A stretch of DNA of 64,000 nt from Rossellomorea aquimaris (lineage in GTDB: Bacteria > Bacillota > Bacilli > Bacillales > Bacillaceae_B), in assembly GCF_000935355.1 (NCBI RefSeq), contig NZ_JXZC01000001.1, forward strand, positions 1 through 64,000, read 5' to 3'. This document shows, one piece after another, positions 1 through 64,000 of this stretch (positions within the stretch are counted from its first letter, which is position 1; each line of letters begins with the position of its first letter). Under the pieces are notes generated by a model. The model was not told the DNA's origin, ran no database searches, and saw nothing but the letters and a program-made list of their open reading frames with translations. The position numbers and the translations under genes are program-made.

Positions 1-90
1 TAAGTCAAACATGCCAAAAAGGCCAAAAACGCCTTTCCGGCATGTTCGCCTTATGCTTGTCGCCTCTGGGCAAGCCGCCTCCGCTTTTCG
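1..90. repeat. Dispersed structured repeat, left copy (truncated by window edge)
   Basis: This is the right-hand part of a repeat also found at 12392-12431 and 63831-64000. It contains a perfect nested hairpin: AACATGCC at 8-15 pairs with GGCATGTT at 39-46, and AAAGGC at 18-23 pairs with GCCTTT at 31-36. Bases 51-90 match the 12392 copy at nearly every position. The 5' outer arm lies outside the window. No coding function is apparent. The rest of 91-225 holds only the gudB promoter and leader. Confidence 0.8.
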
Positions 91-136
91 TTTATGATAG
101 CGTTTTCAAAAAATGCTCTTTTTTTAATTTTCCTTC

Positions 137-165
137 TTTGCAAGAGGAAATCAAACGTGTATACT
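137..165 (+). promoter_or_regulatory. Candidate sigma-A promoter for gudB
   Basis: TTTGCA at 137-142, a 17-bp spacer and TATACT at 160-165. Each hexamer is close to consensus, and the start codon follows 60 bp later. Inferred from sequence match only. Confidence 0.45.
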
Positions 166-225
166 ATGTCATGAAAGCGGACGAGGATCCGTTAAACAGT
201 GAAGGATACTGGGAGGTTTACATAC

Positions 226-1503
226 ATGGTAGCCGAAAAGGGGAAAGAAAATTACCAAACATCTGAACAACACGATGTACTGAAATCTACACAAACGGTT
301 ATTCATCTTGCACTTGATAAATTGGGGTATTCAGAAGAAGTATATGAATTGTTAAAAGAACCTGTACGTATGTTAACAGTTAAAATACCAGTCCGGATGG
401 ATGACGGGAAAGTAAAAGTTTTCACGGGATACCGTGCTCAACATAATGATGCAGTTGGACCGACAAAAGGGGGGATTCGTTTTCACCCAAATGTTACAGA
501 AAAAGAAGTGAAAGCACTTTCTATATGGATGAGTTTGAAGTGTGGAATTGTTGACCTTCCGTACGGTGGGGGTAAAGGGGGAATCATTTGCGATCCCCGG
601 GATATGTCATTTAGAGAATTAGAGCGGTTGAGTCGTGGTTATGTACGTGCGATCAGCCAAATTGTCGGGCCGTCTAAAGATATTCCAGCTCCTGATGTCT
701 TCACTAATTCTCAAATCATGGCTTGGATGATGGATGAATACAGCCGAATAGATGAGTATAATTCTCCAGGGTTCATTACAGGGAAACCATTGGTGTTAGG
801 AGGATCTCACGGTCGCGAAACGGCAACCGCAAAGGGCGTGACGATTTGTATCCATGAAGCAGCCAAGAAAAAGGGAATTAAGCTTGAAGGGGCAAGAGTC
901 GTCGTGCAAGGCTTTGGTAATGCTGGAAGTTTCCTGGCAAAGTTTATGCATGATGCAGGTGCAAAAGTGATTGGGATTTCTGATGCTTACGGTGGTCTTC
1001 ATGATGAGGATGGCTTGGATATCGATTATTTGCTGGATCGTCGAGATAGCTTTGGAACGGTTACGAAACTATTCAATAATACGATTACAAATGAAGAACT
1101 ATTAGAGCTTGATTGTGACATTCTCGTGCCTGCAGCAATTGAGAATCAGATTACAGAAAAGAATGCTCACAATATTCGGGCAAGCATTGTGGTAGAAGCT
1201 GCCAACGGCCCTACTACATTGGAAGCCACGAAAATCTTGACAGAGCGGGGAATCTTATTAGTGCCGGATGTCTTAGCATCATCAGGAGGAGTGACGGTTT
1301 CCTACTTTGAATGGGTACAAAATAATCAAGGATACTATTGGTCTGAAGAAGAAGTGGAAGAGAAGCTGGAAAAGATCCTAGTCAGCTCCTTTAATAATGT
1401 ATATGAAACTTCGCAGTCCAGACGAGTCGATATGAGACTAGCGGCTTATATGGTAGGCGTTAGAAAAATGGCAGAAGCATGCCGATTCAGAGGTTGGATT
1501 TAA
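226..1503 (+). CDS. gudB: NAD-dependent glutamate dehydrogenase
   Basis: Oxidatively deaminates glutamate to 2-oxoglutarate and ammonia in the cytoplasm, linking nitrogen and carbon metabolism. The 425-residue protein has the Glu/Leu/Phe/Val dehydrogenase layout. The substrate region GPTKGG is near residue 80, the catalytic lysine lies in LPYGGGKGG (about K117), and the Rossmann motif QGFGNAGS is in the second half. The start at 226 follows GGGAGG at 211-216; an upstream in-frame ATG at 199 has no good ribosome site. The VKA segment (TEKEVKALS) is not duplicated, unlike the cryptic gudB allele of B. subtilis 168, so this enzyme should be active. It is followed by a terminator and is probably monocistronic. 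RocG is a close paralogue, but the ypdA neighbour favours gudB. Confidence 0.95.
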
Positions 1504-1516
1504 TTTAAAGTACTGA

Positions 1517-1548
1517 GGGTGAGATGGACGCTATCTCATCCTTTTTTA
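1517..1548 (+). terminator. Terminator after gudB
   Basis: A 9-bp stem (GGGTGAGAT with ATCTCATCC, one G-T pair) is followed by TTTTTTATTT. Confidence 0.8.
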
Positions 1549-1760
1549 TTTGGCTTTTTTATTAAAGGTATTAAATAGTATTGTACGATAAATTTAGCTG
1601 TTATTAGAGATAATATTGAAGACAGGACTAAAAGATGCGAGTGCTTCCTTTTGACCTAAACACAATCTTATTCCATAATAATTGAGTAGAGAATATTTAC
1701 ATCTGAAGTGCACGAAAGTAAATCACCATTCAGATAGAGGAATTTAAGGAGTGTCTGAAT

Positions 1761-2726
1761 TTGAAAATGGAAGAATGCATTATTGTTGGTGGGGGACCTT
1801 GTGGGTTGTCTGCAGCTATTAGTTTAAAAGAAAAAGGAATCAATCCTTTAATCATTGAAAAAGGGAATATCGTGAATGCCATTTACCACTATCCCACTCA
1901 TCAAACCTTTTTCTCATCAAGTGAGAAGCTTGAAATCGGTGACGTTCCTTTCGTTATCGAAGAACATAAACCAAGAAGAAATCAAGCACTCGTGTATTAT
2001 CGTGAAGTGGCGAAACGGAAACAATTAAGAATCAACCGATTCGAGACTGTTCATAAAGTTGAAAAGCAAAATGACCGTTTCTCCGTTTACACTTCTAAGG
2101 GTAGGTATGAAAGTAAGTCGATTGTCATTGCGACCGGCTACTATGATCATCCTAATTATTTAGAGATTCCAGGAGAAAAATTACAGAAGGTGTTTCATTA
2201 TTTTAAAGAAGCGCATCCCTTTTTTGACACTGATGTGGCAGTGATCGGAGGGAAAAACTCAGCGGTCGATGCAGCACTTGAATTGAATAAAGCGGGAGCA
2301 AGAGTAACCGTACTTTACAGGGGAAGTGAGTACTCAAAGAGTGTGAAGCCTTGGATTCTCCCGAACTTTGATGCCCTTGTCAGGAATGGTGAAGTAACGA
2401 TGGAATTCAACTCGTGTGTAGATGAGATTACGGAGGACTCTGTCATTTACAATGTAAAGGGGGAGAAAAAAGAAATCAAAAATGATTTTGTGTTTGCCAT
2501 GACTGGTTATCACCCGGATCATACTTTCCTGACTAAAATGGGAATTGATATTGATAAGGAAACAGGAAGACCTGCCTATCATCCTGAAACGATGGAAACG
2601 AATGTAGAAGGTGTCTATATTGCAGGTGTCATCGCTGCAGGTAACAATGCGAATGAAATCTTTATTGAAAATGGCCGTTTGCATGGAGGATTAATCTCTA
2701 AATCCCTTATCCAAAAAGATATATGA
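1761..2726 (+). CDS. ypdA: Bacillithiol disulfide reductase (YpdA/Bdr family)
   Basis: A flavoprotein of the thioredoxin-reductase-like family. YpdA enzymes reduce oxidised bacillithiol (BSSB) with NADPH. The 321 residues start with the FAD Rossmann motif IVGGGPCGLSAA (near residue 8). A second nucleotide motif, VIGGKNSAVDAALEL, lies mid-protein, and TGYHPDHTFL and GVYIAGVIAAG sit near the C terminus. There is no CxxC pair, as expected for YpdA and unlike true thioredoxin reductases. A TTG start at 1761 is chosen because AAGGAG at 1745-1750 is 10 bp upstream; the ATG at 1767 would be 16 bp away. The biosynthesis genes bshB1 and bshA occur at 43-45 kb, consistent with a bacillithiol-producing host. 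Confidence 0.92.
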   Translation: MKMEECIIVGGGPCGLSAAISLKEKGINPLIIEKGNIVNAIYHYPTHQTFFSSSEKLEIGDVPFVIEEHKPRRNQALVYYREVAKRKQLRINRFETVHKVEKQNDRFSVYTSKGRYESKSIVIATGYYDHPNYLEIPGEKLQKVFHYFKEAHPFFDTDVAVIGGKNSAVDAALELNKAGARVTVLYRGSEYSKSVKPWILPNFDALVRNGEVTMEFNSCVDEITEDSVIYNVKGEKKEIKNDFVFAMTGYHPDHTFLTKMGIDIDKETGRPAYHPETMETNVEGVYIAGVIAAGNNANEIFIENGRLHGGLISKSLIQKDI

Positions 2727-2730
2727 TGAA

Positions 2731-2765
2731 AAGAAAGAGGCTCTAAATGTGAGCCTCTTTCTTAT
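2731..2765. terminator. Bidirectional terminator between ypdA and ansA
   Basis: A stem of about 13 bp (AAGAAAGAGGCTC with GAGCCTCTTTCTT) flanked by A-rich and T-rich sides. It sits between convergent genes. Confidence 0.75.
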
Positions 2766-2801
2766 ATAATGGTTACTTTCTGACCGAACGGAGAGACAAT
2801 G

Positions 2802-3779
2802 TTAATTCTTGAAAATCGTTTCTAATTCTTTGAGGTCATCGGTTTGGGAAAGAGCAACCATTAATTTTATTCTCGCCTTTTGCCCATTAAGACCATTTGA
2901 GAAGATAACCCCTTTTTCTTTCAGTTGTTTCCCCCCGCCTGAATAGCCGTATATATCCTGAACAATCCCATTAAAACATCTCGAAACCAGGACAACGGGA
3001 ATATTTGCAGCTAACAGCCCATTGATTCCATTGACCGTATCAGGTGGGAGATTTCCTTGCCCCATTGCTTCAATCACCACCCCATCAAATTGTAAATCTT
3101 TTATGGCTATCAATAAGCCAGAGTCCATTCCTGCATAAGCCTTGATCAGCGTCACTCTCTTTGAAATGTCACAAACATGATAGTGTTCACTTGAAGTAGG
3201 CTGGTGATGAAAGAGAACGCCCCTTTTCGTCACAATGCCGATCGGGCCATACTGTGGGCTTTGAAAGGTAGATACATTGCTTGTATGAGTTTTAGTCACG
3301 TTTTTAGCCGAATGGATTTCGTCATTCAGAACGACCAGGACACCTTTGTTTTTTGACTTGTCATCAGCTGCTACCCTAATGGATGAAATAAGGTTATATA
3401 ACCCGTCCGCTCCAATCTCATTACTTGATCTCATTGCTCCTGTCACGACAAGGGATACTGGAAGAGAAAGGGTCAAATCCAGGAAGTAGGAAGTTTCTTC
3501 GAGCGTATCTGTTCCGTGGGTAATGACGACTCCGTCAAATGATTTTTCCCTATATTTTGATTCGATTATCTCTTTTAATTGTTGCATATGCGCCGGTGTT
3601 ATATGGGGGGAAGGTAAGTGAAATGCTTCAACGACTGTTAAATTTGCTAAATTCGATACGATGGACGTTTGTACTGAAAGAGGGTTTTCCTTCCCCGGAA
3701 TTACCGCACCAGTATGTTCGTCCTCCATCATGGAGATCGTACCGCCTGTATGTATGACCAAAATATCTTTCTTCATCAT
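2802..3779 (-). CDS. ansA: L-asparaginase, type I/II family
   Basis: Hydrolyses asparagine to aspartate and ammonia. The 325-residue protein carries both threonine signatures of the asparaginase family: HTGGTISM near the N terminus and [16 protein letters not shown] near residue 87. No signal peptide is visible, so it is cytoplasmic. GGAGG lies 5 nt before the ATG at 3779 and 8 nt before a second, adjacent ATG at 3776, so translation may begin at either. It is convergent with ypdA and divergent from prsW. This gene is not found at this place in B. subtilis, which makes it a lineage-specific insertion between ypdA and prsW. Confidence 0.9.
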
Positions 3780-3866
3780 TCATTCCTCCAACCAAATAAA
3801 TTCCTATTTCCATTACTACATTATCATGATACGATTAAGAAAACCGAAAGAAAAGAGGACTTTTTT

Positions 3867-4553
3867 ATGCTGGTGATTTTATCAGCGGGTATAGCACCAG
3901 GATTAGCATTGCTAAGTTACTTTTATTTACGGGATGAATATGAGGCGGAACCTGTTACGCTAGTGTTCAAAACCTTTATGTATGGGGCCCTTATTACTTT
4001 TCCTATTATGTTTTTACAATATGTTTTAGAAGTTGAAGGGATAATTGCTTCAACCTGGTCGACGGCATTTATTTCTTCCGGTCTCTTTGAAGAATTCTTT
4101 AAATGGTTTATATTGATGTTTGCAATCTTCCAACATGTTGATTTTAACGAGCCTTATGATGGAATTATCTATGGTGCAAGTGTGTCACTTGGATTTGCTA
4201 CTGTTGAGAATATTTTGTATTTGGTTGCAAACGGTGTAGAGCATGCGTTTGGAAGGGCGATCCTGCCGGTTTCGAGTCATGCGTTGTTCGGTGTCATTAT
4301 GGGATATTACTTAGGGAAAGCAAAGTTCTCCTCGAGTGAAGAAAGACATAAGTGGCTTTTTATTGCGATTTTTGTGCCCATCCTGTTACACGGAACATAT
4401 AATTACATCTTTTTATCCGAGAAAAACTGGGTCTATTATATGGTCCCATTTATGTTTTTCTTATGGTGGCTGGGTTTGAAGAAAGTGAAAAGTGCTCATC
4501 GATTAACAGAAAAGAAATATACGGGTACTGAAGTCGAGAAAGAAATTATTTAA
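3867..4553 (+). CDS. prsW: Site-1 membrane protease PrsW
   Basis: An intramembrane-type glutamic protease family member. In B. subtilis it makes the first cut in the anti-sigma factor RsiW, which releases sigma-W during envelope stress. The 228-residue protein is almost wholly hydrophobic helices. The conserved acidic pair E75-E76 (GLFEEFFKW) matches the known essential glutamates, and conserved histidines occur at H138 (SSHALFG) and H175 (LLHGTYN). The start at 3867 follows AAAGAGGAC; a longer reading frame begins upstream inside the ansA 5' end and is not credible. No rsiW or sigW gene is in the window. Confidence 0.93.
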
Positions 4554-4584
4554 GAGACGCTTTCTATTTGAAGCGTCTCTTTTG
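4553..4584 (+). terminator. Terminator after prsW
   Basis: AGAGACGCTT pairs perfectly with AAGCGTCTCT around a loop of about 8 nt, followed by a short T run. Confidence 0.75.
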
Positions 4585-4610
4585 CATTTTCAGATACCCT
4601 TATTCCCGGC

Positions 4611-4641
4611 AAAAAAGAACCGCCCTTTTGCTGGAGGCGGT
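4611..4641 (-). terminator. Terminator of the reverse-strand coiled-coil gene
   Basis: ACCGCC at 4619-4624 pairs with GGCGGT at 4636-4641. On the minus strand the stem is followed by a T run (AAAAAA at 4611 on the plus strand). Confidence 0.65.
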
Positions 4642-4653
4642 CCTGTATACTAT

Positions 4654-4998
4654 TTATTTGTAAGCAGCTGCCAGGTCGGTTTTTGGTGCTTCTTTCCGTT
4701 TCACTTCCTCAATTTTATTCACAAACATTTGAAACACTTTTCTTTTTTCATCCAATTCACGTATGTATTCCTTTAGTTCATTGTACTTTTCTTCAAAAGG
4801 CTTATGATACATTTCCCTGATATTATCAATGATTTCCTCATTCACTGTTGATTGAATGACTTGCTTTGTAATGCCGTATTTATATGAATACACCTTCAGT
4901 TCCTTCTTTATCTCTTCGTAGTCAGTATTAATCTGATCCAACACCTCTGAAATATCTTCTTTCCACTCATCTAATGATTTTGCTAAATAATCTTCCAT
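4654..4998 (-). CDS. Hypothetical coiled-coil protein
   Basis: I do not recognise this protein. It is about 114 residues, highly charged, and rich in Glu, Lys and Ile, with long predicted amphipathic helices (for example EEKYNELKEYIRELDEKRKVFQ) that look like coiled coil. There is no signal peptide, membrane segment or cysteine. GGGGGAGG lies just upstream of two adjacent ATGs at 5001 and 4998; the second has the better spacing (5 nt against 2) and is chosen. It stands alone between terminators on the strand opposite to prsW and sleB. Confidence 0.7.
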   Translation of the reverse strand: MEDYLAKSLDEWKEDISEVLDQINTDYEEIKKELKVYSYKYGITKQVIQSTVNEEIIDNIREMYHKPFEEKYNELKEYIRELDEKRKVFQMFVNKIEEVKRKEAPKTDLAAAYK

Positions 4999-5227
4999 CA
5001 TGACCTCCCCCTTCGATTTGTTTGAAGTAATCCTTTTTCCATTATAACTCCGATTGTTTACATGGCTTTTGCTGGCACATTACAGAGTCTTATCAAAGTG
5101 CTTGCAGCCCAAGATCGAAATGCATCCGCATTTAGACTTGCTAATTTTTATTATTCACTTGTATAAAATGGGAGCCTCTACAAAAACTAGAGTTAATGTT
5201 AATTGAAGATATGGAGGTTAAAGCATT

Positions 5228-6088
5228 ATGAATAGTCGCTTCAAATTGATTTCTACTTCAGTCGTCATGGTGCTTATGTGTTCTCTTTTTATGATTTCAT
5301 CTGAAGGAGAGAAGGCAGACGCTTTTTCTAATCAAGTAATCCAACATGGCGCAACAGGTGAGGATGTAATCGAGCTGCAATCCAGACTTCAATATATCGG
5401 ATACTATAACGGTGATATTGATGGAGTATTTGGGTGGGGCACATATTGGGCTCTAAGAAACTTTCAATATGAGTTCGGACTTCCCATTGATGGTTTGGCA
5501 GGACCGAAAACGAAACAAAAACTGGTGAAAGCATCAAAGTATAACAAGCAATTTGTAAAAAAACAAATTGAAAAAGGCAACAATTTCAGCCACTATGGCG
5601 GAACAGATTTAAATAAACAAAAAGGTCCTGAAGGCGGGAAATCCGGTGGGAAAGCAGCTCCTCAAAAGAAGCCGGCTCCAAAACCGACACCAACCCCATC
5701 CAAGCCAACTGCAGTGAATACGCCTAATGGATTTTCACAAAACGACATTCAATTGATGGCAAATGCCGTATATGGAGAAGCTCGTGGTGAACCGTATGAG
5801 GGACAAGTTGCAGTAGCTGCAGTGATTCTCAATCGAATCGACAGCTCAGCATTCCCGAACACAGCTGCGGGGGTTATCTTTGAGCCTGGTGCCTTTACAG
5901 CCGTAGCAGATGGACAAATATGGTTGACTCCAAATGAACAAGCGAAAGAAGCGGTTTTAGATGCCATAAACGGCTGGGACCCTTCTTCAAGTGCTCTCTA
6001 TTACTTTAACCCTGTGACAGCAACAAGCAAGTGGATATGGTCACGACCACAAATCAAGAAAATTGGAAAGCACATATTCTGTAGTTAA
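5228..6088 (+). CDS. sleB: Spore cortex-lytic enzyme SleB
   Basis: A lytic transglycosylase that degrades muramic-delta-lactam-containing cortex during germination. The 286 residues comprise a signal peptide (1 to about 33), a peptidoglycan-binding type 1 domain (about 38-104, GATGEDVIELQSRLQ), a Lys/Pro linker (about 130-166) and the SleB hydrolase domain (167-286). The catalytic glutamate is E184 in VYGEARGEP. The ATG at 5228 follows GGAGG at 5213. Only 14 bp separate it from ypeB, the usual bicistron, whose product is needed for SleB stability. The family is expressed in the forespore under sigma-G; I could not place a convincing sigma-G promoter in 5002-5227. Confidence 0.96.
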   Translation: MNSRFKLISTSVVMVLMCSLFMISSEGEKADAFSNQVIQHGATGEDVIELQSRLQYIGYYNGDIDGVFGWGTYWALRNFQYEFGLPIDGLAGPKTKQKLVKASKYNKQFVKKQIEKGNNFSHYGGTDLNKQKGPEGGKSGGKAAPQKKPAPKPTPTPSKPTAVNTPNGFSQNDIQLMANAVYGEARGEPYEGQVAVAAVILNRIDSSAFPNTAAGVIFEPGAFTAVADGQIWLTPNEQAKEAVLDAINGWDPSSSALYYFNPVTATSKWIWSRPQIKKIGKHIFCS

Positions 6089-6102
6089 AGAGGTGAATTA
6101 AA

Positions 6103-7449
6103 TTGCTACGTGTCATTCTTATTACGGTGCTCGTCCTTGGTGTTGCAGGAACCGCTTTCTGGGGTTATCAAGAGCATCAGGAAAAAAATGCGATATTAAT
6201 CAATGCTGAAAACAACTATCAAAGAGCGTTTCATGAGTTAACTTATCAAGTGGATCTGCTTCACGATAAAATCGGTTCGACTCTTGCGATGAATTCAAGG
6301 AAATCATTATCTCCGGCTCTCGCCGATGTGTGGAGGTTAACTTCACAGGCACACAGCGATGTAGGGCAGCTTCCGTTAACACTTCTGCCTTTTAATAAAA
6401 CAGAAGAGTTCCTGAGTAATATTGGAGATTTCAGCTACCGAGTAGCAGTGAGGGATTTAGACAAGAATCCATTAACGGATAAAGAGTATAAATCGCTTGA
6501 AAATTTATATGAGCAAAGTGCAGATATTCAGAATCAGTTAAGAAAGGTTCAACATCTGGTTATGGAGAACAATCTGAGATGGATGGATGTAGAGCTTGCT
6601 TTGGCGTCAGGAAATGAACAGGCTGATAACACCATTATCGATGGTTTTAAAACCGTTGAGAAAAATGTTTCCGGATATGATGAAGCAAACTTTGGTTCTA
6701 CAACATTTGTGAATACTGAGAAGAAAGACCAAAATTTTCAGAAGATTAAAGGGAAAGAGATTTCAAAGAACGAGGCTGTTTCAATCTTAAGAAAATATTC
6801 CGGGATAAGTGAAAAGGTTGATGCAAAAGTAACAAAGAGCGGAAAAGGCTCGGACTATAAATTTTATAGTGTTACGGTTGAAAAAGGTAAAACCCATGCA
6901 AGTATGGATATTACTCAAAAAGGTGGATATCCAATCTGGTATATCAACAATCGGGAAGTCCAGGAAGCAAAAATCAGCTTAAATAAAGCGGCAGAGAAAG
7001 CGACTGCCTTCCTGAAGGATAACGACTTTCAAAAATTAGAACTATTTGAAAGTGCACAGTATGACAACATTGGTATTTTCACCTATGTGACAGTATTGGA
7101 CGGTGTAAGGATATATCCGGACTCTGTTAAAATTAAAGTAGCATTGGATAATGGACAAATCGTCGGTTTTGCTGCAGAAGAATACTTGAAGAATAATCAT
7201 GACAGAGAAATCGGACAACCGTCCATTACACAAGCAGAAGCTAAAGAAACGACAAACCCTAATCTAAAAGTAATGGAAGAGCGCAAAGCGGTAATTGTGA
7301 ATGATCTTAATGAAGAAGTGCTCTGCTACGAATTCTTAGGTATGCTGGGTAAAGATACCTTTAGAATATTTATCAATGCAAACACAGGAGAAGAAGAAAA
7401 AGTAGAGAAGCTCAGAAAAGCAGAACCGATTTATGAAGAAGTCGTCTAG
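6103..7449 (+). CDS. ypeB: Germination protein YpeB
   Basis: Partner of SleB in the dormant spore. The two proteins depend on each other for accumulation, and YpeB is cleaved during germination. The 448-residue protein has one N-terminal membrane anchor (about residues 2-20), a helical N-terminal region and C-terminal PepSY-type domains (for example KEISKNEAVSILRKYSG near residue 220). The TTG start at 6103 is supported by AAAGAGGTGA just upstream; no ATG lies at a suitable place. It forms an operon with sleB and ends at a strong hairpin. Confidence 0.95.
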   Translation: MLRVILITVLVLGVAGTAFWGYQEHQEKNAILINAENNYQRAFHELTYQVDLLHDKIGSTLAMNSRKSLSPALADVWRLTSQAHSDVGQLPLTLLPFNKTEEFLSNIGDFSYRVAVRDLDKNPLTDKEYKSLENLYEQSADIQNQLRKVQHLVMENNLRWMDVELALASGNEQADNTIIDGFKTVEKNVSGYDEANFGSTTFVNTEKKDQNFQKIKGKEISKNEAVSILRKYSGISEKVDAKVTKSGKGSDYKFYSVTVEKGKTHASMDITQKGGYPIWYINNREVQEAKISLNKAAEKATAFLKDNDFQKLELFESAQYDNIGIFTYVTVLDGVRIYPDSVKIKVALDNGQIVGFAAEEYLKNNHDREIGQPSITQAEAKETTNPNLKVMEERKAVIVNDLNEEVLCYEFLGMLGKDTFRIFINANTGEEEKVEKLRKAEPIYEEVV

Positions 7450-7457
7450 ACTTTTAA

Positions 7458-7497
7458 AGGGACGGACCTCAGATATTGAGGTCCGTCCCTATTCTTT
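7458..7497 (+). terminator. Terminator after sleB-ypeB
   Basis: A perfect 13-bp stem, AGGGACGGACCTC with GAGGTCCGTCCCT, around a 7-nt loop. The T run behind it is interrupted (ATTCTTT). Confidence 0.75.
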
Positions 7498-7600
7498 AGA
7501 TGTGGAAAAATTCAGAATAGAGATTAAAAAAGGTATGGAAAGGTGAGGAATGTCATGCCATAATATAGGTACACAAAACGGGAAGTAGGAGTATTTTACT

Positions 7601-8248
7601 ATGATAAAAGTAGGTGCAACGTTGCAGTTGGAACCCATACATAATGATAGCTTTGAACGGTATAGGTGCCGGGTCGTTGAGATAGGGGAAGAAGGGCTCT
7701 TTATCGATTACCCTATTCATACGAAAACAGAGAAAGCCGTCTTCTTAATAGATGGTACACAACTTAAAGCAAGTTTCATCGTTCATGAACAGACGGTACT
7801 TATGTTTGAAACAGAAGTGAAGGGTCGCAAACTATCGAAAATACCCATGATCCACATTCATTATCCAGGTGAGGAAGGTTTAGAAAAGGTCCAAAGAAGA
7901 CAGTTTGTGCGAGTAGAAGCGAACACAGATATTTCAATAAAAATAAAGGAGAATTATTTTCCTACGATTACAGAGGATATAAGTGCAGGAGGATGCGCGG
8001 TATTGGTGAGAGAGGAAATGGACCTGAAAAGTGGTTCTAACATATCAACTACCATCGTTTTACCTATGCAAACGGGTGAAAACCAGTATGTAGAAATAGA
8101 AGGGAAAGTAATCCGCGTCTGGGAAAAAGGTCACAAAAAAGTTGCAAGTATTGAATTTGTACATTTAACAGAAAATCAACGTCAGCTTATTTTAAGATAT
8201 TGTTTTGAAAGACAGTTAAATTTAAGAAAAAAAGGGTTACTTGAATAA
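7601..8248 (+). CDS. ypfA: Cyclic-di-GMP-binding PilZ protein (MotI/DgrA, YpfA)
   Basis: A YcgR-like protein. In B. subtilis the orthologue binds c-di-GMP and then brakes the flagellar stator MotA. The 215 residues have a YcgR N-terminal domain (about 1-90) followed by PilZ (about 95-200). Both PilZ ligand motifs are visible: RxxxR at R100-R104 (QRRQFVR) and DxSxxG at 126-131 (DISAGG). The ATG at 7601 is preceded by AGTAGGAG at about 8 nt. It precedes ypfB and cmk, as in B. subtilis. A CATAAT-like -10 element lies near 7558, but I could not fit a complete promoter. Confidence 0.9.
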   Translation: MIKVGATLQLEPIHNDSFERYRCRVVEIGEEGLFIDYPIHTKTEKAVFLIDGTQLKASFIVHEQTVLMFETEVKGRKLSKIPMIHIHYPGEEGLEKVQRRQFVRVEANTDISIKIKENYFPTITEDISAGGCAVLVREEMDLKSGSNISTTIVLPMQTGENQYVEIEGKVIRVWEKGHKKVASIEFVHLTENQRQLILRYCFERQLNLRKKGLLE

Positions 8249-8296
8249 AATTCCACAATATACACATACTTTTTCTATAATTACAATAGGAAAAGG

Positions 8297-8494
8297 GTGA
8301 TTACAATTAAATCCGTTGAGCGAATATTAATCAAGTTAGTCATTATTCATTTCATTTTATTAATAGCGGTACAATTTGTCATCCATGAATTAAATATCCT
8401 TCCTGAGCTCAATAAGATCGTTTTTTATGAAGGCGTCGAAAAAATGGAGTACAGCGAAATAGTCGAAACCTTATCCGGTAAAGCAGGTAATTGA
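8297..8494 (+). CDS. ypfB: Small YpfB-type membrane protein
   Basis: A 65-residue protein with one hydrophobic segment (about residues 10-28, ILIKLVIIHFILLIAVQFVIH) and a charged C terminus. It matches the position and size of B. subtilis YpfB, a family of unknown function. It reads from GTG at 8297 behind AGGAAAAG; the spacing is short, so the start is only moderately sure. Its stop codon lies inside the stem of the following terminator. Confidence 0.75.
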   Translation: MITIKSVERILIKLVIIHFILLIAVQFVIHELNILPELNKIVFYEGVEKMEYSEIVETLSGKAGN

Positions 8495-8512
8495 TTGCCT
8501 GCTCTTTTTTTT
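8482..8512 (+). terminator. Terminator overlapping the end of ypfB
   Basis: AGCAGGTAA pairs with TTGCCTGCT (one G-T pair), followed by CTTTTTTTT. Confidence 0.8.
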
Positions 8513-8594
8513 GAATAAAGATTCTTTCAACGTGGTGTGAGATTTATGTTAAAATAGGTTAGAAAATTATTAGGAAATTAAGTAGGTGGATTAG

Positions 8595-9263
8595 TTGAAG
8601 AAATTAAGAATTGCGATCGATGGTCCTGCAGCTGCAGGGAAAAGTACTGTGGCGAAAATTGTAGCAGGGAAATTATCTTATCTTTATATTGATACTGGGG
8701 CGATGTACCGCTCATTAACATATAAAGCTTTGAAACAGAATATAGACTTGCATGATGAAAATGAGTTGAAGGAAATATTAGCTCAAACACAAATCACGCT
8801 TGAACCGACTGAAGATGGTCAAATTGTATATGTAGACGGAGAAAATGTGACAGATGAAATTCGTCAAGCAGCCGTAACCAATTCTGTATCTCATGTGGCG
8901 GTTCACTCTCAAGTCAGAGAAGAGATGGTGAATAGACAGCAACAGTTAGCTGAACAGGGTGCTGTTGTAATGGATGGAAGAGATATCGGGACTCACGTAA
9001 TTCCCGACGCTGAAATTAAAGTATTCCTATTAGCGAGTGTAGAAGAAAGAGCTCAAAGAAGACATGAAGAAAATGTATCGAAAGGATTTCCTTCTGATTT
9101 GAAGCAATTGAAAGAAGATATCGCTCGCCGTGACAAAATCGATTCAGAAAGAGAAGTGGCCCCTCTTAAGAAAGCGGATGACGCAATTGAAATAGACACA
9201 ACTTCATTGTCCATTTCAGAAGTAGTGGATCAAATTATGATGTTAGTAGAAAGGAAAGGTTAA
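8595..9263 (+). CDS. cmk: Cytidylate kinase
   Basis: Phosphorylates CMP and dCMP to the diphosphates in pyrimidine nucleotide metabolism. The 222-residue protein has the P-loop [11 protein letters not shown] (about residues 8-18), the NMP-binding region [10 protein letters not shown] and the DGRDIGTHV motif of bacterial CMP kinases. It begins at TTG 8595, supported by AGGTGG at 8584-8589. A TGTTAAAAT extended -10-like sequence at 8547-8555 may be its promoter. One base separates it from plsC, so the two are co-transcribed. Confidence 0.95.
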
Positions 9264-9264
9264 T

Positions 9265-9843
9265 GTGAACTTGTATTCCTTTGCTAAAGGTCTCGTTAAA
9301 TCGATTCTTACCCCTCTATATCGTATCGAAGTACAGGGGTTAGAGCATTTCCCTAAAGACGGGGGAGTCCTGTTATGTGCCAATCATATTGATAACTTAG
9401 ATCCGCCGGTGGTAGGAATATCAGCTCCCAGACCTGTTTCGTTCATGGCTAAAGAGGAGCTTTTCAGTGTCCCGGTATTGGGTAAGCTATTACCTGATTT
9501 ACGGGCATTCCCGGTGAAAAGGGGAATGAGTGACAGGGAAGCACTCCGGAAAGGTTTACAGGTTCTTAAACAAGGTGATGTTTTAGGACTGTTTCCAGAG
9601 GGTACTAGAAGTAAGACAGGGAAAATAGGTAAGGGATTGGCTGGAGCCGGATTCTTTGCTCTTCGTTCCGATGCTTACGTTGTACCATGTGCCATCATAG
9701 GACCATATAAACCCTTCAAGAAATTAAAAGTCGTTTTCGGGCCCCCCATTCCTATGGAAGGCATTCGCGAAGAGAGATTAAATGCAGAGAAAACGACTGA
9801 GATTATCATGCAGAATATTGAAAAACTCATACACGAGCATTAA
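9265..9843 (+). CDS. plsC: 1-acyl-sn-glycerol-3-phosphate acyltransferase
   Basis: Adds the second acyl chain to lysophosphatidic acid to make phosphatidic acid at the inner face of the membrane. The 192 residues contain the acyltransferase HX4D motif (NHIDNLD, H41 and D46) and the glycerol-phosphate motif FPEGTR (110-115). The GTG start at 9265 lies directly after the cmk stop, implying translational coupling. The cmk-plsC-ypfD order is typical of many bacilli, though B. subtilis itself has no plsC here. Confidence 0.92.
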   Translation: MNLYSFAKGLVKSILTPLYRIEVQGLEHFPKDGGVLLCANHIDNLDPPVVGISAPRPVSFMAKEELFSVPVLGKLLPDLRAFPVKRGMSDREALRKGLQVLKQGDVLGLFPEGTRSKTGKIGKGLAGAGFFALRSDAYVVPCAIIGPYKPFKKLKVVFGPPIPMEGIREERLNAEKTTEIIMQNIEKLIHEH

Positions 9844-9908
9844 TAACATGAGCTTTCTCGCTTGACAAATAGTAGTATTTATTAGAAGTTAGTAGAAAGA
9901 ATATTTTA

Positions 9909-9928
9909 AATTGTGAAGTCTCACAATT
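9909..9928. promoter_or_regulatory. Perfect inverted repeat upstream of ypfD
   Basis: AATTGTGA, four bases, then TCACAATT: 8-bp arms with perfect symmetry, 41 bp before the ypfD start codon. It could be a repressor operator or a short hairpin in the ypfD leader. The arms resemble a Rex site, but the spacer is 4 rather than 6. A TTGACA at 9862-9867 could be a -35 element, although no good -10 was found. Confidence 0.45.
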
Positions 9929-9968
9929 ATCAAAATCTTTGCAGTCATGGATTAAGGAGGAGTACATA

Positions 9969-11099
9969 ATGGAAGACATGAATGGAATTGAAGTGAAAAA
10001 TCTTGAAATTGGTGAAAAAGTTAAAGGAACAGTCACTAAGGTTGAAGAGAAACAAGTCTTAGTTGACGTTCAAGATAGCAAAGTGGATGGCATCATTCCA
10101 ATTAGTGAACTCTCAAGCCTTCATATCGAAAAAGCTTCTGATGTAGTCAGTGAAGGGGATGTACTTGAGTTAATCGTGACGAAAGTTGAAGAAGAACTTC
10201 TGGTTCTTTCTAAACGTAAAGTAGATGCTGAAAAAGCATGGGAAGAAATGAAAGTTCGCTTTGAGAATGGCGACGTCTTTGAAGCGGAAGTGAAGGATGT
10301 TGTAAAGGGCGGACTTGTAGTTGATCTTGGGGTCAGGGGTTTCGTTCCTGCATCATTAGTGGAAGATTATTATGTTGAGGATTTCTCGGACTATAAGGAT
10401 AAAACTCTAACGTTCAAGATTGTGGAATTGGACCAGGAGAAAAATCGTCTAATCCTCTCACACCGTGCTGTTGTAGAAGCAGAAAAGCAGCAGCAGAAGA
10501 AACAGCTTCTTACGGATATTGAATCTGGTGCTGTCCTTGAGGGTACAGTTCAGCGTATTACAGATTTCGGAGCGTTCGTAGACATCGGTGGAGTAGACGG
10601 ATTGGTCCATATTTCTCAGCTCTCCCATGAACACGTTGAAAAGCCTTCAGACGTAGTAACCGAGGGACAAAAAGTACAGGTGAAAGTATTAAGCGTCGAT
10701 CGTGACAACGAACGTATTTCACTATCCATTAAAGAAACACTGCCTGGACCTTGGAGTGATATTTCTGAGAGAGCCCCTAAAGGCAGTGTCCTGGACGGAG
10801 TGGTTAAACGCTTAGTATCTTATGGAGCATTTGTAGAAGTGTTACCTGGTGTCGAAGGGCTTGTTCATATCTCTCAAATATCACACAAACACATCGGTAC
10901 CCCACATGAAGTCCTTCAGGAAAATCAAGAAGTGAAAGTGAAGGTACTCGATGTTAACGAGAACGAGCAGCGCTTATCGTTAAGCATCAAGTCCCTTGAA
11001 GAAAAAGAGGAAGAAGTAACGGATTACGAAATGCCCGAAGAGAATACCGGTTTCCAATTGGGTGAAATGATTGGTGACAAATTAAAAGACCTTAAGTAA
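9969..11099 (+). CDS. ypfD: S1 RNA-binding domain protein (RpsA-like, YpfD)
   Basis: A Gram-positive homologue of ribosomal protein S1. B. subtilis YpfD is dispensable and not a classical S1. The 376 residues carry four S1 domains at about 14-82, 100-168, 185-254 and 271-340. The last two are canonical (GAFVDIGGVDGLVHISQLSHEH and GAFVEVLPGVEGLVHISQISHKH), and an acidic tail follows. The ATG at 9969 has AAGGAGGAG at 9953-9961; an upstream in-frame ATG at 9939 would start inside the leader. It is probably cytoplasmic and associated with RNA or ribosomes. Confidence 0.92.
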   Translation: MEDMNGIEVKNLEIGEKVKGTVTKVEEKQVLVDVQDSKVDGIIPISELSSLHIEKASDVVSEGDVLELIVTKVEEELLVLSKRKVDAEKAWEEMKVRFENGDVFEAEVKDVVKGGLVVDLGVRGFVPASLVEDYYVEDFSDYKDKTLTFKIVELDQEKNRLILSHRAVVEAEKQQQKKQLLTDIESGAVLEGTVQRITDFGAFVDIGGVDGLVHISQLSHEHVEKPSDVVTEGQKVQVKVLSVDRDNERISLSIKETLPGPWSDISERAPKGSVLDGVVKRLVSYGAFVEVLPGVEGLVHISQISHKHIGTPHEVLQENQEVKVKVLDVNENEQRLSLSIKSLEEKEEEVTDYEMPEENTGFQLGEMIGDKLKDLK

Positions 11100-11111
11100 T
11101 GGTGATGAATA

Positions 11112-12170
11112 GTGACGAGAGCTCAAAGAAAACAAGACCACATTAACTACGCTTTATCAACTGGTCAACAGCGCAGAACAGGTTTTGATGAAGTTGCTTT
11201 TGTCCACCAGGCCTTACCGAATATAGCAGTAGATGAAGTTCATCTACAAACACAAATTGGCGAACTTAATTGGAGTTCGCCAATTTTCATAAATGCTATG
11301 ACAGGGGGCGGTGGAGAATCAACCTCTAAAATCAATGAAGAATTATCAATCCTTGCACGGGAAACCGGTCTGGCGATAGCTGTCGGTTCTCAAATGTCTG
11401 CCCTTAAAGACCCTTCTGAACGAAAGACATATGAAATCGTTCGCCATAATAATCCAAACGGAATCGTTTTTGGGAATTTAGGGAGCGAAGCAACTGTTCA
11501 ACAGGCAAAAGATGCCGTGGAGATGATTAAAGCCGATGCCCTTCAGATCCACTTAAATGTCATACAGGAATTAACCATGCCTGAAGGTGACCGTGACTTC
11601 AGAGGCGCCTTGGAGAGAATACAGGAAATTGCTGGTGGTATTTCAGTACCTGTCATTGTGAAAGAGACGGGTTTTGGTATCAGTAAAGAGGCTGCGGAAT
11701 CCTTGTCCCGCTCAAATATTTCAGCCATAGATGTTGGAGGCTTTGGAGGAACAAACTTCTCGAAAATCGAAAATCAACGACGAAAACGAATGTTGGATTT
11801 TTTCGATGATTGGGGGATTCCTACTGCCATAGCGATCGCTGAGAGCCATGCAACATCCTTGAAGCCGATTCTTGCTTCCGGGGGTGTCCAAAATAGTTTA
11901 GACATCGTCAAGTCTTTAGGTTTAGGGGCATCCGCTGTAGGGATGGCCGGAGTCATTCTCAAACAGCTTCTGGAATCCGGCCTAAAGGATACCATTGATG
12001 AAGTGAATCAGATTCATACGGATATTCGGTTTTTAATGTGTGCCCTTGGGTGCAGACGGATAGATGAACTCCACAGAGCACCGCTTATTTTGTCCGGTGA
12101 TGTGTATCATTGGTTGGAAGTAAGAGGATTGAATCCTGGAGAATATAGTAATAGGACGTTTAATAAGTGA
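11112..12170 (+). CDS. fni: Type 2 isopentenyl-diphosphate delta-isomerase
   Basis: An FMN- and NADPH-dependent enzyme that interconverts isopentenyl and dimethylallyl diphosphate, the building blocks for heptaprenyl diphosphate made by hepS/hepT at 22-24.7 kb. The 352-residue TIM barrel shows MTGGGG near residue 62, AVGSQMSAL near 95, HLNVIQELTMPEGDRDF near 140 and the phosphate-binding GGFGGTNF near 205. The GTG start at 11112 lies 12 bp after the ypfD stop, and GGTGAT lies between them. It ends at a strong terminator. Confidence 0.94.
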   Translation: MTRAQRKQDHINYALSTGQQRRTGFDEVAFVHQALPNIAVDEVHLQTQIGELNWSSPIFINAMTGGGGESTSKINEELSILARETGLAIAVGSQMSALKDPSERKTYEIVRHNNPNGIVFGNLGSEATVQQAKDAVEMIKADALQIHLNVIQELTMPEGDRDFRGALERIQEIAGGISVPVIVKETGFGISKEAAESLSRSNISAIDVGGFGGTNFSKIENQRRKRMLDFFDDWGIPTAIAIAESHATSLKPILASGGVQNSLDIVKSLGLGASAVGMAGVILKQLLESGLKDTIDEVNQIHTDIRFLMCALGCRRIDELHRAPLILSGDVYHWLEVRGLNPGEYSNRTFNK

Positions 12171-12208
12171 AAAGAACGAATTCTCCTTTGAGAATTCGTT
12201 CTTTTTTG
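12171..12208 (+). terminator. Terminator after fni
   Basis: A 14-bp perfect stem, AAAGAACGAATTCT with AGAATTCGTTCTTT, a 6-nt loop and a T run. Confidence 0.85.
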
Positions 12209-12226
12209 TTGAATGAGTTGCGTTGC

Positions 12227-12373
12227 GTTTTGGATATTTTTGTAAAACGGCTGGATTATGCCATGATCCGGCTGGATTTTTGTTCAAAGCGGCCGGATTC
12301 CAGACCATTTCCGCTGGATTTTCATTTAAAACGGCCGAATTAAATAGAATTTCGGCTGGATTATTGTTTGCCC
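12227..12373. repeat. Seven tandem 21-bp units
   Basis: Six units of exactly 21 bp start at 12248, 12269, 12290, 12311, 12332 and 12353. Each opens with a variant of CGGCTGGATT. A seventh, degenerate unit at 12227-12247 keeps GGAT in register. Because 21 is divisible by three, the array leaves reading frames open on both strands (a 14-residue NPAE-type repeat on the minus strand), but none has a ribosome site. It is most likely non-coding. Confidence 0.85.
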
Positions 12374-12391
12374 ATGAAATTTCCAAGCCCA

Positions 12392-12431
12392 GTATGCTTG
12401 TCGCCTCTGACCAAGCCGCCTCCGCTTTTCG
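12392..12431. repeat. Dispersed structured repeat, 3' fragment
   Basis: Forty bases nearly identical to positions 51-90 and similar to 63952-63990: the TATGCTTGTCG block followed by AAGCCGCCTCCGCTTTT. The 5' half of the element, and hence the hairpin, is missing. It lies between the 21-bp array and the stop codon of ypzI. Confidence 0.75.
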
Positions 12432-12433
12432 GG

Positions 12434-12565
12434 TTACCTCTGTTCTCTTTTGGCTTCTTCCGGTCCCTGCAGGCTGGTTGCTCCGTTGTAGTGCAGGCCC
12501 TGGTCCCGGTCTGATTCTACTCGTTTGCTTTGTTTTAGTTTCTTTTCTTGACGATCTTTACCCAT
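12434..12565 (-). CDS. ypzI: Small YpzI-family protein
   Basis: A 43-residue hydrophilic protein beginning MGKDRQEKKLKQSKRVESD and ending with GPEEAKREQR. It matches the short conserved YpzI family of Bacillus in length and sequence style; the function is unknown. AGGGAGGTG at 12571-12579 is a strong ribosome site about 6 nt from the ATG at 12565. It is encoded opposite to its neighbours, between the repeat patch and yphA. The protein lacks hydrophobic segments and cysteines and is probably a small soluble protein. Confidence 0.8.
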   Translation of the reverse strand: MGKDRQEKKLKQSKRVESDRDQGLHYNGATSLQGPEEAKREQR

Positions 12566-12671
12566 CGTAAACACCTCCCTTTCTTATTTTTTCTTTGAAA
12601 AGTTGATTCATACATGAATGAGATACATAAAGATTTTCCATAATGTAGATAATAGGAGGGAGTGAGCGATT

Positions 12672-13283
12672 GTGGATGGGATCCTGTATTTATGGTTGCT
12701 TTGGGGAATTTGGATTTATACGACGTTTATGATGAAAAAGACACACCCATATCGTTTCCGTTATTCATTCATGTGTTTAGTGCTATTATGCCTGTTTCCT
12801 TATGGTGTGAAAGTAGGTTCTGTGGAGGTTGCAGCACCGGTTTTTATTATAAGTCTTATTTGTATACATTACTTAAGAATTTTCAGTTTGAGAGAGAAGT
12901 TATATATGCTTGTAGCCATTCTGACGATGGGGATGCTATATGCAGGCATAGGATTAGTCGCTATTTATGATCCTGTCCTTATGTTCATTGATCGAAACCT
13001 TATCATTGCTCTATCGCTTGCTTTCCTGGGTGTTCTTTTCTATAGCTCATCTTCATACATGCACCGGATGATCGCAATTGCCGGGAGCAGTATAGTAGGA
13101 GAGGTCTTTCTGAGCATTCCATTAAAGAAGGTAGGGTTTATGTATCCTATCGGTGGTCCTGTTTATCTGGATGTCTTGGCTATTTCTACTGGAATCCTTC
13201 TGACCATCAAGGTGTTTGATGAAATAAATCAGCTATTTAACGTCAAAGTACAAACAAACAAAGGGGAAATGAAAAATCTATGA
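12672..13283 (+). CDS. yphA: YphA-family membrane protein
   Basis: A 203-residue protein with about six hydrophobic segments and short loops, matching B. subtilis YphA in position and size. Its function is unknown. It begins at GTG 12672 behind TAGGAGGGAG. Its last four bases overlap the yphB start (ATGA), so the two are translationally coupled, which suggests a shared sporulation role. Confidence 0.82.
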   Translation: MDGILYLWLLWGIWIYTTFMMKKTHPYRFRYSFMCLVLLCLFPYGVKVGSVEVAAPVFIISLICIHYLRIFSLREKLYMLVAILTMGMLYAGIGLVAIYDPVLMFIDRNLIIALSLAFLGVLFYSSSSYMHRMIAIAGSSIVGEVFLSIPLKKVGFMYPIGGPVYLDVLAISTGILLTIKVFDEINQLFNVKVQTNKGEMKNL

Positions 13284-14170
13284 ATGAGTATGTGTATCCG
13301 GTCATCTTCGGAGTAGTAGTGGGGACATTAACCAGAATTTATATGCTGCGTACAGACTATCGCCAATATCCCACTTATTTGCATGGGAAGATTATACATA
13401 TCGCTCTTGGATTTATTGCTGCTGGCTTAGGTACTATTGCGATTCCTGCTTTGCTTGAGGAGAACTTTACGGCCATTACCTTTTTGACCGTTGCTGCTTC
13501 CCAATTTCGGGACGTACGAAATATGGAGAGAAATACATTAACAGAATTAGATGCTTATGAACTTGTTCCGAGAGGGGCTACATACATCGAGGGAATCGCC
13601 ATAGCCTTTGAAAGTCGTAATTACTTGGTTATTTTCACTTCTCTCTTAGCTACTATAGCCTTTATTGTGTTTAACTTCTATGTTGCACTTTTGATCAGTG
13701 CGATTTGTATGATCGCTTCTCATAAATTGATGGCTGGAGGCAGGTTGAAAGACATTGTAAACATCGAATATGTTAAGCCTCATTTCGATGGAGCAGGACT
13801 TTACGTTGATAATATTTATATCATGAATATCGGATTAAAGGTAAGGCAAGAAGAAATTTTAAGGTATGGAATGGGGTTTGTTCTTTCCCCAAAATCATTT
13901 GATGCCAGATCGACGATAGCAAATCTTGGTCAGAGGCAAGCGATTCTTCATGATATGTCTACTTCGTTGGGGATTTTTAAAGATTCAGGAACTCCTGCAT
14001 TAACCCCCCTTGCTAAAAGGGATTTGGATGATGGACGAATAGGTGTATTCCTCCTTCCCCAGAGGAAAGATGTTGAAAAAGCGATTGCCATTCTGGGGCA
14101 GGTACCGACTTTGGAAAATGCGATCAGAATGCCGTCTGAATCAAAGGCAAATAAAGAAGGGGGAGATTAG
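13280..14170 (+). CDS. yphB: YIEGIA-family sporulation membrane protein (YphB/SeaA)
   Basis: A 296-residue protein with N-terminal and central membrane helices (about 5-20, 40-60, 115-150) and a soluble C-terminal half. The family signature YIEGIAIAFESRNY is at about residues 107-120. The B. subtilis orthologue was named SeaA for a role in spore envelope assembly; I infer the same here. It overlaps yphA by four bases and is followed after one base by a small partner gene, giving a three-gene unit that ends at the hairpin at 14408. Confidence 0.85.
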   Translation: MNEYVYPVIFGVVVGTLTRIYMLRTDYRQYPTYLHGKIIHIALGFIAAGLGTIAIPALLEENFTAITFLTVAASQFRDVRNMERNTLTELDAYELVPRGATYIEGIAIAFESRNYLVIFTSLLATIAFIVFNFYVALLISAICMIASHKLMAGGRLKDIVNIEYVKPHFDGAGLYVDNIYIMNIGLKVRQEEILRYGMGFVLSPKSFDARSTIANLGQRQAILHDMSTSLGIFKDSGTPALTPLAKRDLDDGRIGVFLLPQRKDVEKAIAILGQVPTLENAIRMPSESKANKEGGD

Positions 14171-14171
14171 A

Positions 14172-14363
14172 GTGAGTACATCTATCCAGAAGTTTATTCT
14201 CGCTACGGTTACGACATCCCCTGAAAAGGTTCCAAGTGGAACAAGCGTCTTTTATTGTAAAACAGATGAAGAATTGCAGAAAATCTGTGCGAATTTAGAG
14301 GCGATACTGGATGGCATTGCTCATGAACTGGATGAAGGGCTATTTATCATTGTAAAACATTGA
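14172..14363 (+). CDS. Small capping-complex subunit for the YIEGIA protein
   Basis: A 63-residue soluble protein starting with GTG at 14172, one base after the yphB stop. AAGGGGGAG at 14158-14165 is the ribosome site. The sequence (FILATVTTSPEKVPSGTSVFYC, then an alpha-helical ELQKICANLEAILDGIAHELDEG) matches the small proteins annotated beside YIEGIA genes in other bacilli. The role is inferred from this linkage. A longer reading frame that starts inside yphB at 14043 is not credible. Confidence 0.72.
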   Translation: MSTSIQKFILATVTTSPEKVPSGTSVFYCKTDEELQKICANLEAILDGIAHELDEGLFIIVKH

Positions 14364-14407
14364 TTGCCAGTTTATTCTTTTATTGATAGAATAGTTAAGT
14401 TAGGGGG

Positions 14408-14454
14408 GGGACTGTCCCATAAGGAAACGAAACCTTAAGGGCCAGTCCTTCTTA
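14408..14454 (+). terminator. Terminator after the yphA-yphB cluster
   Basis: A 16-bp imperfect stem, GGACTGTCCCATAAGG with CCTTAAGGGCCAGTCC (two mismatches), around an 8-nt loop, followed by TTCTTA. Confidence 0.6.
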
Positions 14455-14532
14455 TGCATAGATTATGATTGAAATGGCTAAAAAGAGGAAATGTAAGAAT
14501 AGGACAACCTTCTTACAGAAAGGGTGAATAAC

Positions 14533-15843
14533 GTGACAAAACCAGTAGTAGCAATCGTAGGGCGTCCAAACGTTGGGAAGTCCACGATCTTTAATAGAAT
14601 TGTTGGAGAACGAATATCCATTGTTGAAGATGTACCTGGTGTAACAAGAGACCGTATATATAGTTCTGCTGAGTGGCTGACGCATGAATTTAACATTATA
14701 GATACAGGCGGAATTGAACTCGGGAATGAACCATTCCTGGATCAAATCAGACAGCAGGCTGAAATCGCTATTGATGAAGCGGATGTGATCGTATTCTTGA
14801 CGAATGGACGTGAAGGAGTAACAGCAGCGGATGAAATCGTAGCAAAAATCCTTTATCGTTCGAAGAAACCGGTCGTACTGGGCATTAATAAGATTGATAA
14901 TCCTGAAATGAGAGAAATGATCTATGATTTTTACTCTTTAGGATTTGGCGAGCCGTATCCTATCTCAGGTTCACATGGACTTGGCTTGGGAGATCTTCTT
15001 GATGAAGTTGTGAAAAACTTCAAACATGAAGAAGAAGAGGATTATGCGGAAGATGTGATCAAATTTTCATTGATTGGACGTCCGAACGTTGGGAAATCTT
15101 CCTTAGTCAATGCTTTGCTAGGTGAAGAGCGTGTGATTGTGAGTAACGTTGCAGGGACTACAAGAGATGCGATTGATTCCTCCTATACCTATGATGGACA
15201 GGATTATGTAATCATTGATACCGCAGGCATGAGGAAAAAAGGTAAAGTATATGAAACCACTGAAAAGTACAGTGTGTTAAGAGCGCTCAGAGCAATCGAA
15301 CGTTCCGATGTCGTCTTATCTGTCATTGATGGAGAAGAAGGGATTATCGAGCAAGATAAGAAAATTGCCGGGTATGCTCATGATGCAGGCCGTGCAGTCG
15401 TGATCGTAGTGAACAAATGGGACGCCGTAGATAAAGACGAGAAAACCATGAACAAATGGGAAAAGAACATACGCGAACATTTTCAATTCCTTGATTATGC
15501 TCCGATTGTTTTCCTGTCTGCCAAAACGAAGAGACGCATCCATACATTGCTTCCGATCATTAATATGGCGAGTGAAAATCACGCCCTGCGAGTGCAATCC
15601 AGCGTGTTGAATGAAGTGGTCATGGATGCAGTGGCAATGAACCCGACGCCAACAGACAATGGTAAAAGACTCCGGATCTACTATGCCACGCAAGTAGCTG
15701 TCAAACCGCCGACTTTTGTGGTATTTGTTAATGATCCTGAATTAATGCACTTCTCATACGAACGATTCTTGGAAAATAGAATCCGTGATGCATTTGGATT
15801 TGAAGGAACTCCTATTCGTATTATTGCTCGCGCAAGAAAATAA
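14533..15843 (+). CDS. der: Ribosome-assembly GTPase Der (EngA)
   Basis: An essential double-GTPase needed for 50S ribosome maturation. The 436 residues hold two G domains, each with GRPNVGKS (about residues 10-17 and 183-190), DTGG or DTAG and NKxD (NKID, NKWD), then a C-terminal KH-like domain (about 350-436). The start at 14533 gives [13 protein letters not shown], the length of the B. subtilis protein, with GGGTGA 5 nt upstream. The GTG at 14524 has no usable ribosome site. Seventeen bases separate it from gpsA. Confidence 0.95.
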
Positions 15844-15859
15844 TAAGGTGGGTGTAAAA

Positions 15860-16906
15860 ATGAAAAGTTCAAAGACAATAACTGTTGTTGGCGCAGGAAG
15901 CTGGGGTACGGCTCTTGCTATGGTCCTGGCTGATAATGACTTGGAAGTAAGGTTATGGGGACACAAAAAAGAACAGATCGATGAAATTAATACTCATCAT
16001 ACCAACCAAAAGTACTTGAAAGAGGTTAACCTGCCAGAATCCATCAAAGGTTATTACGATCTTAAAGAGTCCTTAGATAGCGTTGATACCATCATCCTGG
16101 CTGTTCCAACGAAGGCGATTCGTGGAGTATTGGGGCAGATACAAGAGGTTCAGAGTGCACCACTAACCGTTGTCCATGTTAGTAAGGGAATTGAACCTGA
16201 TTCCCTTCTAAGAATCTCAGAAATGATTGAAGATGAAATGGATCCCGCTAAATTACATACAGTGGTGGTACTGTCTGGACCTAGTCACGCAGAAGAAGTG
16301 AGTCTCAGACACCCAACGACTGTGACCGTTTCCTCTAAGGATATGAAGGCGGCTGAAGAGATTCAGGACTTATTTATGAACATGAATTTTCGTGTGTATA
16401 CCAATCCGGATATGCTCGGGGTTGAAATTGGTGGGGCCCTAAAGAATATCATTGCCCTTGCAGCCGGAATTACAGACGGCTTAGGATATGGAGATAATGC
16501 AAAAGCTGCTCTTATTACGAGAGGACTCGCAGAAATAGCCCGTTTGGGAACTAAGATGGGAGCTAACCCATTAACGTTTTCTGGTTTAACAGGTATTGGT
16601 GATTTGATTGTTACGTGTACTAGTGTACACTCAAGAAACTGGAGGGCGGGAAACATGCTTGGTAAGGGTCATAACCTTGATGAGGTCCTGGACAATATGG
16701 GGATGGTCGTAGAAGGTGTACGGACAACCAAAGCGGCTCACCAGCTGGCAGAAAAGTACGAAGTGAATATGCCGATTACCAATGCTCTGTATGATGTGCT
16801 CTTTAATAAGGTAGAAGCGAAAGAAGCGGTTGACCATTTAATGGGTCGTGGTAAAACAAACGAAATGGAAGACCTTGTGAATATTCTCGGTGAGCGGTTA
16901 AATTAA
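15860..16906 (+). CDS. gpsA: Glycerol-3-phosphate dehydrogenase (NAD(P)+)
   Basis: Reduces dihydroxyacetone phosphate to sn-glycerol 3-phosphate, the backbone for phospholipids (compare plsC upstream). The 348-residue protein has the dinucleotide motif [11 protein letters not shown] (about residues 10-20), SKGIEPD near residue 110 and the catalytic lysine region [12 protein letters not shown]. The ATG at 15860 follows AAGGTGGG at 7 nt. The frame extends upstream inside der, but that part is not translated here. It follows der as in B. subtilis. Confidence 0.95.
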
Positions 16907-17100
16907 GCTGATTTTCTTCCATAGGGCGCCCTTATCATACTTCAAGACTAATGATTTCAAAGAAGTGGACATTTCTTTCAAAAACGATGAATTAATCTTG
17001 GAATAATAGGCATTCGAGGATGCGAACCATGAACCTGTTGCATACACTGTGATGAATATATACAGCTTTGCCTATGGATGGGTAGGTCTCCCTTTGTTTA
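16907..17100 (+). other. Intergenic stretch with a possible decayed reading frame
   Basis: No intact gene is present in the 389 bp between gpsA and yphE. One frame from about 16914 to 17120 reads like protein (for example FKTNDFKEVDISFKNDE, then MNIYSFAYGWVGLPLF) but is broken by adjacent TAA and TAG codons at 17004-17009. It could be a remnant of a small gene or chance. A terminator and a promoter for yphE fill the rest. Confidence 0.25.
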
Positions 17101-17161
17101 GAGCAGCTCATGTATTTTAACATCAATCGATGATGAAATGCATGAGAGGCTCTTTTTTTTG
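17101..17161 (+). terminator. Terminator-like hairpin before yphE
   Basis: CTCATGTATTTT pairs with GAAATGCATGAG (G-T pairs included), closed further by GAGC and GGCTC, and followed by eight Ts. It probably ends der-gpsA transcription. Confidence 0.6.
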
Positions 17162-17263
17162 AAAAGTTCTCCTAAAGGAAGATGAGATGCAGGAAAAGTC
17201 TATCTATCGTTTGTAACAGATTGATGAACAACCATTCTTTTCTATTCCTTTGTAAAAATCTTA

Positions 17264-17272
17264 TGATATAAT
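17264..17272 (+). promoter_or_regulatory. Extended -10 promoter for yphE
   Basis: TGATATAAT, a perfect extended -10 element, lies 23 bp before the yphE start. No good -35 is seen, as is common for extended -10 promoters. Confidence 0.5.
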
Positions 17273-17295
17273 ACATTGGATAACAGGAGGGATGT

Positions 17296-17496
17296 ATGTT
17301 GGATTCAATGATGAAGATGTGGATTTCGTTTGCATCTATGGGATTCATGTTTTTTGCCATATTAACGATTTATTTTAGCCGGTATAAAATTAAACAAAAA
17401 TTCTTGCGTTTTATAACAGCATTCATGGCCTACATACTGATGATTGCTGGTGGACTCATGATGATCTATATAGTATTTAGTGGACCAACCAATTAG
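17296..17496 (+). CDS. yphE: DUF2768 small membrane protein (YphE)
   Basis: A 66-residue protein with two hydrophobic helices (about 5-28 and 38-62) separated by a basic loop (SRYKIKQKF). It matches the DUF2768/YphE family by size and position upstream of yphF and spoIVA. The function is unknown; the context suggests sporulation. AGGAGGGATG precedes the ATG at 17296. A spacer of 31 bp leads to yphF. Confidence 0.8.
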   Translation: MLDSMMKMWISFASMGFMFFAILTIYFSRYKIKQKFLRFITAFMAYILMIAGGLMMIYIVFSGPTN

Positions 17497-17527
17497 GTGG
17501 CTGCCCAATTGAAAGGACGTTTTTAGA

Positions 17528-18238
17528 TTGAAGCGCTTAGGTTTAACTGCATTTCTTCTTGTTTTAACTATGAGTATTCTTTCTGGATGTTTGTACCCTG
17601 AAGAAGAGCTTAGTCAGAATCAGATTCCTTATGAAACACAGGTGAAAGCTGTACAAGATGCGGTCGAAACCTATCAGAAGGACAATGATGGGTTACTTCC
17701 GATTAAAACAAGAGACCAGGATACGCCCCTTTATCAGAAGTATCCGATTGATTTCAGAAAGCTTTCCCCTCAGTACTTGGCGGAGATTCCAGGGAATGCT
17801 TTTGAAAACGGTGGGATTTTTCAATATGTTTTGACTGACGTGGAGGAAGATCCTCAAGTCAAGATTTTTGACCTTAGGCTGGCGGAACAAATAAGAGAAT
17901 TGAAAATCAGAATTGAAGCTCAAGGTTACCCGCCATTTAAAGAGGAAGTAGCGGGTAATGTGTACACATTAAATTATAAAGAACTGGGTTATGATGGTGA
18001 AGTGTATGTGAATAGCCCTTATTCAAACAAAAATCTTCCCCTTGTCATTAATGGTGATGGTGATATTTTTGTAGATTACTCAATGGACTTATTTGAAAAG
18101 ATCGAAACCCATGATAAAGAACTTGAACCTGGTGTAGATATCCGGAATTTACTTGTCGAGGACACCTTTTTTGTTCCGGCGTATTCTTTACCCTATACGG
18201 TGGATGAAAATAACGAACCTGTCTTTATGACAAAATAG
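17528..18238 (+). CDS. yphF: Sporulation-linked lipoprotein YphF
   Basis: A 236-residue protein with a lipoprotein signal: a basic start (MKR), a hydrophobic core and the lipobox LSGC with the modified cysteine at residue 21. The mature part is hydrophilic and starts with an acidic stretch. It corresponds to B. subtilis YphF upstream of spoIVA, whose biochemical role is unknown. It uses TTG at 17528. A long, well-formed terminator separates it from spoIVA. Confidence 0.8.
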   Translation: MKRLGLTAFLLVLTMSILSGCLYPEEELSQNQIPYETQVKAVQDAVETYQKDNDGLLPIKTRDQDTPLYQKYPIDFRKLSPQYLAEIPGNAFENGGIFQYVLTDVEEDPQVKIFDLRLAEQIRELKIRIEAQGYPPFKEEVAGNVYTLNYKELGYDGEVYVNSPYSNKNLPLVINGDGDIFVDYSMDLFEKIETHDKELEPGVDIRNLLVEDTFFVPAYSLPYTVDENNEPVFMTK

Positions 18239-18240
18239 GC

Positions 18241-18290
18241 ATAACCCTTTTCTTGCAAAATATATTGTAAGAGAAGGGTTATTATTTTTT
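18241..18290 (+). terminator. Terminator after yphF
   Basis: A long stem, ATAACCCTTTTCTTGCAA with TTGTAAGAGAAGGGTTAT, around a 6-nt loop, followed by TATTTTTT. Confidence 0.85.
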
Positions 18291-18490
18291 ATGTCATCCT
18301 TTTAGGGGAATTTCACCAAAACAAATGATCATAAATGCTCAGACATAATAAATTTTTATACTTTTAATCATAAGGAGGGAAAAAAAGCATATTAATAGTC
18401 ATAAGTCATTAGGACAACATCATAAATATAGAATGTGAGACAGAATACACGGATGAAACATCCCTGGAATATAAGATGGGAGGGAATCTC

Positions 18491-19969
18491 TTGGAAAGAG
18501 TCGATCTATTTAAGGACATTGCCGAAAGAACAGGCGGAGATATCTATTTAGGTGTGGTAGGAGCAGTTAGAACAGGAAAATCAACATTCATTAAGAAATT
18601 CATGGAACTTGTAGTCCTTCCTAACATCGCCAGTGAATCAGAACGTGCAAGAGCGCAGGATGAACTACCTCAAAGCGCTGCAGGTAAGACCATCATGACT
18701 ACAGAACCAAAGTTTGTTCCTAATCAAGCCATTTCCGTTCACGTGGATGAGGGGTTGGAAGTGAATGTGAGATTGGTAGATTGTGTGGGATATACGGTTC
18801 CGGGTGCAAAAGGATATGAGGATGAAAATGGACCCAGAATGATAAATACACCGTGGTATGAAGAGCCTATACCGTTCCATGAAGCGGCCGAAATCGGCAC
18901 GCGTAAAGTCATTCAGGAACATTCCACGATCGGGGTTGTTGTAACAACGGATGGTTCCATCGGGGAAATCGGTAGAGGGGATTATATCGAAGCGGAAGAA
19001 AGAGTTATTGAGGAATTGAAAGAAGTAGGTAAACCATTCATCATGGTAATCAACTCGGCAAGGCCTCATGCTCCTGAGACAGAAGACCTAAGAGTGAAGC
19101 TTCAAGATAAGTACGATATCCCGGTACTCTCCATGAGTGTGGAAAGTATGAGAGACTCAGATGTCCTCAATGTGCTTAGAGAAGCACTATTTGAATTCCC
19201 GGTACTGGAAGTGAATGTGAACCTTCCAAGCTGGGTCATGGTTCTGAAAGAAGAGCATTGGCTCAGACAGAACTATCAGGAAGCCGTGAAAGAAACCGTT
19301 AAGGATATTAAACGCCTACGGGACGTAGATCGTGTTGTTCATTACTTCAGTGAATTTGATCATATTGAACGTGCAGGACTTGCTGGAATCGATATGGGTC
19401 AAGGGATTGCGGAAATCGACCTGTATGCTCCGGATGAGCTGTACGATGAAGTACTGAAGGAGATTGTCGGTGTGGAAATCCGTGGAAAGGATCACCTCCT
19501 TGAATTAATGCAGGATTTCGCCCATGCGAAAGCGGAATACGACCAGATTTCTGACGCATTAAGAATGGTGAAGCAGACTGGATATGGCATTGCTGCCCCG
19601 TCGTTAAATGATATGAGCCTGGATGAGCCGGAAATCATCAGGCAGGGCTCAAGGTTCGGAGTCAGCTTAAAAGCAGTGGCACCATCCATACACATGATTA
19701 AGGTGGATGTACAGTCTAAGTTCGAACCGATTATCGGAACAGAAAAGCAGAGCGAAGAACTGGTGCGCTACTTGATGCAAGACTTTGAAGATGACCCACT
19801 TTCCATCTGGAATTCTGATATCTTTGGAAGAAGCTTAAGCTCCATCGTGAGAGAAGGAATACAAGCGAAACTATCTTTAATGCCGGAAAATGCAAGATAT
19901 AAACTGAAAGACACGCTCGAAAGAATCATAAATGAAGGATCGGGTGGATTAATCGCCATCATTCTATAA
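18491..19969 (+). CDS. spoIVA: Stage IV sporulation protein A, coat morphogenetic ATPase
   Basis: Polymerises on the forespore surface with ATP hydrolysis to form the basement layer of the coat. The 492 residues equal the B. subtilis length. Walker A is GAVRTGKST (24-32, K30). A TRAFAC-type Sw/Walker B region RLVDCVGYTVPG follows near 95, and the C-terminal DDPLSIWNSDIFG and EGSGGLIAIIL ends are strongly conserved. TTG at 18491 is the start, with GGGAGGGA at 18478-18485; the ATG at 18476 lies within that ribosome site. A CATAAATA sequence at 18421-18428, with TCATAAG 15 bp before it, could be a sigma-E promoter. A stand-alone AAGGAGGG at 18372 has no start codon after it. Confidence 0.96.
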   Translation: MERVDLFKDIAERTGGDIYLGVVGAVRTGKSTFIKKFMELVVLPNIASESERARAQDELPQSAAGKTIMTTEPKFVPNQAISVHVDEGLEVNVRLVDCVGYTVPGAKGYEDENGPRMINTPWYEEPIPFHEAAEIGTRKVIQEHSTIGVVVTTDGSIGEIGRGDYIEAEERVIEELKEVGKPFIMVINSARPHAPETEDLRVKLQDKYDIPVLSMSVESMRDSDVLNVLREALFEFPVLEVNVNLPSWVMVLKEEHWLRQNYQEAVKETVKDIKRLRDVDRVVHYFSEFDHIERAGLAGIDMGQGIAEIDLYAPDELYDEVLKEIVGVEIRGKDHLLELMQDFAHAKAEYDQISDALRMVKQTGYGIAAPSLNDMSLDEPEIIRQGSRFGVSLKAVAPSIHMIKVDVQSKFEPIIGTEKQSEELVRYLMQDFEDDPLSIWNSDIFGRSLSSIVREGIQAKLSLMPENARYKLKDTLERIINEGSGGLIAIIL

Positions 19970-19976
19970 ATCTTTT

Positions 19977-20001
19977 GGCCTTCCTTGGAAGGTCTTTTTT
20001 T
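19977..20001 (+). terminator. Terminator after spoIVA
   Basis: GGCCTTCC and GGAAGGTC form a tight 8-bp stem with a 2-nt loop, followed by seven Ts. Confidence 0.7.
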
Positions 20002-20643
20002 GTGCGGGAAAATGAGTGTCTGAAAAGGTTTTGGGTGAAATAAAAGGAACGAAACAAAAGAAATTGGTTTTCTTATTTCTTTTATTCCCAAGCATGATTC
20101 CAATTTTTTTACCTTATTTGAGAGACTGGTTTTCGAAGTGAATATTTATAAATCCCCCCTGAGCTAACGGGTCGGAAATGACATGGAGATTAGCCTTCTA
20201 AATCGAAGGAAACCTTGATCTTAAGGGGTTTTTAGTGTGTGAATCCAAATTAAAAACCAATAGTTATATCGGTTCTTCCACAAATAAAAAACCTCATGGA
20301 TGTTTAGAGGATAATCAGGTTGGGAAGTAAGATAGAGTACCTGAAGGATGAGGGTAATAGTTGCAGTCATTCGAAAGAAGTGATAGGTTGAATAGACGGC
20401 AAGAACAAAGGGCTCTACAGGGATTCTATTACATTTGTGTTTCATATAAGAAAAGATTCCCATTATTTCTTGATTTATTCTTGCTAAGGTCAATCTATTG
20501 TGATAATCTTTTAACAGAATTGTTGTTGAATATTGATTCAGCAACGTTTTCAAGCGTTTTTTCTACACTTTATGTATAGAATTCGCTAAACTTGTTTACT
20601 AATGATATTAAAGTAAATGAATCATGACTGAGACATTTCCTTG
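20002..20643. other. Long intergenic region upstream of hbs
   Basis: About 640 bp without a supported gene. Reading frames on the minus strand at 20221-20553 (TTG start) and on the plus strand at 20361-20579 lack convincing ribosome sites and resemble no family I know. A small CCTTC/GAAGG hairpin near 20193-20210 is weak. AT-rich sequence with TTGTTT at 20592-20597 may hold the hbs promoter, but the -10 is uncertain. Confidence 0.5.
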
Positions 20644-20659
20644 GGAGGAGGTGAATGGC

Positions 20660-20932
20660 ATGAACAAGACAGAACTAATCAATGCTGTTGCAGAAGCTGC
20701 TGAGCTATCTAAGAAGGACGCTACAAAAGCGGTTGACGCTGTTTTCGATACAATTCAAAACTCACTTGCAAACGGTGATAAAGTACAATTAATCGGATTC
20801 GGTAACTTCGAAGTACGTGAGCGTGCAGCCCGTAAAGGTCGCAACCCACAAACAGGTGAAGAGATCGAAATCTCAGCAAGCAAAGTACCTGCTTTCAAAC
20901 CAGGTAAAGCGCTTAAAGAAGCTGTAAAATAA
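20660..20932 (+). CDS. hbs: DNA-binding protein HU
   Basis: The histone-like nucleoid protein that bends DNA. Ninety residues, the canonical length. It starts [16 protein letters not shown] and holds the arm sequence [17 protein letters not shown] (about 53-69) with the intercalating proline, ending [10 protein letters not shown]. The start at 20660 is set by GGAGGAGGTGA at 20644-20654; an ATG at 20624 has no ribosome site. It is monocistronic, with its own terminator. B. subtilis hbs sits at the same place after spoIVA. Confidence 0.97.
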
Positions 20933-20955
20933 TTACATACTTTGAGCGTATCAGT

Positions 20956-20985
20956 AAGGCCGCATATTTATGCGGCCTTTTTTCA
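20956..20985 (+). terminator. Terminator after hbs
   Basis: AAGGCCGCAT and ATGCGGCCTT form a perfect stem with a short loop, followed by TTTTTT. Confidence 0.9.
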
Positions 20986-21044
20986 TTTATAGTATGGTTT
21001 CTCCTAATTAAAAATATGTACGAAATAATATTCCATTATAGACT

Positions 21045-21064
21045 GTTTTATAATATTATAAAAC
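21045..21064. promoter_or_regulatory. Perfect 20-bp palindrome upstream of folE
   Basis: GTTTTATAATATTATAAAAC is its own reverse complement. It ends 17 bp before the -35 hexamer of the folE-mtrB promoter, a usual place for a dimeric regulator, though AT-rich palindromes also arise by chance. Confidence 0.4.
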
Positions 21065-21081
21065 TTCTAAAGCACTAGTCT

Positions 21082-21110
21082 TTGATGACATTATGGGCTT
21101 GTGCTAATAT
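21082..21110 (+). promoter_or_regulatory. Sigma-A promoter for folE-mtrB
   Basis: TTGATG at 21082-21087, exactly 17 bp, then TAATAT at 21105-21110. The start codon is 46 bp downstream. Confidence 0.6.
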
Positions 21111-21155
21111 TAACAATGTTACTATTTCTTTAAGTTATTTTAGGAGGACAACATA

Positions 21156-21722
21156 ATGGCACAAGTCAATCATGGCCAAATAGAAGATGCAGTTCGATTA
21201 ATTTTAGAAGCTATTGGAGAGAATCCTAATAGAGAAGGTTTATTAGATACGCCTAAACGCGTGGCGAAGATGTATGCAGAAGTATTTTCCGGAATCGATC
21301 ACGACCCGAAAGAATACTTTGAAACAATATTCAGTGAAGAGCATGAAGAGCTTGTGCTGGTGAAGGAAATTCCATTTTACTCAATGTGCGAACATCACCT
21401 GGTTCCGTTCTACGGGAAAGCTCATGTGGCGTATATTCCAAGAGACGGTCGAGTGGCGGGCTTAAGTAAATTGGCAAGAGCAGTTGAATCTGTAGCGAAA
21501 CGTCCTCAGCTTCAAGAGAGAATCACTTCCACGGTGGCAGATACCATCATGGAAACCCTGGAGCCTCATGGAGCCATGGTAGTGGTTGAAGCAGAGCATA
21601 TGTGCATGACAATGAGAGGCGTGAAGAAACCTGGTTCAAGTACAGTGACAACCGCTGTAAGAGGCTCGTTTAAAGAAAACGCTCAAGCACGCAGCGAAGT
21701 TCTTTCTTTTATAAAGAATTAG
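21156..21722 (+). CDS. folE: GTP cyclohydrolase I
   Basis: Converts GTP to 7,8-dihydroneopterin triphosphate, the first step of folate synthesis (mtrA in the B. subtilis mtr operon). The 188 residues carry the zinc and active-site segment CEHHLVPF (C78, H80, H81) and the third zinc ligand C150 in [10 protein letters not shown]. The ATG at 21156 follows TAGGAGGA. The gene is directly upstream of mtrB with a 10-bp gap, the conserved mtrAB arrangement. Confidence 0.96.
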
Positions 21723-21732
21723 GAGTGAGCCA

Positions 21733-21957
21733 ATGACGAATTCAAATGATTATATCGTGATTAAAGCGATTGAAGATGGTGTGAATGTGATTGGATTGAC
21801 GAGGGGAACGGATACCCGGTTCCATCATTCAGAAAAGCTTGATAAAGGTGAAGTCATGATCGCTCAGTTTACGGATCATACCTCTGCGATTAAAGTTAGA
21901 GGGAAAGCAACCATCGTTACAAGCTACGGTGAAGTTGAAAGTGATAACAAGAAATAA
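21733..21957 (+). CDS. mtrB: trp RNA-binding attenuation protein (TRAP)
   Basis: Forms an 11-mer ring that, when loaded with tryptophan, wraps (G/U)AG-repeat RNA and ends trp-operon transcription early. The 74 residues are nearly identical in the core to B. subtilis [30 protein letters not shown], split here by the Trp-binding loops, and the RNA-contacting lysine and arginine residues in KLDKGE and IKVRGKA. AGGAG precedes the ATG at 21733. No trp genes and no evident TRAP target lie in the window, so its targets must be elsewhere. Confidence 0.95.
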
Positions 21958-21992
21958 TACTCCGAGAATTTACGTTCCAAGGGAGATACAGG

Positions 21993-22038
21993 TGGGACTG
22001 ACTAAGAAGATGTGAGCTTCGTAGTCGTCCCCTTTGTT
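21993..22038 (+). terminator. Terminator after mtrB
   Basis: GGGAC plus GACTA pair with TAGTC plus GTCCC (one bulged base), followed by CCTTTGTT. The T run is weak. Confidence 0.5.
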
Positions 22039-22090
22039 ATACTCAGGTTTATATAGGGACAAGTCCGATTCCCTATTGTTGAAGATTATA

Positions 22091-22099
22091 TGATATAAT
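22091..22099 (+). promoter_or_regulatory. Extended -10 promoter for hepS-menG-hepT
   Basis: TGATATAAT, a perfect extended -10, lies 54 bp before the hepS start. Confidence 0.5.
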
Positions 22100-22153
22100 A
22101 TTTAATGCTGAAATTTTTAGACCGATACATAGTAGAAATGGGGATTAAAGGGT

Positions 22154-22987
22154 ATGAAATTCATTGATTGTAACCATCAAGCGAATATCATTCATCAATA
22201 CATAGAAGAGCAGTTACATCACTCTTATTTAAAGGAATACATCGATCAACCATACATTGATCGAGACCGAATTTATTTCCTGCTCCTTCCTTTTGTCAAT
22301 GAGGGACGGACCTTGAATAAAGAAGTTGTACAATGGATTTCGACTGCCATGTTATTGCAGATAGCCCTTGATACCCATGAAAAGGTTACAATCTCTGAGC
22401 TTGATCCATTGAAGGAGAGACAGCTTACGGTTCTTGCAGGAGTATACTTTAGCAGCCTCTATTACAAAATCCTTGCTGACACAGATGATGTAGACCTTAT
22501 CGCAACATTAGCAAAAGCGATTAAAGAGATTAACGAAAGCAAAATTTCCATCTACAAAGAGGAACATCAAAATCTTGATGAGCTAATGGCAAGCTTAAAG
22601 ACAAGAGAATCAGCGATCGTTTCGAACTTCTTTCGTTTTTTTGAAGATGATAAATGGAGCATGCTTGTTGAAGAAGCCCTTCTATACAAGAAGCTTGTTC
22701 AAGAGAGAATTTGTATAGAGCATGCACAGGATACGAGCTTCTTAAAAGCGCTGTCGGCATTAACAATTGATTCAGGCAGCGAGACACCGTCTTTAAAGCT
22801 AACGAAGGAAGAGTCCAGACATTTGCTTTCAAAGCTGGATAAGTTAATCGGGTCAACGAAGAAAAACATTCAAACTCAGCTAGAGAAGATAGAACCGGTA
22901 ACACCATACTTTAAAAAGCTGATTGTAGAGCTATTGCCTTATGCTGAGCCTCAACCTATGACGAAACTATATGCGGAAGAAGGGTAA
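22154..22987 (+). CDS. hepS: Heptaprenyl diphosphate synthase component I
   Basis: The small, non-catalytic subunit that, with HepT, sets the C35 chain length of the menaquinone side chain. The 277-residue helical protein has no DDxxD motif, as expected for component I, and begins with [17 protein letters not shown]. Component I proteins diverge quickly, and identification rests largely on position directly before menG and hepT. Its end overlaps a frame extension of menG, and the true menG start is 5 bp after its stop. Confidence 0.88.
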
Positions 22988-22991
22988 ACGA

Positions 22992-23693
22992 ATGCAGCAG
23001 TCCAAAGAACAAAAAGTCCATGGAGTATTTGAAAAGATATACTCAAATTATGATAAGATGAATTCGGTAATTAGTTTCCAGCAACATAAAAAGTGGAGAA
23101 AAGACACCATGAAACATATGAATGTGGAGCCGGGCTCAAAGGCACTGGACGTTTGCTGTGGAACCGCGGATTGGACGTTAGCGATAGGGGAAAAAGTCGG
23201 TGAAACGGGACAGGTAGTGGGGCTGGATTTCAGTCAAAATATGCTCTCGATCGGCAGGGATAAAGTGGAACATTCCCACTTGAACAATATTGAGCTCATT
23301 CACGGCAATGCAATGGAGCTGCCATTTGAAGATAACACGTTTGATTATGTTACGATCGGCTTCGGTTTACGAAATGTCCCAGACTATCTCCATGTTTTGA
23401 AAGAAATGAATCGTGTGGTAAAGCCTGGTGGAATGGCTGTTTGTCTTGAAACCTCTCAACCAACCATGTTCGGATTCAAGCAGATGTATTACTTGTATTT
23501 TCGCTTTGTTATGCCGATGTTTGGAAAGATTTTTGCTAAGAGCTTTACTGAATATTCCTGGTTACAGGAATCGGCGAGGGATTTTCCGGGGATGAAAGAG
23601 CTTGCAAAGATGTTTGAAGAAGCAGGCTTTAAAGATATACACGTGAAACCCTATAGTGGCGGAGTGGCTGCTATGCATTCAGGCAGAAAGTAA
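22992..23693 (+). CDS. menG: Demethylmenaquinone methyltransferase
   Basis: The SAM-dependent last step of menaquinone synthesis (UbiE family). The 233 residues match the B. subtilis length. SAM motif I is [15 protein letters not shown] (about 45-60), motif [27 protein letters not shown] (split here as two neighbouring blocks) lies near 105-125, and the end is [12 protein letters not shown]. The start at 22992 gives [17 protein letters not shown], preceded by AGAAGGG. It lies between hepS and hepT, the standard Gram-positive order. Confidence 0.95.
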
Positions 23694-23720
23694 GAAATTC
23701 GTAAATTAGGTGGAAAAACT

Positions 23721-24683
23721 ATGAAGCTAAACAGGATGTATTCGTTTCTAAAAACGGATATAGATGAAATTGAAAAGGAACTTGAAGTTGCGATTGAGTC
23801 AGAATCACAACTATTACAAGAGGCGTCCCTTCACCTTCTACAAGCAGGTGGTAAAAGAATCCGACCTGTTTTCGTCTTGCTGTCTGCAAAATTCGGACAA
23901 TATGATATAAACATTTTGAAAAATGTAGCAGTGGCTTTAGAGTTAATTCATATGGCATCCCTCGTTCATGATGACGTAATTGATGATGCAGAATTAAGAA
24001 GAGGAAAGCCGACGATTAAAGCTCAATGGGACAATCGTATCGCCATGTATACCGGGGATTACATCTTTGCACGTGCTCTCGAATATATGACGAATATTAA
24101 AGCACCTGAAGCGCACCAAATACTTTCTCGTACCATTGTTGAAGTGTGTAAGGGTGAAATCGCTCAAATAAAAGATAAATATCGATTTGATCAAAACCTG
24201 AGAGATTACCTGCTCAGAATCAAACGGAAAACGGCTCTGCTTATTGCTGTCAGCTGTCAGATAGGCGCTATTTCATCAGGTGCTCCAGCTGAAATCCATC
24301 GACGCCTCTTTCGCTTTGGTTATAATGTGGGAATGAGCTTTCAGATTACAGATGATATATTAGATCTTACAGCAAGTGAGGAAGAACTTGGAAAGCCTGC
24401 TGGGAGTGATCTATGGCAAGGTAATATCACCCTGCCGATTTTATATGCAATGGAAAATCCTAAACTGAAAACGAAGATCGAAAGAGTGACTGAATACACT
24501 TCTCCTGAAGAGATGAAAGAAATCATTTCGTCCATCTTAGCAACGGATGCGATAGATCGATCCCATCAGCTTAGTAGAATGTATTTGGACAGGGCGTTGG
24601 AAGATTTAAATCATCTCCCTTATAACCGTGTGAAGAAAACGTTGAAAAATATCGCAAACTATATCGGCAAGAGAAAATATTAA
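23721..24683 (+). CDS. hepT: Heptaprenyl diphosphate synthase component II
   Basis: The catalytic trans-prenyltransferase subunit. Of 320 residues, the first Asp-rich motif is DDVIDD (D84, D85, D88) followed by AELRRGKPT, and the second is QITDDILD in the second half. GGKRIRP near residue 43 binds diphosphate. It makes all-trans heptaprenyl diphosphate together with HepS, giving MK-7-type menaquinone. The ATG at 23721 lies 27 bp after menG. No clear terminator separates it from ndk. Confidence 0.95.
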   Translation: MKLNRMYSFLKTDIDEIEKELEVAIESESQLLQEASLHLLQAGGKRIRPVFVLLSAKFGQYDINILKNVAVALELIHMASLVHDDVIDDAELRRGKPTIKAQWDNRIAMYTGDYIFARALEYMTNIKAPEAHQILSRTIVEVCKGEIAQIKDKYRFDQNLRDYLLRIKRKTALLIAVSCQIGAISSGAPAEIHRRLFRFGYNVGMSFQITDDILDLTASEEELGKPAGSDLWQGNITLPILYAMENPKLKTKIERVTEYTSPEEMKEIISSILATDAIDRSHQLSRMYLDRALEDLNHLPYNRVKKTLKNIANYIGKRKY

Positions 24684-24785
24684 GAAAATTTAAAATGGAA
24701 ACGTTGCCAAAAACCCCAATCAGTGTTACTATTTTCGTGGGATGTCCTTAGGACTTCTATACATACATATTTAGGAGTGGGGAAG

Positions 24786-25232
24786 ATGGAAAAAACATTT
24801 TTAATGGTAAAGCCGGACGGCGTACAAAGAGGGTTAATCGGTGATATCGTATCACGTTTTGAAAAAAAGGGCTTTCAATTAGTAGGGGCAAAGCTAATGA
24901 GCATTTCAAATGAGCTTGCTGAAGAGCATTACGGTGAGCACAAGGAAAGACCATTCTTTGGAGAACTTGTTGACTTTATCACTTCCGGACCTGTATTTGC
25001 AATGGTTTGGCAGGGTGAAAACGTTATCACGACAGCTCGTGGAATGATGGGTGCAACAAACCCTAAGGATGCTGCCCTTGGTACAATCCGCGGTGATTAC
25101 GGATTAACAGTCGGAAAGAATATTATTCACGGATCCGATTCAGCAGAAAGCGCAGTAAGAGAAATCGGATTATTCTTCAAAGAAGAGGAATTAGTTGAAT
25201 ATTCTAAGTTAATGAATGAGTGGGTTTATTAA
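24786..25232 (+). CDS. ndk: Nucleoside-diphosphate kinase
   Basis: Balances nucleoside triphosphates by phosphate transfer through a phospho-histidine. The 148 residues have the canonical start [19 protein letters not shown] and the active-site histidine H115 in [19 protein letters not shown] at 24772-24782 fixes the start at 24786. An in-frame ATG at 24723 lies in an untranslated leader. It is followed by a strong terminator. Confidence 0.97.
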
Positions 25233-25253
25233 TCTTCGTATAATAACCAGTAG

Positions 25254-25285
25254 AGCAAGTCGTTTAAGACGACTTGCTTTTTTGC
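25254..25285 (+). terminator. Terminator after ndk
   Basis: A perfect 10-bp stem, AGCAAGTCGT with ACGACTTGCT, a 5-nt loop and TTTTTT. Confidence 0.9.
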
Positions 25286-25293
25286 TTTTCGGT

Positions 25294-25320
25294 TTAACTT
25301 TCCACTTGAATGTTCGATAT
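25294..25320 (+). promoter_or_regulatory. Candidate sigma-D promoter for cheR
   Basis: TTAA at 25294-25297, exactly 15 bp, then TTCGATAT at 25313-25320. The sigma-D consensus is TAAA, 15 bp, GCCGATAT. Six of eight -10 bases match, and the gene downstream is a chemotaxis gene. Confidence 0.4.
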
Positions 25321-25366
25321 AGTTAATATAGATCCATACTTAAAAGGTGCAAAGAGAGTGAATCAG

Positions 25367-26140
25367 ATGTCCAATGATTATTATGAATTCATACAGGGGA
25401 TAAAACGCAAAACCGGTATTGATTTATCCCTTTACAAAGAAGCCCAAATGAAGCGTAGATTAACTGCCCTATATGAAAAGAGGGGATACGGGAGTTTTCA
25501 AGAGTTTTTCAGAAGCATGACCCGGGACAGAGAGGAAATGGAAGAGTTCCTGGATCGGATGACGATTAACGTTACAGAGTTCTACCGCAACTACACACGG
25601 TGGGAAGTACTTGAAAAGAAAATTTTACCCAGAATGTTACGTGAACAGAAAACCCCTAAAGTCTGGAGTGCAGCCTGTTCTACAGGGGAAGAGCCCTATA
25701 CCCTTGCTATGATGCTATCAAAGTACATGCCCCTTTCTCAAATATGCATCAACGCTACAGACATCGATAAGAATGCGATTCAGCGAGCGAAGAACGGTAT
25801 CTATCCTGAGCGATCACTAAATGAGGTCCCAAGAGAGATGAAAGCCCGATTTTTCACTCAGGAACCTCCCTTTTTTAAACTGAATGAAGAAATTAAGAGA
25901 ACCGTTACATTCAAACAACAGAACCTTTTGGTTGACCCGTTTGAAGGGAACTATGACTTGATCGTTTGCAGAAATGTGTTAATTTATTTTACAGAAGAAG
26001 CAAAAAACATTTTATATAAAAAATTCAATGCTTCACTAAAAACTGGCGGCGTACTATTTGTAGGCAGTACAGAACAACTCTTTAATCCGTCTCAATATGG
26101 CTTTGAAACAGAAGACACATTCTTCTACAAAAAAATATAA
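25367..26140 (+). CDS. cheR: Chemotaxis protein methyltransferase CheR
   Basis: Methylates glutamates on chemoreceptors using SAM, in adaptation. The 257-residue protein has the CheR N-terminal helical domain ([12 protein letters not shown]-type, here [20 protein letters not shown]) and the methyltransferase core with [22 protein letters not shown], and [10 protein letters not shown]. The start at 25367 ([11 protein letters not shown]) is preferred, with AAAGAGAGTG upstream. An ATG at 25310 would lie inside the candidate promoter. It keeps the B. subtilis position between ndk and the aro genes, the only chemotaxis gene in the window besides the c-di-GMP brake ypfA. Confidence 0.92.
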
Positions 26141-26242
26141 AAACGACGATGTCAATCTGCATATAGTATACGGCTGAATGGTTCCTTAATGGTAACCATC
26201 CAGCTGATGCGTTCATATGTATTGGGTTCACATCGTTTTTTA
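26141..26242 (+). terminator. Large nested hairpin after cheR
   Basis: The inner stem GGCTGAATGGTT pairs with AACCATCCAGCT (26172-26204). It is flanked by weaker pairings, GCATATA with TATGT, and CGATGT with ACATCG, before TTTTTTAA. It probably ends cheR transcription; its size (about 100 nt) is unusual for a simple terminator. Confidence 0.55.
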
Positions 26243-26307
26243 ATCTTAGGGAAAGAGATTGTTAGAAAATTTTTAAACTTAAGGACTAGGAAATGACATA
26301 AACTCTA

Positions 26308-26316
26308 TGTTATATT
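26308..26316 (+). promoter_or_regulatory. Extended -10 promoter for aroC
   Basis: TGTTATATT, an extended -10 with a five-of-six hexamer, 39 bp before the start codon of aroC. Confidence 0.4.
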
Positions 26317-26354
26317 GGTACATAATTCTTTAACGAGTTGAAGGGGGAAAGTAA

Positions 26355-27527
26355 ATGAGATACTTAACATCTGGAGAATCACATGGACCACAATTAACGA
26401 CCATCATTGAAGGCCTGCCTGCTGGAATGCCTTTAGCAGAAGAGGATATCAATGAAAACCTGGCAAGAAGGCAAAAAGGGTATGGTCGTGGTCGAAGAAT
26501 GCAAATCGAGAAGGACCAGGCCTCCATTGTTGGGGGAGTAAGACATGGATATACTCTGGGATCTCCTTTAGGACTGGTTGTGGAGAATAAAGACTGGACT
26601 CACTGGACGAAAGTAATGGGTATCGAAGCTCTCGAGCCTGGAGAAGAAGAGGAGGTAAAGAGAAAGATTTCAAGGCCAAGACCGGGGCATGCAGATCTGG
26701 TTGGTGGCATGAAATATGGACATAGGGACCTGAGGAATGTATTAGAAAGGTCGTCAGCAAGAGAAACGACTGTTAGAGTGGCGGCAGGAGCCGTTGCCAA
26801 AAAATTGTTAAAGCTATTAGGTATCGAGGTTGTCGGGCATGTTCTTGAAATTGGTGGCATTAAAGCAGAGAAACTACACTATGATTCTATCAGTGAACTC
26901 AAGCATATAACCGAAGAATCTCCGGTAAGATGCCTGGATGAAGAAGCGGCACAAAAAATGATGGACTTAATAGATCAGGCTAAACAAAATGGAGACTCCA
27001 TTGGTGGGGTTGTGGAAGTCATCGTAGAAGGTATGCCCCCAGGAGTAGGAAGTTACGTTCATTATGATCGCAAACTTGATGCGAAGATTGCCATGGCAGT
27101 GATGAGTATAAACGCATTCAAAGGGGTCGAATTCGGCTTAGGATTTGAAATGGCCCGAAAACCTGGAAGTGAAGTTCACGATGAGATCGCGTGGAGTGAA
27201 GAAGAAGGGTACTACCGAAAGACGAATCGTTTAGGCGGATTTGAAGGCGGTATGACGACTGGAATGCCAATCCGAGTAAAAGGCGTCATGAAGCCCATTC
27301 CTACCCTTTATAAACCATTGCAAAGCGTGGATATTGAAACGAAGGAGCCATTTAAAGCAAGCATCGAGAGATCGGATAGCTGTGCGGTACCGGCTGCCAG
27401 CGTAGTGGCAGAAGCCGTAGTTGCATGGGAGCTTGCATCTGCAATTGTAGAGCAATTTCACAGTGATCAATTCGATAAGCTTTCTGAAGATATCAATAGA
27501 CAACGACAAGAGTCAAGGGAGTATTAA
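26355..27527 (+). CDS. aroC: Chorismate synthase
   Basis: Converts EPSP to chorismate with reduced FMN (called aroF in B. subtilis). The 390 residues carry the three family signatures: GESHGPQL (residues 7-14), a central [14 protein letters not shown] and [17 protein letters not shown] (near 134), and the C-terminal [17 protein letters not shown]. The ATG at 26355 follows AAGGGGGA. It heads the aro operon; its stop is 3 bp before aroB, implying co-translation. Confidence 0.96.
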
Positions 27528-27530
27528 TGA

Positions 27531-28613
27531 ATGAAACATGTAACCATTCAAACTGCTTCTAAAACGTATGAAGTGAAAATTGGAGTAGAAATGACGAATG
27601 AAATTGTTTCTTTTATTAAAAAGACCTTTCCTGCTATCTCTAAATTATGGATCATTGCCGATAAAGAGGTCTACAAGCTTCATGGAACAGCTTTCTCAGA
27701 GATTTTAAGTCAATCGTATGAAGTGACGACTTATGAGGCTCCTAATGGCGAACACGCGAAAAGCTTTGCCGTTTATGAAGAAGCCATCACACATGGCCTT
27801 AAAAACCATATCGATCGAGGGTCCTTGGTGATAGCATTCGGAGGAGGGGCAATCGGTGATCTTGCTGGTTTCGTCGCTTCCACCTATATGAGGGGAATCC
27901 CATTCATAGGTGTCCCTACAACGATACTGGCTCATGATAGTGCTGTTGGGGGGAAGGTTGCGATCAATCATCCCCTGGGTAAAAACATGGTAGGGCAGTT
28001 TTATCAGCCTGAAGGTGTGTTTTTTGATTTAGATTATTTTACAACTTTACCTAGAACTGAAGTGCTATCCGGGTTTTCAGAAGTGATCAAGCATGCTTTT
28101 TTATCCGATCGAACCTTTTTACAAGAATTAATGCATTCGTTCCATTCTCCGGAAAAAATGGAAAAGGAATTCTTAACGGATTGCCTAGTGAAAGGGATTC
28201 GTGTAAAAGGGGATATTGTTTCAAAGGACGAAAGAGAGTCGAATATACGAGCTTTTTTGAATTTTGGACATACGTATGGGCACGCTGTTGAAAGTGCCAG
28301 CGGGTACGGAAATCGCACTCATGGTGAATCGGTAATGATCGGGATGATCTTTGCTCTCTATCTTAGTGAACAGTATTGCGGACTTTCATTTAATCTACAA
28401 GAATTCATTAAATGGGTCACTACACTTGGATACAATCTAAACATTCCATCTCATATTACATTTGACAGATTATATGAGGGAATGAGGCATGATAAAAAGT
28501 CCCAATACGGAAATCCTGTTTTTGTGTTATTGAAGGATATTGGCGAGCCATTGATGGTGAAGGTATCTGAAGGGGATTTAAGACGGGCAGATGAGTTTAT
28601 CAGGCAGTTGTAA
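27531..28613 (+). CDS. aroB: 3-dehydroquinate synthase
   Basis: NAD-dependent cyclisation of DAHP to 3-dehydroquinate, the second step of the shikimate route. Of 360 residues, the NAD site is near GGGAIGDLAGFVASTYMRG (about 104-122). The phosphate and zinc region is HDSAVGGKVAINHPLGKNMVG, seen as two adjacent blocks, and the zinc-site histidines occur in NFGHTYGHAVE. It starts 3 bp after aroC, with a CAAGGGAG ribosome site. A 77-bp gap leads to aroH. Confidence 0.96.
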   Translation: MKHVTIQTASKTYEVKIGVEMTNEIVSFIKKTFPAISKLWIIADKEVYKLHGTAFSEILSQSYEVTTYEAPNGEHAKSFAVYEEAITHGLKNHIDRGSLVIAFGGGAIGDLAGFVASTYMRGIPFIGVPTTILAHDSAVGGKVAINHPLGKNMVGQFYQPEGVFFDLDYFTTLPRTEVLSGFSEVIKHAFLSDRTFLQELMHSFHSPEKMEKEFLTDCLVKGIRVKGDIVSKDERESNIRAFLNFGHTYGHAVESASGYGNRTHGESVMIGMIFALYLSEQYCGLSFNLQEFIKWVTTLGYNLNIPSHITFDRLYEGMRHDKKSQYGNPVFVLLKDIGEPLMVKVSEGDLRRADEFIRQL

Positions 28614-28690
28614 AGCCTACTCTGGATTTAATAAAACCCGCAAGAACATAAAAAGAGTGTTTAATCAAAGGAGAAAAAGGGAGTGGAAGA

Positions 28691-29056
28691 ATGATCAGGG
28701 GAGTTCGAGGCGCCACTACGACGGATTGTGACAATGAAAAGGAAGTTCTCCTTTCAACTGAAAGTCTCTTAAAAGAAATGATTTTACATAATAATATTAT
28801 GGCAGAGGATGTTGCATCAGTATTTATTTCTGCCACGAGTGATATTAAGAGCGTATTTCCTGCTAAAGCATTAAGAAGGTTCGAAGAATGGAAATATGTA
28901 CCCGTTATGTGCATGCAAGAGTTGGATATCCCTCAAGGATTGTCATACTGTATTAGAGTGATGATTCACTATAATACTTCAACATCTCAGAAAGACATAC
29001 AACATATTTACATGAAAAATGCAGTCAGCTTACGTCCTGACTTGAAAGATAACTAG
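28691..29056 (+). CDS. aroH: Chorismate mutase, AroH class
   Basis: Rearranges chorismate to prephenate for Phe and Tyr. The 121-residue protein belongs to the trimeric AroH fold. The catalytic residues known from B. subtilis are all present, shifted by one: R6, E77, R89 and Y107. The C terminus is a few residues shorter than in B. subtilis. AAAGGGAGTGG precedes the ATG at 28691. In B. subtilis the trp genes follow; here hisC starts only 38 bp downstream. Confidence 0.95.
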   Translation: MIRGVRGATTTDCDNEKEVLLSTESLLKEMILHNNIMAEDVASVFISATSDIKSVFPAKALRRFEEWKYVPVMCMQELDIPQGLSYCIRVMIHYNTSTSQKDIQHIYMKNAVSLRPDLKDN

Positions 29057-29093
29057 CCTCTCTTTGATGAAAACGTCTGAAAGGAAGTTAAAC

Positions 29094-30194
29094 ATGAAGT
29101 GGAAATCTCAAATTCAAAATCTTAAAGCATATCAGCCCGGGAAAACGATGGATGATGTGAAAGAACTATTCAATCTCGAGAAAGTAGTGAAGCTTGCTTC
29201 CAATGAAAATCCATTTGGATGCTCAAAAAAGGTGGAAACCTTTTTAAGAACAAACGCTTTTTCACATGCCATTTATCCCGACGGCTACGCTAAAGAATTG
29301 CGTATGAAGGTGGCTGAACAGCTATCTGTTGGCCCTGGACAATTACTGTTCGGGAATGGTTCAGATGAAGTGATAGAGATCATATCAAGAGCTTTATTAG
29401 ATGGTGATAAGAGCACGGTAATGGCGAAACCGACCTTCCCTCAGTATAAGCACAATGCTATTGTTGAAGGAGCGGAGGTAAGAGAAGTTCCCCTTGATCC
29501 GGCTGGCAGACATCAGTTAACCCAAATGCTTGCTGAAGTTGATGAAACTACCTCAGTCGTTTGGCTTTGTTCACCAAATAATCCAACAGGGGAGTATATT
29601 CGCAGTGAAGAGCTCATCTCATTTCTGGATGCTGTTCCCGCACATGTATTGGTCGTTTTGGACGAAGCCTATTATGAATATGTCGTGGCCGAAGATTATT
29701 ATGATTCATTGGAATTATTAAAATCGTACCCTCAATTATTAATTACACGTACTTTCTCAAAGGCTTACGGATTAGCAGGCTTTAGGGTAGGATTCGGAAT
29801 TGCGAATGAAGATGTGATTAGGAAGTTAGAACCGATCCGTGAACCGTTTAATAATAATTCTTTAGGTCAAGGAGCCGCAGCCGCAGCGGTTGAAGATCAG
29901 GAATTTATCAGAGAATGCAGGGAGAGCAATCGAAAAGGATTGGAACAGTATTACCAGTTCTGCCGGGAACACGGTCTGAACTTTTTTCCATCACAGGCAA
30001 ATTTCGTGTTAATCGATTTCGGTGTCAGCGGTGATGATGTATTCCAATACTTAATGAGTAAAGGATACATTGTGCGTTCCGGAGAGGCTCTGGGGTATCC
30101 TAACTCTGTAAGGGTAACTGTCGGCTCTCATGATCAAAACGAAGAGGTTATTGAAAAAATGAAGGAATTTTTAGTCCTTCAAAACGGAGTGTAA
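29094..30194 (+). CDS. hisC: Histidinol-phosphate/aromatic aminotransferase
   Basis: A PLP enzyme of the HisC family. In Bacillus it serves histidine synthesis and also transaminates prephenate-derived keto acids. The 366 residues include LASNENPFG near 34, GNGSDE near 86, SPNNPTGEY near 158, DEAYYEYV and the PLP lysine in RTFSKAYGLAGFRVG. The start at 29094 (MKWKSQIQNLKAYQPG) is set by AAAGGAAG; an ATG at 29064 has no support. A strong hairpin follows. Confidence 0.94.
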   Translation: MKWKSQIQNLKAYQPGKTMDDVKELFNLEKVVKLASNENPFGCSKKVETFLRTNAFSHAIYPDGYAKELRMKVAEQLSVGPGQLLFGNGSDEVIEIISRALLDGDKSTVMAKPTFPQYKHNAIVEGAEVREVPLDPAGRHQLTQMLAEVDETTSVVWLCSPNNPTGEYIRSEELISFLDAVPAHVLVVLDEAYYEYVVAEDYYDSLELLKSYPQLLITRTFSKAYGLAGFRVGFGIANEDVIRKLEPIREPFNNNSLGQGAAAAAVEDQEFIRECRESNRKGLEQYYQFCREHGLNFFPSQANFVLIDFGVSGDDVFQYLMSKGYIVRSGEALGYPNSVRVTVGSHDQNEEVIEKMKEFLVLQNGV

Positions 30195-30208
30195 AAAGGA
30201 AAGAGATG

Positions 30209-30242
30209 GTCGGAAGGGCTTCGAGCCCTTACCGACTTTTTT
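30209..30242 (+). terminator. Terminator between hisC and tyrA
   Basis: GTCGGAAGGGCT pairs with AGCCCTTACCGAC (a small internal loop) over a TCG loop, followed by TTTTTT. It lies inside what is usually one aro operon. Confidence 0.75.
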
Positions 30243-30265
30243 CAAATCATATGAGGGGGACAATT

Positions 30266-31369
30266 ATGAAAGGGACGGTATTGGTCATTGGCATGGGATT
30301 AATCGGAGGATCATTGGCGCTCTGTATAAAGAGCGAACACCCCGATGCTAAAATCATTGGCCATGATGTTAATCATAAAGAATTACGTTTGGCGAGGTCA
30401 CTGGGAATTATCGATGAAATGACTCTTTCCTTACAGTCTGCTGCTGAAAAAGCGGATCTCATCATCATTTCGACTCCAGTCTATCAAACTGAAAGAATCA
30501 TTGAACAATTTCAAACATTCTCCTTAAAAGAAACGGTTCTAATCACCGACACAGGGAGCACGAAAGAACAAATTATGAAGTGTTCCGAATTGTTGACTTC
30601 AAAAGGGTTTCAATTTATTGGTGGTCATCCAATGGCGGGTTCTCATAAAAGTGGTGTCGCAGCAGCAAAAGAAATCTTATTTGAGAATGCCTTTTATATG
30701 TTGACTCCCAGTCCCGATGCTTCTGACCAAAAAGTGGAAGAGCTTCAAAAGTGGCTGAAAGGAACCAATGCCAAATTTCTGATCGTAGAACCAAAGGAAC
30801 ACGATGAATTAACGGGTACGATTAGTCATTTTCCACATATTGTTGCCGCTTCTCTTGTTCATCAGGCGAAAGAATCCTCTGTACAGCACCCATATTTGCG
30901 TCGATTGGCTGCTGGCGGGTTCCGTGATATTACACGGATTGCCTCGTCAAATCCGACAATGTGGAAGGATATCACGCTTCAGAACAGAACGGTGTTGCTT
31001 TCTCTCCTCAAACAATGGAAAGCTGAGATGGATGAGGTAATGACCATCATCGAAGAGAACGATGCACAGAAAATTTTTGATTATTTTAGTGAAGCGAAAA
31101 CCTTTAGGGATGATCTTCCAATCCTTGAAAAAGGGGCAATCCCCTCATTCTATGATCTATTTGTGGACGTTCCGGATTATCCGGGGGTGATTTCTGAAGT
31201 TACAGCTTACCTCGCTCATGAAAACATAAGCTTAACAAACATTAGAATCCTGGAGACGAGGGAAGATATTTACGGAGTATTAGTCATTAGCTTTCAAACA
31301 CTGGAAGATAGAGAAAGAGCTCTAAACTGTTTAAAAGAAAATACGGGCTATGAATTATTCTTAGGATAA
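30266..31369 (+). CDS. tyrA: Prephenate dehydrogenase
   Basis: NAD-dependent oxidative decarboxylation of prephenate to 4-hydroxyphenylpyruvate for tyrosine. The 367 residues hold a Rossmann motif VIGMGLIGGSLAL (G9, G11, G14), GGHPMAGSHKSG with the catalytic histidine, and a C-terminal ACT domain (about 295-365, VPDYPGVISEVTAYLA) for feedback by tyrosine. The ATG at 30266 follows GAGGGGGA. The extra in-frame sequence upstream overlaps the terminator and is not translated. Three bases on, the aroA ribosome site begins. Confidence 0.95.
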   Translation: MKGTVLVIGMGLIGGSLALCIKSEHPDAKIIGHDVNHKELRLARSLGIIDEMTLSLQSAAEKADLIIISTPVYQTERIIEQFQTFSLKETVLITDTGSTKEQIMKCSELLTSKGFQFIGGHPMAGSHKSGVAAAKEILFENAFYMLTPSPDASDQKVEELQKWLKGTNAKFLIVEPKEHDELTGTISHFPHIVAASLVHQAKESSVQHPYLRRLAAGGFRDITRIASSNPTMWKDITLQNRTVLLSLLKQWKAEMDEVMTIIEENDAQKIFDYFSEAKTFRDDLPILEKGAIPSFYDLFVDVPDYPGVISEVTAYLAHENISLTNIRILETREDIYGVLVISFQTLEDRERALNCLKENTGYELFLG

Positions 31370-31381
31370 AGGGTGATAAGG

Positions 31382-32674
31382 ATGGAAGGAAAGAAGATAT
31401 TAATAAACCCCCGAAAAGGTCTAAATGGAGAACTGCAGGTTCCTGGGGATAAATCTATTTCTCACCGGGCTGTTATGTTTGGTTCGGTTGCTGAAGGAAA
31501 AACGGTTATACATAATTTTCTTATGGGAGAGGATTGTTTAAGTACAATCGAATGCTTCCGTAAGTTAGGTGTAGACATTCAAGTGACAGAGGAGAAAGTA
31601 ATTGTTCAGGGCGAAGGGTGGGATCATTTAACAGAACCACAGGACATCCTGGATGTAGGGAACTCGGGTACCACTACTCGTCTTATCATGGGGATTTTGG
31701 CAGGAAGACCATTTCATTCAGTCCTTATTGGGGATGACTCGATTGCAAAACGCCCAATGAAAAGAGTAACGGAACCATTGAAGAAGTTTGGGACAATAAT
31801 AGATGGTCGTTCTGAAGGTAACTATACTCCATTATCGATTCGGGGAGGGAACCTCAAAGGGATTCACTATTCATTACCTGTAGCCAGTGCACAGGTGAAA
31901 TCTGCCCTGATTTTAGCAGGACTACAGGCTGAAGGAATAACTGAAATTGAAGAACCGGAAAAAACGAGAAATCATACAGAAAAAATGATCATCGAATTTG
32001 GGGGTCATATCGAGCGGCATGGAGATACAATCAAAGTGAAGGGCGGTCAGGTTTTGAAAGGGACTGAAGTTTATGTCCCAGGGGATATTTCCTCAGCAGC
32101 CTTCTTTATGGTAGCTGCTGCCATCGTACCTGATAGCAGAGTGCTACTGAGAAATGTCGGTCTTAACGAAACCCGCGTAGGAATTGTAGAAGTGATGAAG
32201 CGAATGGGTGCATCCTTAGAAATAATGGAGAGTTCGAAAGATGGTGAACCGATAGGTGACATCCTGGTGGAATCTTCCGATCTTACTGGCATTGAAATAG
32301 GGGGGGACCTGATTCCTTCGTTAATTGATGAAATTCCTGTTATCGCCTTGTTAGCTTCCCAGGCAAAGGGGAAGACAACCATTAAGGATGCGGAGGAGTT
32401 AAAGGTTAAGGAAACAAATCGTATCGATGCCATTGTTCAAGAGCTCGGGAAGCTTGGGGCTGACATTCGAGGAACGGATGACGGGATGATCATTGAAGGG
32501 AAAACGCCATTGCATGGCGGTGAGGTTCATTCCTGGGGTGATCACAGGATTGGTATGACACTGGCTGTAGCTTCTTTAATAACGGATTCTGACGTCTATC
32601 TTGAAGGAGCGGGTGCAGTGAACATTTCGTATCCAGCTTTCTTTGAGCATATAAATCATCTGATAAAGAAATAA
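31382..32674 (+). CDS. aroA: EPSP synthase (3-phosphoshikimate 1-carboxyvinyltransferase)
   Basis: Joins shikimate 3-phosphate and PEP to form EPSP, the target of glyphosate (aroE in B. subtilis). The 430 residues show [14 protein letters not shown] (near 20), [12 protein letters not shown] (near 92), [12 protein letters not shown] (near 125), [12 protein letters not shown] and [10 protein letters not shown], and GDHRIGM near the C terminus. The start at 31382 has GGGTGA 5 nt upstream; a GTG at 31373 lies within that site. It ends the aro block at a clear terminator. Confidence 0.95.
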
Positions 32675-32691
32675 TGTACATGAACTCTTGA

Positions 32692-32736
32692 GGGAGGTGT
32701 TTGGACTGGGGTTTAGTCCTTTCACCTCTCCTTTTA
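32692..32736 (+). terminator. Terminator after aroA
   Basis: GGGAGGTG pairs with CACCTCTCC, with an inner GGACT/AGTCC stem, followed by TTTTAT. Confidence 0.7.
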
Positions 32737-32802
32737 TATGAATGCATAGCATGATTTCACCCCTTCTTTCATAGCTTGTCTATAAAGGAAGGTGATGACG
32801 AA

Positions 32803-33699
32803 TTGAGCACGTACATTATTGAAAATGCGAATTGGGTTAAAGATTCCAAAGTCACTCAAACCTCTTTGCTGGTTAAAGACGATAAAATATCGGCCATTAG
32901 AGACAGCTTTTCATATTATCGCTACATGAGGATGGATGTTTCATCTTTCATGATGACTCCTGGACATGTCATGTGTGATTTAGAGGTACCTATAGGGAAG
33001 GATTTCCTTTCAATCAAGAATTATTACGTAGATGAATTTATCAATAAAGGGTGTACCACAGTCCTGACGGCATTTGATTTAAAGTACGAATTTGAATTCC
33101 TATCTAAATTAAATGAACGCAAAACCTCCTTGCTTAACAGTCCTCTTGACTACACAATAGGATTAAAAACATCCGCAAATCTTATCACTCCAACGATTAT
33201 CCGGTCATGCAAAAGACATAAGATTCCTGTCGTCTGGGTTAACATTGACGAAATAGAAACATTCAAGGAAATTCGCTGGGGATGGATCAAAGGTTTTTTA
33301 TACGATTACCCTATTACTTTTGTCCCTTTTTTTACGACAAACATAGACAAAAAAACAAAAATAAAGCATCTTAAAATATGGCAAAATTCGATGGGAAACG
33401 AGAAAATCCCTCATCTTTCAAATGAAATTACTCAAAAAGAACCAATGTCTTTAGAGAAACTGAAGAAAATTGGAATTTACCCCCTTAGAGGAAATTTTTT
33501 AGTAGGTGGAGAAATAAGTTATAACCTCTATATGAAAGTCGAAGAGGAGGGTGTTGAGCCCTTACCGTTTCAAACCGGTCGTCATGTGCTAAAATGTACA
33601 ATGAACAAAGGAAAATATTATTACTTAAATGATAGAGGCTATTTTTATCCTGGGGCGGGTGAAGAACTAATCATCCAAACACCGGGGTACTTTATTTAA
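32803..33699 (+). CDS. Amidohydrolase-like protein lacking metal ligands
   Basis: A 298-residue protein of unknown function. The first 100 residues follow the N-terminal plan of the amidohydrolase superfamily: a beta-sandwich start (TYIIENANWVKDSKVTQTS, LLVKDDKISAIRDS), then TPGHVMCDLEV where active enzymes have PGFIDxHxH, then FINKGCTTVLTAFD (usual form GxTT). The HxH pair is gone, and no other expected metal-binding histidines are evident. The C-terminal part (about 225-298) resembles the closing beta-sandwich. I infer a pseudoenzyme. TTG at 32803 follows AAGGAAGGTGA. It lies between aroA and ypiA, where B. subtilis has no such gene. Confidence 0.7.
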   Translation: MSTYIIENANWVKDSKVTQTSLLVKDDKISAIRDSFSYYRYMRMDVSSFMMTPGHVMCDLEVPIGKDFLSIKNYYVDEFINKGCTTVLTAFDLKYEFEFLSKLNERKTSLLNSPLDYTIGLKTSANLITPTIIRSCKRHKIPVVWVNIDEIETFKEIRWGWIKGFLYDYPITFVPFFTTNIDKKTKIKHLKIWQNSMGNEKIPHLSNEITQKEPMSLEKLKKIGIYPLRGNFLVGGEISYNLYMKVEEEGVEPLPFQTGRHVLKCTMNKGKYYYLNDRGYFYPGAGEELIIQTPGYFI

Positions 33700-33734
33700 A
33701 TGAATATAAGCTTTTTTATAGAAAGGGATTGACC

Positions 33735-34994
33735 ATGTCATACGCTGAACGAATGTTATCTTCTTTAGAAGAAGGAAAATTGGAAGAAGCACAGAAAGAG
33801 TATAAGCAAGCATTGAAATTTGGAAGCCATGAAGAGAAATTCAGCCTGGCTGAAGAATTACACCATTTAGGGTTTCTTGATGAAGCAAAAGAATTGTATG
33901 AAAATCTCCTTCAGTACTATCCGGGCGAGGGAGAGCTCTTGGTTGAACTTGCAGAAGTGCTGGTGGAAATGGATAACGAAGAAGAAGCAATAAACAAACT
34001 TGCAGAATTGGATGAAAAAGATCCAATCTACCCAAGAGCATTGCTTCTCTTGGCAGATTTATATCAAATCCAAGGCTTATTTGAAGTAAGTGAACAAAAG
34101 CTTTTACAAGCCAAGAGGTTATTACCCGATGAGCCCGTCATTGATTTTGGCCTGGGGGAACTATATTCCGAAACAGGCAGGTTCCTGGAAGCAATAAGGC
34201 ACTATCAAACTCTTATCCAGAATGGGACCACTGAGATTGGTGGTACAAATGTTCATCAAAGATTAGCAGAAGCTTATAGTGTGGGAGGAGCCTTTGAAGA
34301 AGCTTTGACACATTATGAAAAGGCACTTGAGGATCATCTTGAAATAAATACTCTGTTCGGTTACGCCTTTACCGCTTATCAGGCTGGTTTCTACGAAAAA
34401 GCCATTGAAAAGTTTGTTTCCGTTAAGGAGTTAGACCCTGAATATCATTCGGTGTATTTATTATTAGCGAAATCATATGAGCATGAAGAAATGCTGCAGG
34501 AAAGCATTGAAACCATACAAGAAGGCGTAAAGCAGGATGAATACAACAAGGAACTGAATTTGTTCGGTGGAAAGATTTCCTTGAAGCTTGGATTAGAGAG
34601 TGAGGCAGAAGCATTTTTAAGGGAAGCCTTAGCATTAGATCCCGGTTATGTAGAAGCAGCTTTGGTCATTAATAAATTATTCTTTACACAGGACCGATTT
34701 GATGATGTATTGGAAATTGCCCAGATGCTTACGGTCGAAGGGGAAGAAGAGCCTCAAATCAATTGGGACCTCGCCAAGGCTTATGAAGGGCTTGAACAAT
34801 ATAATCATGCATTAAAACAATACCGTATTGCATATACTTACTTTAAGAATCATCAAGAGTTTTTACTAGAGTACGGACAATTTTTAGTAGAAGAAGGACT
34901 CAGAGGTGAAGCGATAGAAGTATATGAACACCTGATTGAAATGGATCCTTCAAATGACGAGTGGCAGGAGTTAATTGAAAGATTACAAGACTGA
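33735..34994 (+). CDS. ypiA: TPR-repeat protein YpiA
   Basis: A 419-residue, strongly acidic protein made almost entirely of tetratricopeptide-like helix pairs, about ten from residue 5 to the end (clear examples LGELYSETGRFLEAIRHYQTL and LLAKSYEHEEMLQESIETIQ). No signal or membrane segment is present, so it should be a cytoplasmic scaffold. Position upstream of ypiB, ypiF and qcrABC matches B. subtilis. The ATG at 33735 follows GAAAGGG at 7 nt. The partner is unknown. Confidence 0.88.
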   Translation: MSYAERMLSSLEEGKLEEAQKEYKQALKFGSHEEKFSLAEELHHLGFLDEAKELYENLLQYYPGEGELLVELAEVLVEMDNEEEAINKLAELDEKDPIYPRALLLLADLYQIQGLFEVSEQKLLQAKRLLPDEPVIDFGLGELYSETGRFLEAIRHYQTLIQNGTTEIGGTNVHQRLAEAYSVGGAFEEALTHYEKALEDHLEINTLFGYAFTAYQAGFYEKAIEKFVSVKELDPEYHSVYLLLAKSYEHEEMLQESIETIQEGVKQDEYNKELNLFGGKISLKLGLESEAEAFLREALALDPGYVEAALVINKLFFTQDRFDDVLEIAQMLTVEGEEEPQINWDLAKAYEGLEQYNHALKQYRIAYTYFKNHQEFLLEYGQFLVEEGLRGEAIEVYEHLIEMDPSNDEWQELIERLQD

Positions 34995-35124
34995 TCGACG
35001 TCGGTGGTACAAAGGGAATTGACTGGTGTGTAAGCACATGAGAACACCTTAGAGTAGCTAACGTTTTTAAATTGTCAAAAGGAAAACGGACCTTATAAAA
35101 GGATTCTGCAGAGGAGGGAAAACC

Positions 35125-35664
35125 ATGACCACCCCTGTTTCTGTCAACGAGAAGAAAGAATTTATTCGCTGGTTTCTGAACCGATATCAATTAAAAAGAA
35201 GAGAATGTGTATGGATACTGAATTACCTGATGAGTCATGATCAATTAATGAAAAAAGTTCATTTTGTGGAAGAGTCCCAGTACTGCCCCAGGGGGCTTGT
35301 GATGTCCACACATTGTGTTGAGGATGTGCCATTCCGCTTTTATAAAGAAAATATTATGACAACAGATGCAGAAAAGTCATTTCACGACATTCGTTTAAAT
35401 AAAGACGAAGATATTTACATTCAACTGAACTTCAGTAAGGCAAATTCAAGTTATCAATTTGCAGCGGTACTTGAAGAAAATCCGTTTATGCCAAAGTATT
35501 TATTGATTAATGAAAAAGACAGGATTGTGGCTGAGCAGTTTCTTAAAGACAGTTTGCAAACCTTTCAACGTGATCGGTTGCTGAAGGCCATTGATCAGGC
35601 ACTTGATACGGGTGATGAAAAGTCCTTCAAGAAATTAACAAAAGAATTGAACAGCTTAAGCTAA
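35125..35664 (+). CDS. ypiB: UPF0302 protein YpiB, with IDEAL domain
   Basis: A 179-residue cytoplasmic protein of the UPF0302 family (about 1-125, starting [21 protein letters not shown]) with a C-terminal IDEAL domain (about 135-177, [20 protein letters not shown]). The biochemical function is not established. The ATG at 35125 follows GAGGAGGGA. A strong terminator follows directly, so ypiA-ypiB probably form one unit and ypiF another. Confidence 0.88.
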
Positions 35665-35667
35665 AAG

Positions 35668-35710
35668 ATCGAATGAAGAGAAAAAGACATCTCTTCATTC
35701 GATTTTTTTA
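35668..35710 (+). terminator. Terminator after ypiB
   Basis: A perfect 13-bp stem, ATCGAATGAAGAG with CTCTTCATTCGAT, followed by TTTTTTT. Confidence 0.9.
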
Positions 35711-35791
35711 TTGAATAGTTAGATAGGAAAAAGGATTATGGAACATAATAAAATCAAAAAGTGAAATCGCTTTTAACAGGGAGTTATAAAG

Positions 35792-35800
35792 TGATATGAT
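35792..35800 (+). promoter_or_regulatory. Extended -10 promoter for ypiF
   Basis: TGATATGAT, extended -10, lies 37 bp before the ypiF start and after the ypiB terminator. Confidence 0.4.
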
Positions 35801-35837
35801 GGGAAGTGAAAAATGAAAGACGAAACGAGGGTTTTAC

Positions 35838-36302
35838 ATGAATTGGAACGTAAAAGATATTGAAGTTTTTGAATCTGAAAAAGAATACATAGATACTGCT
35901 GTCATTCCGATTGTTCCTGTTGATTTTGGGAAGGATATCAAAGTATCTGCAGCACAATCCGAATTTATAACTCTACTCACCTTTCACCTTGAAAGACAAT
36001 TCAAAGGCAGGATGATCATGACGCCGCCATTTACGTATGTAATGACTGCCTCAAGGGCGGAAGAGGTTTCAAGATTAACCCAGTGGGCAGAGGAATTAAG
36101 TGCAAGCGGAGTGAAACATACGTTCTTTCTGACATCGGACAGTGAGTGGAAAAAGGTAGAGGGGGAATTGCATGACCGCCTGATCTGGGTGCCCTCCATA
36201 CCGCTTGAGCATTTAGAGGAACAGTACAAACATTCCATCATGGAAGATCAGGTGAAGCAACTCTTAAATGTGATTGTACAAAAATGGCAAAAAAATTCAT
36301 AA
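35838..36302 (+). CDS. ypiF: DUF2487 protein YpiF
   Basis: A 154-residue soluble protein with the DUF2487 pattern (NWNVKDIEVFESEKEYIDTAVIPI at the start, split by mixed strands and helices; TAFR-type central helix). It lies upstream of qcrA as in B. subtilis; no function is known. It ends 141 bp before qcrA, which has its own promoter. The ATG at 35838 follows CGAGGG. Confidence 0.85.
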   Translation: MNWNVKDIEVFESEKEYIDTAVIPIVPVDFGKDIKVSAAQSEFITLLTFHLERQFKGRMIMTPPFTYVMTASRAEEVSRLTQWAEELSASGVKHTFFLTSDSEWKKVEGELHDRLIWVPSIPLEHLEEQYKHSIMEDQVKQLLNVIVQKWQKNS

Positions 36303-36341
36303 AAACTTCACATTGTGTCCATCATTTAGATTAGAGAGTTA

Positions 36342-36370
36342 TTGACCTTGTATAGAGTTTAATATATCAT
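36342..36370 (+). promoter_or_regulatory. Sigma-A promoter for qcrABC
   Basis: TTGACC at 36342-36347, exactly 17 bp, then TATCAT at 36365-36370, 73 bp before the qcrA start. Confidence 0.6.
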
Positions 36371-36442
36371 AGTTATGTCCTAGTTTTATATTTGTGCGAA
36401 ATATGTCCGATGGACTTACCTTACGATAGAGGGGGGAAAAGG

Positions 36443-36952
36443 ATGAGCAAACATCGTGTATCTAGACGTCAATTCCTTAACTATACACTTACGGGTGTAG
36501 GCGGTTTCATGGCGGCAGGAATGTTAATGCCGATGGTTCGATTTGCTGTAGATCCAGTATTAAAAACTTCAGCTGCTGGAGAATTTAAAGCGACAAAGCA
36601 AAAAGTTTCAGAGTTAACGAATGAACCAGTACGTGTCGATTTCTCTTATGAACAAAAAGATGCGTGGTACACATCAGAAGTAACACAAACTGCATGGGTT
36701 TATAAGAACAAAGAAGGAAATGTTGTTGCTCTTTCACCAGTATGTAAGCATCTTGGATGTACTGTTAACTGGGCGGGCGACAAGAGTAACCCAAACAAGT
36801 TCTATTGCCCTTGTCACGGTGGACTGTATGAGAAAAACGGGAAGAATGTTCCTGGTACACCACCGACAGCACCGTTGGATGTATATCCAACAAAAGAAAA
36901 AGACGGTATTTTATACCTTGGACAACCTGAACCAAATAAATATGTTAAGTAA
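36443..36952 (+). CDS. qcrA: Menaquinol-cytochrome c reductase Rieske subunit
   Basis: The 2Fe-2S subunit of the b6c complex. The 169 residues start with a twin-arginine-like SRRQFLNY and one membrane anchor (about 13-32). Cluster ligands are C101 and H103 in CKHLGC and C122 and H125 in CPCHGG; C106 and C124 form the usual disulfide. The start at 36443 has a GGGGGGA ribosome site; upstream in-frame codons (from 36392) are not supported. It leads the qcrABC operon. Confidence 0.95.
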   Translation: MSKHRVSRRQFLNYTLTGVGGFMAAGMLMPMVRFAVDPVLKTSAAGEFKATKQKVSELTNEPVRVDFSYEQKDAWYTSEVTQTAWVYKNKEGNVVALSPVCKHLGCTVNWAGDKSNPNKFYCPCHGGLYEKNGKNVPGTPPTAPLDVYPTKEKDGILYLGQPEPNKYVK

Positions 36953-36965
36953 GGGGGCGTAATCT

Positions 36966-37640
36966 GTGCTGAACAAAATCTATGATTGGGTTGACGAGCG
37001 TTTGGACATTACGCCTTTGTGGCGCGATATTGCGGACCACGAAGTACCTGAACATGTAAACCCGGCGCATCACTTTTCAGCGTTTGTTTACTGTTTTGGT
37101 GGTTTAACATTCTTCGTTACCGTAATTCAAATTTTATCTGGAATGTTCTTGACAATGTACTATGTTCCAGATATTAAAAACGCTTGGGAATCTGTGTATT
37201 ACCTGCAAAATGAAGTTGCATTTGGACAAATTGTCCGTGGAATGCATCACTGGGGAGCTAGTTTGGTTATCGTAATGATGTTTTTACATACACTACGTGT
37301 CTTCTTCCAAGGTGCATACAAAAAACCTCGTGAACTGAACTGGGTTGTTGGAGTACTTATTTTCTTCGTAATGTTAGGACTTGGTTTCACTGGTTACTTA
37401 TTACCGTGGGATATGAAAGCGCTATTTGCTACGAAGGTCGGTATCGAAATCGCAGCTGCAACACCATTCATTGGTGAGCAAGTGAAGATCTTACTCGCTG
37501 GAGATTCTTCTATCATTGGTGCACAAACACTAACGAGATTCTTCGCTATTCATGTATTCTTCCTGCCTGCAGCATTGCTTGGACTAATGGGGGCTCACTT
37601 CCTGATGATCCGTAAGCAAGGTATTTCAGGACCACTATAA
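36966..37640 (+). CDS. qcrB: Menaquinol-cytochrome c reductase cytochrome b subunit
   Basis: A b6-type cytochrome with four membrane helices. Of 224 residues, the heme ligand pairs are H94/H196 and H108/H211, spaced 14 and 15 residues as in the b6 family. C43 corresponds to the cysteine that binds the extra c-type heme in Bacillus b6. It starts at GTG 36966 behind AAGGGGG, 13 bp after qcrA. It oxidises menaquinol made by the hepS-menG-hepT pathway. Confidence 0.95.
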   Translation: MLNKIYDWVDERLDITPLWRDIADHEVPEHVNPAHHFSAFVYCFGGLTFFVTVIQILSGMFLTMYYVPDIKNAWESVYYLQNEVAFGQIVRGMHHWGASLVIVMMFLHTLRVFFQGAYKKPRELNWVVGVLIFFVMLGLGFTGYLLPWDMKALFATKVGIEIAAATPFIGEQVKILLAGDSSIIGAQTLTRFFAIHVFFLPAALLGLMGAHFLMIRKQGISGPL

Positions 37641-37688
37641 GATACGAACATATATTAATGAACCTTAAATTAGAAGGAGGGGGACGCT

Positions 37689-38459
37689 ATGCATCGAGGA
37701 AAAGGGATGAAGTTTGTAGGGGACTCACGTGTACCTGCAGACAGAAAGCCGAATATTCCTAAAGATTATTCGGAGTTCCCTGGAAAAACAGAGGCTTTCT
37801 GGCCAAACTTCTTACTAAAAGAATGGTTAGTTGGAGCTGTTTTCCTAATCGGTTATCTATGTTTAACGGTTGCTCATCCATCACCGTTAGAGCGTGTTGC
37901 CGATCCAACAGATACTGGATATATTCCATTACCTGACTGGTATTTCTTATTCTTATACCAATTACTTAAATACACATACGCATCTGGACCTTATAATGTT
38001 ATTGGAGCATTCATTATTCCTGGAATCGCATTTGGGGCGCTACTACTTGCTCCATTTATCGACGTGGGACCGGAACGTCGTCCAACGAAACGTCCATTTG
38101 CAGTAGGATTCATGTTATTGGCACTTGCAGCAACATATTTCTTGACTTGGGAATCAGTTGTGACTCATGACTGGGAAGCAGCGAAGGAACAAGGTAAGAT
38201 CCAGGCTGAAGTGGATATCGATAAAGAGTCTGAAGGGTATAAAATCTATGCAGACCAGAAGAATGGTTGTATTAACTGTCATGGTGAAAATCTGCAAGGT
38301 GGAGCAGGACCTTCTTTAGTTGCAACTGGCCTCTCACCTGAAGAAGTAGCGGATATCGCTAAAAACGGTAAACCACCAGGCATGCCTGCAGGTTTATTTA
38401 AAGGATCAGATGAAGAGCTGGACAAACTGGCTGAATTCATCTCTGGGTTAAAAGAATAA
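37689..38459 (+). CDS. qcrC: Menaquinol-cytochrome c reductase cytochrome b/c subunit
   Basis: The fusion typical of Bacillus: an N-terminal subunit-IV-like part with three membrane helices (about 45-62, 105-124, 137-155; DPTDTGYIPLPDWYFLFLYQ-type region near 72-91) joined to a C-terminal cytochrome c domain. The heme motif is CINCH (C194, C197, H198), with a likely axial methionine at M232 (PPGMPAG). AGAAGGAGGGGG precedes the ATG at 37689. It is the last gene of the operon. Confidence 0.95.
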   Translation: MHRGKGMKFVGDSRVPADRKPNIPKDYSEFPGKTEAFWPNFLLKEWLVGAVFLIGYLCLTVAHPSPLERVADPTDTGYIPLPDWYFLFLYQLLKYTYASGPYNVIGAFIIPGIAFGALLLAPFIDVGPERRPTKRPFAVGFMLLALAATYFLTWESVVTHDWEAAKEQGKIQAEVDIDKESEGYKIYADQKNGCINCHGENLQGGAGPSLVATGLSPEEVADIAKNGKPPGMPAGLFKGSDEELDKLAEFISGLKE

Positions 38460-38468
38460 TAGTGAAAA

Positions 38469-38498
38469 AGGGCCGGCTTACGTTGGCTCTTTTTTTTC
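38469..38498 (+). terminator. Terminator after qcrABC
   Basis: AGGGCCGG pairs with TTGGCTCT using several G-T pairs, followed by eight Ts. Confidence 0.75.
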
Positions 38499-38522
38499 TA
38501 CTTGGAAGAGAGGATTAAATAC

Positions 38523-39119
38523 ATGCTCTGGATCATGTCCATCTTGAAGAACAAAACGTTTATATGGTTGCTTCTCATAGTGAACTTATTTGGGACTATA
38601 TACGGTTATATATGGTATATCCCTCAACTACGAAATACCCCCTCGCAATTTTTAGTGTTTGTTCCCGACAGCCCGACAGCAAGCCTGTTTTTTTGTTTTG
38701 TTCTCATAGCATTTTTACTAAATCGCAATTGGCCCTTAGTTGAAGTGTTAGCCATTATCACGCTATTTAAATATGGGATATGGGCCGTGGTAATGAATTT
38801 GTTAACGCTTTGGGTTGCCGGTGATCTACCTTGGGAGGGTTATATGCTCATGGCGTCACACGGAGCGATGGCGGCCCAAGGGATATTGTATTCTTCCTTT
38901 TACCGGGTGAAGATCTGGCATATTGTTGCCGGTGGAATCTGGACCATCCATAATGACATAATTGATTACGTCTACATGCAGTTTCCTGTATACTCCAGAT
39001 TGTATATGTACATACAGCATATTGGGTACTTCACTTTCTGGTTAAGTATTGCATCGATCGCAATCGCTTTTTACTTTACACGAAAAACGAAGCGATTAAA
39101 TATTCATTCGATGCCATAG
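38523..39119 (+). CDS. ypjA: DUF1405 membrane protein YpjA
   Basis: A 198-residue protein with about six membrane helices and the DUF1405 features NLFGTIYGYIWYIPQL and HNDIIDYVYMQFP. It is equivalent to B. subtilis YpjA, of unknown function. The start at 38523 is chosen because AGAGAGGA lies 8 nt upstream; an in-frame TTG at 38502 lies in the terminator tail. It lies just after qcrC and before ypjB. Confidence 0.85.
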   Translation: MLWIMSILKNKTFIWLLLIVNLFGTIYGYIWYIPQLRNTPSQFLVFVPDSPTASLFFCFVLIAFLLNRNWPLVEVLAIITLFKYGIWAVVMNLLTLWVAGDLPWEGYMLMASHGAMAAQGILYSSFYRVKIWHIVAGGIWTIHNDIIDYVYMQFPVYSRLYMYIQHIGYFTFWLSIASIAIAFYFTRKTKRLNIHSMP

Positions 39120-39184
39120 TCTTTTTTGGTCTACTCTTGTCCACCCTTTCATAAACTTTACTAGTAGTTTTAGGGGGGACAAGT

Positions 39185-39976
39185 ATGAAATTTATCCAAT
39201 TCTTTATCGCGCTTTTCTTTTTTCTCATTTTAATACCTCACCCATTAAATGCAGTAGAGTCGACGTCTCCGATGAACGAGCTTGATGAAGTTGCAGACCA
39301 GGCCTTGCAAATGACAAAGGCTGGAAGATATGAAGAAGCGAAACATCTACTGGTTTATTTTTCTGATGAATTTGCATCCTTGAGTGCCCAACGGTCTTTT
39401 TCAATGGATGAGCTAAGAATTCTCACCATCTCACATAATCTGGCAGTGGAGAGCATCAATCAGACCTCTGCTGACATGGAACAAAAGGTGAACGCCGTTA
39501 CAAAGTTCCGCCTTGTGATGGATGCTTTAAGCAGTCAATATCAGCCTTTGTGGGTCGAAATGGAAGACCCGATAATGGAGGCATTTAATGGAGTGAAGTC
39601 GGCAGCGGAAAATGGAAATGCTGATGAATACCATACCACATTGAATGTGTTTTTATCGAAATATAATATTATCCAACCAAGTATTAAAATAGATATTCCG
39701 GTAGAACGCGCTCAAGCGCTGGACGCCAGGATCTCCTACTTGGATCACTACCGGCAAGACGTATTGGATGGCACGGAAACCATGACCGAATTAACATCCT
39801 TGGAAACTGACCTTGAGAAGCTGTTTGAGAATAAACAAGAGGATGAGGCGGACCCATCCCTCTGGTGGGTGATCATATCGACGGGCAGTATCATTGTCTC
39901 TACATTATCTTATGTAGGTTGGAGAAAATATAAAGGACAAGGTGAGGCAAAAAAGTCAGAGCGCCAAAAAAATTGA
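39185..39976 (+). CDS. ypjB: Sporulation protein YpjB
   Basis: A 263-residue protein with an N-terminal signal peptide (about 1-20, cleavage near LNAVES), a largely helical extracytoplasmic domain, and a C-terminal membrane helix (about 227-246, LWWVIISTGSIIVSTLSYVGW-like) with a basic tail. It belongs to the SpoYpjB family; loss impairs sporulation in B. subtilis, with no molecular role known. AGGGGGGACA precedes the ATG at 39185. Confidence 0.85.
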   Translation: MKFIQFFIALFFFLILIPHPLNAVESTSPMNELDEVADQALQMTKAGRYEEAKHLLVYFSDEFASLSAQRSFSMDELRILTISHNLAVESINQTSADMEQKVNAVTKFRLVMDALSSQYQPLWVEMEDPIMEAFNGVKSAAENGNADEYHTTLNVFLSKYNIIQPSIKIDIPVERAQALDARISYLDHYRQDVLDGTETMTELTSLETDLEKLFENKQEDEADPSLWWVIISTGSIIVSTLSYVGWRKYKGQGEAKKSERQKN

Positions 39977-40035
39977 CAGCGCGGTTATAGCACTATAAAA
40001 TTTAGGTATCTAAACATCTGGAGGTTATTACGATA

Positions 40036-40716
40036 ATGGCAGGATTTATTATTTACTTTTTACTCATTGCTCTTATTCCAATTGGAGCTCAAATGCGGGT
40101 AAAAAGTACGTTCAAGAAATATTCAAGGGTAGCCACTACTTCCGGTATGACAGGCAGGGAAATGGCTAGAAGGATTCTGGACGAAAATGGTTTACACAAC
40201 GTGAAGGTCGTGGAAGGCAGGGGGTTTTTAAGTGATCATTACAACCCGATTACCAAAACGGTTGCCTTGTCGCCAGATAACTATCACGGACATTCTGTAG
40301 CGGGAGCAGCTGTGGCGGCCCATGAAGTCGGCCATGCGATTCAAGATGCTGAAAGCTATGCATTCCTACGATTCCGTCATTCCTTGGTTCCAGTAGCGAA
40401 CATAGGCTCCAATATGTCCTGGATCTTCTTACTGATCGGGATGTTCACTCAAATGACAGGGATGTTCCTGCTTGGTATCATTCTGATGGCAGCAGGGGTC
40501 GTGTTCCAATTGATCACCCTTCCTGTTGAGTTTAATGCTTCTTCCCGGGCTATGAATCAAATTGTTTCACTTGGTCTGATTCGTAATGAAGAAGAACGAC
40601 ATGCACGTAAAGTGTTGAACGCCGCGGCAATGACGTATGTAGCGGCTGCAGCAGTTGCGGTTATTGAATTACTAAGGCTTGTGTTAATCTTTACTGGGAT
40701 GAATAATGACGATTGA
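40036..40716 (+). CDS. Membrane zinc metallopeptidase (YugP family)
   Basis: A 226-residue neutral zinc metallopeptidase-like protein. It has an N-terminal membrane helix (about 2-19), the active-site motif HEVGH at about residues 96-100 (AVAAHEVGHAIQDAE), then two helices (about 125-160) and a C-terminal helix. The family includes B. subtilis YugP; the substrate is unknown. GGAGGT at 40020 serves the ATG at 40036. In B. subtilis ypjB is followed directly by ypjC, so this gene is an insertion relative to that order. Confidence 0.85.
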   Translation: MAGFIIYFLLIALIPIGAQMRVKSTFKKYSRVATTSGMTGREMARRILDENGLHNVKVVEGRGFLSDHYNPITKTVALSPDNYHGHSVAGAAVAAHEVGHAIQDAESYAFLRFRHSLVPVANIGSNMSWIFLLIGMFTQMTGMFLLGIILMAAGVVFQLITLPVEFNASSRAMNQIVSLGLIRNEEERHARKVLNAAAMTYVAAAAVAVIELLRLVLIFTGMNNDD

Positions 40717-40732
40717 TATTAAATAAAGAAGG

Positions 40733-40769
40733 AGCCGGACTCAAGTGTTGAGCCCGGCTTTTTTTTTGC
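40733..40769. terminator. Terminator between convergent genes at 40.7 kb
   Basis: AGCCGGACTCAA pairs with TTGAGCCCGGCT (one mismatch), followed by nine Ts on the plus strand. It may also serve ypjC in reverse. Confidence 0.85.
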
Positions 40770-40797
40770 CTGAAGATCCGTTTAGAGGGTCTGCCTT

Positions 40798-41667
40798 TTA
40801 GTCATGCAAAGGATTTTTATCTGCATCTAACGTAAAGCCTTCACCTAGTACGTCATGCACGACCGTGACGGAGACGAAGGCGTGTGGATCGACGCTCGTG
40901 ATAATATTTTTGAGGCGGACGATTTCATTTTTACCAACCACGCAGTAGAGCACTTCCCGGTCTTGTTTCGTGAACGAACCATGCCCCCTTAAAACGGTTA
41001 CTCCCCTATCCATTTTTTCATTGATGACAGTAGCGATTTCTTCATGGCTATCGGAAATGATCATGGCACCTCTGGCTGAGTATGCCCCTTCCTGCATAAA
41101 GTCAATGACCCTTGCCGCAACGAATACAGCCACCAGCGTATACATGGCTTCCCTGTATTCCAGATACGTAATGAGAGACGCTCCAATGACAACGGCGTCA
41201 AACATAAACATCGTTTTCCCCATGCTCCATCCTATGTACTTATGGGCGAGTCGAGCGATAATATCAACGCCGCCTGTTGTTCCTCCATATCTGAAAATGA
41301 TCCCAAGACCCACCCCGATAAAGACACCTGCGAACAATGCTGCAAGAAACAAATCGCCTTCGAGGTTGATCGTCATTTGATATCTTTGGAAAATCCATAG
41401 AAATACAGAAAGGCTGACCGTACCGAGTACAGTATAATAAAAAGCTTTCTTTCCGAGAAGCTTCCATCCTATGAAAAATAGGGGTATATTTAATGCTAGG
41501 TTGGAGTACGACGGATCAATGTCAAATAAAAAATATAGGATAAGTGTGATTCCGGTAAACCCGCCTTCAGCCAGCTTATTTTGGATATTAAAATGAACAA
41601 GTCCAAAAGCGAATATAGCTGATCCCAACAGGATGAACAATATATTTTTCAAACGTAATCCAAACAA
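40798..41667 (-). CDS. ypjC: YitT-family membrane protein YpjC
   Basis: A 289-residue protein with five or six membrane helices in the first 200 residues (DUF161 repeats, including GGFTGITLILYFLF and GGTTGGVDIIARL) and a C-terminal cytosolic DUF2179 domain (about 200-280, RGVTVLRGHGSFTKQDREVLYCVV-type pattern). The transported or sensed molecule is unknown. It uses TTG at 41667 with AGGAGGG at about 7 nt. It is encoded opposite to its neighbours, as in B. subtilis. Confidence 0.88.
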   Translation of the reverse strand: MFGLRLKNILFILLGSAIFAFGLVHFNIQNKLAEGGFTGITLILYFLFDIDPSYSNLALNIPLFFIGWKLLGKKAFYYTVLGTVSLSVFLWIFQRYQMTINLEGDLFLAALFAGVFIGVGLGIIFRYGGTTGGVDIIARLAHKYIGWSMGKTMFMFDAVVIGASLITYLEYREAMYTLVAVFVAARVIDFMQEGAYSARGAMIISDSHEEIATVINEKMDRGVTVLRGHGSFTKQDREVLYCVVGKNEIVRLKNIITSVDPHAFVSVTVVHDVLGEGFTLDADKNPLHD

Positions 41668-41768
41668 CTGTGATTCCCTCCTTTTATTCGTATTATCTCG
41701 TTGACAGAGACATTATATAAGAAGAAAAACAAACTAGCAATGAAGAGTTAATAAATCAAACGTAATAT

Positions 41769-41797
41769 TTGTCAAACGGGAAGGATTTAGCTAACAT
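41769..41797 (+). promoter_or_regulatory. Sigma-A promoter for the ypjD-dapB operon
   Basis: TTGTCA at 41769-41774, 17 bp, then TAACAT at 41792-41797, 32 bp before ypjD. Confidence 0.5.
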
Positions 41798-41828
41798 GAT
41801 AGGAGATAATGAAGGAGTGTGACTTCTT

Positions 41829-42182
41829 ATGGATAATAAAAAAACGATGGATCAATTACAAAAAGAAGTAGACCAATACATAAGTCAATTTAAAGAAGGA
41901 TATTTCAGTCCATTGGCAATGGTTGCGAGGCTCACGGAGGAGCTTGGCGAACTGGCGAGAGAAGTGAATCATTATTATGGAGAAAAACCAAAGAAGAATT
42001 CAGAGGAAGAAAAAACGATTGAAGAAGAGCTCGGGGATCTATTGTTTGTGGTCATCTGCCTGGCAAACTCCCTCGATATCAGCTTGGAAGAGGCCCACGA
42101 TCGTGTGATGCATAAATTTAATACAAGAGATAAAAATCGCTGGACAAGAATTGAAAGTGGGGATGAAGATGGAACAAATTAA
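41829..42182 (+). CDS. ypjD: MazG-like nucleotide pyrophosphohydrolase YpjD
   Basis: A 117-residue all-helical MazG-type protein that should hydrolyse nucleoside triphosphates to monophosphates. The metal-binding pattern is visible: [16 protein letters not shown] (near residue 38) and [16 protein letters not shown] (near 66). GAAGGAGTG precedes the ATG at 41829. It heads a long operon and overlaps the dapB start by 14 bp. Confidence 0.9.
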
Positions 42183-42939
42183 TGTCACGATTGCTGGACC
42201 AAGAGGAAGAATGGGGAAAGAAGCGGTTCAGTTAGTAAAGGATACTGAACATTTTACGCTTATTAGTGTGATTGATTACAAAAAAGAAATAGATATAGAT
42301 GTACCAGTATACGCTGATATCGAAACATGCTTCCAGGCTCAAACACCACATGTGCTTATCGACCTGACAACTCCAGAGGTGGGTTATCACCATACGAAAA
42401 CAGCACTCGAATACGGTGTCAGACCAGTTGTTGGTACGACAGGTTTTACTACAGAAGAATTAAATGAATTAAAGGTCCTGGCAGAATCAAAGTCATTGGG
42501 ATGTATCATCGCTCCTAATTTTGCGATTGGTGCAGTGCTCATGATGAAATTTTCCCAGATGGCTGCTAAGTATTTTGACGATGTGGAAATCATTGAATTA
42601 CATCACGACCAAAAACTGGATGCTCCTTCAGGGACTGCCGTTAAGACAGCCGAAATGATCAGGGAAGTGAGAGAATCGAAGCAGCAGGGGCACCCTGATG
42701 AAAAAGAAACACACCCGGGTGCAAGGGGAGCAAATGTTGATGGCATGCACATCCATAGTGTTCGCCTGCCGGGACTGGTCGCTCATCAACAGGTGATGTT
42801 GGGAGCGGAGGGTCAGACTTTAACGATTCGTCATGACTCTTTTAACAGGGGAAGCTTCATGTCGGGAGTGAAGGTTTCCGTTGATACTGTCATGAAACTG
42901 GATACCCTGGTGTACGGGTTGGAAAATATTTTAGATTAA
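42169..42939 (+). CDS. dapB: 4-hydroxy-tetrahydrodipicolinate reductase
   Basis: Reduces HTPA to tetrahydrodipicolinate for lysine, diaminopimelate and, in spores, dipicolinic acid. The 256 residues show GPRGRMG (about 7-13), DLTTPEV near 70, VGTTGF near 92, the catalytic [12 protein letters not shown] near 145 and [10 protein letters not shown] near the end. Three starts are possible within 18 bp; 42169 has GGGG 6 nt upstream and is preferred to ATG 42163. It overlaps ypjD and is followed closely by mgsA. Confidence 0.94.
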
Positions 42940-42951
42940 AGGATGAGTGTT

Positions 42952-43359
42952 ATGAACATCGCATTAATAGCTCATGATAAGAAAAAAGATGATCTGATTC
43001 GTTTTGTTTTAGCTTATAAGCCGATAATAGAGAAGCACGCTCTTTTTGCTACGGGAACAACGGGAAAGAGAATCGGGGAAGAAACGGGACTATCTGTCCA
43101 TCGTTTCCGGTCAGGTCCCCTGGGAGGAGACCAGGAGATAGGCTCCTATATTGCTAATAATAATATGGATCTTGTTCTTTTCTTTAGAGATCCTCTAACA
43201 GCTCAACCCCATGAACCGGACGTATCTGCCCTCATCAGACTGTGTGATGTATATTCAGTCCCATTAGCAACCAATATGGGAACAGCTGAAGTACTGGTGA
43301 AAGGGCTTGAAAGAGGGGATATCGAGTGGCGAAGTGTGGTAAAGGATAAGGAGGAGTAA
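42952..43359 (+). CDS. mgsA: Methylglyoxal synthase
   Basis: Converts dihydroxyacetone phosphate to methylglyoxal, a bypass when sugar phosphates build up. The 135-residue protein has [12 protein letters not shown] at the start, [20 protein letters not shown] and [18 protein letters not shown], the MGS signature. The start at 42952 is preferred over ATG 42943, because AAAGGATGAG lies at a proper distance. One base separates it from bshB1; bacillithiol protects against methylglyoxal, which fits the pairing. Confidence 0.94.
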
Positions 43360-43360
43360 C

Positions 43361-44062
43361 GTGGATCAACAAGTTGACATCCTTGCATTCGGAGCTCATG
43401 CCGACGATGTGGAGATCGGAATGGGCGGCACCATTGCGAAATATGCAGCTGAAGGAAAGAAGATTGTGATTTGCGATCTGACAGAGGCAGAACTTTCTTC
43501 GAATGGGACGGTTTCTTTACGCAAAGAAGAAGCAAGGTCAGCTGCACGCATACTGGGTGCCTGCAAGAGAGAAACCCTAGATATTCCTGATAGGGGAGTT
43601 TACATAACAGATGAAAACATTCAGAAAGTGGTTAACATGATCAGAATGCACAAACCGAAAGCGGTATTTGCTCCATATGAAAAGGATCGTCATCCTGATC
43701 ATGGAAATGCGGCACGCTTGGTTAAAGAAGCTTTTTTCTCAGCTGGAATTAGGAATATCCATTCCACTACCCAGGCTCATAAAGCGGAAAATCTGTATTT
43801 TTATATGATCAACGGTTTTCATAAACCTCAATTTGTAGTGGACATCGAGGCGCATATGCATACGAAGATTCGGAGCTTAGAAGCATATTCGAGTCAGTTT
43901 ACCCAAGGGCCTGAAGGGGTGTCCACTCCTTTAACAGAAGGCTACATTGAAGCGGTTGAAGCAAGGGAGCGAATGATGGGGAAAGAAGCCGGCTTACGGT
44001 ACGCTGAAGGATTCTTCTCCTATAATACCCTACTATTGCATCAAGATTTGTTAGGAGATTAA
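43361..44062 (+). CDS. bshB1: Bacillithiol biosynthesis deacetylase BshB1
   Basis: A zinc-dependent LmbE/PIG-L deacetylase that removes acetate from GlcNAc-malate in bacillithiol synthesis. The 233 residues carry the metal motif [13 protein letters not shown] (H13, D15, D16) and a downstream [12 protein letters not shown] with the third ligand. GTG at 43361 follows AAGGAGGAG. It is located 4 bp before bshA, the preceding enzyme of the same pathway. The bshC ligase is not in the window. Confidence 0.95.
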
Positions 44063-44066
44063 TGGT

Positions 44067-45188
44067 ATGAAAATGAAAATAGGAATCACCTGCTACCCGA
44101 CCGTTGGTGGCTCAGGCGTAGTGGCTACTGAACTGGGTAAATTATTAGCAGAGAAAGGCCATGAAATTCACTTTATTACCTCGAGCATTCCATTTCGGTT
44201 AAATAAAATGTATCACAACATATACTTTCATCAGGTGGAAGTGAGTCAGTATTCAGTGTTTCAATATCCACCTTACGATATAGCACTGGCGAATAAAATG
44301 GCTGAAATTATAGAACGTGAGAACCTGGACATCCTGCATGTGCATTATGCAATCCCACATGCAGTCTGTGCCATTTTGGGTAAACAAATGTCTGGTAAAG
44401 ATGTAAAGATTGTTACTACCCTGCACGGAACCGATATTACTGTGCTTGGTTATGATCCTTCTTTAACAAAAGCGATTCGATTCGGTATTGAAAAGTCTGA
44501 TGTGGTCACCGCAGTTTCTTCCGCTTTGGTGAAACAAACCAATGATTTGATCCAACCGGATAAAGAAATTCAAACGGTCTATAATTTCATAGATGAAAGA
44601 GTGTATAAGGCAGTAGATTCTCAGCACCTTAGAAATGAATATGGAATTAGGGATAATGAAAAGGTCATTATCCATGTTTCCAACTTTCGTGGCGTGAAAA
44701 GGGTAACAGATGTTGTAGCTGCGTTCAATCTTATACAAAACGAGATGCCGGCTAAACTTCTCCTTGTTGGGGACGGACCTGAAATGACGGTGATTTGCAA
44801 ACAGGTTAGAGAACTTGGATTAGAAGGTCGAGTCCTTTTCCTTGGAAAACAGGATAACTTAGAAGAGCTTTATTCGATCAGTGATATTAAGCTGCTTCTT
44901 TCAGAAAAGGAAAGCTTCGGTTTAGTAGCCCTTGAGGCTATGGCTTGTGGCGTACCAAGCATTGGAACGAATGTAGGAGGGATCCCTGAAGTGATCGAGG
45001 ATGGATACAATGGCTTTATATGTGAAATCGGGAACGTCTCTCAGGTTGCAGAAAAATCGTTGGAATTACTGACAGATGTGAAGCTTCACAAGGAACTTTC
45101 GGGAAATGCACTACATACGGCGAGAACAAAGTTTCACTCCAGTAAGATTGTCAAAGAGTATGAACAGATCTACGAAGCGCTTCTATAA
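44067..45188 (+). CDS. bshA: N-acetyl-alpha-D-glucosaminyl L-malate synthase BshA
   Basis: A GT4-family glycosyltransferase that joins UDP-GlcNAc and L-malate, the first step in bacillithiol synthesis. The 373 residues have two Rossmann-like halves: [19 protein letters not shown] at the start and the donor-site motif [18 protein letters not shown] (about 283-300) in the second. The ATG at 44067 is 9 nt from AGGAG at 44053. It is co-transcribed with bshB1 and probably cca and birA. Confidence 0.95.
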
Positions 45189-45233
45189 TAAAATAGTCTG
45201 AAGGAAAAGATCTGAGTAAAGCAGGTGTAAAAA

Positions 45234-46430
45234 TTGTTACCGTCTATATTTCAACAAGCCGTACCCGTTTTAAAGAAAATTGAAATGGCAGGGTTCGAAG
45301 CTTATTTCGTTGGAGGCTCTGTTAGGGATTACTTGCTGAATAGGCCTATTAATGACGTAGATATCGCTACGTCTGCCTATCCTCAAGAATTAAAGGAGAT
45401 ATTTCCGAAGACGATTGATATCGGCATTGAACACGGAACCCTTCTGGTCGTAGATGAAGGAAGGGAATATGAAATCACTACCTTCAGAACAGAATCAACA
45501 TATGCTGACTTTAGAAGACCTGATAAGGTGGAATTCATCCGTTCACTGGAAGGGGACCTGGAGCGGCGTGATTTCACGATGAATAGTATCGCCATGGATG
45601 GACAGGGTAGGATATTTGACCCTTTTAATGGCCGGGAAGATATACATAACAGGATGATCAGAACAGTGGGATCACCGGATTTGAGGTTTACAGAGGACGC
45701 CCTCCGTATGATGAGGGGAGTCCGGTTTGTCAGCCAACTAGGCTTCAAGATTGAGTCTGGTACATTGAATGCTCTAAAGGAGCACTCTAAACTGCTGGAG
45801 CATATTGCCGTTGAAAGAAAAACGATGGAGTTCGAGAAGATCGCAGGAGGTAAATGGAAACGAGAAGCATTTATCCTCCTTGTTCGTACCAATCTATATA
45901 CTGAACTCCCTCATTTTACTCACCATAAAGAAGCTCTTCAAAAGGTTGCGGATCTTCCTCGATTAGAAGACATAAATAAGGACCAGGCATGGTTACTTCT
46001 TTTAGCCTTCATTGGGGATACTGATCCCCAGGAATTTCTTAAAAGCTGGAGACTCCCGACGAAAACGGTACGGGATCGTTCGAAGGAGCTTGAAATCCTG
46101 CAGTTAAGAAGGAAATCCGGCTGGTCTAAGCCTTTGCTTTATCGTGCGGGTATGGAAGCAGTCATTAACGTTGAGAAAGTCTATGAATGCATAGAATCCA
46201 TACCGGTTTCTTCTGTAGAAGCGGTGAAGGAAGAATATCAATCTTTAGCGATTACATCCAGACAGCAGCTGGATGTAACAGGAAATGACCTAATGACATG
46301 GGCGAACAAAAAGGGCGGTCCATGGCTGAAGGAACGTTTGGCTGAAATTGAAACTGCAATTATAACCGGGACAATCATGAACGATAAAGAAATGATAAGG
46401 AGGTGGCTTGAGACATGCAATCGACTATAA
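45234..46430 (+). CDS. cca: CCA-adding tRNA nucleotidyltransferase
   Basis: Builds or repairs the 3' CCA of tRNA without a nucleic acid template. The 398-residue class II enzyme shows FVGGSVRDYLL (about 25-35), the metal-binding DVD (D41, D43), RRDFTMNSIAMD (near 111) and EDALRMMRGVRF (near 156). TTG at 45234 is the start, behind GCAGGTG. Its last 16 bases overlap birA. It matches the Bacillus cca position between bshA and birA. Confidence 0.95.
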   Translation: MLPSIFQQAVPVLKKIEMAGFEAYFVGGSVRDYLLNRPINDVDIATSAYPQELKEIFPKTIDIGIEHGTLLVVDEGREYEITTFRTESTYADFRRPDKVEFIRSLEGDLERRDFTMNSIAMDGQGRIFDPFNGREDIHNRMIRTVGSPDLRFTEDALRMMRGVRFVSQLGFKIESGTLNALKEHSKLLEHIAVERKTMEFEKIAGGKWKREAFILLVRTNLYTELPHFTHHKEALQKVADLPRLEDINKDQAWLLLLAFIGDTDPQEFLKSWRLPTKTVRDRSKELEILQLRRKSGWSKPLLYRAGMEAVINVEKVYECIESIPVSSVEAVKEEYQSLAITSRQQLDVTGNDLMTWANKKGGPWLKERLAEIETAIITGTIMNDKEMIRRWLETCNRL

Positions 46431-47398
46431 AGAAGAAATTGCTTCACGCTTTGTCTGAATCGGATCAGGAATTTTTATCCGGACAAGCGCTGGCTGATAT
46501 TGCAGGATGTTCAAGAACCGCCATTTGGAAGCATATTGAAGAACTTCGTAAAGAAGGCTTTGTTTTAGAGGCCGTAAGAAAAAAAGGATATCGAATTATT
46601 GAGACCCCTGATAGTGTGACAGAAAGTAAGATCCGCTTGGGATTACAAACGAAAACGTTAGGCAGAGTGATCCATTATGAAGAGTCGGTACAAAGTACAC
46701 AACGGATCGCACATGTGCTTGCTGGCGACGGTGCAGCAGAGGGTACGTTGGTCGTTGCGGACGAACAAACAGCCGGAAGAGGAAGGCTGATGAGAGAATG
46801 GCACTCATCAAAGGGAACGGGAATTTGGATGAGTCTGATCTTAAAACCCCTTCTTCCACCCCAAAAGGCACCGCAGTTTACGCTCATTACTGCAGTTGCC
46901 GTCGTTCAAGCGATCGAAGAAGTAACGGACCTTCATCCTCAAATCAAATGGCCGAATGATATTCTTATTGACGGAAAGAAAGTGACGGGAATATTGACGG
47001 AACTGCAAGCGGAATCCGATAAAATAAATTCCATTATCATCGGTATCGGCATGAATGTGAATCACACGAGGGAACACTTTCCTGATGAACTTCAGACGAT
47101 TGCAACCTCACTGGCAATTGAACAAGGGAATACCCTTTCAAGATCTGAAATGGTTCAAAAAGTGTTAGAACGAATTGAAGCCTTGTATTCCATCTATATG
47201 AAAGAAGGTTTTACACCGATCAAGCTATTATGGGAGAGTTATGCAATCAGTATCGGGAAGAAAATCCGTGCCCGTACCATAAATGGAACGATTGAAGGTA
47301 AAGCATTGGGAATAACGGATGAAGGAGTTCTAAAAATCGAAGACTCAACGGGAACCGTTCATCAAATTTATTCAGCGGATATTGAAGTGAATATTTAA
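46415..47398 (+). CDS. birA: Biotin operon repressor / biotin-protein ligase
   Basis: A bifunctional protein: ligates biotin to carboxylases through biotinyl-AMP, and represses biotin genes. The 327 residues start with a winged-helix DNA-binding domain (about 1-65, QALADIAGCSRTAIWKHIEELR), then the ligase core with AGRGRLMREWHSSKGTGIWMS (split motif near 112-132) and KWPNDILIDGKKVTGIL, and a C-terminal SH3-like domain. AAGGAGGTG fixes the ATG at 46415, inside cca. It ends at a strong terminator. Confidence 0.95.
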   Translation: MQSTIKKKLLHALSESDQEFLSGQALADIAGCSRTAIWKHIEELRKEGFVLEAVRKKGYRIIETPDSVTESKIRLGLQTKTLGRVIHYEESVQSTQRIAHVLAGDGAAEGTLVVADEQTAGRGRLMREWHSSKGTGIWMSLILKPLLPPQKAPQFTLITAVAVVQAIEEVTDLHPQIKWPNDILIDGKKVTGILTELQAESDKINSIIIGIGMNVNHTREHFPDELQTIATSLAIEQGNTLSRSEMVQKVLERIEALYSIYMKEGFTPIKLLWESYAISIGKKIRARTINGTIEGKALGITDEGVLKIEDSTGTVHQIYSADIEVNI

Positions 47399-47404
47399 GG
47401 ATAG

Positions 47405-47448
47405 ACGAGGTGGAAGCTAAACGATTGCTTCCATCTCGTTTTTTTATG
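47405..47448 (+). terminator. Terminator after birA
   Basis: ACGAGGTGGAAGC pairs with GCTTCCATCTCGT (one mismatch), followed by seven Ts. Confidence 0.9.
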
Positions 47449-47455
47449 GTATAAT
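47447..47455 (+). promoter_or_regulatory. Extended -10 promoter for panBCD
   Basis: TGGTATAAT, a perfect extended -10, directly after the birA terminator. It gives a leader of roughly 210 nt before panB. Confidence 0.55.
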
Positions 47456-47463
47456 CTCATTGG

Positions 47464-47650
47464 GCAGTATCCTTGGAACTGCACCCTTTGCACGTTCAGC
47501 ATTTTAATACAAATTTCTGCCTTGATCCATTGCGGACTGGGACAGAGGGTCGAAACAATGATACTAAACACTTATGATCCTTCTGTCATTTATTCAGGAG
47601 GTTTTTTCATTTCTGTTATGAAAGTGCTTTCATTGCGTTTCGTCACCTCT
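47464..47650 (+). ncRNA. Structured leader of panBCD (candidate pan-motif RNA)
   Basis: Three hairpins can be drawn in the leader: GCAGT/ACTGC (47464-47482), GACAGAGGGTC/GATCCTTCTGTC (47541-47587) and GAGGT/ACCTC (47598-47649), which encloses a perfect ATGAAAG/CTTTCAT stem at 47618-47633. A conserved RNA called the pan motif is known upstream of panB in Firmicutes. I infer this leader may be one, but I cannot confirm its consensus bases by eye. Confidence 0.35.
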
Positions 47651-47672
47651 GACTGAAAAGAAGGAGGACATA

Positions 47673-48512
47673 ATGAAACAAACAACAGATTTTCTTAAGA
47701 TGAAGGATAAGAGAGAAAAGATTTCCATGCTTACAGCCTATGATTATCCAAGTGCCAAGATAGCGGAAGAAGCGGGCATTGATGTCATCCTGGTAGGTGA
47801 CAGCCTCGGAATGGTTGTATTGGGTTATGACTCAACAGTACCCGTTACAGTTGAAGATATGATCCATCATACGAAAGCAGTAAAAAGAGGGGCCAAAAAT
47901 ACCTTTATCGTCACCGATATGCCGTTTATGTCGTACCACCTGTCCAGAGATGAAACTCTTAAAACAGCGGCTCAGATCCTTCAACAGGGAGGATCCCACG
48001 CTGTGAAGGTTGAGGGGGGAGATCATGTGATTGATCGTATTCATTCCCTAACAAGTGCCGGCATACCCGTTATGGCTCATTTAGGCTTAACCCCTCAATC
48101 CGTTGGTGTCCTTGGTGGATATAAAGTACAAGGGAAAACAGCCGACACGGCCAAAAAGTTGATCGATGATGCCATAAAATGTGAACAGGCAGGTGCTTTT
48201 GCACTTGTGTTAGAGTGTGTACCAAAGCAAATAGCCAAAGAGATTTCAGAAGCCTTGACGATTCCGACGATTGGAATTGGGGCGGGCAGTGAAACCGATG
48301 GCCAGGTGTTAGTGTTCCATGATCTTGTAACATACGGAGTGAATCGTGTGCCTAAGTTTGTTAAACAATACAGCAACGTATCAGAAGCCATTCATAGCAG
48401 TATAAAAACCTATATAGAAGAAGTTAAAGGTGAGAGCTTCCCGACAGATGACCATTCCTTTACGATGCGTGAGGAAGAATTGGATGCTCTTTATGGTGGA
48501 ATGAAAAAATGA
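47673..48512 (+). CDS. panB: 3-methyl-2-oxobutanoate hydroxymethyltransferase
   Basis: Adds a hydroxymethyl group from methylene-THF to ketoisovalerate, giving ketopantoate for pantothenate and CoA. The 279 residues have the barrel motifs [15 protein letters not shown] (about 20), [19 protein letters not shown] (about 42-60, magnesium-binding D44) and HLGLTPQSV near 135. AGAAGGAGGA precedes the ATG at 47673. It overlaps panC by four bases. Confidence 0.96.
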
Positions 48513-49378
48513 AAGTGATAACAAAATTATTAGATTTACAGCGTACGATACAACATGAAAAGACTTCCGGGGCCTCTATCGGATTTGTCCCTACAATGGG
48601 GTACCTTCATGAAGGCCACTTGACTCTGGTGGAGGAAGCGGGGAAAAACAATGATACTGTCGTGATGAGTATCTTTGTAAACCCCCTGCAGTTCGGTCCG
48701 AATGAAGACTTCGACCGCTACCCCCGTGATGTTGAACGAGATACTGAGTTAGCAAAGGATGTTGGGGTTGATATACTCTTTATTCCTGAAGTAGAAGAAA
48801 TGTACAAAGGGACGCAATCTGTCACCTTGAGTGTGACGGAGCGGGTAGAAGTATTGTGCGGACGAAAGCGGGAAGGTCATTTTGACGGAGTGGTAACCGT
48901 TCTGACTAAATTGTTTCATCTTATTCAGCCGACGAGAGCGTATTTTGGGCTGAAGGATGCCCAGCAGATAGCAGTAGTGGAAGGGTTAGTGAGCGATTAT
49001 TTCTTTCCGGTGGAAATCGTGAGGGTGCCTACCGTCAGGGAAGAGGATGGATTGGCGAAAAGCTCAAGAAATGTCTACCTTTCAGCAGAAGAAAGAAGGG
49101 AAGCTCCTACTCTTTATCAAAGTCTGACAGAAGCTAAAATTAGCATTGAAGATGGGGAACGAAATCCCGATGCCATTATTTCTAAGATCTCAAAGAACAT
49201 CCAAGAAAATACATCTGGGGAAATTGATTATGTGGAAGTGTATACCTACCCTGAGCTAGCGGAATTGACTAGCTTACATGGGGAAATCATTATCGCTTTG
49301 GCAGTTCAATTTAAGCAGGCCAGATTGATTGATAATATAATCATCAGTGTAGAACCAGAGGGGGATTTAAATGTTTAG
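48509..49378 (+). CDS. panC: Pantothenate synthetase
   Basis: ATP-dependent joining of pantoate and beta-alanine. The 289 residues carry the nucleotidyl-transferase motif [10 protein letters not shown] (about 28-37), [16 protein letters not shown] near 69 and [10 protein letters not shown] near 180 (the KMSKS-like loop). The start at 48509 overlaps panB (ATGA), and the end overlaps panD by 8 bp, so the three proteins are made in step. Confidence 0.96.
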
Positions 49379-49754
49379 AACGATGATGAGTGGTAAAATC
49401 CATAGAGCGACTGTGACGGAAGCGAACTTAGATTACGTTGGAAGCATTACAATCGATCAGGATATATTAGATGCAGTCGGTATGATGGCGAACGAAAAGG
49501 TTCAGATTGTAAACAACAACAATGGTGCCCGTTTGGAAACCTATATTATCCCAGGTGAAAGAGGGAGCGGGGTCATATGTTTGAACGGAGCTGCTGCAAG
49601 ACTTGTGCAAAGAGGTGATATTGTTATCATCATATCATATAAGTTGGTAGCTGAAGAAATGGTTCATGACCATATCCCGAAAGTAGCCATCATGGGAGAA
49701 AATAACCGCATCATTGATATGATCGGAACAGAACCGGAAGCAACAATACTATAA
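49371..49754 (+). CDS. panD: Aspartate 1-decarboxylase precursor
   Basis: Makes beta-alanine from aspartate using a pyruvoyl cofactor formed by self-cleavage between G24 and S25 ([10 protein letters not shown], visible). The 127 residues show [16 protein letters not shown], the usual N terminus, and [11 protein letters not shown] near 78. The ATG at 49371 follows AGGGGG. It completes the panBCD operon, ahead of a clear terminator. Confidence 0.96.
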
Positions 49755-49763
49755 AAGAAATCG

Positions 49764-49803
49764 GCAAGTCTTCTAATTTGTGAATAGGAGACTTGCTTTT
49801 TTG
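49764..49803 (+). terminator. Terminator after panBCD
   Basis: GCAAGTCTTCTA pairs with TAGGAGACTTGC (one G-T pair), followed by TTTTTT. Confidence 0.85.
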
Positions 49804-49869
49804 TTTATGGTACACTTATTTAGAAATATAAGAGAATGATGTAGGATCTATATAAAGGCAGTGAATAAC

Positions 49870-52671
49870 ATGTACCCATTTAAACTGGTTGTTATCGATC
49901 TTGAGACAACAGGAAATTCTCCTAAAAAGGGAGAAAAAATCATCCAACTATCAGCGGTTATTATAGAAGGCGGAAGAATCATTGATCAATACACTTCATT
50001 TGTGTCACCTGGAAAACCGATCCCTGCGTTTATTGAGGAGTTAACGGGGATCAATGATGACATGGTCAAGGACGCTCCAGCCTTTCATGAAATTGCACCT
50101 AAAATACTAGAGCTTCTGGATCATGGCGTTTTTGTTGCCCATAACGTTCAATTCGATCTTTCATTTCTTCAAGCAGAACTGGAAGAGGCAGGCTATAATC
50201 CATTTACGGGACCTGCGTTTGATACAGTAGAGTTAGCTAAAGTGGCCTTACCATCGGCAGACAGTTTTAAACTGACGGAACTGTCCAATTCATTGGATTT
50301 AAGCCATGTAAGGCCTCACCAAGCAGACAGTGATGCCTATGTGACAGCTGAAATCCTTCTATATTTTATTGAAGAATTGTCAAAGCTTCCATTAGTCACA
50401 CTCGAAAAGCTACACAAGCTTTCTCATCATTTGAAAAGTGATCTCTCCTTATTGTTTGACAGTATTGTGAGTGAGAAACAAAAGCACGTAGAGGACCTTC
50501 CACCACAGTTAGAGGTGTACCGAGGACTGGCTCTTCTGAAGAAAGCTGCTTCAACCAAAGATGAATCACCTATTGAAGAGCTCCTTTTTGATGAACCCAA
50601 TATAGAACAGCACTTAAAAAAGCATGTCCCCTTCTATGAGAAGAGGGAGCAGCAAATGGACATGATGAATGAGATTCAACATGCTTTTCATGATTCCCGT
50701 CATGTGGTCATAGAAGCGGGAACAGGGGTTGGAAAGTCACTGGGCTACTTATGGCCAGCGGTCATGTTTTCCAAGTCCACTCGGGAAAGAGTGGTCATCA
50801 GTACATACACCGTCCAATTGCAAGAGCAATTACTTCATAAAGAAATTAAATTATTGGAAAGAATAAGCCCTATACCATTCAAAACCGTCCTGTTAAAAGG
50901 GAAAAACCATTACATAAACCTGTTTAAGTTTGAACAGTCCCTCCGTGAAGAGGAGTCTCAGTATGATGTAGTTCTAACAAAAATGCAGATTTTAGTCTGG
51001 CTGACACGAACAGAGTCCGGTGATATGGATGAACTTAACCTCACCTCGGGAGGGCAATTGTTCTGGAATCGTTTAAAACATGATGGCTGGCACTTGCCTC
51101 ATACAAAGGATCCGTGGATAGGGAAAGATTTCTATCTTTTCGCAAGAAAGAGTGCTCAAGAAGCAGATATCATCATTACGAATCACTCAATGCTTCTGAC
51201 TGATATTGTGAATGACAGCAGCATGCTTCCTCCTTACGAATATTTGGTAATAGATGAGGCTCATCATCTGGAGAAGTCAGCAAGACAGCATCTTGGAGTC
51301 GTAATGGATTATCTCTCCATTAAGTTCAGTACTTCCCAATTAGGAACACTGGACCAAAAACAGTTGTTTTATCGTCTGGATCAGCTTATTTCCAGTCACT
51401 CAATTGAAATGAAAATTCATTCATTTGAGCTGGATGCACGTATTGGCCAGTTTTACGTTGACTTGGAAGAGGCCATTGGAGTGTTAACGAGCGTTTTCTA
51501 TAAGAAAGCCAAAAAGAGAACCGGAATACAAAAAATACAGCTGAGAATTACAGATGACATGAAAAAAAGTACTTACTTTCAACCTGTTCTCATGGCCATG
51601 GAACGAGTCATTTCAGGAATGAAGTTTGTAGAAAGAGAGTTTCAGCAGGTACTTGAAGCAATCAAGGATAAGAAGATAAAACTCCTTGATAAAGAAAAAG
51701 CCTTAATTGAAGAGTTCTACAGCTTTTTAGTGGATTTCACGGAGTTGAGAATGAATTTTCAAACGGTATTTTTAAGGGATATGAACAACCATGTTCTTTG
51801 GCTTGATGGAGACACAAGGTCATTACCTAACAGTCTTTCCATACAAGCTCAACCTGTTACCGTCGATCGCAAGCTTCATGATGAGATCTTTGCCAAAAAG
51901 AAAAGCGTGGTCCTGACTTCAGCTACCCTTACCGTCAGCGGGTCTTTCAATTACTTCTTAAACGAAATAGGCCTTGTCGACCAGGGGGTAAAACAGGTAC
52001 AGCTCACTTCTCCATTTGACTATAATGAAGTTTCAAGATTATTCGTCCCAACAGACGTCCCTGAAATACAGCAAGTTCAAAGTGAAGAGTATATTGAAGC
52101 AATAAGCTCTCATTTAATAGGGGTCGCACAAGCGACGAAAGGTCGAATGCTCATTTTATTCACGTCTTACGATATGTTAAGGAAAACGTATGAGTTGATG
52201 AAAGAAAGTGGTTTATTAGAGGAATATGTATTAATGGCACAAGGAATCACCTCAGGGAGTCGAACGCGACTGACAAAGAATTTCCAGCGATTCGATAAGG
52301 CTATATTATTTGGAACGAGCAGTTTCTGGGAAGGGGTAGACATTCCAGGAGAAGACCTTTCTTGTCTTGCCATGGTCAGACTCCCGTTTTCTCCACCGGA
52401 CGAGCCTGTCAATCAGGCAAAATCGGATATCCTGAAAGCTCGAGGGAAAAACCCATTTTCCTCTCACTCTTTACCTGAAGCCATTATTCGGTTCAAGCAA
52501 GGGGTAGGGAGGCTGATTAGAAGAAGCAGTGATCGTGGAATCGTAATAGTGTATGACCGCAGAGTGATGACGACAAGGTACGGAAAGGCTTTCCTCCAGT
52601 CTATCCCTTCAATGGAAGTAAAAGAAGGGGATTTATTTGATTTGGTTTCATGGATTGAAGAATGGCTCTAA
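49870..52671 (+). CDS. dinG: DinG-family exonuclease/helicase-like protein
   Basis: A 933-residue protein with an N-terminal DEDDh 3'-5' exonuclease (about 1-175: VIDLETTG, HNVQFDLSFL, HQADSDAY) fused to a DinG/XPD superfamily 2 helicase. Walker A is EAGTGVGKSLGY, the DEAH box VIDEAHHLEKSA, and late motifs are GTSSFWEGVDIPG and QGVGRLIRR. Only one cysteine is present, so the iron-sulphur domain of E. coli DinG is absent, as in other Firmicute forms. ATG 49870 is chosen over GTG 49861 on ribosome-site spacing and family alignment. The role is probably in DNA repair. Confidence 0.93.
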   Translation: MYPFKLVVIDLETTGNSPKKGEKIIQLSAVIIEGGRIIDQYTSFVSPGKPIPAFIEELTGINDDMVKDAPAFHEIAPKILELLDHGVFVAHNVQFDLSFLQAELEEAGYNPFTGPAFDTVELAKVALPSADSFKLTELSNSLDLSHVRPHQADSDAYVTAEILLYFIEELSKLPLVTLEKLHKLSHHLKSDLSLLFDSIVSEKQKHVEDLPPQLEVYRGLALLKKAASTKDESPIEELLFDEPNIEQHLKKHVPFYEKREQQMDMMNEIQHAFHDSRHVVIEAGTGVGKSLGYLWPAVMFSKSTRERVVISTYTVQLQEQLLHKEIKLLERISPIPFKTVLLKGKNHYINLFKFEQSLREEESQYDVVLTKMQILVWLTRTESGDMDELNLTSGGQLFWNRLKHDGWHLPHTKDPWIGKDFYLFARKSAQEADIIITNHSMLLTDIVNDSSMLPPYEYLVIDEAHHLEKSARQHLGVVMDYLSIKFSTSQLGTLDQKQLFYRLDQLISSHSIEMKIHSFELDARIGQFYVDLEEAIGVLTSVFYKKAKKRTGIQKIQLRITDDMKKSTYFQPVLMAMERVISGMKFVEREFQQVLEAIKDKKIKLLDKEKALIEEFYSFLVDFTELRMNFQTVFLRDMNNHVLWLDGDTRSLPNSLSIQAQPVTVDRKLHDEIFAKKKSVVLTSATLTVSGSFNYFLNEIGLVDQGVKQVQLTSPFDYNEVSRLFVPTDVPEIQQVQSEEYIEAISSHLIGVAQATKGRMLILFTSYDMLRKTYELMKESGLLEEYVLMAQGITSGSRTRLTKNFQRFDKAILFGTSSFWEGVDIPGEDLSCLAMVRLPFSPPDEPVNQAKSDILKARGKNPFSSHSLPEAIIRFKQGVGRLIRRSSDRGIVIVYDRRVMTTRYGKAFLQSIPSMEVKEGDLFDLVSWIEEWL

Positions 52672-52747
52672 AACAGATTAAACTTCAGTGATAAATTTTC
52701 CTCTTTAACACAACCTAAAGAGTAGATGTGAAACTGGAGGATTGAAA

Positions 52748-53593
52748 ATGAGAGTCATCTTAATGGTAATGCTGTCTTTTCTCATCGTCATTTCAAACAC
52801 CAATGGAATGAAAGTGCCTCAGGTGGATTTACATGTATCACATGAGGAGTATGCAATTAGTTTTCTTCCTGTAATTAAAGGGGAGGTAGCTGTACTTCAT
52901 TTAGCTTCTGGAGAAAATTATTTAATCAATACCGGACCTCTTCAGGAGAGCAATCAGTTATATTATTATTTGAATCAAATTCGTATTAAAAATATAAAGG
53001 GAATCATCATCACGGAGAAAAGAGAAGTGCACGAGGATATGATTACTGAGCTGGGGGAGAAATACTCCATAGAAGAGATAATAGTGGGTAAATCTCTGGC
53101 TGAAGCTATATCGGAAATAGGTTCCTATACCATACACACCATTCAAGAGAATCAGTCTTACTCACTTTCGAAAGAGTTGGCGTTAAATGTGATGCATGAA
53201 GGCAATGAGAATCGAGAAGGATTAGACTTCTCAATAACCTTTTATCACCATCGCTTTTTGTGGCTCAGCTCGCAATCATCGCATTCTGAAGAGGTTTTGC
53301 TAACAAAACCCCTAAAGAACGTCAACATTGTAAAAATACCTCTTCACTCAAAGTCTGAAAACATGTCCCATAGCCTTCTGAGGCATATCGATCCTCAAAC
53401 GGCTTTGCTTTATCGTTCTAAGAAACGACTCCTTAATGGTGAAATGCTCGAAGCCATCAACGAGGCGTGGATTGACCTGTATCTGACAGGCCAGCATGGA
53501 TTGATAGCCATTAAATTTAATAAGAGAAACTACGAAGTGCTGACTTTTGATCAAGAAGATGGAGTGTTTAAAGAAGAAGGCCATACAGACTAA
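52748..53593 (+). CDS. Secreted protein with degenerate metallo-beta-lactamase-like fold
   Basis: I do not recognise an exact family. The 281 residues begin with a signal peptide (about 1-21), followed by a pattern like the ComEC-type metallo-beta-lactamase domain: AVLHLASGENYLINTGP, then YYYLNQIRIKNIKGIIITE. Active enzymes have the metal-binding THxHxDH here, while this protein has ITEKREVHEDM, so most ligands are missing. A later GLDFSITFYHHRFLWLSS fits the second half of the fold. I infer a non-catalytic extracytoplasmic protein. GGAGG is 7 nt from ATG 52748. The gene is inserted between dinG and ypmA, neighbours in B. subtilis. Confidence 0.65.
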   Translation: MRVILMVMLSFLIVISNTNGMKVPQVDLHVSHEEYAISFLPVIKGEVAVLHLASGENYLINTGPLQESNQLYYYLNQIRIKNIKGIIITEKREVHEDMITELGEKYSIEEIIVGKSLAEAISEIGSYTIHTIQENQSYSLSKELALNVMHEGNENREGLDFSITFYHHRFLWLSSQSSHSEEVLLTKPLKNVNIVKIPLHSKSENMSHSLLRHIDPQTALLYRSKKRLLNGEMLEAINEAWIDLYLTGQHGLIAIKFNKRNYEVLTFDQEDGVFKEEGHTD

Positions 53594-53611
53594 CACCATT
53601 AAATAAAGAAG

Positions 53612-53632
53612 GGCTGACATATTTGTCAGCCT
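53612..53632. terminator. Hairpin after the 52.7-kb gene
   Basis: GGCTGACA and TGTCAGCC pair perfectly over a 4-nt loop, but no T run follows on the plus strand. Confidence 0.4.
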
Positions 53633-53693
53633 GAATGAGTGAGAATTAGCAGATAGTTTTTGTGATAACCTCTACCATATTAGCCTTTAATGT

Positions 53694-53702
53694 TGTTATA
53701 AT
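53694..53702 (+). promoter_or_regulatory. Extended -10 promoter for ypmA-ypmB-aspB
   Basis: TGTTATAAT, a perfect extended -10, 60 bp before ypmA. Confidence 0.5.
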
Positions 53703-53761
53703 GTGTGTAGAGTTTTTTTATAAGGAAATGCCATAGGTAAGCGGGTAAAAGGAGGAACACC

Positions 53762-53932
53762 ATGGAGAGCCGAATTGAAATTCTTTCCACCGTTCGTATC
53801 GAATATACGGATAACTTATATAAAGTCGTTGATACACTGAATAGAACCTTAAAAAAAGATGATTATATGTTTGGTTTAGCCTTAGATCCGGAAGATCAGA
53901 ATCAAGCAGTATTAACAATTTATCGTACATAA
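53762..53932 (+). CDS. ypmA: DUF4264 small protein YpmA
   Basis: A 56-residue soluble protein: MESRIEILSTVRIEYTDN, then a helix (LYKVVDTLNRTL), then MFGLALDPED and a final strand AVLTIYRT. Length and sequence fit the YpmA family found before ypmB and aspB in Bacillus. AAAGGAGGAACA precedes the ATG at 53762. The function is unknown. Twelve bases separate it from ypmB. Confidence 0.85.
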   Translation: MESRIEILSTVRIEYTDNLYKVVDTLNRTLKKDDYMFGLALDPEDQNQAVLTIYRT

Positions 53933-53944
53933 AGAGTGATTGTA

Positions 53945-54421
53945 ATGAAAAAATGGATAAAGATTATCGCACTATTGTTCATCGTCCTTGGGATAACGGC
54001 TTCGATTGTACTTTATCAAGTTTCCAGGAACCCATTGAATAATCAAGCAGAAAAGGCTCTAGACCGGGTCAAAACCGAAACGGCTATCGTCGATGTTGAA
54101 AGCACAAGCTTCTACAACGGCTCTAAGTCATATGTCGTGGTGACAGGTAAGGATGATCAAAACGAGAAACTCGTGGCCTGGGTACCCAATAAAAAAGGGG
54201 AAATAATTGAAAAAAAATGGGCAGATGGTATTTCAAAAGAAGAGGCAATCAATAAACTAAATGATGAAAAGCAACCGAAAGAATTATTATCGGTCCGTTT
54301 AGGATATGAATCCGTCGGGCCTGTTTGGGAAATTACCTATTTAGATCAACAAGACAATTTAAATTATTTCTACCTGCTGTTTTCAACAGGAGAATGGTGG
54401 AGAAAAATTGAAAATTTATGA
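53945..54421 (+). CDS. ypmB: DUF5590 membrane-anchored protein YpmB
   Basis: A 158-residue protein with one N-terminal membrane helix (about 5-24, IIALLFIVLGITASIVLYQV) and an extracytoplasmic PepSY-like domain (SKEEAINKLNDEKQP near 98, GPVWEITYLDQ near 126). The ATG at 53945 is chosen with GAGTGA upstream; GTG 53936 is in frame but has no ribosome site. It ends 17 bp before aspB. Its role is unknown. Confidence 0.85.
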   Translation: MKKWIKIIALLFIVLGITASIVLYQVSRNPLNNQAEKALDRVKTETAIVDVESTSFYNGSKSYVVVTGKDDQNEKLVAWVPNKKGEIIEKKWADGISKEEAINKLNDEKQPKELLSVRLGYESVGPVWEITYLDQQDNLNYFYLLFSTGEWWRKIENL

Positions 54422-54438
54422 TCAGGGGGAATACATCA

Positions 54439-55629
54439 ATGAAATTTACGTTAGCTGACAGAGTAAGTGCGTTAACACCATCAACAACTTTAGCAATTAC
54501 TGCAAAAGCAAAGGAAATGAAGTCACAAGGAATTGATGTAATCGGCTTAGGTGCAGGGGAACCAGACTTCAATACGCCGGAACATATCATCAAAGCTGCG
54601 TATGAGTCCATGACTGAGGGCCACACCAAATATACTCCATCTGGTGGAATGGCCAAATTAAAAGAAGCCGTCATCCACAAGTTTGAGACAGACCAGAAAC
54701 TTACGTATGCACCTTCTGAAATCATCGTAACAAGTGGTGCAAAGCATGCCCTTTATACATTATTTCAAGTGCTATTAAACGAAGGTGATGAGGTCATTAT
54801 CCCTACTCCTTATTGGGTTAGCTATCCTGAACAAGTGAAGCTTGCCGGAGGAATTCCCGTTATCGTTGAAGGGAAAGAAGAGAATCAGTACAAAGTGACT
54901 CCAAGGCAGTTAAAGGAGACGATCACTCCCAAGACGAAAGCGGTCATCCTTAACACACCTAGTAATCCTACAGGCATGCTGTACTCTTCGGATGAATTAC
55001 AAGCGATTGGGGATGTGTGCTTAGAAAATGATGTTTTGATCGTTTCAGATGAGATTTATGAGAAGCTTGTGTATGACGGGAACTCACATACTTCTATTGC
55101 TGAATTGTCTCCAGAACTTAAAGAGCAAACCATCGTGATCAACGGGGTGTCAAAATCTCATTCCATGACGGGATGGAGAATTGGATATGCGGCAGGTAAC
55201 GAGGCAATCATTAAAGCCATGACAAATCTTGCCAGTCATTCAACTTCTAACCCGACGACAACTTCACAATTTGGGACGATTGCTGCCTATTTAGGCGATC
55301 AACAGCCAGTAGAGGATATGAGACAGTCATTTGAGGAGCGCTTAAATATTGTTTTTGATAAATTAAACAATATTCCAGGGTTTAGTTGTTTAAAACCTCA
55401 AGGTGCTTTCTATCTGTTCCCGAATGTGTCAGTAGCGGCTCAGAAAACAGGCTACAACAATGTCGACGAATTTACCAAAGCTCTTCTGGAAGAGGCTAAG
55501 GTAGCGGTTATTCCTGGTTCAGGGTTCGGATCGGACAATAATATCCGTCTTTCTTATGCCACAAGTCTTGATGCACTCGAAAAAGCAATTGAAAGAATGC
55601 ATGAATTTGTTGTTAGGAAAAGTAAATAA
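54439..55629 (+). CDS. aspB: Aspartate aminotransferase
   Basis: A PLP enzyme interconverting aspartate/2-oxoglutarate and oxaloacetate/glutamate. The 396-residue class I aminotransferase has GAGEPDFNTPEHI near 38, NTPSNPTGMLYS near 174, SDEIYEKLVYDG near 204 and the PLP lysine in VSKSHSMTGWRIGY near 236. AGGGGGA gives the start at 54439. It is the last gene of ypmA-ypmB-aspB, with a terminator, and asnS follows on its own promoter. Confidence 0.95.
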   Translation: MKFTLADRVSALTPSTTLAITAKAKEMKSQGIDVIGLGAGEPDFNTPEHIIKAAYESMTEGHTKYTPSGGMAKLKEAVIHKFETDQKLTYAPSEIIVTSGAKHALYTLFQVLLNEGDEVIIPTPYWVSYPEQVKLAGGIPVIVEGKEENQYKVTPRQLKETITPKTKAVILNTPSNPTGMLYSSDELQAIGDVCLENDVLIVSDEIYEKLVYDGNSHTSIAELSPELKEQTIVINGVSKSHSMTGWRIGYAAGNEAIIKAMTNLASHSTSNPTTTSQFGTIAAYLGDQQPVEDMRQSFEERLNIVFDKLNNIPGFSCLKPQGAFYLFPNVSVAAQKTGYNNVDEFTKALLEEAKVAVIPGSGFGSDNNIRLSYATSLDALEKAIERMHEFVVRKSK

Positions 55630-55639
55630 TACAAGGTTT

Positions 55640-55670
55640 GCAGACCGTGTTTATTTCGGTCTGCTTTTTC
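55640..55670 (+). terminator. Terminator after aspB
   Basis: A perfect 8-bp stem, GCAGACCG with CGGTCTGC, followed by TTTTT. Confidence 0.85.
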
Positions 55671-55699
55671 CTTAAAATCATCTCGTTTTGCTGTATCTA

Positions 55700-55728
55700 T
55701 TGCGACGGGATAAGGGTAAATGTATAAT
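55700..55728 (+). promoter_or_regulatory. Sigma-A promoter for asnS
   Basis: TTGCGA at 55700-55705, exactly 17 bp, then TATAAT at 55723-55728. The leader is about 40 nt, too short for a T-box. Confidence 0.65.
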
Positions 55729-55774
55729 AAATAACGATACATAAGCGTCTTAGTTTTTTTGGAGGGAAAAAATC

Positions 55775-57067
55775 GTGAAAACTACTATATCTCAAGTAAG
55801 TAAGTTTGTTGGTGAAGAAGTAACCATCGGTGCATGGCTTGCCAACAAACGTTCAAGTGGAAAAATTGCTTTTCTTCAGCTTCGTGATGGAACTGGATTC
55901 ATTCAAGGTGTTGTCGTGAAAAGTGAAGTGGAAGAAGAAATCTTCCAAAAAGCAAAATCATTGACTCAAGAAACGTCTCTGTACGTAACAGGAACGGTGT
56001 CAGAAGACTCCCGTTCACCTTTTGGATACGAACTGCAAGTGAAAAGCGTAGAAGTGATTCATGAAGCAGTGGATTATCCAATTACACCAAAGGAGCACGG
56101 AACAGAGTTCCTGATGGATCATCGTCACCTTTGGCTTCGTTCCCGTAAACAACATGCAGTGATGAAAGTTCGTAACGAAATCATTCGTGCAACATATGAA
56201 TTCTTTAATCAAGAGGGATTTGTCAAGGTAGATCCTCCAATTCTGACTGGAAGTGCTCCGGAAGGAACGACCGAGTTATTTGCCACTAAGTATTTTGAAG
56301 AAGATGCCTACCTTTCTCAGAGTGGTCAGCTTTATATGGAAGCAGCGGCCATGGCATTAGGAAAAGTATTCTCATTCGGACCAACATTCAGAGCGGAGAA
56401 GTCAAAGACTCGTCGTCATTTGATCGAATTTTGGATGATTGAGCCTGAAATGGCGTTCTATGACTTTAAGGATAACCTCGAAGTACAGGAACAATATGTT
56501 TCTTACATCGTTCAATCAGTATTGGAAAACTGTCAGCTTGAATTAGACCGCTTGGGGAGAGATACGTCTAAATTAGAGCAGATCAAAGCACCATTCCCGC
56601 GCATTACGTATGACGATGCTCTAAAATTATTACATGAAAAAGGCTTTGATGACATCGAGTGGGGAGATGACTTCGGTGCCCCGCACGAGACAGCCATTGC
56701 TGAAAGCTATGATAAACCTGTGTTCATCACTCATTATCCGACATCTTTAAAGCCGTTCTATATGCAACCAGATCCGGATCGTGATGATGTGGTATTATGT
56801 GCTGACCTAATCGCTCCGGAAGGTTATGGAGAGATCATAGGTGGTTCAGAGCGTATCCACGATGCAGAGTTGATGAAAGCTCGCATTGAAGAGCATGAAC
56901 TTGCTACAGATGCTTACAAGTGGTACTTGGAATTAAGGGAATATGGATCTGTTCCTCATTCAGGCTTCGGTCTTGGACTTGAGAGAACAGTGGCTTGGAT
57001 CAGCGGAGTAGAACACGTGAGGGAAACCATCCCATTCCCGCGACTACTAAACCGTTTATATCCATAA
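55775..57067 (+). CDS. asnS: Asparaginyl-tRNA synthetase
   Basis: Charges tRNA-Asn; a class IIb synthetase. The 430 residues start with an OB-fold anticodon-binding domain (about 15-100, [24 protein letters not shown] in two parts). Class II motif 2 follows ([21 protein letters not shown], near 207), then motif 3 ([15 protein letters not shown], near 395). A GTG start at 55775 follows GGAGGG. The presence of asnS with aspB adjacent is the common Bacillus order. It ends at a large hairpin. Confidence 0.96.
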
Positions 57068-57084
57068 TACTAACAAACAAGGAG

Positions 57085-57131
57085 CTGGCCGGATTGCTTT
57101 TAGAGCAATGCCGGCCGGTTCTTTTCTTTTT
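57085..57131 (+). terminator. Terminator after asnS
   Basis: CTGGCCGG plus TTGCT pair with AGCAA plus CCGGCCGG in a stem of about 14 bp, followed by TTCTTTTCTTTTTT. Confidence 0.85.
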
Positions 57132-57177
57132 TCCATCTTTCTTCTAATTCATAACCATGTCCACATATACTGAACCA

Positions 57178-57186
57178 TGATATACT
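57178..57186 (+). promoter_or_regulatory. Extended -10 promoter for dnaD-nth-ypoC
   Basis: TGATATACT, extended -10, 22 bp before dnaD, with a weak TGTCCA upstream. Confidence 0.4.
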
Positions 57187-57207
57187 AGTGAGTGAGGTGT
57201 GCCGAAT

Positions 57208-57918
57208 ATGGATTATAAACGTTTAATGGTGTCCTGGATCGAAGAGGGAACACTTAACATTCCGCAATTATTATTATCAAATTACAATACATTAGGTTTA
57301 AATGAGTCAGAGTTCGTTTTACTTTTGCATATTTACGGTCATCTGGAAAAGGGAAACTATTTCCCTACACCAGAAGAGCTCTCAGAACCTATGAGTATTT
57401 CTACTGAATACTGTTCGTCTATTTTAAGAAAATTAATGCAACAACAGTTTCTATCGATCGAAGAAGGGTCTTCCCCTGATGGAATCCTTTTTGAAAAGTA
57501 TTCTCTCAATCCGTTATGGGAAAAGATGGCTGAATTCGTGATACAAGATTCCAAAATGAAACAAATGCAGAAATCAATGGAAGAAGAAGCAGACATTTAC
57601 ACCACATTTGAACAGGAATTTGGTCGACCACTATCTCCATTAGAATGCGAAACGTTGGCCATGTGGTTGGACCAGGATGATCATAATACTATTATTATTA
57701 AAGCAGCATTGAGAGAAGCTGTCATTTCAGGGAAGCTGAATTTTAGATATATCGATCGCATTCTTTTCGAATGGAAGAAAAACGGTGTGAAAACCATCGA
57801 AGATGCCCGAAACCAAAGTCAACGCTTCCGTTCACATCAAAAACCCGCAGCTTCAAATGATACTAGTGCTTCTCCTAAACGAAAATCAGTACCATTTTAT
57901 AATTGGCTTGAGCAATAA
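57208..57918 (+). CDS. dnaD: DNA replication initiation protein DnaD
   Basis: A primosomal protein acting with DnaA, DnaB and DnaI to load the replicative helicase. The 236 residues have the N-terminal winged-helix domain (about 1-98: LGLNESEFVLLLHIYGHLEKG in the middle) and the C-terminal DDBH2 domain (about 130-200: GRPLSPLECETLAMWLDQD, then FRYIDRILFEWKKNGV with the conserved YxxxIxxxW). The ATG at 57208 follows GAGGTG at 7 nt. It is in an operon with nth and ypoC. Confidence 0.95.
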   Translation: MDYKRLMVSWIEEGTLNIPQLLLSNYNTLGLNESEFVLLLHIYGHLEKGNYFPTPEELSEPMSISTEYCSSILRKLMQQQFLSIEEGSSPDGILFEKYSLNPLWEKMAEFVIQDSKMKQMQKSMEEEADIYTTFEQEFGRPLSPLECETLAMWLDQDDHNTIIIKAALREAVISGKLNFRYIDRILFEWKKNGVKTIEDARNQSQRFRSHQKPAASNDTSASPKRKSVPFYNWLEQ

Positions 57919-58013
57919 GACGATAAAAGGGCTGACTCTCACTTGCTTGAGGGTTGGTCTATTTTTATGTTGGATAATAGGATTTATAGGACAAGGTGGA
58001 GGTATTGAGTCAC

Positions 58014-58670
58014 ATGTTAAATAAAAAACAAATACAAATATGCTTAGATGAAATGCGAGAGATGTTTCCCGACGCTCACTGTGAGCTCCGTCACGAGAAT
58101 CCATTTGAGCTGGTAATCGCGGTCCTTTTATCGGCACAATGTACTGATGCCTTAGTAAATAAAGTTACAAAAGGCTTATTTGAAAAATATAAACGACCTG
58201 AAGATTATCTGGAGGTCTCTCTGGAAGAACTTCAACAAGATATACGCTCCATTGGGTTGTACAGAAACAAAGCAAAAAACATTCGTAAACTTTGTGAGAT
58301 CATTTTGACGGAACATGGAGGAAATGTTCCTGAAAGTCATGAAGAATTAGTGAAACTGCCTGGAGTAGGAAGGAAAACTGCAAATGTAGTAGTATCGGTG
58401 GCATTTGGGGTGCCGGCTCTGGCAGTAGATACCCATGTTGAACGTGTAAGTAAGAGATTAGGGATATGCCGATGGAAAGATAGCGTATTAGAAGTAGAGA
58501 AAACGCTAATGAAAAAAATACCGAAGGAAGAATGGTCCGAAACTCATCACCGGTTGATTTTCTTTGGGCGATATCATTGTAAAGCTCAATCCCCTCAATG
58601 TGATGTTTGCCCGCTGGTCGATTTATGCAGAGAAGGTCAAAAGAGACTAAAGAAAAAGGGTGACATATGA
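58014..58670 (+). CDS. nth: Endonuclease III
   Basis: A base-excision repair glycosylase/AP lyase for oxidised pyrimidines. The 218 residues show the helix-hairpin-helix LPGVGRKTANVV with the catalytic lysine (about K120), the catalytic aspartate in AVDTHVERV (about D138), and the 4Fe-4S motif C-x6-C-x2-C-x5-C at the C terminus (HCKAQSPQCDVCPLVDLC). The ATG at 58014 matches the B. subtilis N terminus, though TTG 58005 is also near the AAGGTGGAGG site. It overlaps ypoC by four bases. Confidence 0.95.
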   Translation: MLNKKQIQICLDEMREMFPDAHCELRHENPFELVIAVLLSAQCTDALVNKVTKGLFEKYKRPEDYLEVSLEELQQDIRSIGLYRNKAKNIRKLCEIILTEHGGNVPESHEELVKLPGVGRKTANVVVSVAFGVPALAVDTHVERVSKRLGICRWKDSVLEVEKTLMKKIPKEEWSETHHRLIFFGRYHCKAQSPQCDVCPLVDLCREGQKRLKKKGDI

Positions 58671-59182
58671 AGGAAAGGATCTTGTACATCCCGTCCCAGC
58701 TAATCGATCCCTTTTTCTTTCCTGACTCAAAAGTGAGAGTGGATGCTTCTCATATCACACCGGATGACCCTTTCTTTGCTTATGAAATTCTCTATTTCAA
58801 TGAGGTGGCTACAGGTTCATTTCCCTGGATCGATCATGAATTATATGTAGGAACCATTCTGAAGAGCTGGGGAGAAGAAGAGGAGTATCTTAAAACGTTA
58901 TATAAAAAACGCTCAAAGAATACATTGCATGCCATGAAAAAAAGCATTTCTCAATTTTATATGCTTTTATTCTGGAGTAATTCCCTTCCGGTAAGACTGA
59001 ATCATGAAGACTCCCACATCGATCAATTATCCATTAAACCCGCAAACGCAGTGGAAAGAATCGAATTCATTAGAAACAATCCAACCTTATTCCATTCATT
59101 CATACAGTTATCTCAGCTATTCGAGGAACAGCATAAACAATATGCTAAATCACTGGCTTTAAAACGGGCTAAAGAAAAATAA
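58667..59182 (+). CDS. ypoC: YpoC family protein
   Basis: A 171-residue soluble, mostly helical protein equivalent to B. subtilis YpoC, of unknown function. The C-terminal half is rich in aromatic and basic residues (MKKSISQFYMLLFWSN, IQLSQLFEEQHKQYAK). It starts at ATG 58667 overlapping the nth stop, so it is translationally coupled to nth and may share a DNA-related role. It converges with ponA across a bidirectional terminator. Confidence 0.82.
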   Translation: MKERILYIPSQLIDPFFFPDSKVRVDASHITPDDPFFAYEILYFNEVATGSFPWIDHELYVGTILKSWGEEEEYLKTLYKKRSKNTLHAMKKSISQFYMLLFWSNSLPVRLNHEDSHIDQLSIKPANAVERIEFIRNNPTLFHSFIQLSQLFEEQHKQYAKSLALKRAKEK

Positions 59183-59216
59183 AAAGGCAACGAGAATATG
59201 TTCTCGTTGCCTTTTA
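59182..59216. terminator. Bidirectional terminator between ypoC and ponA
   Basis: A perfect 14-bp stem, AAAGGCAACGAGAA with TTCTCGTTGCCTTT, flanked by A-rich and T-rich sequence on both sides. Confidence 0.9.
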
Positions 59217-59218
59217 CT

Positions 59219-61939
59219 TTATTCTTGATCTCTTCTGGATTCTGATTGGGTGGCAGGTGCACCATTCGTGGCGCCATCTCCAGTACCTGAGCCGTCACCA
59301 GTGCCGTCTCCAGTCCCATCTCCGGTTCCGGTGCCATCTCCAGTGCCGTCATCTGTACCTCCATCACCGGTCCCATCTCCTTCAGGTGGAGGAGTAGTGC
59401 CTTCGTCGTCACCAGTGTCTTCACCTCCACCAGTATCTTCACCACCACCTGAATCTTCTCCATTTCCATTTCCTTGACCATTCCCATTTCCTTGACCGTT
59501 ACCATTTCCATTGTTGTCTTGATTTTCATCATTGTTTTCATCCTGGTTTTCTTCATCTTCACCATCAGTAGCCTTAACATCAACATTAACCGTTGCAGGG
59601 TTACTGCGCTGATCTCCTGAAATTGCTACAACCTCAAAGGTGAAAGTTCCTTGGGATTGAATGTTTTCAACATTTAATCCCTTCTTATCAGTTGTTGTTA
59701 ATACTTGTTTCGCTTCACCATTTATTGAAACCGCCACTTCAAACTGAACGTCCTTTTCTTTACCATAATCCCACGCAAGAGTAATGGTTTGATCTTTCTT
59801 ATTGTATTTACCTTTCAGATTTGAAGGAGAATCAATCTTGTCGAATTCCTGTGAAACCTTGGAAGGTTCCGTTCCACGGACGAAGAGCTCCGTGATTATC
59901 CGGTCATCCGGCGTGTATTCACTTGGTAGTCTTGCCGGATTGCTTCCTAGTTCAACTTTGGATTCAACGACGCTGTCTGGCTTTTTAAAGTCAGGTGTGT
60001 CAACTCCATCGTGAACATAGCTCATCAAGTCACTGACGATGTATTGTGATACTCTTCTATCCCTAGGTGATAGTGGTATGGAGCGAGTCTTATACCCCGT
60101 CCAAACAGCCGCTGTATAGTTTGTCGTATAGCCAACAAACCATGAATCAGGTGCGTCTGTCTTAGCAATTCCGTATTTCTCGCGTTCCTCTTGAGAATAG
60201 TTCGTCGTACCTGATTTCCCTGCCATCGGTAAACCTGGCACCTTGGCATAAAGCCCTGTTCCTCTAGGATGATCAATAACGCTCTGCAGCATATCAGAAA
60301 TCATATAAGCTGTGTATTCTTTCATTGCAGGTTTTGGTTTGTTATCATTTTCAATCTCTGTTTCACCATCGCGTAATACCACTTTTGTAACTGTATGGGG
60401 CTTGTTGTAAATTCCTTCATTACCAAAGGCGGCATAGGCACCTGCCATTTGGACGGAGTTTACCCCGGGAGACACACCACCGATTGAAGCAGATTCATAA
60501 TAGTGATCGAATTTTAATCCGAGACCATTGACAAATTCCTCTGCTTTCTCTGGACCGACTTCCTGAAAGGCTTTTAGGGCAGTAATATTTCGAGAATCCC
60601 AGAGGCCCTCACGTATCGTGATAGGTCCCTTAAATTGACCATCATAGTTATTGAGTTCTGTTCCATCAGAATATTTATAAGGCTCATCTTTTAAAATATG
60701 ATACGTCGACCATTTTAAATGTTCGATTGCAGGTGCATAGTCTATTAATGGCTTGATCGTAGACCCGGGCTGACGTTTTGTATCGATCGCAAAGTTAAAT
60801 CCACGCTGAACGTTTGGATCCTGTTCTCTGCCGCCGCCAATCGCCCTGATTTCTCCAGTTTTCGTATCCATAAGGGTTACCCCGGCCTGCATTGGCTCTT
60901 CAGGATTCTCCGGATAACTGAAGCTGGTATTTTCACCTGCTAAAATTTCTTCCAGACGTTTTTGAGCATCCGGGTCAACAGTTGTATAGACCTTTAAACC
61001 GTCTGAGAATAGGTTGTAGTCACCCATTTTCTGTACTTCATCAATAACAGCATCCACAAAGGCGGGATATTTGTTTCCGTTTTTCTTTTCAACTTCTTCA
61101 GCTGAAACCAATCCTTCAGTGATTGGAACCGCTTGTGCTTTCTTTTTCTCTTCTTCATTGATTTTACCGTGCTGCTCCATTAAAGATAGAACGATATTTC
61201 GTCGCTTTTCCGCTTTTTCAGGGTATTTAAAAGGGTTGTAATTGTTCGGGCTTTGAGGCAGTCCGGCAATCAGGGCCGCTTCATGAAGCTCAATGTCTTT
61301 AATGTCTTTACCGTAATAGTAGTCTGCAGCGGTAGCCATACCGTTAATTCCAGCGGACATATACACCTTATTGAAATACATCTCAAAGATTTCTTCTTTT
61401 GTATATTCCTGCTCAAGCTTAAGAGCCAGCCATGCTTCTTGAGCTTTTCTTTTTAACGTTTTCTCAGGGCTTAAAAAAGATCCCTTGATTACTTGCTGGG
61501 TAATTGTCGAAGCACCTTCTGAACCGAAACCACCTGTTACATTGGCAATGACGGCGCCCCCTAAACGAATCAAGTCGATTCCGTTATGTTTATAGAATCG
61601 ATTGTCTTCTGTAGCAAGTACCGCATCTTGCATCACCTGAGGGATGTCATCGAAGTTTGCGTACTCCCGTTTCTCTTTTCCAACTGTGGTGATTAAGTCT
61701 CCGTTCATATCATAAATTTCAGATGCAATCGGATCCTTTAATAATTTTTCATCAAGCTTAGGGGCACTGGATGCATAATAAGCAAATAATCCAGCGCCAG
61801 CAAGCATCCCGATAATACCGATGATAAATAATGATATAATGACGCGCTTAACCAAAGAGCCCTTTTTCTTGCTCTTTGTCGATTTTGACTTTTGTTGGGC
61901 CAGGCGTTTTTCTTCCCTTGACTTATATTGTCCAGCCAT
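59219..61939 (-). CDS. ponA: Penicillin-binding protein 1A/1B, class A
   Basis: A bifunctional peptidoglycan synthase. The 906 residues comprise a basic cytoplasmic tail, a membrane helix (about 33-56), GT51 transglycosylase (about 70-245, catalytic E111 in ATEDNRFY), and transpeptidase (about 350-640) with STIK at 393-396, SRN at 449-451 and KSGT at 575-578. A fibronectin-III-like domain (about 703-789) follows. The last 115 residues are low-complexity Asn/Gly/Asp/Glu/Thr with GNGQ and GDGTGDGT repeats. GAGGAAA precedes the ATG at 61939. It follows recU in the same transcript. Confidence 0.95.
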   Translation of the reverse strand: MAGQYKSREEKRLAQQKSKSTKSKKKGSLVKRVIISLFIIGIIGMLAGAGLFAYYASSAPKLDEKLLKDPIASEIYDMNGDLITTVGKEKREYANFDDIPQVMQDAVLATEDNRFYKHNGIDLIRLGGAVIANVTGGFGSEGASTITQQVIKGSFLSPEKTLKRKAQEAWLALKLEQEYTKEEIFEMYFNKVYMSAGINGMATAADYYYGKDIKDIELHEAALIAGLPQSPNNYNPFKYPEKAEKRRNIVLSLMEQHGKINEEEKKKAQAVPITEGLVSAEEVEKKNGNKYPAFVDAVIDEVQKMGDYNLFSDGLKVYTTVDPDAQKRLEEILAGENTSFSYPENPEEPMQAGVTLMDTKTGEIRAIGGGREQDPNVQRGFNFAIDTKRQPGSTIKPLIDYAPAIEHLKWSTYHILKDEPYKYSDGTELNNYDGQFKGPITIREGLWDSRNITALKAFQEVGPEKAEEFVNGLGLKFDHYYESASIGGVSPGVNSVQMAGAYAAFGNEGIYNKPHTVTKVVLRDGETEIENDNKPKPAMKEYTAYMISDMLQSVIDHPRGTGLYAKVPGLPMAGKSGTTNYSQEEREKYGIAKTDAPDSWFVGYTTNYTAAVWTGYKTRSIPLSPRDRRVSQYIVSDLMSYVHDGVDTPDFKKPDSVVESKVELGSNPARLPSEYTPDDRIITELFVRGTEPSKVSQEFDKIDSPSNLKGKYNKKDQTITLAWDYGKEKDVQFEVAVSINGEAKQVLTTTDKKGLNVENIQSQGTFTFEVVAISGDQRSNPATVNVDVKATDGEDEENQDENNDENQDNNGNGNGQGNGNGQGNGNGEDSGGGEDTGGGEDTGDDEGTTPPPEGDGTGDGGTDDGTGDGTGTGDGTGDGTGDGSGTGDGATNGAPATQSESRRDQE

Positions 61940-62042
61940 ATTGTTTCCTCACTTTCAATCTTCTGTGTTTTTAGTATTGTCTAAGATTTAAAATATACTA
62001 CTGATATTGAGATAAATTATAGATTAACTCATTTTTTATAAA

Positions 62043-62651
62043 CTAAAAATATAACTGATGAACTATTTTTAAATAATCCACTCTTGGGTGAAGTCCCAAA
62101 GGAATAGGCACTCCTTTATCTTCTAGTTCTTCTCGCTTGATTGATTTTCTTCCGCCATTTATCATACGATCCCAGTAAAACCTTAGAGCTTTATAGGGGA
62201 GCAGGAATACTTCTTCCGAAGACGAAAACCTTACTAGTACAAAGGTAATGCCGTCTTGATTATGGACGCTTTCCATATGTTTGATTTGATGCTCGTGAAA
62301 GTTTTGAAGTGGAAAAGACGTTTTGTTTTTTGTTTCTTTTGCTTCAAAATCGACATATCTTCCTTTATACACACCATTATAGTCCGTCGTTGACGGCTGT
62401 TTAAAGTAAGCTTCCTTAATGACGGCAGCACTTCTTGAAGGATAGTGAACATCCACTATTTGGACTGGTGTTGGTTTTTTGTGAATGACTGCTTTATGAA
62501 ACGTTAAATAATATTGATTCGTTTCATTAATGTCTTCTTCAAGTGTCATACCTCTGTTGCTATAAGATAGTTGTTTCGGTTTGGCCTTTGTTTTTTTTGA
62601 GGGTAATGTCGCTTCCACATATTTCTTTCCATTAGGATAATGGAATTTCAT
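62043..62651 (-). CDS. recU: Holliday junction resolvase RecU
   Basis: Resolves Holliday junctions and modulates RecA. The 202 residues have the RecU nuclease core: [15 protein letters not shown] near 34, [29 protein letters not shown] in two segments with the metal ligands D and ExK, then [17 protein letters not shown] precedes the ATG at 62651. The 103-bp gap to ponA has no terminator, so the recU-ponA pair of Bacillus is kept. The yppC start is divergent, 115 bp away. Confidence 0.95.
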
Positions 62652-62766
62652 GGTAATTCACCTCGCAGACTAATCTATATCATAACAGAAACCACTCCAA
62701 TTTGTGTGAATAATTGTTTACAAATCTCCTTATTCTAGGACTAGTGGAGAAAGGGGAATAAAAAGG

Positions 62767-63804
62767 ATGAAAAAATCCAGCAATACTTATCGCTTTTTAC
62801 CCTATATACCTGAACCTAAACGTACAAATGAGTGGATTCATGAAATCAACCATTTAGTGTATCTGCACAATCAAGATAATATATCAAGAACGATGGCTTA
62901 TCAAAAATTTTTCCTTCTTCATCCGGAAATAAAATGGTCTTTTCTGGCTTCGATGGTCTCAAGGAATGCCGGATGGAATATGACGGACTTAAAGGGTGAT
63001 ATCTTTCCGCGCCTTTTACATCCCGCGACTCGCGATGCTCTATTTATGACGTACGAAAGAGCGAACTGGAGTATTTTTCAGGATGCCTTTCCCCAGCTCC
63101 TTCTTTATCATTATTCGACGAGATATAAGAAGAAAATGTTTCATTTGTCTAAAGAATTTCATATTTCAAGCTTCATGGAAGAAGAGTGGAATCGTTACTG
63201 GGAGGAGAGAGACGACCACAGATTGGTGCATTCACTAATTATTAATGAGCAGCACCTCATTCAAGAACCAGTCATTGACCATGAGGTTTATAAGAAGAGG
63301 GTGTTTGGCTCATCTCTATTTTTCATAGAAGATCATCTGCATTTCAGCTCCGTACTATTTCCTACATTAGAGGGAGAGCTTTTAGGTGCGAGTGTCCATG
63401 GCTTCAGAAAGATCGAAAACAGAATCCAGTTAGGAAATCGATTATTTAAGATTTTATTTCAACCTGATTACCATTCTTCCTTTTTGAATTTCGCTTTACA
63501 AGTAGAGCATTCAGGATCTAGAAAGGACTACGAACAGTTTTGCAAAAGTGCGCCCAAAACGAATACGCCAATGCTCCATCAGGCTTATGTATATATTCCA
63601 CACCATTGGAGGACCCATATGGACTGGTCGATTCAAAAAGATATTGATAAGGAATGGTATCAAGAGCTAAAACTTCCCGATAAAATCGAATTATCGCAAT
63701 GGTATTTTCGTAAGCAAAGGCAGCTTGAGAAAGTGGCAAACATAAAAGGTGTATTCACAAAGATTGGTAAGTGGAGGGGAAAGAAGAAGAGACCAACGCT
63801 TTAA
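62767..63804 (+). CDS. yppC: DUF2515 protein YppC
   Basis: A 345-residue soluble protein of the DUF2515 family, in the same place as B. subtilis YppC, divergent from recU. It is rich in aromatic and basic residues and has no signal peptide (PYIPEPKRTNEWIHEINHL at the N terminus, split by proline-rich loops). The function is unknown. Its stop codon is within the loop of the terminator hairpin. AGTGGAGAAAGGGG lies upstream of the ATG at 62767. Confidence 0.85.
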   Translation: MKKSSNTYRFLPYIPEPKRTNEWIHEINHLVYLHNQDNISRTMAYQKFFLLHPEIKWSFLASMVSRNAGWNMTDLKGDIFPRLLHPATRDALFMTYERANWSIFQDAFPQLLLYHYSTRYKKKMFHLSKEFHISSFMEEEWNRYWEERDDHRLVHSLIINEQHLIQEPVIDHEVYKKRVFGSSLFFIEDHLHFSSVLFPTLEGELLGASVHGFRKIENRIQLGNRLFKILFQPDYHSSFLNFALQVEHSGSRKDYEQFCKSAPKTNTPMLHQAYVYIPHHWRTHMDWSIQKDIDKEWYQELKLPDKIELSQWYFRKQRQLEKVANIKGVFTKIGKWRGKKKRPTL

Positions 63805-63828
63805 AATAGCGTCGGTCTCTTCTTTTCA
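63785..63828 (+). terminator. Terminator at the end of yppC
   Basis: AGAAGAGACCAACGCT pairs with AGCGTCGGTCTCTTCT (one mismatch) and is followed by TTTT. The loop contains the yppC stop codon. Confidence 0.85.
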
Positions 63829-63830
63829 TG

Positions 63831-64000
63831 TTGTCGGGTCCGAACGAGCCGCCTCCGCTTTTTTATTAGGCCAGCTCCGGCGGCTAGACCCTCGAGGTCA
63901 TAAGTCAAACCACCCAAAAAGGCAAAGAACGCCTTTCCGGGGGGTTCGCCTTATGCTTGTCGGGTCTGAACGAGCCGCCTCCGCTTTTTTATTAGGCCAG
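63831..64000. repeat. Tandem copies of the dispersed structured repeat, right end
   Basis: The 44 bases at 63831-63874 recur at 63957-64000 with one change, a period of 126 bp, so the window ends inside a tandem array. Between them is one complete long hairpin (63879-63979): GGCGGCT/AGCCGCC, AGACCC/GGGTCT, CATAAG/CTTATG, AACCACCC/GGGGGGTT (one mismatch) and AAAGGC/GCCTTT, in nested order. No open reading frame fits it. Confidence 0.85.

Follow-up and report, generated by a model that had tools for sequence, protein, structure and literature searches.

The DNA considered here, which we call the window, is the whole stretch of 64,000 nucleotides that opens contig C1 of the 4.3-Mb genome of Rossellomorea aquimaris. 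Its last letters, 63831-64000, are the left end of a tandem array (C1:63831-64491) made up of one 5'-truncated unit and then five full units, with the period near 126 bp that the original prediction had claimed. The array begins just 3' of a terminator-like hairpin, and at its far end the final unit adjoins the stop codon of a 36-aa minus-strand ORF (L031:2491-2601). Dispersed copies had also been reported at both ends of the window and at 12392; these exist, although at 12392 just a residue of a unit's 3' part is left. The features are as follows.

62767..63804, plus strand: upstream gene, a 345-aa ORF with its 3' end towards the array
63779..63827, plus strand: terminator-like hairpin with a T-run, overlapping the end of the upstream gene; perfect by the look of its sequence
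63831..63862, minus strand: opening 5'-truncated unit of the array, a partial profile match equal to the 3' part of the plus-strand unit
63863..63870, no strand: linker between the truncated unit and unit 1, from the linker and flank list for L031
63871..63988, minus strand (the structured strand): full unit 1, a covariance-model match of 133.7 bits
63989..64000, no strand: linker and first bases of unit 2; four more full units lie beyond the window, up to contig position 64491
12393..12429, plus strand: isolated 5'-truncated unit remnant (3' part)
1..88, plus strand: 3' unit part severed by the contig start, C1 starting at window base 1; model match C1:1-53

On the minus strand, unit 1 reads 5'-AAAAGCGGAGGCGGCU...GACAAGCAUAAG...CUUAUGACCUCGAG...GGAGCUGG-3'. 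The linker at 63863..63870 recurs between the later units and resembles the flank that follows the last of them (TTTTTATG...). Two other repetitive stretches were noticed in the window: an imperfect 42-bp tandem repeat (GCTGGATTTTTGTTCAAAACGGCCG...) at 12271-12368, directly 5' of the remnant at 12393, and 18-bp tandem repeats at 59410-59509, in the 3' portion of a large ORF that resembles penicillin-binding proteins.

Copies within and beyond the genome

The unit is about 118 letters long, folds as one long hairpin and lies between genes. Our manual count for its own genome, with 150 of 1181 candidates scored, gave at least 101 covariance-model matches, some of the weaker ones being antisense echoes of the palindrome; 85 are full length at 85 bits or more. 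Profile searches of selected stretches resolved about 40 arrays of one to five units each, and simple motifs allowing at most one mismatch occur 78 times for the 5' half (control 0) and 99 times for the 3' half (control 7).

A DNA search found the repeat in 42 of 61 relatives. With the covariance model at E <= 1e-4, 147 of the 199 genomes sampled from the order have matches, as do 72 of 97 genera; the order is named as Bacillales from named records, the E-values are rough, and the 18 candidates scored per genome make the per-genome copy numbers lower bounds. By our own count, the best match reaches 1e-10 or below in about 129 of the 199. A pattern scan of named genomes gave, among the matches listed, mostly Rossellomorea, with some Bacillus and Metabacillus.

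None of 50,697 phage records and one of 72,556 plasmid records carry the repeat, and a link to phages or plasmids was rejected on these counts: the home of the family is practically chromosomal. The single plasmid record is 690 kb long and has sporulation genes such as dpaA; labelled a plasmid, it begins inside a unit (L356, NZ_CP089998.1:1-3122) and has the appearance of a chromosome fragment whose break lies in the repeat.

Fold and covariation

The counts of pair types, the comparison of the strands and the figures for fold retention by gene setting given below use 118-nt units only, units of other lengths (127 of 341 distinct units) having been dropped. Placed on the model structure of 40 pairs, the window unit has 36 Watson-Crick pairs, 3 G-U pairs on the minus strand and 1 mismatch. 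Fold z-scores are -3.00 and -3.42. Across 38 diverse units of the genus, read on the minus strand, 94.5% of cells pair and double changes occur at 31 of the 40 pairs; covariation is 0.480, against 0.163 in shuffled alignments and at most 0.159 in slid ones. In other families (37 matches from 20 loci, in an alignment that had been fitted to the covariance model), 93.2% of cells are paired, 36 of the 40 pairs show double changes, and covariation is 0.601 against 0.172 shuffled and at most 0.114 slid. In each set none of 500 shuffles, which take no account of relatedness among the units, reached the observed value. Some columns carry all four Watson-Crick pairs (42/72), and pairing includes the ends of the unit, which pair mutually (helices 1 and 2, 92-97% of cells), as well as the unit as a whole. 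Orthologous units at two loci show the same sort of double change between species.

The covariation between copies that the original prediction had proposed is therefore borne out, within the genus and in other families. Its particulars hold as well: AACATGCC/GGCATGTT at 8-15/39-46 in the left copy stands against AACCACCC/GGGGGGTT in the right one, two pairs have changed on both sides, and the third position pairs in one of the two copies and is mismatched in its counterpart. The stems said to nest perfectly from 63879 to 63979 are correctly placed, because the full unit is 63871-63988 and the outer pair of the 7-bp stem (columns 9/109) falls at window 63879/63979, but to call them perfect is generous: the plus strand has conserved A-C and pyrimidine mismatches.

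At the second of the loci compared below for empty and filled sites, two relatives (L293 and L282) have chimeric units in which the lower stem joins arms of two types and its pairing is lost, which points to recombination within the conserved stretch CTCGAGGTCA.

Agreement this close invites the question of whether the arms of a plain DNA palindrome might simply be kept matched by template switching or gene conversion, with no function of the single strand. Watson-Crick agreement at the variable pairs is indeed very high, and the chimeric units speak of frequent recombination. The deciding evidence comes from a comparison of the two strands.

The structured strand

Because point mutations fall on either strand, G-U and A-C mismatches would be expected in equal numbers if neither single strand were under selection. 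Over all 40 pairs in 214 units, minus-strand letters give G-U 660, A-C 53, G-A 140 and C-T 25; the 37 matches from other families give G-U 71, A-C 7, G-A 60 and C-T 2. As a control, 29 SAM-riboswitch sequences of the same genus, read on the sense strand, give G-U 46, A-C 2, G-A 2 and C-T 1. In plus-strand letters, the pairs that are at least 70% Watson-Crick have 48 G-U and 144 A-C, and at three positions (37/77, 46/68 and 47/67) a plus-strand A-C is conserved in 161, 176 and 179 of 214 units, respectively. Nearly every unit has G-A, in minus-strand letters, at the facing unpaired columns 6/112 and 8/110, and the minus strand is the better folder in 212 of 213 units (mean -61.6 vs -52.8 kcal/mol).

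The evidence points to the minus strand as the one that is structured and selected, opposite to the plus-strand folding of the original prediction. Matching by template switching or conversion would be strand-symmetric, yet G-U over A-C and G-A over C-T favour the minus strand by 12:1, 10:1 and up to 30:1, and the three A-C positions are conserved; we therefore consider the plain palindrome very unlikely. A stricter reading of the near-perfect Watson-Crick pairing as a matter of DNA only was dropped, the level of minus-strand G-U being like that of a riboswitch. Transcription-coupled mutation bias could add to the G-U excess but presumably could not conserve three wobble positions. What the asymmetry leaves, as far as sequence comparison goes, is a minus strand that may act as RNA or as single-stranded DNA.

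Placement relative to genes

Placement was scored for 132 arrays with distinct right flanks, from the own genome and the named loci, with ORFs of at least 80 aa taken as neighbours; arrays with identical right flanks were counted once here and in the linker, truncation and orientation counts. Seventy-three lie between co-directed genes of their own direction, 26 between convergent and 15 between divergent genes, and 18 run against both genes, so that the orientation relative to genes, which had been proposed for checking, is biased: where both genes share a direction, 73 arrays run along them and 18 against. One array adjoins a tRNA (L157).

When an array faces the 3' end of its right-hand gene, the stop codon is 1-7 nt away in 34 of 44 cases. 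These 34 amount to 18 different genes, because orthologous loci recur, and the 36-aa ORF beside the window array falls outside the 44, because ORFs below 80 aa were not used as neighbours. The idea that stop codons as such are targeted was rejected, empty sites having terminator T-runs a few bases from the stop codon; nearness to stop codons follows from compact gene ends, in which terminator T-runs lie close to the stop. Among 133 first units of arrays, 15 stand directly after a T-run of at least five, 56 after a truncated unit recognised by profile and 30 after a short remnant recognised by pattern.

Such placement would suit a structured RNA useful to the host, its minus strand being transcribed as the 3' UTR of the abutted gene or from some other promoter, its role that of an mRNA stabiliser, a processing site or a protein-binding site, and its spread incidental. 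The stop codons abutted in 34 of 44 arrays, an RNA-like strand asymmetry that matches the riboswitch control, and compensatory changes between orthologous units of related species all argue for this, as does the statement, in the part of PMC3446304 consulted, that about half of the bcr repeats in B. cereus are found in transcripts. Against it, the minus strand is antisense to both neighbours in 73 of the 132 arrays and keeps its fold there equally well (96.5% paired in 72 units, compared with 93.8% and 97.0% in two sets of 16 units each after a stop codon), and empty orthologous sites are common. A fold kept equally well in both settings favours a role in the spread of the repeat over one in a neighbouring mRNA; action in that mRNA alone is unlikely to be what chiefly maintains the fold, and the host RNA as a whole seems to us, on present comparisons, unlikely.

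Gene ends are also where one would look for a transcription terminator cassette, a plus-strand hairpin and then TTTT, and the plus strand does end in a GC-rich arm and a T-run. A three-base (3x3) internal loop and a three-pair stem, however, separate the GC arm from the T-run, many arrays follow a terminator that already exists, and the selected minus strand has no terminal T-run. The terminator option of the original prediction accordingly loses ground, since the arrays usually come after a terminator or older unit already in place, and the strand under selection is not the one that a terminator would need; we hold it to be very improbable indeed.

Insertion sites and linkers

Empty and filled versions of the same site can be laid side by side. 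At a first locus, the empty site reads GGGCCTGTTTTTTATGGTTTTAAAATTT (G029) and the filled one ...TTTTTTATGTGTCTGC, then the unit, then TTTAGGTTTTAAAATTT. At a second, the empty CTTTTCTTTTCTTATTGAATA (G029) corresponds in G016 to TTTTCTTATTG, a TCC unit, TTTTCTTTG, another TCC unit and TTTTCTTTCTTATTGAATA. By locus, L248 and L250 are empty and L246/L247/L249 filled at one, and L288, L284 and L289 are empty and L276/L277 and others filled at a second; at the window locus itself, L232, L235, L237 and L242 are empty and other relatives filled. At the window locus, L226 and L227 keep only the truncated unit, a state best explained by deletion between direct repeats.

We read the empty and filled pairs as a probable duplication of a T-rich target of about 5-11 bases. 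In 98 arrays, the start of the linker agrees with the array's own right flank over a mean of 3.41 bases; shuffled flanks give 1.56, and none of 5000 permutations reaches the observed mean. The common stretch is of variable length and above chance; beyond the T-run, no bases are shared in 10 of the 98, one in 5 and at most two in 36. Arrays near locus ends or containing N were excluded from these counts and from those of truncation, and arrays at orthologous loci are not independent. The nearest empty relatives at the first locus (G029 and G013) sit among filled relatives of 90-92% identity, and so their empty state may be a precise loss rather than a site never filled.

Single units were also seen at one and the same nested position in another hairpin repeat (L132 near 6062, L142 near 2992, L185 near 6866 and, in reverse, L211 near 6795), with ...GTGAGACYTGTCC on one side of the unit and TTTTCTNCCCRCAGG... 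on the other. Some of these nested units have an altered inner loop, CACATGTC / GCCACCCG, and the outer repeat stays below every Rfam gathering score.

Array architecture

Multi-unit arrays have a consistent shape: the first unit is 5'-truncated in 64 of 107, the last is truncated in 1, and an inner unit is truncated in 1, a split chimera. Single units are full in 30 cases, 5'-truncated in 3, 3'-truncated in 1 and truncated at both ends in 2, counts in which isolated 5'-truncated units are missed because the named loci were found by the 5'-half pattern; the motif counts for the own genome are free of this bias. Of the 22 two-unit arrays, 16 have a truncated unit closest to the last unit and 5 have one closest to the first (p = 0.027). 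Arrays of three to six units have no such preference, the last alone being best in 4 of 17 and the first alone in 4 of 17.

One way to picture these shapes is an element that copies itself from one end, its arrays laid from a fixed plus-strand 3' end (the minus-strand 5' end) with a variable stop. The template could be a circle of one or two units, copied by the rolling-circle route, or alternatively an RNA, circular or tandem, copied by target-primed reverse transcription. Copying of this sort would explain the truncated first units, the head-to-tail arrays, the T-tract target with its uneven duplications and the greater likeness of the truncated unit to the last one where an array has two units. 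Yet arrays of three or more units lack the last-unit preference, erosion of old left ends could produce truncations, and the retrieval pattern misses isolated truncated units; we regard one-ended copying as rather doubtful. The number of units varies at orthologous loci of related species, and the ongoing amplification suggested in the original prediction is plausible to that extent, with recombination losses accounting for part of the variation.

Comparison with known elements

In the window, the only Rfam 15 match at threshold is a pan motif (RF01749, 65.9 bits) at 47461-47549, upstream of a panB-like gene, and no family falls on the repeat. At 20 loci from other families there were 5 matches at the gathering score, none on a unit; at 8 loci there was 1, an L19 leader off the unit; and at 5 further loci searched at E<=1 the best match on a unit had 32 bits against a gathering score of 82. 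Neither HEARO, which had been suggested for comparison, nor any other Rfam family thus has a gathering-score match on the unit at the loci examined. In the genome of another family, a Bacillaceae-1 RNA (RF01690) lies at L323:2445-2511, 34 bases from a unit. A CRISPR-like array was rejected, the whole unit being conserved and the linkers being 8-15 bases.

Group IIC introns and other terminator-targeting elements insert behind terminator hairpins with T-runs. The repeat is like them in its place of insertion and unlike them in that ribozyme domains and a reverse transcriptase are not seen in the unit.

The system closest in kind to the repeat is bcr1, from the group A elements (bcr1-bcr3) of the B. 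cereus group. Its length is about 150 bp. The sections consulted of PMC6542083 and PMC3446304 describe bcr1 as a short intergenic repeat of tens of copies with features of a mobile element, often in UTRs and tied to a T-rich TTTAT motif that may be repeated, and those of PMC2267715 tabulate its length as 147/167. Both elements are short, intergenic, present in tens of copies and associated with T-rich sequence, a likeness of description; in the part of PMC6542083 covered, bcr1 is restricted to the B. cereus group, whereas the repeat is found in 72 of 97 sampled genera. Bhal-1 of B. halodurans, given as 74 bp and 36 copies in PMC2267715, could be a relative.

Among the bacterial MITEs, those named in PMC3733652 include ERIC, NEMIS/Correia and RUP. 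The repeat resembles MITEs in being non-coding, with inverted-repeat ends, a location at gene ends and a probable target duplication (here of variable length), and differs from them in its fixed T-tract orientation, its long arrays with a 5'-truncated first unit and its strand-specific structure.

REP and REPIN elements, as PMC3733652 has them, are palindromic, dispersed, extragenic and sometimes tandem, and so is the repeat. That it is a REPIN moved by a RAYT (Y1) transposase would fit a hairpin dispersed at gene ends, and RAYT-like proteins are present in 57 of 61 relatives. But the unit is one long continuous hairpin of 118 nt and not evidently two short inverted REPs of the kind tagged GTAG or CGTC, and both Y1 genes of its own genome are flanked by other palindromes; none of the 101 model matches lies within the 5-kb stretches around them. 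A RAYT partner was rejected for the own genome, neither of its 2 Y1 genes being flanked by the unit, and on that evidence REPIN movement strikes us as very unlikely. The two genes (L222:1866-2459 in C43 near 105.6 kb and L223:1996-2559 in C12 near 345.8 kb) encode RAYT-like Y1 proteins of 197 and 187 aa, each with its own palindrome family beside it (TGAGGGACGGACCTCT/AGAGGTCCGTCCCTCA and the TGTACCTGGTACA type), and have the look of a pair of REPIN-RAYT systems within one Bacillales genome. Words of the form GGGACGGACCT, one pair of them inverted, occur in the window at 7459-7489, 22303 and 44770, and the same kind flanks the C43 gene.

Four stretches of the unit had no match in open-licence PMC papers, where absence is not absence in print, and the portions covered of PMC8632094 and PMC2864571 hold no description of the repeat. 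The repeat thus has no gathering-score match in Rfam 15 at the loci examined and no description found in the open-licence PMC literature.

Discussion

We lean, with modest confidence, towards a small non-autonomous mobile element family of the Bacillales that is selected as its single-stranded minus form. A unit of about 118 nt, with its linker, would enter T-rich stretches at the ends of genes in a single orientation, behind an intrinsic terminator or an earlier unit and beside stop codons or promoters, duplicating roughly 5-11 bases of the target. Repeated insertion, then unequal recombination, would build head-to-tail arrays with a period near 126. When single-stranded, as RNA or ssDNA, the minus strand would form the long hairpin with its conserved G-U pairs and G-A loops, and this fold would be selected, most likely through recognition by a trans-acting enzyme or protein. 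The copies and their distribution, the covariation, the strand asymmetry, the placement at gene ends, the empty sites and the turnover of units are observed directly; that transposition causes them, that the linkers arise by target duplication and that whatever mobilises the repeat recognises its fold is what we infer.

The spread across the order, the empty sites, the sharing between linker and flank, the single orientation, the frequent abutment of a stop codon, the double changes at most pairs and the asymmetry towards the minus strand all favour a mobile element. Against it, the target duplications are ragged, the nearest empty relatives may be precise losses, the compensatory changes seen between orthologous units could indicate a use for single copies in place, and a transposase, integrase or reverse transcriptase is not linked to the family. 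Of the three options in the original prediction, a miniature mobile element is the best fit, given the empty sites, duplication-like linkers and orientation-specific sites; its structured RNA stands insofar as one strand carries the structure, with data equally compatible with single-stranded DNA.

If the mobile-element reading is true, the family would be among the most widespread small repeats of the Bacillales, absent from Rfam 15 and with covariation far above its controls. The repeat matters for assembly, because arrays sit at contig ends in the draft genomes here (window base 1; NZ_CP089998.1). Strand asymmetry of the kind used above is a simple means of telling which strand of a palindromic repeat is selected, and the fixed end and ragged end of the arrays make the copying mechanism directly testable. 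The protein that reads the hairpin, once found, would give a way into the movement of such elements.
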